Made by a program: the position numbers and the translations under genes
Shown: one piece after another, positions 1 through 64,000 of the stretch
Numbering within the stretch: position 1 is the stretch's first letter
Layout of the letters: the number at the start of each line of letters is the position of its first letter
The notes under the pieces: generated by a model
The model's database searches: none
The model's input: the letters and a program-made list of their open reading frames with translations, nothing else
Told to the model about the DNA's origin: nothing
Source: Bolinopsis microptera
Lineage: Eukaryota > Ctenophora > Tentaculata > Lobata > Bolinopsidae
NCBI RefSeq assembly: GCF_026151205.1
Contig: NC_087079.1
Span: 8,918,635-8,982,634 of the forward strand
Direction of reading: 5' to 3'
DNA: 64,000 nucleotides

Positions 1-2300
1 TTAATCTAACAATTATGACACAACATTGGTTAAAGGGCACGGATCGAACGGTTACAAGGCAATATTAGGGTAACTTTGTCACACTCAGAATACCATACCT
101 CTATTCTATTGTGAGGTGTCCTCAAAAACCTTTTAACTCATTATTTGATAGTTGATCTACCAATCATAGCCCTAAAATATGTTGTGTCGAATAGTTAGCT
201 AATACAGGCACTTGGTTATTGGGAAATGAGGTTAATTCTGTCACAATATATGGAATTTTAAATTTTGGGCGAATTATTTATATCTGATTTTGGTTTGAAA
301 GGCGGGAAAACTTTACATGATGACAATGTAGTTGATGCAAGTTAAGATCAGTTGATGTTTACATTGTCACAAAAATAGGTAAATAGGTTAAAAACAATGA
401 TTATAGAATGAAATAGTCTGTCATAATAACTGCACTTGGTTATTTGGAAATGAGGTCAATTCTGTCACAATATATGGAATTTTAAATTTTGGGCGAATTA
501 TCTATAACTGATTTTGGTTTGAAAGGCGGGAAAACTTTACATGATGACAATGTAGTTGATCAGTTAAGATCAGTTGATGTTTACATTGTCACAAAAAATG
601 ATACGAAATCGTAAATAGGTTAAAAACAATGATTATAGAATGAAATAGTCTGTTATAATAACTCTCATAATAACTGATGTGACAAAGTAAACATGTCTTG
701 TCCCTATTTTGAAGATCTATATATTCTTTGACTCTATTAGAATTCAACATTCTTTCAGAAATCAATCGGTAGAATATTGTCCAGAACATCAGAGCTCAAG
801 TTTAACAATTTTAGGTTACATTTTTCAAAGTCACTAAAAATGTGACAAAATTAACTTTTCCTGCCACAACAAACAAAGTAAACATGTCTTGCCTCTGTTT
901 TGAAGATCTATAACTCTATTAGAATTCAACATTCTTTCAGAAACGATTGGTAGAATATTGTCCAGAACATCAGAGCTCAAGTTTAACAATTTTAGATTAA
1001 TTTGTCAAAGACGCTGAAAATGTGACAAAATTAACTGTCCCTGCCCCAACAATATCAAGATAGTGTGTTAAAATTGGCGTAGTATGCTTTAATGCCTATA
1101 TCAATCGATCCAAACTACGAAAAAGATCGGTTAATCTGATGATTATTACTCTTATAATAATTACTGATGTAACAAAGTAAACATGTACATGTCTTGCCCC
1201 TATTTTGAAGAGCTATACCTCTATTAGAATACTATGTAACTTTATCATCAATCAACTAGTTATTTTGCCAGCAAGGAGCTAACAGAATTATAATAATTTT
1301 GTTGTGACGAAATTACCCTATTTTTGACCATGTTGCGGTAGTTTAATTGTGACACTGTTAACATATTATGGGACTGTTAACATATGGGACCCCATCCTTC
1401 CTAAAATTGCCAAATCCTTAAAGTCCAGACCAGCTGGCATTTCCTTCTCAACCTCAACAGAAGACTAAATTTTTATTGACATTGTAATGTAATTTTCACT
1501 TTCCCACCCACACCTTCCCCACCCTCCATCCCTGACACCACTCAATCACATATAAGCATTGTCCACCTCATCACATTCAGCTGACGACGATTAACACATG
1601 TTCATTGAAAGCTTCTACAAGTTAAATCATCGTATCTCTTATATGTTTCTAACCCAACTCCACTCAGTTTCACTGTTAACATATTACCACCGGATAATGA
1701 TTTATGTGACTTGTGCGTGGTACTAGCAGTGTTGTTTGATCCATAGTACATAATATAAGGGGTTTAAGCTGGTATATCATTATTTGTTCAATTTCACACA
1801 TGTTCAGATATCATCAAGGTTATGTGACAAAGTAAACTTGTTTGTGCCTTCTGTGTTTTAATTCCTTACGACTATATGATATAATAACAATTCCTAGCAC
1901 TTCCAGGGCATCAAATAAACCTACACTACTCAGCATTGCTTATCAGGGTGCCCTAAACATTGTTCAAATGTTTTCTTAAATGTGTGACAGAGTAAACCTG
2001 AGTGCACCATCTAACGAAAAAAGTCTTCAAATATGTAGGTAATGGTTATATGTACCCATCCAATCAATTGGACACTCAAAAATTTGGTCAAAAACGGCAG
2101 CAAGGGGTCCATATTTACTCCGTCACATGTTTATAATGTGACAATGTAACCATTTCCGTGCCGGCCGTATTTAAGCGATATCTTATCACCTGATTAAGAT
2201 ATGGTTAAGTGACAAAGCTAGCCTAGAGGATGAGACGATTATCCTAACCATCAAGGGTTTGTGTTATTTCATAGTGTGACAAAGTCAACTACACTGTGCC
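1..2300. repeat. Tandemly duplicated non-coding block with recurrent TGTGACAAAGTAAAC-like motif
   Basis: No convincing coding sequence is visible here. A segment starting near 208 recurs with a 224-bp offset near 432, and a second segment starting near 676 recurs near 875 and partly near 1164. A short motif close to TGTGACAAAGTAAAC, or its complement, appears about 18 times (for example near 677, 840, 1018, 1166, 1302, 1348, 1823, 1980, 2136, 2211 and 2275) and becomes rare after 2300. This is seen directly; whether it is a decayed satellite, an element interior or a binding-site cluster is not known. Confidence 0.7.
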
Positions 2301-2583
2301 TTTTAATAGGGTCACTCATATTTACCAATATTCTCAAACTCAAATGAACGTGTCCTTAAACTAATTTAATTGAACATGGAGTTTGACGTTGGAGCTTTAT
2401 ACTTTACAATTTAAATAACCTTACCTGAATAATTAAATAGGGTGAATACCAGGGACAAAAGGAAATCGCGGCATGTACGGAATCGCGATTTTTCCCATTA
2501 TTATTATTATTAATCAACTATATACAGCAAACACAAGATAATAGGAAATAAATCATAAAATCGAGTGGCCGAGTAGTCTCGAC

Positions 2584-3110
2584 TCACCCATAGCTTCTCC
2601 ATAAGCGTCTATCATGAGCTTTGTACACTAAATCGTTGAAATTACTTAAACTAAATCTTTTATTTACAATCACAATAATATTCTTCGTCATAATGTCTTT
2701 TAATAATAAGTCAAATAAATTTGAACGAGGTCTGCCCCTCCTTCCTTTGTAGTCAAAACATCCTAAACATGCAAATCTAAAAGATAAGAAAGCGGGAGTG
2801 TCATCACCGCTTCTGAGAACGTGCCCAAGCATCTTCCATCGTGATTTCTTGATCCTTTCAGTAAGGGGACTGACATTACATCTCTTATATAAGTTCTCGT
2901 TACTGATAACCGTAGGCCAATAGGTGTTGATTATCTGTCTCAGATGCTTCCTTTGAAGAACGTCGACAGATGCCATTACGGTTTCAGGAGCAGCCCAGCT
3001 GCTACAGTTATACAACAACACTGAAGTGACAAGAGCTTCGTACAACTTCAGCTTTCTACTCTCACTGATCTGAACAGAACTATTCAACCAGGCTTTCTTG
3101 TAGGTGTAGA
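2584..3110 (-). pseudogene. LINE reverse transcriptase, C-terminal fragment
   Basis: The minus-strand frame has the typical order of the C-terminal part of non-LTR reverse transcriptases: a KLKLYEALVTSVLLYNCSSW block, then a LQRKHLRQII block, then the RWKMLGHVLR block. About 167 codons remain open. The catalytic FADD-type region and the endonuclease are missing, so this is a truncated, dead copy. It sits inside the hAT-like element, just left of the piggyBac-like foldback. Assignment to a specific LINE clade is not possible by eye. Confidence 0.75.
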
Positions 3111-3163
3111 AGGCAACATTGGCTTTTTCCCATTATTTGCGACAAATTTGATGTATAGTTTAA

Positions 3164-5838
3164 CCCATTAGGGACGATAGGGTCGTTTACGACCCACCTT
3201 TTCTAGAGGCTATAGAGGACAAACCATAATACTAAACGCAACGAATCTTTCGCACATATGCTCAAAATTTATTGGGCTACATTATTGACTTTCCAGTCGA
3301 GACCCAATTAATTACTAACAACTAAATAATTAGGCTAATTAGTCATAATTGGAAAATATTTCACTTTACTTCTTGCCTTGATTGGGACATTAAAACTTTA
3401 TGTAGGCTTATTTTGTTGAGGACAAAATAGTTGCGGGCAACGATTTCCTTGAGACATATGAAAAGCCCGTGATAATCAGATGTTCACAAACAGAGCTAGA
3501 CGCTGTTTACTAACTGCGGTCGCATACGACCCACTCGTCCGGGTCGCAAACGACCCATCACGGTTTTTCGGCTTTAACTTCTGAAACAAAGACGTTAGGA
3601 TAAAATAAAAACTGTAGCATAAGTTAAAAACATATGGTCAATACTGTGTAACTCTAACCTTTTAAAAATAAAGAATTTGGGTCATTAACGACCCACTCGG
3701 CTCACTTGCTTATTACTACATATGTCCATGTAACTTCTTGAATTCAGCCTAAAGTATGACATCATAAGTTCAAAATCGCCTCTCAGCAAGTGATAATCAT
3801 CATAAACTGCGAAAAATCAGTTAAATGGGTCATTAGCGACCCACTAGGACCACAAAATTGATTAATTAAATATAATGTTGTCAAACTTTTACAAATATTA
3901 GTATAAAAACATGTTATATCTTGGTCATTACTCCTGTACTTTGATTTAACTTTTAAAATCGATCAACTGGGTCAATAACGACCCACTCGGAAGTTGAACC
4001 ACCTCATCAATTATTATCAGTATCATGCTGTTCCACCATCAAGAAAGACACTCGTAGGTCTTAATTCCACGCAAACCACGGGTGGCTGACTACTAGCCCT
4101 TCTGAGATCCAGCGCCAACTGAAGGGCCGTCATCACTCATCAAAGAGCTGCGAGAATAACACTACTGCATATGCCTGGAGTTGCGTCCTGACTATAATAC
4201 TATGGTGCGTGGAAATCTGTACCGAAAGGACCGTGGCCGTGCCGCAAAAGAAAAGGAATCGGCCCTCGTTCCTAACTTGCTAGGTAATAGCCATGCTGTT
4301 GTTGTTGCTTATTAGATTCTGTTACCTTTTTCGTCAATTTCGAATCTTGGTAAACGACCTGCTACAACCCACCGCTTGAGACCCAGGGTCCCACGGTGAT
4401 CAGATCATGTCACTCAAGAAAAATCCCCTGAACGAAGTATACGAGATATCATGTAACCTTGGGTAATACTGAAAGACGAGTGGTCAAATTGCATATTCTA
4501 ATCCAACATGCCAATATGTTTTTTTCATTCCTAGAAAGTACGAGAATAACTAAACAACTGCTGCATTCAGATGGCTACATCTACAGCTCTGTGAAGAAGG
4601 ACAAGGAAAAAGCCCCTCCCCCCCCCCCCCCCCCCATTTGGCTGGCGGTGCTGCAACCTGCAATCTCTCAGACAACTACCTCGTTTTGGGTAACAAACCC
4701 CGCAACAACGAGGCAGCTTTCAAAACGAAAACAAGTATTACGTAATCGGCCGAGAGGGAGGGGAGTTTCCAAATGATTAAGCTTGTGTAATTTTGACATA
4801 ATAGCTATGTGGTGGGGGGGGGGGCGTAAAAATTGTCCAATAAGTGATTACGTAATATATGAACGGCCCCTAAGAAGTAAAGAAAGGGAGCTGCGAAGAG
4901 AGTAGATGCAGCCATCTGAAATCTGAATCCAGCAGTTGTATAGTTCTTCTTGGACGTTCTAGGAATCGGGAAAAGATAGGCATGTTGTTTGCTGTCTCAC
5001 GACATTACGGTCGTGTACTAACAGCTGATAAACTCACCTACCTATCAATCCAATTCTGCCCATTATTCGTCAGTCATTGGGTGACGTGATCTGCAGATTA
5101 CCGTGAGACTCCAGATCTCAGAAGGGCTAGTAGTCAGCCACCCTACCCGTGGTTTGCGTGGAATTAAGACCTACGAGTGTCTTTCTTGATGGTAGAACAA
5201 CATGATACTGATAATTAATGTCGTGGTTCAACTTCCGAGTGGGTCGTTATTGACCCAGTTGATCGATTTTAAAATTTAAATCAACGTACAGGAGTAATGA
5301 CCAAGATATAACATGTTTTTATACTAATATTTGTAAAAGTTTGACAACATTATATTTAGTTAATCAATTTTGTGGTCTTAGTGGGTCGCTAATGACCCAT
5401 TTAACCGATTTTTCGCAGTTTATGATGATTATCACTTGCTGAGAGGCGATTTTGAACTTATGATGTCATGCTTTAGGCTGAATTCAAGAAGTTACATGGA
5501 CATATGTAGTAATAAGCAAGTGAGCCGAGTGGGTCGTTAATGACCCAAATTCTTTATTTTTAAAAAGTTAGAGTCACACAGTATTGACCATATGTTTTTA
5601 ACTTATGCTTTTTATTTTATTTTATCCTAACGTCTTTGTTTCAGAAGTTAAAGCCGAAAAACCGTGATGGGTCGTTAGCGACCCGGACGAGTGGGTCGTA
5701 TGCGACCATAGCTGTATCTTTTAAAGTAAACGAGATACAGATTAGCTTTTTTGGATATCTCATTTTTGCTGTAAAGTGACCTAGTGTGTTAAACGGCATC
5801 AAAATCGGCAAACTTTAAAACTCGTCGTCCCTAATGGG
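3164..5838. mobile_element. piggyBac-like foldback element with long inverted arms and TTAA ends
   Basis: The element starts CCCATTAGGGACGA and ends with its complement, flanked on both sides by TTAA (3160-3163 and 5839-5842), as for piggyBac insertions. The two halves are nearly complementary over long stretches, most clearly 3500-4110 against 5110-5715, and again 4505-4590 against 4900-4990. Each arm carries several palindromes of the type GGGTCGTTAACGACCC (near 3181, 3538, 3680, 3828, 3968 and mirrored near 5240, 5383, 5530, 5667). A small central spacer holds a poly-C/poly-G pair and a copy of the ATTACGTAATATATGAACG repeat. No transposase frame is visible. Confidence 0.7.
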
Positions 5839-6297
5839 TTAATATACCGCGAAATGTAATTCGCGGTATCGCGATTTTTGGCCAAAATCGCCGCGAAATC
5901 CTTTTGTCCCTGGTGAATACTGAATAGCATTTATTAATGCTTTATTTACCCGGAGAACTCTGTTTTACTTGTCCCTCGGTAACACAAGACCGTGAGCCGT
6001 GACACTTAGTCACAATAATTAAGTCATGAGTCATATTTCTAGCATTTTCCATTATTCGTAAACGAAAATATAAAATCGACGTCATGAAACCCATGATTAT
6101 TTTAAATCTAGATTGACTCCAGTCTCCATTGTTCGATGATTTCATCAAAATTTTTTAGGAAAATGTTAACAGATTTGCGAATTTTGGACTCAAATTTACG
6201 TTGAAAAAAAAACTGAATTTATTTTGGAAAAATCCCGGCTAAAATCCCGGCTAAAACCAAAATCCCGGCCGGTACCGGTACAAAATTGCCGAATACC

Positions 6298-6652
6298 GGC
6301 CTTAGTGGCTCAGTTGGTTAATCCGGGCCTGGTATTGCTTGAGGTACCAGGTTCGATTCCCGACTCTGTCACTAGCCGTGGGGTGAGCGTCGTCGACGCT
6401 CAGCTAAGGATCCTGAGTGGTCTATGCAGCCCCCCGGTCCACTCAGCCAAATACTCGAGAAATCGGGTGTGAGGGTTAAATGAGGAGCTGCCCATTGCAG
6501 CAAAGTCTCGGGCGAAGAAAGTACGGTACACACTACCTTAACCGTCACTGGCCTAACGTATAATTGAATCCTTCGGCTTCCTGCAATTGGCTGGTTACAC
6601 ACTTGTGTAACAATGTGGCTGTTGGAATGTCCGAAGTAAAATAAGTGTTGAG
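6298..6652 (+). repeat. tRNA-derived SINE, copy 1
   Basis: The head carries an A-box-like TAGTGGCTCAGTTGG and a B-box-like GGTTCGATTCC, the internal promoter of RNA polymerase III. The following 280 bp match the copy at 58256-58600 closely, including GAGTGGTCTATGCAGCCCCC, GGGTTAAATGAGGAGCTGC and the tail around GAAGTAAAATAAGTGT. The two copies differ most in the tRNA part, so this one has lost the recognisable anticodon arm. It lies in a short stretch rich in CCCGGC repeats. Confidence 0.8.
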
Positions 6653-6936
6653 ATTCTTTTTAAAAATTCCGGCTGCGCCGGTATCCTGGTCGAGCCCTGT
6701 CTGACGCATAATTTTATCTATTTCTCGTGCAATTTTAGGTCAGACACAGTCATCAAAATGAGTTAATAAGAAGGTTTAAATTATAAGCAATTACAAACAA
6801 TTGGGACTATCATTGTTTATGAGTACATATTATACGTCTATTAGGTGTTAATATAAGACACGTTAGTGTATTCCTGCATTGTACTCAATAATTTAACAAG
6901 TAGTATTATATAACAACCATATTTCTGTTTGTACAG

Positions 6937-7071
6937 GGAGCTGCTGGTAAACTACCGTCGCTATACATGGACTATGACTACAGTCTACAATCCTACTCTT
7001 TTAACAAATTACATACATATATTGAGAGGACTACTTCATCACAAGCAAAAAAATTGCCATCGGTAAATAAG
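6937..7071 (+). CDS. Orphan internal exon, gene unassigned
   Basis: A good polypyrimidine tract and acceptor (TTTCTGTTTGTACAG) precede a 45-codon open stretch that ends at an AAG/GTAGGT donor, in phase 0 at both ends. The predicted peptide includes LYMDYDYSLQSYSFNKLH and ends TSSQAKKLPSVNK. Its exit phase matches the entry phase of the exon at 15261, the first assigned exon of the WT1-like gene, so it could be an upstream exon of that gene. An alternative is an upstream donor at CG/GTAAAT joined in another frame to 7259-7353, which would end in an acidic tail. Neither join can be proven here. Confidence 0.4.
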
Positions 7072-7698
7072 GTAGGTTCATTTAACTGACTTCGTTAAAT
7101 GAGTTACATATTTCCACACAAATTACGTGCAGTTGCTCGTGTGCGGTTACTTCTGAAAACTCTGTTTGGAGTTTTCACATAAGTAAATTTGCCGATAATA
7201 CAATTTTACTCATTCTGGGCATATTACCTATATTATCATAATACAAGTATTTTTCAGGTCTGTCTTCTATAACCACGATGAAAAGAAAAGCTGGGCGAAA
7301 ACATTTGAGACTGCAGAACTGGAACATTCTTTATTTGAAGACAGTGACTGCTGAGCTGTATCAAATCTATTAGCATCATTGCAGCTTCGATCAGAAACAT
7401 AATTTAAAAACTATGGCAATGGAAGTCAGCCGATGTCAGAGTAAAAGCCAGCCGAAGTCCCGGGGTTGTGAAATTTGCATAAAGGGTAGGCAGCGGTACT
7501 TAATTTACCCGCAGACAAGTTTAACTCCCCTCTGCCCGTCTCTATTTTCAGGCCGTTACATTCCATTTTACGGGGAATGTCTGATGACTGCTGCCTAGTA
7601 CCCTGATTGCCATCCTGATCATTTGGTGTAACTTTGTCCATTGATGCAAGCTAACCCAACCCCACTTCTACCTACCTTCATCACTGAATTTCTTCTCA

Positions 7699-8515
7699 GT
7701 GCCTTTCAAGAGCAGAAAAAATCACATTCTCTCCCTCATTAATGACAATGAAGAAGACTTCAAAGATGCCATTGAAATCCTTCTGGAAGATCATCCGACA
7801 GAACCCCTTACCACTCCCTCTACAGAGTCCTTTCTCACTCCCAAACCTATATCACCGTCAACTTCTCCTGAGCCTAAGCATTTTTCGGATCTTGTGAAAC
7901 ACGTCTAGCTTGACCTTCCAGAGCCCCTGGTTGATGGGGTAATGAAAGAACTTATAACGATGAAGACCGCACAACAGTAAAGAAAGTAAAGACCTTGTGG
8001 CTGAGTCCCCGCAATGATTCGTATAAGTATGGAAGGGTGGTCAACTAGCCCGAGCCGATCAACGAGTTCCCCAAAATTGTCGAGCTGATGAACCTTGTTA
8101 ACAGCAATAAGGCCACCTTTGGAAACATGACAGCCTGTCTTGTCAGATGTATGTCCTGTAAAGGAGCTAACCTGAACTACCATGACGACAACGAACCATT
8201 GATTGATCAGGACAGTGACATTTGTACGGTGTCGTTCGGTGCAGCAAGAACACTGGACTTTATAAGGAACGACAACAACCCTACAGGCAGGAAAGGTACC
8301 CCTTCTTCCCCAGAATTATCTGTGCCAGCGACAGACCAGTCTCTCAATATCATGAAGTCTGGTTGTCAATCCAGACTACTGCATAGAATTCCTCCGGGTG
8401 GTGTTAGATACAGTCTTTCCTTTAGGAACCTAACTGACCCACACCACTCCTACCTCTTCTCGTCCTTCTCCTCATCATCCTTCTACCCGTCCTCATCATC
8501 CTCCCCCTCCTAACA
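7699..8515 (+). pseudogene. Decayed retroelement-like ORF with AlkB-type 2OG-Fe(II) oxygenase domain
   Basis: The frame from 8088 shows an AlkB-family signature: the iron ligands HxD (YHDDNE, residues 32-34) and a distal His (LLHRIP, His99), then an R-x5-R pair in RYSLSFR (Arg107, Arg113) that binds 2-oxoglutarate, with SFGAARTLDF between. The same frame extends upstream through TLWLSPRNDSYKYGR but is broken by one in-frame TAG near 8046. A Pro/Thr/Ser-rich stretch at 7699-7908 ends at a TAG and may be the linker ahead of the domain. AlkB proteins oxidatively remove alkyl groups from nucleic acids. Linked to the SGNH domain 30 bp downstream and interrupted by stops, this looks like a dead mobile-element polyprotein rather than a host repair gene. 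Confidence 0.65.
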
Positions 8516-8541
8516 CTGGCCTCCCGTTAGCCCCCCTAAGA

Positions 8542-9159
8542 AGAAGATCATACTCCTCGCTGGAGATACTTCGAGCGACTGGAAATATAAAAACCCACCA
8601 AGGGTGAACAGACAGTTTTCAAAGTCGCTATAAGTATAATATATAAGGGTGGTCGCAAGATTGATGCTGTATTACACAGTACACTTAATCGAGCAATTTG
8701 TGAGACCACCTGCACCCTGATTTAGAGATTAAGAAACTGTTTGTGTGTGTAGGAACTAACGACATACGATACTGTCAGACTGGCATTATACACCTTAAAA
8801 GCCCTCTGCAGAACTTTATGTCCAAAATTAAATCCTTAGCTCCCTCAGCAAATATCTTTGTCCAGTCCCTTCTCCCTATACCTGCTAACGGTAACCCCCA
8901 AAGGCTCAAAGGAGAACAAAATGTGGTCTCTATGAACAAATTACTCTTTAGTCTTTGTTCCAAATTTAAATTATTTTACCTTGATGTCTTTAGTAGTTTC
9001 CTTAATTCATGGGGCGACAGGAACTACCAGTTATTTCCTAAGTATAGTCTAGAATCGAAGAAGTGGGATATTCACGCCAATGCTAGTGGTATGGGTGTGT
9101 TAGCAAGACACTATATCTTTCTCATTCACTCAACATGGTTTAATCCGTTGGGTTACTAA
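8542..9159 (+). pseudogene. SGNH/GDSL-type esterase domain, frameshifted
   Basis: Blocks of an SGNH hydrolase are visible in order: a GDS-like block (KKKIILLAGDTSSDW, near 8545), a block with GGRKIDAVLHST near 8650, the VGTNDIRYC block (8746) and a C-terminal D-x-H block (WDIHANASGMGVLAR, near 9068). A frameshift near 8625-8640 separates the first block from the rest; after it the frame is open to 9159. In the first block Thr replaces the usual nucleophilic Ser. Esterase domains of this kind occur in ORF1 proteins of some non-LTR retrotransposons. The close linkage to an AlkB-like domain points to the same element. No reverse transcriptase was found directly downstream. Confidence 0.65.
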
Positions 9160-11260
9160 GATCGGTATAAGTATGATTCACATTTTCTTAGATAAGTTAT
9201 TTAGATGTAATAAAAAGTAAATTCTGAGTGATAGATACACCTGGGTAAAACACGACCGTGAAATTGCTACACATGGGAATAAAATTAAATGACCAGCAAC
9301 ACTGCATATGAACCGGGAAGTTAAATTCTGTTGCTCGAAAAGTTTGTGGTAAAAGAAAAGTTTGCTACGTGTCTGTGTTGTCCAAGTTATGTTCACCCAT
9401 TGGATTATTTGTCAGTTCACTAATTGTATATCTGTATATTTTGTTATTTCGTTGGATCTATCAACACGTGTGGATGCAGAAATTTCAACTCTAGATATCA
9501 TACTAACCTACATAAGTTTAATTGTCTCGCAGTCTCGTGTGTAAACGACGATTTGATTAGGAAAACTTATACGGAGGAGATATAGGTCATGATTTAATAT
9601 GATAATGAATAATTCACACGCCATTTCAATTTAGGTAACAGGACATCTGTCTGACAGCACTATTTCCTTGTGTTTGAAGTGATATCTCAAATTTGGCACA
9701 TAGAAACTCGCTCAAACTTACACAGATTATCCGTCCTCAAACCATCATACTTAATGGAAAGTTTCAAGAAAATCGTACAGTAGGATACGAATAAACTATT
9801 GTCCGAATAACCTATTTTCTGAGTCGGACAGATGTCGCCCAATCAGTTTAATGTGGTTTAATGTGGTTACCGTCTCTAAAGTTGGCACGAGAGTTATTAA
9901 TCTCCTATCTAACATCTATTCGAAGTCAATCCTGTAAACTGATACTCCTTTTTTAGTAATTTATACATGTGTTGTCTCCTTCTGATTTCCAGACTATTAC
10001 CGGTCACGCTAAATTATAATGACATCAATGTGTCTAAAGAAATCGGTGGCATCACTCAGTAAACTGCGCGTCTTTGGCGCGTATCTTGTTGGAATGCATC
10101 AATCCGTATGCAGATCGGCGAGATGCGAAGGATTGACATCGTGAATCGAGCCAATTATGTGACATGTACATGACAGTGTAATTGTATTATTAAACAAAAA
10201 TGAAAAAGTAAATAAATTTTAGTAATAATTGACGTAAACACAAAACATGTGCTTAAGTAACATTTACAATTTAGCGACTTACTATTTGTTTGTATTATTA
10301 TCTAAAATATGAATTTTATAATTATTTCAATCTTCAACTGCTAAAAACAAATACTTACCAGCCCATCAATGAAGCAGTCACCCAAACAAAGCTCAGAGTT
10401 AATTTACCTTCGTATTGGAGGACTTCGCCGCAATTCGACGCACCGCACAGACTAGTAACTATGAACTAGCATTCTTTGTCATACGTTGTATGACCCGCCG
10501 CGCACGAGTGCGCGGCTCCCCTGTATCGTAAGATTACTGGGCCGCGCTCAGCTTGTCATTCCGTTAATGAACATAATAGCCTGGGGTCCTCAGGTAATCG
10601 TAAGAACGATAAAGTGAATCGACCTTGGGTATCATGACGTGATACAAAGTATTCTCGCTTCGTCGATCGCTGCTCTGCTTCGCAATTGTGTTTTCGATGG
10701 GCAAGCACTCGCCAAGCGAGGTTGACCATTGTTAATGATTTGGCCCGGCGCGCGCTACTTCGTAGCACTTGCCATCGAGAAGAAAGCGGCGCGCGCTACT
10801 TCGAAGAAATTTAGACGAGTAACATCCGTCAACAAGCGAGGCCGAAACAAACGGTGCAGGCTCCGCCTCGCAACTACGAAATAATGGGTGGTGTTTGCCG
10901 TTTATACAGTCCACAGTACGAGACATTTTGAGGTGCGAGACTCAAGTACAATAAATGGTAAGTTCAGGCTGTCAAGGCTGATGATGGTGGCAAAATATAG
11001 TGACATGACACGTCACAACAAATATAACCACTATAACACACTACACACTATAACTATTGACCATTGTACACAGTAAAACTAAAATATAAAATATAAACAA
11101 GAGACAAAAGAGTTTTACACTGCTTTTTTACAGAATTTTTATATAGGGTCATTGCTATATTATGTGTATATTTTTATCTGTTTTACACTGCTTCCATTGT
11201 ATGACAGGTCATTTTTCCAGTGGTGTCCCTGAGGGTACGCCCATTTGTATTTTACTTAAA
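9160..11260. other. Intergenic or intronic, no gene seen
   Basis: No exon-like open frame with good splice sites was found. The stretch 10413-10980 is GC-richer and carries dispersed-repeat sequence described separately. The rest is AT-rich and unremarkable. Confidence 0.5.
10413..10870. repeat. GC-rich dispersed repeat (GGAGGACTTCGCCGC family)
   Basis: Blocks of this segment recur elsewhere in the window: the TTGGAGGACTTCGCCGC / GACGCACCG block again near 37800, ATTACTGGGCCGCGCTCAGC again near 40180, and CATACGTTGTATGACCCGCC again near 41099. Inside, GCGCGCGCTACTTCG occurs twice (near 10748 and 10788). The shared order suggests one mobile family with internal rearrangement. The ends could not be defined. 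Confidence 0.55.
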
Positions 11261-11269
11261 ATCGTATTT

Positions 11270-11690
11270 TACTTAAGAATTTTCAGTTGGTTATTAATAA
11301 CCATGTCAAGAAAGTGGGGTTCAGATATAGTCAGGTCAGAGTTAAAGTTGTTTCTGGGTTCTTCAATGTCATGTTCAAGTCCAACATCATTGTTAATGTC
11401 ATGCATGGCAGGTGCATTACAGGAGAGGATATAGTCTGGGAGTTTTCCAGTTCTTGCATTGGCATCGCCACACATGATAACTTTTCCCTTTTGACGTAGT
11501 CTGATACAGAGGGTGTCAAGAGCAGAGAAGGTCTCAGCAGTATAGTCTGGATTTTTCTTGACATAGGACGAGTATGCAGGGCTGATATAGTAACATACTA
11601 AAAATCAAAATCAAGTTCAAAAAAGGTTTTGTTAAGTTTAACAACAATAATATCCTCAGATTCACTACAAGGCACACAGGAAACACCTTT
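11270..11690 (-). pseudogene. LINE AP-endonuclease fragment
   Basis: On the minus strand, conserved pieces of the exonuclease-endonuclease-phosphatase fold of non-LTR retrotransposons are seen: a stretch ending IIVVKLNKTFFELDF, then YYISPAYSSY, then KVIMCGDANARTGKLPDYI (Asp/Asn of the GDxNAR motif), and FLDMVINN near the distal end. The pieces lie in at least two frames, so the copy is frameshifted. No reverse transcriptase follows. Confidence 0.7.
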
Positions 11691-12495
11691 TCTTAGGAAA
11701 ACAAATTTTAGGAAAACAAATTTAAATTTTGGTATTTATTAATAACAATCAAAACATATCATATCATGAAAATAAAGCCGCGCGTTGGTTGACTGCCTCA
11801 GTAAGGTGAATAATTTAAGCTTGAAGGTGCCCTGCACATTTACAGAACCTTATGCGGCGATCACATATTCATGAGGACCTGCGAGCGCCAAATTTAATTT
11901 AAAGTTTCTAGAAATCATACATCACTACGAATTACTCATGCTTTTGGATTATAAGAGTGCGGATTGTCAGGTATTTCATTCATTCATACTTAATCAGTTT
12001 AAAGCTGTATATTTAGAACTCACTATTGTTTAAACTACGAAAGCAGAACGTAGATAATGGACAATATACCGACGACAATACCAAGGACCCGAGTGCCGCA
12101 TTGACTTTTCCGGATCCGTTTTTACCGAAGGCTTATCCACCAGTTACTCATGCTGCATGTATAGTCTGATAATATTTTGCCTTATCTCTAGCAAGCATTC
12201 TGTAAATTGAAGTGTCGTATTTATTATAGAAGAGCCAGCCAACCTCCGCATTATAATCTTTTGTGTGCCAAGTTCGTTTATAAAATCTAATCATATAATA
12301 AAATTAACCAATAATCTAAGATGAACGGTATATCATAGCTCATCGTTATTAAAATCCGAATGGATGAATTAATCTTAAATCATTCTCAGCAAGAATGCTG
12401 ACCCCTCCTGAGCGAGAATTTTTACGGTTGCTATTAAAGGAAAGGTATCCTTCGATTTTAACTTAATCTTAGTTTATTGGAGACACATTCATGTT

Positions 12496-12529
12496 AATTG
12501 AAACTAAACATGAATGTTTAGTTTCAATT
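12496..12529. repeat. Perfect 16-bp inverted repeat (hairpin)
   Basis: Arms AATTGAAACTAAACAT and ATGTTTAGTTTCAATT are separated by two bases. It lies about 290 bp beyond the stop codon of the Ly-6-like gene, in non-coding sequence, past that gene's putative polyadenylation signal. Confidence 0.7.
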
Positions 12530-12728
12530 TCTTTGAAATGATCGACGTTGCTCTCTTACATAGACCTTAATCAGTTAAAATGAAACACTAATTATAACAT
12601 AAAGTATGGTATTAACATGTAGCATGGAAACTCTTAGATGAATTAAAACGTTTCTGATTAGTTTAGAGATTACCTATTATAAACTTTACAACATTATGTA
12701 CCCAATTCAGAAGCTGAGATGTTTGTCC

Positions 12729-12734
12729 TTTATT
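12729..12734 (-). terminator. Polyadenylation signal of the Ly-6-like gene
   Basis: AATAAA on the minus strand, 86 bp after the stop codon at 12820-12822. Position and hexamer fit a cleavage/polyadenylation signal; not otherwise proven. Confidence 0.5.
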
Positions 12735-12819
12735 AATAAATTAGAATTTACTTTTATCCATTAAATATATCAAATACTAAAAGTCTACTAAGTTGATCCT
12801 AACCAAAGTCTTATTAAAC

Positions 12820-14080
12820 TTAGATTAAATCGAAATAAAACATGGCAAAGCAACAATACATAAGTATTGACGAGAATCTGCAAATAGATCCAGAGTTGCA
12901 GCGGTTGTCAGTGCAAACTTTTATCTTGCAATCCTTCTCGTTGTCTCCAAGGCAAGTTACATCTGAAGATTAAAAGTTTGTTAACTTAATGACAAGGCTG
13001 TTATATATACTGGGTTTCAATTTACTGTTCAATCGAATTTCCCCAAGAGGCCTGGTAAACAATATCTAGAACTCATTTGTTTCTGGGATGTGGTTGTATT
13101 TTTGGATTGTTCTGTTATTTTTTGCAAGGAATATTTTACTTACACGATTCAGCAAGCTTCTTTGGCTTATTGCAATCTCTAATGATTACATGTGCTCCTT
13201 TGTTTGTATAAAAGCTTGTTGTTGTACAATTAGAGCAACCATTCTCCAAAGACTGAAATAAATAAGAGTGACAAGATTGTGACCTCATATCAGTATGAGT
13301 ATCAGTATAGATACTAATTTGGTACAATTACAAACAGCTTTTTAGCAGACCTAATAATTGTCATGTAAATAGTTGTGTTATCTTACTATGCATGTTTTGT
13401 AATCATTTTCTTTATTCCTTGAACATGTAAAGCAAGATATTCCCTTTGGATCATTTGCAGTAGAACTTTTCTCTGCAGTTGGTGTTTCAATCCTGTAACA
13501 AAATATCTAGTAAGTGATAGTTTTTATTGCAGTGCACAATCGTGCATCACTTATAACAGTCATGAAGTATGTATACATTACTCAAGCAAATTTACCATCA
13601 TATCTTTAAAAGTACAGCCAAAACCGATTTTCTTCACTCAGAAACTCATAAAATAGACTTACTATTCTATATCGTCTGTAAACATATCTGAGGACTTAGA
13701 TATCTCAAGTTAAACAAAACCAGCAACACAAAGCCAGCAACACAAAGCCAGCAACACAAAGCTTTTCTTTGCTTATTTTACAACTTCTTACCGTTGTGTG
13801 GTTTGATCGATTGTTACTGTTGGGCCTGCCCTAGATTGTTAAGAAGTTTACTATAGATAATAACCACTGCACTTGTGGTTATCATATTGTTTAGCTGCTG
13901 GATCCATGGCTCTGTTTTAGTGCAAAATAAGAGTTTTACATGCGTTTTTGAAACTGATCTATCTTACGTGGTTAAGAAACTCGGCTTTGAAGCAGTACGC
14001 AAATTTTCTGCAGTTGCTTTGCATATTATCACAAAGAGGATTGTGAAGAGAAGATGAAACCTTTTATTTCCACCGGACAT
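12820..14080 (-). CDS. Ly-6/uPAR (three-finger fold) GPI-anchored surface protein
   Basis: Four minus-strand exons join in phase: 14080-13968, 13492-13387, 13252-13144 and 12962-12820, giving 156 residues. Residues 1 to about 25 form a signal peptide (MSGGNKRFHLLFTILFVIIC). The mature part has the Ly-6 cysteine layout: CFTC near the start, GCSNC, a RDC in the middle, and the closing CTDNRCN motif. A hydrophobic C-terminus (SSILMYCCFAMFYFDLI) without a cytoplasmic tail suggests GPI attachment. The short linker before the domain is Ser/Thr-rich. Such proteins act at the cell surface as receptors, receptor modulators or adhesion factors; no partner can be inferred. Start chosen because it directly precedes the signal peptide. 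A polyadenylation signal lies at 12729-12734. Confidence 0.85.
13716..13760. repeat. 14-bp tandem repeat, three copies
   Basis: The unit CCAGCAACACAAAG is repeated three times, in the first intron of the Ly-6-like gene. Confidence 0.85.
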
Positions 14081-15260
14081 CTTGTTATTTACTCTATACA
14101 CAGCACTTGGAGACCTACATGGATAGGAATTAGGATATCACCACGAGATAATATCACGTTTGGCTGTGATAAGTAAGACATAATCAAATTATCATTTGTT
14201 TTCAATATAATGTGGTTTTTTATCTGGAAACATGACAAGTTTCAAATTATAAAATTTGCAATAGCACTGCAATGAAAGCTGTATGGACTATTACAAGAAT
14301 CTGACTCACCCTCGCTATTGTTTGACTGACAGAAGTCCGTATATTTATTAAAATAATTCCTTTAACCACAAAACATTCTTTGTGGGTTCAACGAAACCAG
14401 CAAACAAACATGAAGAAGATAGTTGGTCACAGCATCGCTCCCAACAAGTTTCCCTAAAATAGATCAGTATTGAGATACTTTTAAGTTTAGATGACTGTGT
14501 AATTGTTTTCTGTTGGTTTACGGTGTGATTAAAAGATTTACTTTGTCCATGACCTCAAATGATCGTTATATCAAGATATCTCGGTATGGTAGATATCGGT
14601 TGCAAGCAATATATCAGTATGATGCAACGTCTAAAAGCAATTTTTAAGTAAAAGATGATTTCACAAGCAAATGTAGACAAGTCTCAGTTCAAAATAGATA
14701 CATGTATACGTTGTATGCTCAGGAAATGTTGGTTAATTAATTACAGGATCAATCAATCAATTTGCAATGCTGAAATTGCTGATTAAACTATGCTTGGTCT
14801 GAACGATGCACTACTTTCATGATTTATGCATCTAGAACATCCGCCTAATCAGTATTCATTATAATTGGGTGTCAATGTGCGGTAATTGTCGGTAATATAT
14901 ACAGGAAATTAAACAGTTGTATCCTCTTCAGTAGACTAAATGTCATGGTAATGCAATGTCAAGTGAAGTACTGAATTATCATCTCTCTCAAAAGTTACAC
15001 CACCTCCCGGCTTCCCAGCAAAAACAGGTAACATGTTAGGGTTTGAAAATATCAAGTATTTTTAGAAACAGAAGGTTCTAAATAAATCGACTGACAAGTC
15101 TTGTTCGGAGAAGAAGAGCAATTCTAAGACTAAGAGAATATCACAATGTCATGAACTCATATCATTTTGAGTTGACCCTATAACCTTCTTCCAGAATCAG
15201 AGCTGTCCAGCTACTATTTCTATTTGATCTGGATATCCTTATTCTTACAATTATTTTCAG
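14081..15260. other. Gap between Ly-6-like gene and first assigned WT1-like exon
   Basis: No convincing exon was found, although the 5' part of the WT1-like gene (start codon) must lie upstream of 15261. Promoter elements of the divergent genes would be expected here but cannot be pinned down. Confidence 0.4.
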
Positions 15261-32319
<17,059 letters not shown>

Positions 32320-32840
32320 GATAAGAACGTATTAATTCATGTTGCTATGCAGTGACTTGTAATATTACCGACTCCGACCAAACATACCAGGATGTTTGAT
32401 TAAGATATTCTTTATGATATGAAACGCCGTAAAAAACTACCAGCTGCGACAAGATACCAGGCACCAGCTGCCAAAGGAAGAAATAGTCTGAAAAAAGAGG
32501 CTGAACTTTACGGTGGAGGACCTAATATCGAGGTGGCAGCTCTTGATGAGAAATCTACTCCGTTTTGGAACTGCTGAACATCTCTCGTCGGATAAGCTCA
32601 GTGTAAACGTTCACTAGATTTTTTCTTGACGAAAATATTCTTGTGTTTAGTTCTCTTTATTAAGCCATTGCTCTATACAGTCACTTAAAAGTCTTGTCAG
32701 TGATCTGAAACATTATGAACAATTTTCCTGGAAACTATAGCGATTTGTACGATTTGAATTTATACTTTGTAAATAGTTATGTTTTTATAAATTGTGATTA
32801 GATTTAGATTAAGATCCGCATAGCTTTGAAACAAAATAAA
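32320..32840 (+). other. 3' untranslated region of the WT1-like gene
   Basis: No coding sequence continues after the stop at 32317-32319. An AATAAA signal at 32835-32840 marks a probable mRNA end 520 bp downstream. Confidence 0.5.
32835..32840 (+). terminator. Polyadenylation signal of the WT1-like gene
   Basis: AATAAA hexamer in the context ACAAAATAAAAACC, downstream of the last zinc-finger exon. Confidence 0.5.
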
Positions 32841-34155
32841 AACCTGTAAGTGGTGAGAAGCAGCCGACAATCCGACTTGGAGGCTCGAGAGCGTGTTGTT
32901 TACTTCTCAAAACTTGTAACTGTTAATAATGATTTAAATTACAGACTTTAGCTCATTTGGCGTGTAATTTCAGTTTTCGAGAGCTTGGCACACATCCAAT
33001 TCCATTTTCAGATTTCAGCAAGAGGTATATTTGAAGTTGTGGAAAGTTGTATTTTTAGATAGTGTTTATATCACCAAGTTATATTATACTCTACCGCGAG
33101 AGAGAAAAACTAAAAGCGGGTATTTCCCATAATATTAATTAGCTTATGAACAATAGTGCAAATAAAGATACATTATGACAAGGTACAATATGTGTTAGAG
33201 GTTTTATGTTTAAAAAGTTTTTTCCACAGACAAGGTGATATTGGTCACCAGGATGTGATTTAATGTTAAATTCAAAATTGGCAAATTTTTCTTTTTCGTG
33301 TTCAATTCCTGCCTACCTGCCTAGGTCGATCCAGATGTTCAATTATGTTCATACATATATGTGTGCAAAGTTTTTTACTGTGAAAGGTTTGAGAAGGTTT
33401 TTATGAAAATAGATGTACACAGAGTATGATTGTTTATATAATTAATACTTCATTGTTTTATCTTTTTACAGCATGTTAGAAAAGGAACATCCGATTATTT
33501 TACTTGTATTTACTATCGATAGATAATTTTTGCAACCAAAAAGAAATTATATCAATATGAATTACCGTTCTACTTCTCAAATACGAAATGATACTGACAA
33601 TGAAATCGGTTGCTCGTTTCCACATTCGATTCATTGACGGACTGCATTAAATTGTGACTAGTTTAGGTTAATTACATCAATCTGAATCACACTCTGTAGA
33701 AATATTTTTGGATTGCTTTCGGGCCGATACCTAGCGTACAGTAAATAGTGTGTCCAACGAGCTGCAGTTTATTGCATCAATAGTGCCGGCTATTGCTAGT
33801 CGGTCGACATGAACGATATATCGTCACGTGTTACGTGATCCAGAGAATAGTACACCGTATGTCGATTCGACATTGTCGAAATATACTGTATAATCAGAAT
33901 GAGGTTTAAATCACTTTACATCTTTAGATCTATCGAGTAGTGGCAACATTTTGCAGCTCATTGGCGTTTTGTGGGCGACTTAGAGGTGGCGGCATGTTGC
34001 CAGCATTGTGATATCCTTTGTAAAAGTTTTACACTATCACTATGTTCGTAGAAATATTTCCTTTACCCTCATGAGCTGTAGTCCATATTGAGTTCGCTAA
34101 GGTCTGTAGCTAGGTCTAAAGCGAAGGTCTGTACTTGTAGCTACGTCTGCTAGCT

Positions 34156-34415
34156 AAGGGATCGTTCACGTATTACGTAATCACTTTTTGGACAATTTTT
34201 AACCCCCCCCCTGGCCCTCCCCTCCCCGTAATAATTTTACACATCGCTATTGTGTCATAATTACACTAGTATAATCATTTGGAAAGCCCCTCCACCTCTA
34301 CTCGAATGATTACGTAATATGTGAACGACCCCCCTCCTCCCCCATCGGCTGATTACGTATTATGCAAACGACCCCCCTCCCCCCTCGGCTGATAACGTAA
34401 TATGTGAACGACCCC
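34156..34415. mobile_element. MITE of the ATTACGTAATATGTGAACGACC family
   Basis: Ends are complementary (AAGGGATCGTTCACGTATTA on the left; the complement of AACGTAATATGTGAACGACC on the right). The terminal motif is repeated internally near 34309 and 34345. Long C-runs flank the motifs. Related motif copies occur near 4853 (inside the piggyBac-like foldback) and near 35247, with the same adjacent G/C homopolymers, so this is a multicopy family. Confidence 0.6.
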
Positions 34416-34849
34416 TAACTCTAAGGTCTGTATTGCTAAAAAACTCCTCCGGGTTAGAATAATCAGCCAGGCGGGCGGGATAGATTTTAGATAATCCCGG
34501 CTCCCGCTGTTAGTTTTTCCCCGCCTAATAAATAACCCCGGTACGTACAGCTTCTATAATCCCGCCCGGCCCCGCTAATTTGGCTTAACAAAATTTGTTT
34601 TGTTTTGATATCCCATGAGAATTTCATCCGCGCAATGTCACGTGTTTTGATGACGTGTATTACATGACTAACTACTACGACGCACATTTAAATGTGGTAG
34701 AAGAAGCAAAGGAGTACTGTTTCCCAGATCATGAAATGTAAGTGATCCATCTCGATTGAAATTAGTACCATGGAATAGTTGGGAAGTTTTGACTAAATGT
34801 GAGAAAATATATTTAAAGTCACTATTGTGACGGTACATTAGAACTAGAC

Positions 34850-35094
34850 AGTGTTTTAGTTAAAATTAAATGGAGAAGAGTCATATTTCTGCTTCCCTCA
34901 AGGGCGGCAGGAAAAGCATTCATTGAGGAAATGCCTAAAGTGGCCAACAATTTTACATCAGGCAGTGCTATGGAATCAGTGACCATGACCCTTTTGATGA
35001 TAATGCCATCACTACTGTTGCAGAAACCCTCAAAGAGGTCCAAAGCAAAGGAACACACTGAAATGTTGAAGAGAAGACTTGTTTTGTGGCAGGC
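34850..35094 (+). pseudogene. Retroelement-derived coding fragment (tentative)
   Basis: An open stretch begins about 34864 (KWRRVIFLLPSRAAGKAF) and runs through MPSLLLQKPSKRSKAKEH and LKRRLVLWQAG to a GTAAGT-like site at 35098. The MPxLLLQKP...SKAKEH...L.RRL..W pattern recalls the region ahead of reverse transcriptase in some invertebrate retroelement proteins, from memory only. It has no clear start, and a poly-G run with a related repeat follows. Confidence 0.4.
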
Positions 35095-35467
35095 AGGTAA
35101 GTCAAAAGGGGGGGGGGGGGGGGGGTCTAGCCATTATTACGTAATATTGCTGTCAGGAGGTTGGGGTTGGGTCTTGATTACGGTTGATTACGGATGGGGG
35201 GGGGGGGGGGGAAGGGGGGCCGGGGTAAAAATTGCTAAAATATTGATTACGTAATATGTGGTACGACACCTTCTTTGAATGTAAATAAAACCCGAATTTA
35301 ATTCGTTGTTTGACAAAATTCTTTGTTTTACTAAATATACGTTAATGATAGCAAAAAATATTTGTATATTGATAAATGTTTTCACAAAAAGATAAAATTA
35401 AAAAAGAAACTATAACAGTGAACTAAAATTATTTTTTGGAAAAAAATGTTTCCTTCGAAATGTCCAT

Positions 35468-35809
35468 TCACTCATCTTCTGCTGGTGTTGGTGGTAGTGT
35501 TGGTGGCGCCAGTGTTGGTGGTAGTGTTGGTGGCGCCAGTGTTGGTGCCAGTGTTGGTTCTTTGAAAATTTGTGGTTCTGGTTCACATTCGTGTCCACAC
35601 ATTTTTACCATTTGCTTTTCTACTTTTTTGCACTGCTTATCTGTACTACGGCACAAACCAAAACTTCCTTTGCCTTGGGCTATGCATTTATTGTTCCATT
35701 TTCTTTCGATCTTCTTACACTTTTCCAGCAAACTATTTGGTTCGCTCCTACCAGTAACAACTGCAAGTACACCAATCAAGATAAAGACAGTCAGTAGCAG
35801 TCTTCCCAT
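35468..35809 (-). CDS. Small secreted Cys-rich protein with Pro/Thr repeat tail
   Basis: A 113-residue frame begins with a clear signal peptide (MGRLLLTVFILIGVLAVVTG). The mature part has a compact six-cysteine region (Cys in LLEKCKK, NNKC, FGLC, DKQC, VKMC and GHEC), then a tail of APTLPPTLAPPTLPPT-type repeats ending in acidic AEDE. An acceptor-like TTTTTGTAG lies just before the start codon, so a non-coding first exon is likely. The family is not recognised; the tail could be O-glycosylated (inference). It could be a secreted defence, matrix or mucus-associated peptide; nothing in the sequence decides. Confidence 0.65.
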   Translation of the reverse strand: MGRLLLTVFILIGVLAVVTGRSEPNSLLEKCKKIERKWNNKCIAQGKGSFGLCRSTDKQCKKVEKQMVKMCGHECEPEPQIFKEPTLAPTLAPPTLPPTLAPPTLPPTPAEDE

Positions 35810-36066
35810 TGCAATTTACCTACAAAAATGTAACCATTTTTTATTGAAATCTTTTAAATCAATCAATCACATACAAATTACACAATGGAATAAACTACAA
35901 AAATACCTTGAGAGAAAGTGTGCATTTGCAAGCTAGTTTATAATATGGTAACTATCCTATCATAAGTTGTTCACGAACAGCTGTTCGCGAACTACTGTTC
36001 ACGAACAGGGGTCGGGCTATCTGGGTACTGTACAAAACACAAAACACAAATATCGAGTGCAGAGTG

Positions 36067-36830
36067 TCAGGGTCAGGGTAAGGGTCAGGGTCAGGGTCAG
36101 GGTCAGAGTCAGGGTCAGGGTCAGGGTCAGGGTCAGGGTCAGGGTCAGGGTCAGGGTCAGGGTCAGGGTCAGGGTCAGGGTCAGGGTCAGGGTCAGGGTC
36201 AGGGTCAGGGTCAGGGTCAGGGTCAGGGTCAGGGTCAGGGTCAGGGTCAGGGTCAGGGTCAGGGTCAGGGTCAGGGTCAGGGTCAGGGTCAGGGTCAGGG
36301 TCAGGGTCAGGGTCAGGGTCAGGGTCAGGGTCAGGGTCAGGGTCAGGGTCAGGGTCAGGGTCAGGGTCAGGGTCAGGGTCAGGGTCAGGGTCAGGGTCAG
36401 GGTCAGGGTCAGGGTCAGGGTCAGGGTCAGGGTCAGGGTCAGGGTCAGGGTCAGGGTCAGGGTCAGGGTCAGGGTCAGGGTCAGGGTCAGGGTCAGGGTC
36501 AGGGTCAGGGTCAGGGTCAGGGTCAGGGTCAGGGTCAGGGTCAGGGTCAGGGTCAGGGTCAGGGTCAGGGTCAGGGTCAGGGTCAGGGTCAGGGTCAGGG
36601 TCAGGGTCAGGGTCAGGGTCAGGGTCAGGGTCAGGGTCAGGGTCAGGGTCAGGGTCAGGGTCAGGGTCAGGGTCAGGGTCAGGGTCAGGGTCAGGGTCAG
36701 GGTCAGGGTCAGGGTCAGGGTCAGGGTCAGGGTCAGGGTCAGGGTCAGGGTCAGGGTCAGGGTCAGGGTCAGGGTCAGGGTCAGGGTCAGGGTCAGGGTC
36801 AGGGTCAGGGTCAGGGTCAAGGTCAGGGTC
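36067..36830. repeat. (TCAGGG)n satellite, about 127 units
   Basis: A 764-bp array of the hexamer TCAGGG, essentially pure from about 36110 to 36810; only the edges show variants (TAAGGG, TCAGAG, TCAAGG). TCAGGG differs by one base from the common animal telomere repeat TTAGGG. Both strands are open through the array because of the 6-bp period, giving meaningless Arg-Val and Leu-Thr frames. Just left, GTTCACGAACAG occurs twice as partial inverted/direct copies (35969-36008). Confidence 0.98.
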
Positions 36831-37108
36831 TAATTATAGTTAAGACTAGTAGTACAATTTGTGTAAAGGAATTACTCATGGTCAGTCTATAAAACACATG
36901 AAAAGCAGTGTGCACCATATACCTTAGTCTCTAGCTTTGTTATCAAAACACGTGATTCGATCACGTGATATTATCTCATTGTAAACAGGGTTTATTTGTT
37001 TAATTACGTGTAGTATGGTAATTGTAAAGTATTAAGACAAGTTAACTAATAATATTATGTATATGATCTGAGTACAGAAGTCTGGCGTGGTCTGGGAAGC
37101 TGGGAGGA

Positions 37109-37140
37109 ACTTTCGAGATCGTCTGATCTCGAAAGTTCGG
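37109..37140. repeat. Inverted repeat AACTTTCGAGATC
   Basis: Arms AACTTTCGAGATC and GATCTCGAAAGTT are separated by four bases, forming a potential strong hairpin in non-coding DNA. Confidence 0.7.
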
Positions 37141-37329
37141 AAAGATCGGAAGGGCTGATCTAAAAGAAAGCTCTGCTCAGTATTTATAGCTAATCTAACT
37201 ACTAGACTAACAAGCTAGTTAATGCGGAATATATAATTATATGACATCTAACTTTGTTCTGCAAATACATTACATGTTTATAAACATAATTCGGCGAAAT
37301 GACAGGCTGAGCGCCGCCCAGTAAAGGTT

Positions 37330-39540
37330 GGCATGTCGCGGCGATTTTTGGCCTAAATAATTGCGATTTTCTTTTGTCCTTGATATCATGTGTGGAATCT
37401 CGATTATCCCCATTTTCTGTAACAAATCGCGATTTTCTCAGATCCTCGCGACAAATTGCGCATTTTCTTTTATATTAAATATTAAATCTGAACATCAAAT
37501 TCGCGTATTTTCCTTCAAATCGGCAGGCCAAATATCACGTTTCCTGTAAGTATAAGAAACCAATCACATCCAAAGCCTTCCAAATGAAAGTACGGACTTA
37601 AGAAAACCGAAAAATATTCTCGGCTTATAATGATCAGAGTAGCATGAAATATGAACAAAAGTACTAGTAGTTTCCAGAAAAACTTTGAAAATTGTTAGAA
37701 CATTTTCGGTCCAAGTCATTTTCGATACGTACCTTTTACGAAGGCAGCGCTCCCGCTTCCGAGCTCGTATTGCGAAGGAGAGCTGGAGAGGCCTGCCTTC
37801 CGATTGGAGGACTTCGCCGCTTTGACGCACCGCGCAAACTAGCATTCTTGCTTTGCAGAGCAACGATCTCAATGGGTTGACATCGTCAGTCAACCTCCGA
37901 TCCGAGATCATCGCATTACAAAGCCAAAGGGCCGGAACCCTCGAGTCCAAAATCGTATATCGAAGGGTACGGTAGGTGCGGATTTCGAAAACCGAAAAAA
38001 CATTTTCGGCTCATAATGATCAGGGTAACATAAAATATGAACAAATGTAGTTTCAGAAAAACTTTGAATTTACAAAATTTTTGGGAAAAAAACCGAAAAT
38101 ATATTTAAAATTTTTTTTCCCAAAAATGTTTAGAAACCTAAATAAAAAAGTTGGCCCTTTTTGGCCCCCCCCCCCCCGCTTCCTGCACCCCTGAACACTG
38201 ATATACCATACAATTTAGAGAAGGGTAAATAGAATAGTAAATTGTGGTGATATGAATGGCAAACCAGGGTTTGAAACTTGAATCCTAACCAAATGTATTC
38301 CTTCCTTCCTAGTAGTAGTAACGGCAGTCAATTAAGGTTTATGGTTAACAAACACTCAAATACCTATAATTATATCAATATGGGGATCGAGGACCAAGGT
38401 ACATAATCTGATACTGATAGTGATAGTAATGTATTGTAGGTTAATAAGTATAACCTACCAGTACCAAGACGCGCGCCGAGTTGTATACTCGTCGACGGTC
38501 TTGCAACAAATATTTTACGACTATCATAATTCATATCATATCAAGTAATGAACAACTCTTCGCCTTTTGTAAAACTGAATGTAAGCCCTAGCCCTACTAG
38601 TACTATAATTGAGGCAAGTAAAGAAGGGGAACAGAAATTTTTAACGTTTTGACAGACAACAGAGATGCTGGAGACATGAAAGTAGGAAAAAAGGCCTCTC
38701 TGGCCGGCCGACCGGAGAGCACGCTTCGCGTATACTGCAATTACAACGTGTAGCAATTAAGTTGTGTTTGAGATGATTGAATGGGTACTGGGTAGTGTTG
38801 CTCTAAGCAGACTCTTCTCCATGATGCCACATTATCAATTATCCACATATTCTCATATAGTCATGATGGCGATGCTTGTTAGCTTAATTATTGATTGTGT
38901 TACTCGTTATTGTGTAACAGCTGCTGAACTACTGAACTACCTACAGTAGTTCGACAAACCCGGCCTAAGGTTCGACTCTGTCGAACTAAAGTGCGCGCTA
39001 CCAGGACTCAAGTTCGACACGTACTAAAATTCGACAAGAGAACTTCTACTGTCGAACTAGAGTTTTTAAATCTCGGATCTCAAGTGACGATCCTTTACGA
39101 TCAGCTTAAAATCTGTTCGTAAATTTGTTTTCCACTTGTTTCATGATGTTCAGCCATGTGTACTGTAAATGTAATCTCAATTGTTAGTTAGCAGAATTTT
39201 AGACTTAGCGGAGAAATAAAAGACTATCGTGGTAACCGTAACTTGTACTCCGTTTTATAGATTTTGTAGAGTACGCTGTATATTTATAAATATCTACCAG
39301 ATAGACTAGACTATATTAATTCATGAAGGAGTAACCAGCTATATTTAATTATGCGCTGAAGAGGCCGCCAGCAGCTACAAGTAAAATACCCGAAAACTAT
39401 GTTTTTGGGTAAGTTAAATGTTAAAGGTACTTTTTGGTGACAAACGGATTTGAGTCATTCTCAAAGTAGGCTTTGACAATAGCATGTTTGAAGAGCCTTA
39501 CTGAAAGTAATAGTAAACTTATACTATACATTATACTATA
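37330..39540. other. Repeat-rich non-coding region
   Basis: No gene is supported. Around 37330-37480 there is sequence related to the hAT-like element at 2450-5912 (GCGATTTTCTTTTGTCC). Around 37740-37880 lies a copy of the GGAGGACTTCGCCGC family. At 38946-39062 TTCGAC or GTCGAA occurs about six times in 115 bp, a small inverted-repeat unit with ends TAGTTCGAC and GTCGAACTA. Confidence 0.45.
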
Positions 39541-40520
39541 CTAGAAAACCCGTAGTCACAGGGAGGAAACTAAAAGCGTTCTTTGAAAGTAAGTTTTTAT
39601 CGCATGAAAAAACATCTATCCCAACCGAAAATACAGTCGATCTAAATTTAAAACACTTTCAAAGTTTCAATACAACGTTATTACCACAAAACCGATCAAA
39701 ATTTCGTAACAAGAATCATTGCAAGTGCACGTGCGCGTAAGTTGTAAGTGTAACGACCGCGTTACTATGCAACTTCTATTTATTTACATAATTTGCACGT
39801 GGGTGGTCGTACAAAAAGAATTTTCTGAATTATAGTAGAGATAGTAATAACTTTATTTAACTTGAAACACTTTACAACAGTACTGTCCGTTGTAGTAGAC
39901 GTTGTATTGGGGAAAGACATAGGACGAACAGAAAGAATTTAAAGCATTACATGAAACATGCAATATGGCCCGCAAAACAGGAGCCATACTAAATTAATCT
40001 AAATCTATCGTACCCTGCAACGTAGCCAGTTTTATAAATGGTTACGTTCCTTGCAACGCGTGATCCTTTAATTGAAAAACAGGATTTTATTTCTGGTGGT
40101 AGTTGACTTAAGACTGGCATCGCGCTGCAATTAGATTTTGCGTGGCACCGTGCACCGGAAAGGTTTCTGCAACAACTTGATTACTGGGCCGCGCTCAGCA
40201 TTTCATTCCGCCGAATCTCTATTTATGAACATAAAAGCCTGAGGTACCCAGGTAACAACTTGATTGGTGAGGTGCCGTGCAAGGCTGCAAGCTAATCCAC
40301 TTGGTATGATTTTCCAACGTACAGAAGGGTCTGATAATAACGTACCGGCTAATCCCGGTCAAAGTAAAATAAAATGAAGAACTAGAAGCTGTTAATAAAA
40401 AAACGGTTTTACATAAACCCTTACCCCAATCCAAACCATAACCAAAAACCCGAAGAATCGGAGATAACTTAACGGGTGATACTCGTAAAATATCTGTTCC
40501 ATATATACAGGACCGTCGAC

Positions 40521-40572
40521 GAGTCCAACTCGGCGCGCGAGTCCAACTCGGCGCGAGTCCAACTCGGCGCGC
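40521..40572. repeat. Tandem repeat of AGTCCAACTCGGCGCG, three copies
   Basis: Three near-identical 14-18 bp units in a row, GC-rich, inside the 39541-42383 element. Confidence 0.8.
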
Positions 40573-41647
40573 GTCCTGGTAGGTTGTAAACCTACAAGAG
40601 ATAACCGAAGAGGTCACGTCAGGATGCCTCAGGAGGTACCTGACGTTTATTAAAGTTTAAGTTACTATTTTAAGTTTAAAGTTACTATGAGTTCAAGGAG
40701 GAAAGTAACAGTTCCTGCTTGAACCTAGCAGGACCGGTGCTTTAATCAGCACTGTCAGTAAGACTTTTCGTTTCACTAATTTTTTCGGGGAAGGAGTATT
40801 GAGAAGCCAAGAGTGTTCCGCAGAAGCAATATTACGACTACGAGGCAATTGGATCTCATCCGACCTTTTGATTGTGTAATTCAATTAAAATTCCCTACCA
40901 GTCTGCAGGAGTGCAGGAGTAGGACTATATGAATATCAGTATATCTGTATATCTTTCGATGAGTCTTAATGCCTGGAAAAACAGTAAAGGCAAAGCTAAG
41001 GGGTTAGACTTAGGGGGTATAATAGTATTTTAGGCCATAGGGGGTAAATAGTATAGCGACTGCGAGTACAAATACAAATACAATGGCGGCGGTCGTTGTC
41101 ATACGTTGTATGACCCGCCGCGCACGAAGTGCGCGGCTCCCCCTGTAGCGTCGAAGACGCTACTATAGTGAAGCGACCGTGGGGGTCACCGCGTGATACA
41201 AGGCGGTCGTGCTTGCCAGCACTGTGAGTGTGATAAGTGCATATATTGATTCTGAACACATTGCAAAAGATATGATCTCGATTCATGAAGTTTGAAAGAA
41301 GTTACTGCAATGCACGCAATTTGGGCCTTGGGGAGTGTGCTTTCTGTTATTGGTTATGTGGAGATATAACCTGCACCTTTAGAAAAGTACCGGGGCGCCA
41401 TCTTAGTAGGGGGGCCGGGGGCGCCAAATCGTCGTTTGAATATGGGACAATTTGGAAAGACTTAACGATCTCGGGATAGGCTGTAAATGTAATTTTAATA
41501 ACCAAGTTTGATGGAAACATTTTAAGAATGTTATACAGACACAGTAACATTCTTACATTTTTGTGTATTGTGCTATATGCAATGTGGTACAACTAACAGG
41601 GATACCTATAACATAATTAGACGATCGCAATTAGAAAGTAAACTTAC

Positions 41648-41748
41648 AGGGGGTCAAGTTCAACTGGCTGAACAACTGAGGAGGAAGTGGCGGGGTTAGG
41701 ATTGGAGAAAGGAGGTGGGGATACGAAATCATCTTCAGAGTCGTTCAT
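41648..41748 (-). CDS. Isolated first exon within the TIR element
   Basis: A start codon at 41748 opens a 33-codon acidic, Pro/Ser-rich peptide (MNDSEDDFVSPPPFSNPNP onward) ending at a strong CT/GTAAGT donor in phase 2. A TATAAA-like sequence lies about 20 bp upstream (TTTTATAAAAC). No matching downstream exon was found to the left, so it may be the remnant of a transposon-encoded gene. No family recognised. Confidence 0.35.
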
Positions 41749-42383
41749 TTACTTTCAGTTTTATAAAAGGAGTCTAAATGAATCTGATAAGGGCGTAACT
41801 GAAATACCGAATATTTAATATGGCGCAGAGCTTAGAACTATAAGTATAAGAACTATAGACGCATAGCAACGGATGATGCGCAACGATCCAATGCGAAATA
41901 TTTAAAACCACATTTCAATCGATGCGCGTGAGTGCCTACAAATTTGCTTTTGGCGGAGATATAAACTGCGCCTTCAGCGAATTATTTATGTAGAATGAAC
42001 GACCGCCCTGACCCCACGTGCAAATAGATTAGAAATAAGAAGTTGCGTAGTTACCATGGTAACGAGGATTGTAACATGCACGTGCACGTGCAATAATTGT
42101 TTTGATACATGTTACGTATCCCAAATATCAGAGATATATATTTTTCCGCCTTCGGCGGCGCGCGCCTCGCGCGCGAAAAGTGGCATGCAACGTATGTCAA
42201 TGATTGTTTTAACGTCATTTTGATCGGTTTTGTTGATACTACGCTGTGTTTAGTACGAGCAACATTTTAATCGGCTGTATCTTTGGTTGTTACGGATATT
42301 TTTGACGCGATTTAAACTTACTAACAAAAAATACTATTACTATTAATCTATTAGCTTCCTCCCTATGACCACGGGTTTTCTAG

Positions 42384-44017
42384 TATAATTATAAACGCAC
42401 TCTAGAATCCAAATCTATAAAGTGCAATACGCAGCGAGTAACTGGAGCGCCATGGGTAGTTAGCAGTAGCAAATGGGCGAATTAAACACGTACTGTTTTA
42501 TCTTGAATAGTACTAGTACGAACCGTACCTTAGTACGGACCGTAGCACGTACCGTTTAATTTTATGTTGTGCAACTATGAGTATGACGCAACAAGTGGAT
42601 TTTACCCTTTTATGTAATTGCCTTTCTATGTCTATTATATGGCCTTTCAATTTTAATACGTATTGAACTTTAAGAAATAGTTTTCATTACCACCCACAAT
42701 CTTAATTGACGATGTTAATTCATCTCAGCTCGGCGCGGCACAGTAACCGAGTAACGCATATCGCGCTACAACCCACAATCCAGACCGCCACGACTGATGA
42801 CGTCATACAATTTAGCAGATTGGTTCGTTATTGTGAAAATATAGCCGTGTTAAAATTAAATACTTGGGGTTTGTAGTTGTACCAACACATGTTCGTTCAG
42901 TAAGTTGCTTTTTACTGTTTAGCTATTTATAAGCTTGGTTTTTCTGAAATGAATCAATGCATTATGGGTAAGTTTTCGAATGGAAGTAAGTTAATTATAA
43001 ATACTTTCAGGATGTCATCAGTGACTCATCACTCTCTTTTGAACAAAATTTATTCACAACAGGGTATTTGTGTTGATAAAGTCGTGATTGTGGAACATTT
43101 GACTTTGTAGTTTGTTTTCTAGCACACTATACCTTTTAAAGCCACAGCCGATAGATTTAAAATAGTGATATGTGACAAGAGAGACAATTGAATTACATTC
43201 GCATTGAAATCAAATCAATTTTTATCATTTTAAAGTTTTTATACCAAAAAAACGCAAGAACGTTTGTACTTTGTAATCTGGTTAAAATTACGCGTAAATG
43301 GCAATCTTATTATTTTTCCAAGTCTCAAACAGTATATGATTACAGCTGCTTTAAGCTTTATCATCCAGTAATCAAATTTTTAATTTAAACTTGAAAGGCT
43401 TATTTTATCAACATTGAAGTTGAACAGGACCCATTTTTACTCGTATCACATATTTCAGCATTGCTTAATAACTATACAGCTATTTTTAGCTAGGGATATC
43501 AATGTAGTTTAATTTATAACTGTGCTTGGTACATAACATTAACAATAACATTATGAAACTGGAAACAATCTTTTAAAATTCCTCAAAACATGCAACAAAA
43601 CATATAGAAGTATTACTGACTAAGGGCGATTAAGATTCTGCTTCTAAAAGAAAATCTATCTTATTTACAATGGTTTAGATTACACGAGGCACTGTTACAA
43701 AAATCAGAGGTTATATATAACAAATGTTCGGATGCGCTTCTTCAATCATTCCGATGAAATTATTCACCCATTATTTCAGTACAAAAATATTAGCATGAAA
43801 CCCCCAACATATCTAAAAGATCTGTTTTAGCCCATATTACCAGTATTTTACCATCACCAGGATGGTCTTTAAGTTTTAGCGTTAACGTAAAGTAGAAAAT
43901 ACTGAATAGTCAGATTGTCTGTTCTCGCTATCAAGCTCTTTTATAGCACATTTTACGGAAACTAAAGGTTGAAAAGGCGGGTAACACGTTAAATCGAGCT
44001 CCCATTGCACTCAAAGG
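42384..44017. other. Intergenic, no gene seen
   Basis: AT-rich sequence between the TIR element and the 3' end of the NEK-like gene. No exon-like open frames with good splice sites were recognised. Confidence 0.45.
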
Positions 44018-47000
44018 TCACTCGTCTGCAAAGAACTCATCCACAATCAGACAAATCTCTAGTTTATCAGGCCCAGCAATTCGCTCCAAGTTTTTCCTGA
44101 AAATGTGAGTTTTATAATTCTATTAATTATAAATAATATGAATATTATAGTAACATGGCGTTTTTGTTTCAATCCAGCGTTATGACTTATGAATATCATT
44201 ATCTTGACTAAAACGAAATTAAAGAAATTTCGTTTTTATTTGCGTAACGTATTCAGTATTGAATATTGATCTGACACGCACGGATTAAACAGGTAAGTGT
44301 ATTTTTGATAACATTTCACGTATTTCATGTCAGATTTAGGAAAAAGGCGTGCCGTGATGCATGCGGGACAATTCATTTTTTCATTCAATCTAATATCGAC
44401 CTTTCATTACTTTTATCAACATTATTTTCTTTCTATCTAAATATCACTATATACTTATATTAACAGAATGGAGTACTGAGGGTCAATATTCCCGTCGGCG
44501 ATCTCAGATTGTTTTATTTTCTGATCTATCATTATTTATATCTAAAATCGGTTGATTAAAACTAATCCTTTTCTAAGGACTGGTTTAGGTTACGCACTAT
44601 ATTCAAGAAAATTCCCCTTTCTTAGAACAATTCATAGATAAGAGCACTTTTCTGGCCACTACACCAAAAGCCTGCAACACTCCCAATTTGGTCTAAATAC
44701 GAACCACTAAAGTGAAATTAAAATATAAAAGTGGAAATACTAAAGTGAAATGAAAATGTGAAAGTGGAACTACTAAAGTGAAATGAAAATGTGAAATGAA
44801 AGGTTCACATACACAAAAGTGTCGTGACTGTCGTAGTTGTCTTCGAATTCTTGGCATACCACTTGCACATCCCTGAACAGTGCTGGTCCTGTAGGAAAAT
44901 TAATATTGATAAACAGCAAGAAACTCGACTTTTACTTATTTAAACTTGCATTTAATTGTAATTCTAACAGTATATTTCCATTGAAATAGATATTATCTAA
45001 TCCCAAAACTTGACCATTTATTTTAATTTTATATTTTTTGTAAAATGAACTGTCAAAAAATGTTTCTAAGCCACTCCCAAAAATTGCTAAATTCTTTAAT
45101 ATTTAAAAACTTAACCGTTGAACTTGAATATCCACCGTCGTCAGAAAATGAACTGTCAAAGGGTCTTTTAAAAGTTCACAAATTGATTTAATCAGCTGAT
45201 CTTTAAAGATTGTAATAATAGGAAGTTGCTGTCCTCTTTGAAAATTCAACAAAATCTGTTTGACACAGCCTACACACATGGAAAAAGTTAAAGTTGAAAG
45301 GATCTTCAAATAGTTGGAGTGTAAAGGGTCTTCAAATATTTGCTGCTCCCTATCATCATAGGCTATAGTTCATATGTTCGCCGACAATGATCCAGATTCG
45401 CAGCTATCGTTCAAGCCCTAGCTGGTACTGGTGGTGGTACAGCAGTGACTTGGCTTATATCTTGTTCAAGCCAGACATATTTGCAAAATATCAAACTTTA
45501 ACGGCCTCAATTCAATTGAAGCATTAGAAAAATACTGCTAGGCTGCCAGTATAAGTCTCTATGAAGTGTTCTATTAAGCTATAGGAATGTTCTTGAATTT
45601 AGTGCTCACACATTATAAAACCTTATATCTGACAGGTATATTTAACTTGAAGTTGTGATTGGTAAAGATGGTGCTCCGATCAAATACCCCACTTTGCAAT
45701 GACTTTGTGACCGAATTAATCATATTTGTCATGGGGGCATGTACCACGATCGGGGAACCTAATCAGTCATTACCTTGAAGCCGAGCTGTTGAGAGAAAAA
45801 TGTCATTTGCATGATACAGTATAGACATCGCGAATTGTGATATAATTATCCAAGCTTGGCCTTCGTCTTCGATACGAACCGAAAGCACGTACTATAGGTA
45901 TAGTACGTGCTATTATAGTACCTGACACGTGTTATAGCTTCTTACCTACCTCGTATTAAAAGGTTCGTACTGTTAAAAGGTTCGTACTGTTAAAAGATTC
46001 GTACTATTAAAAGGGTTGCGGGTGAGTATAGCTTGATTGGCCATTCAGCATCTTAAACCGTCATCGTGAAATTTCATTATCCATAGTATATTTTGTAATA
46101 ATTGTGCGACTACTTTGGAGTTGTTTTATTTAAACAAACATTAAACAATTCACATAAAATCTTCGAGAAATATTGCCTAGCGACGAGTTTATCGCTTGAA
46201 CTTTACCTTCATGTTTAATCATACAATTATTAATTAATTTAGAACTTACCGAGGGTATTAACACAGAACTGCCGTAAAGCTGCAATGTTACCCGCGCTCG
46301 TTGGAATAACGTAGTCCTCAACAAACTCTTCATCCTCCTCTGATAGGGCATTTAATGTTACATGAGCTGGTTTACGAAGCACCCAAATTTGACATAAAGT
46401 CACGCCAAACTTTATTAAATACGACAGGGTTGGTTAAACAGTCTTGTCTGGGGAGTGCTACTGTCACTGCTGTAACAATTTACTTGTCCAGTTAAGGATT
46501 AATTGATGCCAACCTTCTTCGATGTTGTCAAGGGCCACTTTTGCGCTCTTCATGGCCATCTCGAATATTGCCGCGTCCTCCTCGTCTGAATCAGCATCGT
46601 TTTCTTCCTGCATCGACTAATTGGTCAGGTCATTAGATGATTGATAGTCATACGATCTGCTGTCTCAGCAATAAATGAAAATAAACCCTATAAATCCAAA
46701 ACAGTTTGTCCAGGGCCAAATGAACATGAGCCGGGGTGTCAAGCCAACCAACACCTCTCCCACTGAAGTCTCGCTACTTTAATGAAATGAATGAATGGTG
46801 TGACCCTGGCAAGCTAGTGGCCGAAGTCCCGATCTTAGTTTCATTTGCAGCCACAGTCCTATCGATATAAATTTAACTGCAGCACAGTCGGGACGCAACT
46901 CCAGTCGTATGTAGTTTCCTACCCTTCAGTTTTGAAATATAGTTTTAGTTTAATTGCAGGGGTAAAGGCACGGTTAAGTCTTTAAAACTGGAGGTGAAAT

Positions 47001-48928
47001 GTCGGGAGGATGTAATGAGAGCCACTATCAATCTATCATTTGGTGGCTGACAGCTACCCGTCTGCAGTTTGGAAATATGTACTTGCCCGAGCGGAGTTCA
47101 AACTCGTTGTATATTGTGATAAGATTATGTAGTGTCGGAGGATGATTTAACGTAGGAGCTGGTAAAAATATGTCGAACAGCAACCCCGATGATTGGTCGA
47201 AAATAATCGTTGTAGCCTCCATATATTTGTAACTGATTCGTAACCCAGCTACGAAAGGAATCATTAAATGTCAGTTAGTTTTAGTACTCACGCCTGGGGC
47301 AGTGATGTCCGGTATATCCTCAACATTTTCAAAGTCAGGGATTTCATCGTAATCTTCGAAATCATCCGAATATTGGAATTCATCATCTTCCTGTAATGAA
47401 AGGATGATATTTTCTTGGATACGAATTTGAGCATATATATTATATAAGTTATATATCGTGACTGGATCATTTGAGATGTTATAGGAAAAAACAAATGTCA
47501 GAAAGAAAGAAAGGAGACCAATTTATTACAGCCGAACCGAACTTTACTGAACCCATGAAATTTCGGTCGTTCATTCATATAAGAATATGCTATTTCCCTA
47601 TATGAGATAGAGACCCCTTCAATTAGTAACGTAATTTTAGTATAAATGATAAATGTATTTTTCAGCTTCATCTGAAATTAGGCGTAAGATATCAAAGCGT
47701 TCGAAGATTGTCCAATCAATAAAAACGTGATATTGCTCTGTACGACGTACGTGTTCAATTAATTTGACATTTCTTTAATTTATTTGTCAGAAAGGTAATG
47801 AACTTCATTCAAGCTCAATCTTTAAATGGGTCATCTCATTCACAAATTAAAACCATTCTCATACATCACGAACATGAAATTCTCAGATAAGCATGAAAAG
47901 TTTGAAAAAAAAGTTCACAAAAGAAAAATAATTCAATAACCTCATCATACTGATCCTCCTCTGTATCGTTGTCTGTTTTCTCTGAAATTATTTCATTTCA
48001 AATAACCAACTGATCGAATATTAATAATTATATAAGTAAATTATCACCAAGAAAAGTTTTCGATCAAGAATATATCAGAATAATGATACATAATTTAAAG
48101 TTCAGTACCAGGTACGTTGGGGAACTGGTTGTCAGGAACATCGTCTAGATTCAGGTCCAGATTATCTTCTATCGTAGCATTTTGATCTACGATAAACCCG
48201 ATTGTGCCTACAAAAAATTCAACAAATAAATTCTATCAGGAATCTTCAGACAAATCTTAAGTTGTCTAATATTAACTGTTTGGGACCTAATTTGAACTGA
48301 ACTTCTCGGTCTCCCCATATGACACATCAATAAGACATTTTGATAATAGGCGATTTCGTGAAACGATCTTGGTAATCAAGGACAATATCAGGATTCAGGT
48401 ATTTTTGAGCTATAAAGCGATATGGTATTGGTCAAAACTGTCAGCGAAGATTGGAGACAAAGATTATGAATTTTGCGACACGAAGCAGTCGATTATATCC
48501 GAAAATGACAGGCACTCGATCTCAGGTGCACTTTCATACACTGCTGAGATGATTGATTGGTTAATTTTCAGACAGTTTATATCTAATTTTGGTGGCAATT
48601 TTGGTGGCTTGTTATTTTTAGATTATTGTTCGCCCATGATCATATTGTCTAGAGCAATTATTCCTTTAGTTAGAACGGGTAATACTAATAGTGAGTGTGC
48701 GTCATTATAATGGGTTCGAACAGGAATAATGACATGTTATAGTTATTTCGCGACCACTAAGTGCCACAAGACTATAAATAAAGTGGTGCCTCTTAACATT
48801 CTCCGGCACTGCTCACCAGGAGTGGTGGTGATAAGTTTATTTTCTTCTTCGTTAAAAGCACCCTCGATCTCCTCCGGGATGAAGCCGTGTGTTTCCCCTG
48901 GACCAGCAACTGACCATCCAACTGCCAC
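44018..48928 (-). CDS. NEK-like gene, acidic C-terminal exons
   Basis: Eight exons from 48928 down to the stop at 44018. Exons 47981, 47390 and 46607 encode strongly acidic stretches (for example [17 protein letters not shown] and [19 protein letters not shown]). The final exons encode [18 protein letters not shown] and, last, [20 protein letters not shown], reminiscent of the conserved C-terminal helices of NEK1-type kinases. The donor of the penultimate exon was placed at GT/GTATGT (44812) because only this restores the frame into the last exon. Confidence 0.75.
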
Positions 48929-51900
48929 CTGCAATTTCTAAAGAATAATGTTTGTTTATTTGTTTTGGGACCAGTTTTTGGTACACCGGCCAATGTTTAC
49001 AAAATCATATGATACATAACAATATAATTTTGTGAATATGAGATTTGAAAATTATGATGTAACCTTTTATGTTTATTCATTTTTTAAAAACCAATTAATT
49101 CCCGATTAAAATCTTCGGGTATGATGACTACTACTACTACTACTATGTCGGAGCTAAGTCCGATCTACGCCAGAAAACCCCCTCCATATATCCCTGTCCC
49201 GCATCAGGGTTCGCAGTTCCTCTTTAGAGTTTGTCCCAACTTCCTTCAGTAACATAGACAAGTAGCTTTGTCTTGGTCGGCCTTGCTGTGCTCTACCGTG
49301 CGTAGGTTCCCATAAGACTAAATCACTGGCAAGTAGCTCAGGATGTCGGATGCAGTGTCCCGCCATTTTTAATCTCCTGCTTCGTAACTTGTTTGACAGC
49401 CTTGGGAGGCTACCATACAGAGTTATATTGCTGACCTTGTCCTTCCATGAGATACCCAGCACCATACGCAACATCTTTGTGTATGTCCCGTCCAAACTTT
49501 TCTCTTGAGCCTTTGTCAGTGTCCAGGTTTCTGATCCGTAGAGCAGTACTGATTCACAAGCCGCTATGAACAATCTAATCTTTAGGCTCTTTGAGAGTTT
49601 GGATTTCCAGATATCCTTCAGTCTATGTAGGGCACCCCACGCTTTTCCCTTTCTAACCCTTATCTCCCTATCTGTGCTCTCAATCCAGGAGCCTAAGTAG
49701 ATGAAATCATCTACATTTTCTATGGCTTCCCCGGATCGACTTTGTAGGTCGCTAGATCGATCCTCCATATTCAGTGTCATGACCTTGGTCTTGCCTTCGT
49801 TTATGTGTAGTCCCACGCTTGCTGCCGCCGATTCTACTCTGAGCAGGAACTCGTTAGACTTGTCCATGTCCTCAGATATAAGTGCTATATCATCTGCAAA
49901 GTCCACATCGGTGATGATCTTGGGCCCCACTCTTCTGCTTTTTCTACGTTCGAGGGTGAGTCCAAGTCGCTCCGCATCATCGCCTATGGCTTGCCTCATA
50001 CAGTAGTCGATGACTATTGCAAAGAGGTAAGGTGCTAAGGTATCACCCTGTAACACACCTGCAAGTATCTCGAACAATTCAGTTTCTCCGTCTGGAGTTA
50101 GGACTTTGGCCATTGTCTTCTCGTACATGAGCCGTATAAGCTGCACGATTTTGACTGGAATGCCGTAAGCTTCTAGAATCTTTAGCATTAGGTAGCATTA
50201 GGTATGATGAGGTACACGACAAAAGGGACAAATCATGGGGCGTGGGCCTTCATCAGAATCTAGATATAACATTCTTAGATTTGGACATTGTAAGATGGGT
50301 TTCCGATTCCAGCTAAAATATTTCATTAATTGAAGTAAGATTTAACCAATTTCTGGCTATTGCATGTTTTGAACATCTTTATATTTATGGTTATGTTTAT
50401 CAGTACACCTACGATTTTAGCGGCAGCATTTGTCCGTAAGCGCATTAAAAATCAGTGATAGGTATTACAGCTAACAGATAACATATTCATGATATTGAGT
50501 TATAGTTAGCAAACTAGTTCAAATCCCTTTCTTAGAAAATCCTTAATCGCACCACGTTATTATCAAGTAATTGCGTCACGAGGAGGGATCACAAGACTAA
50601 GTCTGTTATAAATATATCCGGCAGAAAATGGAAAAGAGAATATCCGGTAGAAAGAATAATTAAAATAAAATATAGTTGTTCGTACTTGTCCTGGAAGAAG
50701 TTCCTGTTGATCTTGTATCGCTTGAAAGGGAGCTTTCAGTGTTCCAGTTTCTGCAGGGGCATTTCTTGATTAGCGTTTAAATTTCCCTTTGATATTTTTT
50801 TGACAAGGAATTAGGAGGACAACTGTTTTTAGAAGTAGAGATGATGTAAATGCCATTATTCTTGATTTGATTCGATTTAATTTGACAATTTCTCTGATAC
50901 CCACGCTCCACATTATTTCTGCCAAAATCAAAATGGTCTCACTTTTCAATCAGTTTCCACATGTCAAAACTATCAAATTTTGACCGGTGTTATGTAGGTC
51001 AATTTCAAAGCCAATTTTAAGAAACCTCTCTCAACGATAGTAGAACAAACAATTGTTTAATGAAATAGAAGACAAGGATTCTAACCTGATAGCCCGATAT
51101 CAATGGTATTTCCCACTTGTGGCATACCAGCGCCCCAACTTTCAAGTACCTCCGGAAGCTTGCCTGAGAGCTCATTTTCCTGAGAATCAGAGAGGGGATC
51201 TTGAGGAACAGGTACTTGGCAGGTCAGGTCCGGAAGAGGTGTTATGTTACCTTCACCACCCTCTCTGTGGGACATTGTTCTTTATCAAAGAGTTTTAAAA
51301 GAGTTTTAAAAGATTTACAAAGAGTTTACAAAGAGTTTACAAAGAGTTTACAAAGATTTTACAAAGAGTTTAAAGAGAGTTTATAAGGAGTTTGCAGATT
51401 ACACAAATTGCAGCAATGGTCATGTCATCATAGAATCTATAAGTATCAAATCGTGTTGAATATACCACTAAAGCACCTCACAAATATCAACGCAGTTATT
51501 GATAAGAGCGATTTAAAGTTTAAACCATTTCACAGATTTTTTGTCTGATTAATTATCTAGCGACTGTAACTCAAACATATGCAATAAAAATGGTTAGTTA
51601 CCTTTTCAGAATACTGTCAGCGTTCATAGGAGAAGTAATGTGGATTGGGACCTCCACCGTTTTGATCAGAGATCCATCTACCTCAACACTTTCTTCTGAT
51701 ATACTGCCTTTAGAAACTTCTAGCAGCTTAATGGAATTTTTGGTATTTGTGGTTCGTGATTTGTTGCCGTTGGCTTTGGGAATGCGAAATAGGGGTGTTG
51801 AAGGTGGTTTAGCGTAAGTCCTACTGTCAACATTACTGTTTGAAAATGTGGGAGAAGAAGATTTGGGAGCAAATGGTGCTGGCTCGCGTTTAGGTAATTC

Positions 51901-54900
51901 AATAGTCCCCATGCTATGCTGGGTTGATGGTGACGACACTTTACTGTTAGGAACAGCAACAACTTCGTGAGTTACTGGAGGGGCAGGTAGAGGGATTGGA
52001 ACGACTTCCCGTGGTGGTGTGAAGACACGTGGGGGTGTGAAGACACGTGGGGGTGTGAAGACACGTGGAACTGGAGCGGGGGGAGGTTGGTAATGAGAGG
52101 CAGGTGGTCCTGGAGAGGAACCTCTGTTGTCAGACGTTTGGTATTCGGTCATAAACACCTTCTTGTCTTGATTCAGGAAACTGAAAGGCAACAGCATCAC
52201 AAATTTTGCCATATTTTACCCATGAGTAATTGGTCTATCAGTTCTGCAAGCAATACGTAAGAATTATAAATAGTAAAACGTCTGGTAGGGCCGGAGTTCC
52301 ACGGTAAACGGTTCCTATCACAGATAGATCCAAACTTCGTTAGCTTTTACCCCTCTTTTTAATCTAACCATTGCCAGGACAGACATTAAGTCATCTTTAA
52401 GTGGAAATAGTTAATCGGCCACATTGCCAATATGTACATTATAAGCAACAGTTTCTGATATTAGTTACCAGATTTTAACGGTACGTCATTTATTTCTCAG
52501 GTTTCATTATATTTAGATGTATAACGATTATATTTTCAAACCATGTAAAAAGTGTATTCAAGATCTCGCGCTACATACCTTCTTGGCGAAGCCTGTGCAG
52601 GAGGAGGTGGTTCTTCTCTCCGGATAGTCGGGGGACTGTATCCTATCAGAGCATTGTGTTTTAAGATGGGCGGCAGATCATCTGCAGGTCTGAAGGGGTC
52701 CTGCAGTCTACCAGGGGCTACTGATGTGCTATCTTGGTTAAGAGACAAATATCAATTCGTGTTGAGTTTGGGGTGATACTAAGCGCATTTCAGTTCACAA
52801 TGAACATTGCGGCTTGCGCAGGTTCAACGTGTGTAACCGTGATGATTAAACAATATTGTTTCAATAACAAAGAAAACATTTTTCTGTTTTAGGACACGAT
52901 ACACCTAACGAACAGAGCTAGTTATTAAAATAATAGAATTATATACCTTTATTATATTTTTATAGCTCATGTGAACTGTTCAACTTCATGTCAGCCACAA
53001 ACCTGGTCTATAATTAGAAGGAACAATCTCGTCGGGTAGTTTCTTAACATCTTCAGCTTCTTGAGATTCTGCTGTGCTCTTTTTCTTCTTTTTCTTCTTG
53101 GTAACCTTCGAATCTGGGACAAGAAAATTGTTTAATTTCAAAATGGTGGGACGTCACCCGCCCAGGCATTCCCCCAGCAAATCCACACATGCATGCTAAT
53201 GTCATCAATAATTTGGGTTTGTAAACATTATCGTCATGTCAATAACCGCGATTGGATGAACTTTTAAAATTAATTTCCTGACGAACATATTCTTTGATTT
53301 GATTTTGTGAACACTGTAATTACTCATGAGATCGTGCACGTACATCTCAGCTGCGCACGTGCACATCTTAGCTCCGCCAGTGGCCGGCTCTACTGTTAAT
53401 TCTTAATTATTCGTCAGTTGTAATCAAACCAAAAAAGGTGCACTTAAACATGCACTGGTCCATCAATTTAACGTGAACCCACTATATCCCAAAACGATAT
53501 AGTTACAATAAAACATCACGATTCAGCCTGGCACGAGATACCGAGCTTTTTTAATCATTAATCACCCCACGAAATACCAAGTGTTTTTGTTCATTACTTT
53601 CATCCCTATCTTAGACGGGTTTTCTGGGGCTTTGCTGTATTAATTCGTACGAGACTTCATTTTACCGACTTATTATACAACCTTCGAGCAGATTTAAGTG
53701 CAAATATTGGTCATCCGATGTTGAATTTGGCGAGAAGGTTAAATCCCGGGTTTACGAGAATCTGACAGTTCGTCGGAAATTATACGCTGAGGAGAGGCCT
53801 GACAAGCTGTTCATATTGACATTAGTTTAATTTGAATCGAATTTTTCTTGAAGCAGCAGGAGTAGCACATTGCAATTTTAACACCACTGTCATTATTAAG
53901 TCTACCAGTGGTATCTAATAGAATATTTTATCGTTCATGTCGAATAAAGTCGATAAAATCACGCCAACGCGTTAACGCTTGACTGCCAGTGCCTTTAACC
54001 TCCAAATTCGGGAAACGGTTTAAGTCGATTTTTCCATCAACTGTTCACTTTGATTTTTAACAATTTATACAGTTGATCATCAAAGCTGTTAGATTTGTTT
54101 TCTGAGGCTGTATTACATTAATTCTTTCATCTATGGAAATAAGAGGTCTGACTTTCATCTTTTAGTGGTGTATGATATTCACCGTTTTCAAAAGATTTCG
54201 CAGGGCAGTATCCAAATACTTTCTGCTGGAAATTGGAATCGGTTCAAAAGAAAAAACCGGTAACAAAACGAAATTCCCTAAATTTATCAAGAACTTCCCG
54301 TTCGAAATATTTTCCCGTTTTCTTTTTGCTTTCTGTGATTCATAGCTAAACAATAAACATATGTTTCTATCCTATATAACACAATGTTTAATCAAACAAA
54401 ACCCATTATGCTTAAAACCTTAAATATTTTCTTAAAATGTTTACTTGAATTTCCAGTGGACTTCTTGGGCTTCTTCACGGCTCCCCTTAAGTTGTTAGCA
54501 CCAAAGTTAACCACACTGGGTCGGGCCGTTACTCGTCGGTTCTTGTTGTTGATACCCGGCTTTCCTCTTTTAGCTGGGTGAGCCGACCTGAACGACCATA
54601 AGTTAGATCAGATTATACCATAACGTTAGACCATAAGTTAGAGTGTTAGACCAAGAATCGAGCTCGATTTGAAAATTGCGTGCAAGCTATACACAAATAA
54701 AAGCCAATATTGAGCTTTATTCGTATGTGCTTTATTCGTATGAGCTTTATCCGTATGTGAGATTCGGAGTATAAAACATTTCCCCATATCGAAAAATTAT
54801 CTGTAATTGAGTTTCTAAATCTTTCGAGTCTAGTGACAAGACTTGTTTCCCTTGAAGATCCTTCAACTAAGAAGGTAAACAAAACATGACCATGAAAAGT

Positions 54901-57900
54901 AAACGGAAAGATAGGAATCTGTACCTGATAGTGATCGATGAGTAGCTTCATTAGTCAAGTTTATACTGGATAACCAGGTTTATTCAATAATAACCCATTA
55001 GGGAACAATTTAGAACCGAGCAGTAAATTACAATCAAATCAGCATTCCACGACCTAGGATCACCCCATCGTCCGATTCAGCAAATAGCTACTAGTCAGTA
55101 CTATCGCTATATCTATATGGGGTATGTTTATCGTAGGGAATCCAATCATTATGTCTATGCCAGAAGATTTGTTCCGTGGGTCAGTTAGAGTGTTAGACCA
55201 AGAATCGAGCTCGATTTGAAAATTGCGTGCAAGCTATACACAAATAAAGCCAATATTGAGTTTTATTCGTATGTGCTTTATTCGTATGAGCTTTATCCGT
55301 ATGTGAGATTCGGAGTATAAAAAATTTCCCCATATCGAAAAATTATCTGTAATTGAGTTTCTAAATCTTTCGAGTCTAGTGACAAGACTTGTTTCCCTTG
55401 AAGATCCTTCAACTGAGAAGGAAAACAAAACATGACTATGAAAAGTAAACGGAAAGATAGGAATCTGTACCTGATAGTGATCGATGACAGGCACGTAGCC
55501 AGGGGGGGGGGGGGGGGCTAGGGGGGCGGCAGCCCCCCCCCCCCCGGAAAAATCGAACCCCAGAAAAAAGATAAGCCCCCTAGTCCCCATGGTCGCCTGG
55601 TAACTGGGCTGTGTTTATGACTGCAGTCAGTCAAACAAAACATGACTATGAAAAGTAAACGGAAAGATAGGAATCTGTACCTGATAGTGATCGATGACAG
55701 GCACGTAGCCAGGGGGGGGGGGGCTAGGGGGGCGGCAGCCCCCCCGGAAAAAATCGAACCCCAGAAAAAAGATAAGCCCCCTAGTCCCCATGGTCGCCTG
55801 GTAACTGGGCTGTGTTTATGACTGCAGTCAGTCAAAGATTTGAACTGTGGATTAGTAAATATATGTCATTAAATCCAAGCAAACATTCTAGAAGACTTCT
55901 ATAATTATAGTCAATAGTGTCCCCTAGACCGTAGGAAATGTAAAAATCTTAAGACGATGAGGCCTGAGTAAGTCGTAAATTCTGATTGGAGAATGCAGAT
56001 TGCTGTTGTGAAGTTACCAAATTTACGTGAGTACTTGATTCTTTTCAATCCCAGTTTATTGCTGTCCTACAAATTTCTTTAATGCCAAATGTCGTCTAAA
56101 ACACCCTGTTTCGCAAAAAATTTCCGGGGGGCTGCGCCCCCCTAGCCCCGCCAAGGGGCTCCGCCCCTGGACCCCGCTGGGGGCTGCGCCCCTAGACCCC
56201 TGCCACAGCTTGCTCGCTTCGCAGCTTGATTGGACGCGTCGGCTCGCTTCGCTCGCCGACAGCCCCCCTCAAAGAAGAATCCTGGCTACGTCCCTGATCG
56301 ATGAGTTGCTTCATTAGTCAAGTTTATACTGGGTAACCAGGTTTATTCAATAATAGCCCATTAGGGAACAATTTAGAACCGAGCAGTAAATTACAATCAA
56401 ATCAGCATTCCACGACCTGGGATCACCCCATCGTCCGATTCAGCAAATAGCTACTAGTCAGTACTATCACTATATCTATATGGGTTATGTTTATCGTAGA
56501 GAATCCAATCATTATGTCTATGCCAGGAGGTTTGTTCCGTGGGTCATTAGCAGTCAGCATCTGCAGCACACAAGCCTATTACTTAGAGGAGGAAATTATA
56601 GCAGCTTTAGGAGATAATTAGGTTCGGAGTAATTCCTTCATCGTGTTTTCTATAAAGGCTGGCCTAAACCCTCCAGATCTTCACTTCAAGATGTTGGTCC
56701 AAGTATTCGCAGCAACCCTCCTCTCCCTGGCGCTCTCATGCCAGAACATTCGACTCATGGCAGATGATGGAAGTGTCGTGGTCGGACGGAGTTTGGAGTT
56801 TAGTGAGGTTCCAGTTCCAGCGAGCAACTCTATCGTGACAGAGCCAGCAGGACAAGAACACGTGATGCCCCTCACTGAAAACTGTGACGATCCTTTTGTC
56901 TTTGAGAGCGACTTTGACGTATTGAGGTTCAAGGTATGGTTCAATAATGAATGGGCCAACAGCACTCTAGGAGGAATCAACAGTGAAGGTATGGTTGCCA
57001 GTACCCTCTACTTCACCGACTACGCCCAATTCAAAGACCCTGCTTCCTTCAAGGGAAAGAAATGTGACAAGATCATCCCACAGACCAAATTAGCAACATA
57101 CGTCCTGGCTAAGTACAGTACGGTAAAACAGCTGAGGAAGGATTTGAAGAACAAAGTCTTCCCAAAGGTCTGGACCCAAGGAGATCTTGGACTGGAGTCT
57201 GTTCCATTCCACTACGTCTTCCACGACGTCACTGGACAGTCTTTGGTGCTTGAATACACCAAGAACGGAATGAAGTACTTCGAGAACACTATCGGAGCTA
57301 TGACCAACTCTCCAGACTACGAATGGCACATGACGAACCTGATGAACTACCCTACCATGCAGCGAACAGAGTTCGAGGGCTTCAAATATCATCACAAAGG
57401 ACAAAAACAATTGATGAACCCCAAATGGGTTGGAACAGGTTTCTCTGGACTCCCAGGAGATTACAGCTCACCCAGTCGCTTCGTCAAGGCAGCGACCATG
57501 GCCACTCACAGCGGCAAGACAAAGAATGCAGAACAAGCCGTGACTCGAATGGTTCACATGATGAACGCTGCTGATATCCCCAAAGGAATCATGTCTGCCC
57601 ACTACGTTGATGAAAATGGTGACAAACATGAACACACCGACTACACATGGTGGATCTCAGTGTACGACCTGAGTGCCAAGTGTGTGTACTACCGAGGTTA
57701 CACCGACCTCTCCGTTAAGAGGATCTGTCTGGATAATATCCCTGACTTCCCTGCTGAGATTGATGTTGAGAGAACATTTGAAGAGGGTGTTGTGGATATG
57801 ACGAGTGAGCTGAAGATGAAGGCTGTGAGACAGTAAACTGATCCAGCTTGAAACAATTGTTATTAGCGTTTGAGTATTGAACACGTCTGGAAATGGACAT

Positions 57901-60900
57901 TGAACAGTATCTGTGATTTTAACTGTTTTTTATAAGCTATCTATTCTTCTCGAGAGTTAGAAAGTTTGTTTATCTTGTAATTCACTAAGAAATTTGAAAT
58001 GTATCTTTTGTGATTTTTGTTTTTGTAGGGTTACATTGTATGTTTATATTGCATTAAGTTTGTATTGCCTTATAGTTATATTGCGTTAAATTGGATAATG
58101 TTTTGATATAACTTGTCGTTAATTCTTCACACACACCCAATTTTTCTGAATCAAAAAGTAATAATCACAAAAAACTAAAATTAAATCTTTTAAGTTAAGA
58201 TTTCCTTGTAAGAATTGGGAACTTAATTTTTCGTCATATATTAACGGCCAGGTAGCGCAGTTGGTTAGAACGCCAGCCTTACAATCGTAAGGTTGCGAGT
58301 TAAAATCCCACTGTCTGCCTGGTCGTGGGGCGAGCGTCGTTGACGTTCAGCTAAGGATCATGAGTGGTCTATGCAGCCCCCCGTTCTACTCAGCCGAATA
58401 TTCGAGAAATCGGGTGTGAGGGTTAAATGAGGAGCTGCACATTGCAGCAAAGTCTCGGGCGAAGAAAGTATGGTACACACTACCTTAACCGTCACTGGCC
58501 AGATAAATCCTTTGGCTTCCTGTAATTGGCTGGTTGCACTTGTGTAACAATGTGGCTGTTGGAATACACCGAAGTAAAATAAGTGTCTTGATAAAAAAAA
58601 TTGTGATCTGAAAACGTATACCATCAATTAGAATGGGTACAGTACGACCTCTGGGGCGGGCTCAGGGAAAATTTCCGAACCTCTAATTCATTCGATAAGG
58701 GAGGGTAATCTATTTGAAAGGTCCAGTAACTTGCTTATTTGTTTATGTCATTATCTTACTCTTGGTCCCCAGTTGAAGATGGTGTCATGCTACTGTGCTG
58801 AACTTCCTAAACCATCTCGTTTACCACGTGATCAGTATCACGTGTAATTTATATTACCTAGTTCTTAGAGAGACCGGGAATGTGCTGATTGGCACCCTGT
58901 CAGTTGCCAGACACACCCCCAGTTAGTTCCTTCATTATTCATTGACAGAATGAAGGGACAGTTAAGCAGTGTCGCAGACTCTATAACGCCATTTACGTCT
59001 CGGAAGGCAGGATTAAACCTGTCCATCATTCCACGAAACCAATATACTGACACTAAAGTAATTTCTACATAACAGCTGTTATAAGAGCACGCCCACAGCT
59101 ACAGGTAAATGATTCCTAAATAGCTACTAGAGTAGCCAATTTAGAAGTCTTGCCATCCAATAATCGTCATTTCTCAAATAAATCATGAAATTTACGTACT
59201 GTCTTTCAGTTTCTTTGTCGGTGATGTAAACGGAAAGTTGTTCCTTTACCTCTGGCAGATTCAGGATAGCCGTCGCTCTGTAACGTTGTTACTGTCATTT
59301 TTATTGTGACAAGGATCTTAGGCAGTGCAGAACTCAATCTCTATAAAGTATGAATAAAATTCAAAATTGGCGATCGGAACTTGGAATCTGCTGTTCAATC
59401 TAATTTATCATTATCATTCCGGGAGAAGAATAGGGAGAGGGAGAATTAAAAGGATTTTGTAGATAATGCAATGAAATATATACTATTAATCTTAGTATGA
59501 GTCTTACCATTATACTGTTCTAGAATAATCTTTTAATAAGAAAGGCCGACCCAAGTCATGATTGCACTCGAGCGTTCATCTCGCTTAATCTTATTTGAAG
59601 AGTACCATATCGGCTCTCAATTTTTGGAAATAAACTTTACCGTCCTTTTGTCTTCTGCCCAAACTGTTTGCCCTCAAGATGAAAACCGACTATCTTCCCT
59701 TGATGATCAGAATTACCCACCAAATAAAAATAATTTAGAATATTTACTTACGTGGGCCGGGACTCTGCGGATTTCTGCAAACTCTTCTCGATCAGCATCT
59801 TCACCAAGTTTGAGTACATCACTGGAATATCGTCGTAACTTCCTTTCACTATCTTGTAACACAGGCTCACCTGGAATAAAGTCTCACAGATGTTTCGCAA
59901 AGTTTCAAGATTATTTTTTTCAAAGTCTCAAGACTTTCTTTCGAAGTCCCGAGATTGTTTGGTGATTCTAATGAAAACACAATCAACAGTTCTTTCTTAT
60001 GAGAGCAAGACTGCTTATGAATAATTTTTCAACCGTTCTTCAATTTGTAGATTAAGATTCTAAATCTAAGTAAAATTATCAGACATATTGCCCGAGATTT
60101 GATTAAATTGAAATATGATTGGTTGCATAATAATATGGTGTATATATTTAGTTTACAATCTAGCAGATTCAACATATCATGGCAAGATCAGGTCACTGGT
60201 GGTGTTTTCGTGATCAATCTGTCAACATCGTAAAATCAAAGTGCCACGTGATGAATATGAGATTGACAATCGATAAGGATTATATTTACTGGGCACGTAC
60301 ACAGGGCCAGGTGAGAGCCTCATAGTCATATTCGTTATTTCAATCTGAGATAATTCTGTGAGATCAATTCTGCGTGACTATAGTGAGTGTTTGACCATTG
60401 ATCGCGCGCATAGCGGCCGGCCGCAAAAGGCCGGCCATCTCTCGCGCGAGAGATGGCCGGCCTTTTGCGGCCGGCCGGCAAATGGGGGTGAATTTTTACA
60501 AATGAATAACTTGTAAAATGTCAAGCTGGATCGCAATTCGTCGACAGATTGAAATTGACTCACTTAATTCATGTTAGTCGCCAACGTGCACAAATACACA
60601 ATGAGTAGGACTAGGAGTAGGAGACTTATGTTGCATTGTAAGGTTTTAGTTATAAAGTAATAATATTGAATACTTTACTTCAATTACCTTATCGAATGTT
60701 ATTTGAACGGACATGCAGATCTCTATTGTTTTATGAACTACAGCTACTGACAAAACCATTGGAATATTTGTTCATATTTTTGGGCGTCCTTTTCCAATTT
60801 TAGCAGATAATTTTTTCAATCGATTTTTAATACAGTAGGAAGAATCTTGGTATAACTTAGTCCGATAATAAAAATGAAAATCTTGAATTGTCGTGTTAAA

Positions 60901-63470
60901 TATAACAATCGTGTAATATAAGGCAACACTATATAATACTACGCTGTTGAACTTGAATAATCAAACCTGAATTAAATACTTAAAGACTGAAAATTTGGCG
61001 ATGTTTTTTGTCCCAAAATCTGCCGCTCATAATGAAGTTGTGGGCGGGTGCGGAATCGCACTATTTACAAAATATAATCGCACCTAGCACAATTTACATG
61101 TTCCGTCTGGTGATGTATTACTATTATCTGAAGTTACGGTTCACGTTAGAGAAAAACTTACCAAATTAGATGCATTGAAAGCTGGTTTCAATGCGCAAAG
61201 CTCGTACAGCAAACATCCCAACGCCTGAAAATATGATCATTTACCAACTGATATTTATATTTCATGAATTAATCTCTCTAAAACGTTGAAATAATGTAAC
61301 TGTAAGTTACCAATAAACATATAATGAACGATGGGTAATATTTCATAACTTAATTGCATATTAGTTATATATTAGTTTGATAATATTGCCGTGAATTTGT
61401 GAACTAACCATATCTCTTAAAGTAAGAGATATCAGGCGGCTTATGTGTCTTTATTTTGATTGTCCTCGACGTTTTGCAGATATATTATCCAACCATAATC
61501 TTGACAATGGTGCATTCTCGAAAGTTTTCGCCGCATGTCGAAGTGGAATTTATTGAATGATACCATAAATCGAGACTATTGGAAACTTCTCTACGGTGTA
61601 ATGTTAGGTGCATCGCCCAACGCCAGTAGTCACTATGCCACCACCATGATATAATACCGCTACTATAATACTGCCACAGGCCACAACAAAACACACCACG
61701 GACTACGACAATTCCGACAATGTCCGATGTCGTCCATTTTAACTTGTTAAGGGGGCAGGGGGGGGGTCTTTATGAAATTTCTCTCGAAATTGATTTTATA
61801 GTTGTTTCTGATAGAGGGGAGTGATATCTACCAGATATTTTTGGTCCCATGGAAAAAATTTGTTCCTAGCCGAAATTATTGCCGGTCAAAGGTCAGCGCT
61901 CATGTGTAATTGTATTGCGCGAGCGATTTTCAATCGCGCGCCCTGAAAATCGAGTCTAAAAATCTATCTTCTCCTACATTTTTTGAGCAATCACCTTGAA
62001 ACTTTCAGGATAAGTTCTAAGGACCATTTAGAAACTTTTGCTCGTTTTAGAATTTCGAGATAGGCCTTTAAAAATTTTTTATTCGATTTTGAAAATCTTG
62101 GACCTGAAAAAATCGTCAAAAAACGAGGTCCAAGAGTTTCAAAATCGAATAAAAAATTTTTAAAGGCCTATCTCGAAATTCTAAAACGAGCAAAAGTTTC
62201 TAAATGGTCCTTAGAACTTATCCTGAAAGTTTCAAGGTGATTGCTCAAAAAATGTAGGAGAAGATAGATTTTTAGACTCGATTTTCAGGGCGCGCGATTG
62301 AAAATCGCTCGCGCAATACAATTACACATGAGCGCTGACCTTTGACCGGCAATAATTTCGGCTAGGAACAAAATTTTTCCATGGGACCAAAAGTAGCAGG
62401 TAGATATCACTCCCTCTATTAGAAACAACTATAAAATCAATTTCGAGAGAAATTTCATAAAGACCCCCCCCCCTGCCCCCTTAATTGCGGAAAGTCAGCC
62501 AAATCCAACCAAAACTTGCTAATGCAAAACCAAAATACCACTCATACCATTTTATACGTAAATATCAAGCCGTTATTTTGAGGCAACATCCCATGATCCC
62601 AGCTGAAGACGATTTACACATGTATTTTGAAAGCTCCTGCTAAAACAAACTTTTCGTATCACTGCACTTATATGTTTTAAATAATCCTCCTCCAGGCATG
62701 ATCCCATATTCAATATTTACGGCCGAATCAGCGAACACGTGATGAGTATACTCAATTTATTTATTCCCCCAACACCTTGGCACGACGTTCTCCATAATAT
62801 TACCAATGGCGAGCAAATCAAAATGCAGCTGGTGAACATTTAAAGTATAACCAATGAGATTATTATATTCTCCGTCAATATAACATTCTTTGAACGAAAT
62901 TAATCAATTACTCCAGTCGGATCTCAAAAAACGCATTATGAAACTCATACCCAGACGACCGATTTGGCCTGACTTCTTTTTAATATACGACGCGACGTCG
63001 TTGCAAAATAACGCGTATTTTACATGTAAATTATAGCGCGCGGTATTACAGTGCCTACTCACCCAAACGTCAGATTTAGAGTTGTAGGGTTTATCCTGGC
63101 AAATTTCAGGGCTGAGGTAGCAGGGTGTTCCTACACAAGTACTTGCCATGTCCACCGTGTGCTCTAATACTCGGGCTATCCCGAAATCTCCTGCAAAGAT
63201 AATTTGTGAAGAAAGTTTCACGTTTATTTCATAGCTCACTCTCAGCTGCAGTGGTCAGAGCCGGCACAGCTTTTTTTCGTGCTATTGATATTAAGAAGCA
63301 CCGATTAAAATTGTCAATCTGAGTTGCAAAATCATACATTTCATTTGATTAAATAAACCTATTTTGATCATGTTAGCTTTAGTTAAAAACACATTTTGAG
63401 TCTTTAGATCTCTGTGCAGTACCCTTTTACCGTGGATATACCGCAACGCCATCGTTATCTGAACGTACCA
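44018..63470 (-). CDS. NEK1/NEK5-like serine/threonine kinase (N-lobe outside window)
   Basis: Eighteen minus-strand exons join with matching phases: 63470-63359, 63190-63063, 61224-61162, 59870-59752, 54587-54445, 53113-53003, 52732-52579, 52180-51602, 51264-51086, 50750-50686, 48928-48817, 48207-48109, 47981-47941, 47390-47292, 46607-46514, 46339-46250, 44888-44813 and 44096-44018, 780 residues before the stop. The first four exons encode the kinase C-lobe; the rest is a long tail with Lys-rich, Pro-rich and very acidic parts. NEK kinases act in cilia, the cell cycle and the DNA damage response. The ATP-binding N-lobe and start codon must lie to the right of the window. Introns host several mobile elements and a nested hydrolase gene. 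Confidence 0.88.
44704..44800. repeat. Tandem repeat of about 33 bp, three copies (ACTAAAGTGAAATGAAAATG)
   Basis: Three diverged copies directly beside the penultimate NEK exon, in its downstream intron. Confidence 0.7.
45888..45915. repeat. Inverted repeat GCACGTACTAT
   Basis: Arms GCACGTACTAT and ATAGTACGTGC around a four-base loop, in a NEK intron. Confidence 0.7.
45958..46015. repeat. 17-bp tandem repeat, three copies
   Basis: Unit AAAAGGTTCGTACTGTT repeated three times with two substitutions in the last copy. Confidence 0.85.
49128..50200 (-). mobile_element. 5'-truncated LINE with reverse transcriptase and target-site duplication
   Basis: A 344-codon minus-strand frame (50188-49154) covers the reverse transcriptase palm and thumb: [18 protein letters not shown], the catalytic [11 protein letters not shown] (YADD-type box as FADD), [12 protein letters not shown], then LLYGSETW and [11 protein letters not shown] of the C-terminal region. 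The 3' end carries a (TAG)n tail (minus strand, 49128-49147). The insertion is bracketed by the 10-bp direct repeat GGTATGATGA (49118-49127 and 50201-50210). The endonuclease and 5' part are missing, so it is a dead but recent, 5'-truncated insertion in a NEK intron. Confidence 0.85.
51086..54587 (-). CDS. NEK-like gene, basic and proline-rich tail exons
   Basis: Exon 54587-54445 directly follows the kinase domain and is basic ([19 protein letters not shown]). Exon 53113-53003 begins with a Lys run. Exon 52732-52579 and the large exon 52180-51602 are Pro-rich, the latter with three tandem RVFTPP units. Exon 51264-51086 has the acceptor GTCCCACAG and ends G/GTTAGA. These regions probably serve docking and localisation (inference). 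Confidence 0.75.
51284..51392. repeat. 12-bp minisatellite (TTTACAAAGAGT)
   Basis: About eight diverged copies directly upstream (in gene sense) of the NEK exon at 51264-51086, overlapping the intron that ends there. Confidence 0.85.
54639..56550. repeat. 546-bp tandem duplication, second copy interrupted by a transposon
   Basis: The segment 54639-55184 (from TTAGAGTGTTAGACCAAG to TTCCGTGGGTCA) is repeated from 55185 to 56550 with few differences. The second copy is split by the hAT-like element at 55488-56296, whose exact empty site is preserved in the first copy at about 54931-54940. Confidence 0.85.
55488..56296. mobile_element. hAT-like MITE (CAGGCACGTAGCCAGG termini) with 8-bp duplication
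   Basis: Left end CAGGCACGTAGCCAGG and right end CCTGGCTACGTCCCTG are inverted repeats, flanked by ATCGATGA on both sides (55480-55487 and 56297-56304). Inside, a unit of about 196 bp including the left end and its flank is duplicated (55441-55640 against 55641-55836). The body is full of G/C homopolymers and GCAGCCCCC / GGGGGCTGC blocks. No transposase frame. Confidence 0.8.
56691..57836 (+). CDS. Secreted choloylglycine hydrolase / penicillin V acylase-type Ntn hydrolase
   Basis: An intronless 381-residue frame. Residues 1-16 ([16 protein letters not shown]) are a signal peptide, and cleavage after ALS would expose Cys17 as the N-terminal nucleophile. Family residues are in place relative to that Cys1: Arg17 and Glu20 in GRSLEF, the oxyanion Asn in [14 protein letters not shown], and a catalytic-type Arg in [24 protein letters not shown] block also matches. 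The family hydrolyses linear amide C-N bonds: bile salt conjugates, penicillin V, acyl-homoserine lactones or other N-acyl amides; the substrate here is unknown. The gene lies in a NEK intron on the opposite strand. An upstream in-frame ATG at 56643 would mask the signal peptide and is less likely. Confidence 0.9.
   Translation: MLVQVFAATLLSLALSCQNIRLMADDGSVVVGRSLEFSEVPVPASNSIVTEPAGQEHVMPLTENCDDPFVFESDFDVLRFKVWFNNEWANSTLGGINSEGMVASTLYFTDYAQFKDPASFKGKKCDKIIPQTKLATYVLAKYSTVKQLRKDLKNKVFPKVWTQGDLGLESVPFHYVFHDVTGQSLVLEYTKNGMKYFENTIGAMTNSPDYEWHMTNLMNYPTMQRTEFEGFKYHHKGQKQLMNPKWVGTGFSGLPGDYSSPSRFVKAATMATHSGKTKNAEQAVTRMVHMMNAADIPKGIMSAHYVDENGDKHEHTDYTWWISVYDLSAKCVYYRGYTDLSVKRICLDNIPDFPAEIDVERTFEEGVVDMTSELKMKAVRQ
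58256..58600 (+). repeat. tRNA-derived SINE, copy 2
   Basis: The head GGCCAGGTAGCGCAGTTGG has a good A box and the B box GCGAGTTAAAATCCC, with an anticodon-like arm CCTTACAATCGTAAGG between. It matches copy 1 (6298-6652) over the whole body and tail, so the two are members of one SINE family with a conserved central domain. It lies in a NEK intron, just downstream of the hydrolase gene. Confidence 0.85.
59752..63470 (-). CDS. NEK-like gene, kinase C-lobe exons
   Basis: Exon 63470-63359 holds [16 protein letters not shown] and the catalytic loop HRDLKTQN. Exon 63190-63063 holds the DFG motif and activation loop ([11 protein letters not shown], then [20 protein letters not shown]). Exon 61224-61162 encodes [16 protein letters not shown] (helix F). 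Exon 59870-59752 closes the C-lobe with [11 protein letters not shown] and ESRP. The SPEIC and the [15 protein letters not shown] context are closest to NEK1/NEK5-type kinases. Confidence 0.92.
60414..60477. repeat. Perfect 64-bp GC-rich palindrome
   Basis: Perfectly self-complementary without a spacer, centred on CTCGC/GCGAG at 60445/60446, with GGCCGGCC and CAAAAGG blocks in each arm. It stands out as an island of high GC in AT-rich intron. Confidence 0.95.
61751..62480. mobile_element. 730-bp near-perfect palindromic MITE with TTAA ends
   Basis: The element starts GGGGGCAGGG and ends CCCTGCCCCC, flanked by TTAA (61747-61750 and 62481-62484). The two arms of about 350 bp are almost identical in inverted orientation; they meet near 62115 around TTGGACCTGAAAAAATCG. 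No coding capacity. The TTAA duplication points to piggyBac-type mobilisation. It sits in a NEK intron. Confidence 0.9.
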
Positions 63471-64000
63471 CTGAAAATGAAGAAGAGATTTAATTTCCGC
63501 AGTCTTTTGATTAAAAGGTTACTAGTTTTGATATGTCTATAAGATATTGCCGAGAGATGTAATTGTAATCGTCCGCACGACTGGTTATGCGACTGACCAC
63601 TTAAAGTTAACTATTTGAGGCAGATTGTCCGTCAAGCTGCTTGAGTATATTTTTAAAATTTGCATTTTAAATATTATAACCGTCGCATACCTATGTTTCT
63701 TACTTAAATCAGGAGTTGAGCTTGATCGTACGAGGTGATTTAAATTTCCTATTTTAAAGCCTTAAATTTGACAGATTATCGCGGTTCTTATTATCACGGG
63801 AGCGATTTTCAATTAGTGGGAGCTGCTTTACCTGATCAAGAGCTATATTTAAGTATTTAACTTAAAGGCACTAGCTGTCTGGTCGGTATCTAAATACTGC
63901 AGTTAAGTAGTAAGAAGTGAAAGCTACATCGCGTGATTGAACTCAAAGTTCATCAGTTAAGATTTTGACGACCTTATGTCAGGTTTAATTTCGCGGATAG
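63471..64000. other. Right edge, intron of the NEK-like gene
   Basis: The kinase N-lobe exons are expected to the right. No exon with the Gly-loop or VAIK-type motif was recognised in this stretch. Confidence 0.5.

What the first reader, a model, noticed from the sequence alone, without database searches (positions are those of the whole stretch)
56643..57836. Intact bacterial-style Ntn hydrolase nested in an animal kinase intron: candidate horizontal gene transfer
The gene has no introns while its neighbours have many, runs opposite to the host gene, and carries the full residue set of the choloylglycine hydrolase/penicillin acylase family. Animal relatives such as NAAA and acid ceramidase differ in these blocks. 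Family knowledge suggests roles in cleaving bacterial N-acyl amides, including quorum signals.
Basis: partly seen in the sequence, partly recalled or inferred. Interest (0 to 1): 0.75.

Follow-up and report, generated by a model that had tools for sequence, protein, structure and literature searches.

The report
Bacterial-type amidase family in comb jelly
The intron-free gene is real, and it belongs to a small, long-established family of bacterial-type amide-cutting enzymes, probably secreted, in what is almost certainly a comb jelly genome, rather than being a lone or recent bacterial insertion.

Summary
The ORF is real (window 56691-57836 +, 381 aa from the likely ATG) and is a choloylglycine hydrolase/penicillin V acylase-family enzyme (Pfam CBAH 147.5 bits). 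It lies opposite a kinase gene, between spliced minus-strand exons. It is not a lone insert. The genome has 12 CBAH places: 8 full-length intronless genes including this one, 1 full-length gene with a 134-bp GT-AG intron, 2 broken copies, and 1 place that looks like an assembly artefact. Chromosome lengths fit the published ctenophore Bolinopsis microptera.

The nine intact proteins form one clade (100/100) on a long stem. Full-length bacterial matches are 24-34% identical, and no donor is resolved. Eight of eight own proteins aligned have Gln instead of Thr after the catalytic Cys and four extra cysteines, nearly absent from 49 bacterial proteins; some have KDEL-like ends. dN/dS is 0.17-0.37 where computable. 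So it is an old, selected, single-origin family. Transfer from bacteria is likely but unproven: no other eukaryote could be compared. Coral has a similar protein (PMC3204972). Likely function: secreted N-acyl amidase, substrate unknown.

The parts
56691..57836 (+). CBAH-family Cys-Ntn hydrolase gene, single open frame, 381 aa; stop codon included
56691..56738 (+). likely signal peptide ([16 protein letters not shown]); cleavage would expose the catalytic Cys as residue 1
   Evidence: 16-residue hydrophobic leader ending just before the invariant Cys; no signal-peptide program was run, cleavage is inferred
56739..56741 (+). codon of the catalytic Cys1 (C17 of the precursor)
   Evidence: invariant in 8 of 8 own-genome and 49 of 49 bacterial proteins aligned
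59200..59277 (-). exon at the end of the host kinase domain (..[25 protein letters not shown]..), acceptor AG and donor GTACGT
   Evidence: read from the sequence
59752..59870 (-). host kinase exon ([39 protein letters not shown]..), donor GTAAGT
   Evidence: read
63064..63470 (-). two host kinase exons (HRDLKTQN and DFGIAR..SPEI blocks); approximate ends
   Evidence: Pkinase E 8e-19
51601..52751 (-). downstream minus-strand exons (proline-rich, splice acceptor and donor signals), inferred tail of the kinase gene

Best explanation
The gene encodes a cysteine N-terminal-nucleophile amidase of the choloylglycine hydrolase/penicillin V acylase family, carrying a secretory leader. It is one of at least nine intact paralogues in a ctenophore that is almost certainly Bolinopsis microptera. 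Signal peptidase is expected to cut directly before Cys17, which frees the N-terminal cysteine nucleophile without autoproteolysis. The enzyme then hydrolyses an N-acyl amide bond, with Arg17, Glu20, Asn190 and Arg247 (mature numbering) around the site. The family descends from one bacterial-type gene that entered the lineage long ago. It has since gained four conserved cysteines (perhaps two disulfides), a Gln after the nucleophile, KDEL-like tails in some members, tandem and dispersed copies, and one intron. The window copy lacks the KDEL-like tail and would be exported. Shown here: domain, family, residues, copy number, single clade, dN/dS below 1. Inferred: secretion, activation by signal peptidase, disulfides, bacterial origin, substrate class.
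For: Pfam CBAH 147.5 bits. PVA structures match, with chain residues Tyr82, Asn175 and Arg228 aligned to Y107, N206 and R263 of the precursor. 12 CBAH places on C6, C8 and C9, 9 of 12 intact. All nine in one clade, 100/100. dN/dS 0.17-0.37 in the 24 of 36 pairs where it could be computed. Cys at 65, 125, 331 and 346 in 8 of 8 own proteins; among 49 bacterial ones 0, 0, 0 and 1. Residue 2 is Gln in 8 of 8 and Thr in 49 of 49; the ninth protein (L009) shows the same residues in its translation. KDEL-like ends HSEL (3), KTEL (1), QTEL (1) in 5 of 9. The genome's acid ceramidase is a separate, split gene. Genome identity: C1 is 26,206,493 bases and 13 large contigs hold 258.07 of 264.65 Mb, against 265 Mb, 13 chromosomes and largest chromosome 26.2 Mb for B. 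microptera in PMC11797021.
Against: No other eukaryotic CBAH sequence could be compared, so the direction and date of any transfer are untested. The stem is long, and its place among bacteria moves with the rows included. The bacterial scan used only two short peptide patterns, so closer relatives may be missed. Glu20 replaces the Asp20 known (recalled) from characterised enzymes. Scores lie far below the curated cut-offs for bile salt hydrolase (148.2 vs 350) and penicillin V amidase (134 vs 600). dS is 1.8-3.0, near saturation, for all 8 window-paralogue pairs, so selection on the window copy itself is shown less well than on the family. The one bacterial row with Cys at 346 (L096) also joins the own clade in the first tree, weakly (74) and with long branches.
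Confidence: 0.68

Rival explanations
1. Ancient eukaryotic or animal gene. A CBAH-only gene was already present in the animal ancestor (ultimately bacterial in the deep past), was kept in ctenophores and corals, and was lost elsewhere. The intronless copies reflect an intron-poor ancestor or retroposition.
For: Acropora millepora A5 is a 369-aa CBAH protein with a signal sequence and C-terminal KEEL whose best matches are bacterial (PMC3204972, passage); several ctenophore paralogues have the same layout with HSEL/KTEL/QTEL ends. The long stem and an intron in one member fit age.
Against: The same passage reports no significant match in Nematostella, Hydra, human, fly, worm or yeast, which demands many losses.
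Confidence: 0.3
2. Recent, independent bacterial insertion into the kinase intron.
For: Intronless, antisense in an intron, GC 48% against 37-41% in the 5-kb flanks, bacterial-type family.
Against: Paralogues on C6 and C9 in the same clade; 40-49% identity to seven of them but 24-34% to bacteria over the full length; added cysteines shared with the paralogues. The GC difference is also what coding sequence in an AT-rich genome would give.
Confidence: 0.03
3. Contamination or symbiont contig.
For: None beyond the bacterial type of the family.
Against: The gene lies within a contig of 18,467,570 bases between host exons; related genes lie on two more large contigs, one of them with an intron.
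Confidence: 0.01
4. Dispersed, mobile-element-assisted family: copies moved as cargo of, or by recombination between, repeats, and the window copy is one such passenger with no essential role.
For: The 3' edge of the homology shared by L006 (C6) and L008 (C9) is a repeat found at dozens of places, and that homology starts only 26-29 bases before the ATG.
Against: dN/dS well below 1 in the family; the window ORF is intact; no poly(A) tail or target duplication was seen at L008; the window copy was not shown to share that repeat.
Confidence: 0.15

Closest known systems
Penicillin V acylase of Lysinibacillus/Bacillus sphaericus (PDB 2z71, 3pva, 2iwm; organism name recalled)
   Same: Family, Asn175 and Arg228 equivalents, Tyr at the Tyr82 position; Cys nucleophile (chain residue recalled)
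   Different: Local match only (103.6 bits, residues 110-362 of the 397-aa ORF); Glu for Asp20 and Gln after Cys1 (the PVA residues are recalled); scores 134 against a cut-off of 600 for NF058572
Bacterial choloylglycine (bile salt) hydrolase
   Same: Same Pfam family; NF038245 matched at 148.2 bits
   Different: Far below the curated cut-off of 350; Tyr rather than Asn at position 82 in the window protein (the BSH residue is recalled)
Acropora millepora A5 CBAH protein (PMC3204972) and pA79-1 choloylglycine hydrolase induced by muramyl dipeptide (PMC3723955)
   Same: An animal-encoded CBAH protein of similar size with signal sequence and KEEL end, closest to bacterial enzymes; pA79-1 rises after a bacterial cell-wall fragment (passages)
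   Different: Coral, not ctenophore; whether A5 and pA79-1 are one gene was not checked; no sequence available for comparison
Acid ceramidase / NAAA of animals
   Same: Related Cys-Ntn amidases (recalled); an acid-ceramidase-like gene is also present in this genome
   Different: NAAA-beta segment there, none in the window protein; gene split over several reading frames and a different block around the Cys
Bacterial relatives in the genome scan (Sulfurovum, Sedimenticola, Methylocapsa and others)
   Same: Same residue set including Glu20; Cys1 in 49 of 49 aligned
   Different: 24-34% identity over the full length; Thr after Cys1 in 49 of 49; the four extra cysteines absent but for one Cys in one protein

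Membership tests
PF02275 CBAH (linear amide C-N hydrolases) | Score above the gathering cut-off | tested here: met
   147.5 bits vs 20.4
PF02275 CBAH (linear amide C-N hydrolases) | Cys nucleophile becoming N-terminal, with Arg17, Asn175 and Arg228 equivalents | tested here: met
   C17, R33, N206 and R263 invariant in 57 of 57 aligned proteins; exposure of Cys1 is inferred from the leader, not tested
PF02275 CBAH (linear amide C-N hydrolases) | Asp20 (recalled as a catalytic residue of characterised members) | tested here: not met
   Glu in 8 of 8 own and 48 of 49 bacterial relatives; a variant common to this branch, so it does not exclude membership in the wider family
PF02275 CBAH (linear amide C-N hydrolases) | alpha-beta-beta-alpha Ntn fold | not testable with these tools
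Bile salt hydrolase equivalog NF038245 | Score above 350 bits | tested here: not met
   148.2 bits
Penicillin V amidase equivalog NF058572 | Score above 600 bits | tested here: not met
   134 bits
Acid ceramidase / NAAA | N-terminal NAAA-beta domain (PF15508) | tested here: not met
   Only CBAH found in the window protein at E up to 1
Horizontally transferred animal gene | Nested with support inside a bacterial clade, with other eukaryotes excluded | tested here: inconclusive
   Own clade 100/100, but its attachment to bacteria is unstable; no eukaryotic comparison available
KDEL-type ER-retained protein | C-terminal KDEL-like tetrapeptide | tested here: not met
   Window protein ends AVRQ; five of nine intact family members end HSEL, KTEL or QTEL. 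Which tetrapeptides the receptor accepts is recalled, and these three are non-standard

The most novel reading that the evidence does not exclude
A bacterial-type amidase was captured once, before or near the origin of ctenophores, and rebuilt for the animal secretory pathway: signal-peptidase activation, two new disulfides, a changed residue beside the nucleophile, and ER-retained versus exported members. It forms a multi-gene system acting on microbial N-acyl amides. Coral CBAH genes would be its orthologues, making it one of the oldest bacterial enzymes recruited by animals for dealing with microbes.
Probability: 0.2. Interest if true: 0.68.

Novelty: new member of a known kind. Interest (0 to 1): 0.45.

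Why it matters
[quoted passage not shown] A selected, expanded family of bacterial-type N-acyl amidases there, with a coral counterpart that another study saw rise after a bacterial cell-wall fragment (PMC3723955, passages), gives a testable case of animals using a bacterial enzyme type on microbial or lipid signals. It also shows how such a gene can become a normal animal gene family.

Tried and rejected
Pseudogene/segmental-duplication idea: one search gave a 90% identical copy at C6:20.74 Mb, and made it look like a decayed copy inside an 18-kb duplicated block. I now reject this. With default blastn the block (window 50377 to 4 kb past the window end) differs by 860 gap openings and 672 mismatches over 18,586 columns; four pairs of real paralogous CBAH loci show 4-20 gap openings against 36-118 mismatches in their main diverged piece. 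With gap-friendly scoring the wider alignment gave 1012 gap openings, 865 of them single-base, against 555 mismatches, and the coding part 60 gaps against 34 mismatches. Against this, a MAFFT alignment of the coding part gave 104 mismatches and 57 gap columns, so the ratio depends on the aligner. Differences start near the edge of a retrotransposon copy that is itself 99.6% identical. This is the pattern of an uncorrected long read bridging a gap; PacBio CLR is among the libraries and wtdbg the assembler named in PMC10232365 (passages; which library type was used for Bolinopsis was not seen). Not counted as a gene copy, and no selection claim rests on it.

Viral origin: no relative in viral contigs (43 stretches matched a pattern, 0 confirmed). 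Plasmid relatives exist but all 155 records are under 60% identical (25 listed, 26.6-28.8%).

Retroposition: L006/L008 edges were examined; no poly(A), and the 3' edge is a dispersed repeat.

Phylum tests by family absence: let-7, RHD_DNA_bind, zf-C4 and Hormone_recep gave no match, but no control genome holds these families, so the absences prove nothing. Identity rests on chromosome lengths. COX1 was not found.

Literature (listings only unless passages are named): choloylglycine hydrolase + horizontal gene transfer + metazoan, 0 papers; choloylglycine + ctenophor, 0; bile acid hydrolase + Acropora + horizontal gene transfer, 0; bile acid hydrolase + Acropora, 1; with cnidarian 3, with coral 6, with horizontal gene transfer and eukaryot 23, 20 listed; one search listed 30 of 3,751, one search listed 13, one search listed 5. 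PMC4878875 lists a 'penicillin amidase' of Seriatopora as a bacterial transfer candidate in Anthozoa (passages); whether it is this family is unknown. PMC8125337 (passage) only mentions NAAA.

Full report
Observation. The reported ORF exists at 56643..57836 on the + strand. The likely start is the ATG at 56691, giving 381 residues with a 16-residue hydrophobic leader that ends exactly before the invariant cysteine. It matches Pfam CBAH at 147.5 bits and solved penicillin V acylases at E 1e-28. In the alignment the chain's residues Tyr82, Asn175 and Arg228 fall on Y107, N206 and R263 of the precursor.

Setting. On the minus strand a protein kinase gene (Pkinase E 8e-19) has domain exons at about 63.47-63.06, 59.87-59.75 and 59.28-59.20 kb, read by eye. 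The last of these finishes the kinase domain and ends in a splice donor, so the transcript should continue downstream. Minus-strand exons with splice signals lie at 52.7-51.6 kb. The CBAH gene lies between, on the other strand. That the flanking exons form one transcript is inferred.

Which genome. The window lies on an 18.47-Mb contig of a 264.65-Mb genome. I asked for lengths of 12 further contigs; with C6, C8 and C9 the lengths of C1-C15 are known. C1-C13 are 15.2-26.2 Mb (C1 26,206,493) and sum to 258.07 Mb, C14 and C15 are under 0.2 Mb, and the rest cannot hold another such contig. PMC11797021 (passages) gives Bolinopsis microptera 265 Mb, 13 chromosomes, largest 26.2 Mb. PMC10232365 (passages) says 13 scaffolds hold 97.23% of its assembly (97.5% here). 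The scaffold count differs (346 published, 232 here). I take the organism to be this ctenophore; that is an inference from lengths.

Family in the genome. CBAH was found at 12 places: 9 on C6, 1 on C8, 2 on C9. Eight are full-length intronless ORFs (L001-L008, L004 being the window gene). L009 (C9) is full length with one 134-bp GT-AG intron. L010 (one frame break, which could be a sequence error) and L011 are broken. The twelfth, C6:20.74 Mb, belongs to a block that looks like an uncorrected read and is not counted. Identity of the window protein to the seven other intronless paralogues is 40-49%. Pairwise dN/dS is 0.17-0.37 in the 24 of 36 pairs where dS could be computed; in the other 12 it could not. 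The 8 pairs with the window gene are near saturation (dS 1.8-3.0), so their values (0.17-0.31) are rough.

Relatives. A scan of one genome per bacterial and archaeal species, by two peptide patterns, gave 110 confirmed relatives; the best 80 were kept. Full-length matches have 24-34% identity; partial ones reach 37-39%. For the trees I dropped 5 of 80 loci with ORFs under 340 aa and used 77 bacterial rows (two loci give two rows) plus 9 own-genome proteins. The nine form one clade: SH-aLRT 99, 100/100. Attachment to bacteria is unstable. With L096 present they join it (74, long branches). Without L096, L074_b and L034 they join a set of 10 bacterial rows (96/97), next to the long-branch row L044. 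Without L044 and L072 as well they join 8 rows at 73/81. So: one origin in this genome, donor unresolved.

What changed since the split. Cys occurs at 65, 125, 331 and 346 in 8 of 8 own proteins; in 49 bacterial ones it occurs 0, 0, 0 and 1 times (L096). Residue 2 of the mature protein is Gln in 8 of 8 and Thr in 49 of 49 (49 of the 77 bacterial rows were used in that alignment, A2). L009 shows the same residues in its translation. Five of nine intact proteins end in HSEL, KTEL or QTEL; none of the 49 bacterial ones ends in a KDEL-like motif by the pattern used. The window protein has no such tail. Residue 20 is Glu in 8 of 8 and 48 of 49. The Tyr82-equivalent is Tyr in 5 of 8, Leu in 2 and His in 1 own protein, and Tyr in 46 of 49 bacterial ones. 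From recalled knowledge Tyr marks penicillin V acylase-type and Asn bile-salt-type enzymes.

Mechanism. Most likely the leader is removed by signal peptidase, Cys1 becomes the nucleophile and its own amino group the base (general Ntn chemistry, recalled), and an N-acyl amide is cleaved. The substrate is unknown. Bile salts are unlikely as natural substrates in a ctenophore (general knowledge); microbial or host N-acyl amides are plausible. In coral, a choloylglycine hydrolase (pA79-1) is among the genes up-regulated one hour after muramyl dipeptide (PMC3723955, passages), and a CBAH transcript with signal sequence and KEEL is expressed in larvae and post-settlement polyps (PMC3204972, passage).

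Compared with what is known. The genome's own acid-ceramidase-like gene is separate, on C7: a NAAA-beta segment (30.3 bits, cut-off 27) and a nearby segment matching acid ceramidase structures at E 2e-21. Bacterial-type CBAH in an animal is in print for coral. For ctenophores, the one search naming both choloylglycine and ctenophor returned 0 papers; (ctenophore, Mnemiopsis, hydrolase, horizontal gene transfer) listed 13, of which I looked at passages of one. The enzyme is a member of the CBAH family, but fails the curated cut-offs for both bile salt hydrolase and penicillin V amidase.

Verdict. Real, and more interesting as a family than as a single gene; a recent lone insert is excluded, and bacterial origin is likely but unproven. 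Structure could not be predicted.

Noticed in passing
G000:C6:20732477-20750704 (L098-L100, L102) against window 50377-64000 and L101: An 18-kb block about 90% identical to this window with more gap openings (860) than mismatches (672), unlike true paralogous DNA: looks like an uncorrected long read joined into C6, so genes there may be false duplicates.
   Followed up: yes
window 49157-50197 (-): Retrotransposon reverse-transcriptase-like ORF, 347 codons; its DNA is 99.6% identical to a copy on C6 at the edge of the block above.
   Followed up: no
C8 beyond the window: 67357-68545 and 70744-71932 in window-extended coordinates (L101): Inverted repeat, 1189 bases, 99.5% identical; the C6 block stops inside one arm.
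   Followed up: no
window 58325-58587 and 6377-6648: Dispersed repeat, 90% identical, downstream of the CBAH gene and next to a stretch that looks tRNA-like by eye (about 58244-58322); ARAGORN found no tRNA, so perhaps a tRNA-derived SINE.
   Followed up: partly
window 54636-56554: Locally duplicated blocks upstream of the gene (54636-54941 and 55183-55487 at 98%; 54932-55191 and 56295-56554 at 96%), the last ending about 140 bases before the start codon.
   Followed up: no
L008 (C9) and L006 (C6): CBAH copies on different contigs share DNA only from 26-29 bases before the ATG to the edge of a repeat present at dozens of sites, hinting at repeat-assisted movement.
   Followed up: partly
window 35952-36840: About 0.9 kb of simple repeat open in several frames, coding Val-Arg repeats on paper only.
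   Followed up: no
L074 (a MAG titled Deltaproteobacteria bacterium) and L030 (Sulfurovum): Two CBAH genes in tandem in 2 of the 80 bacterial loci.
   Followed up: no
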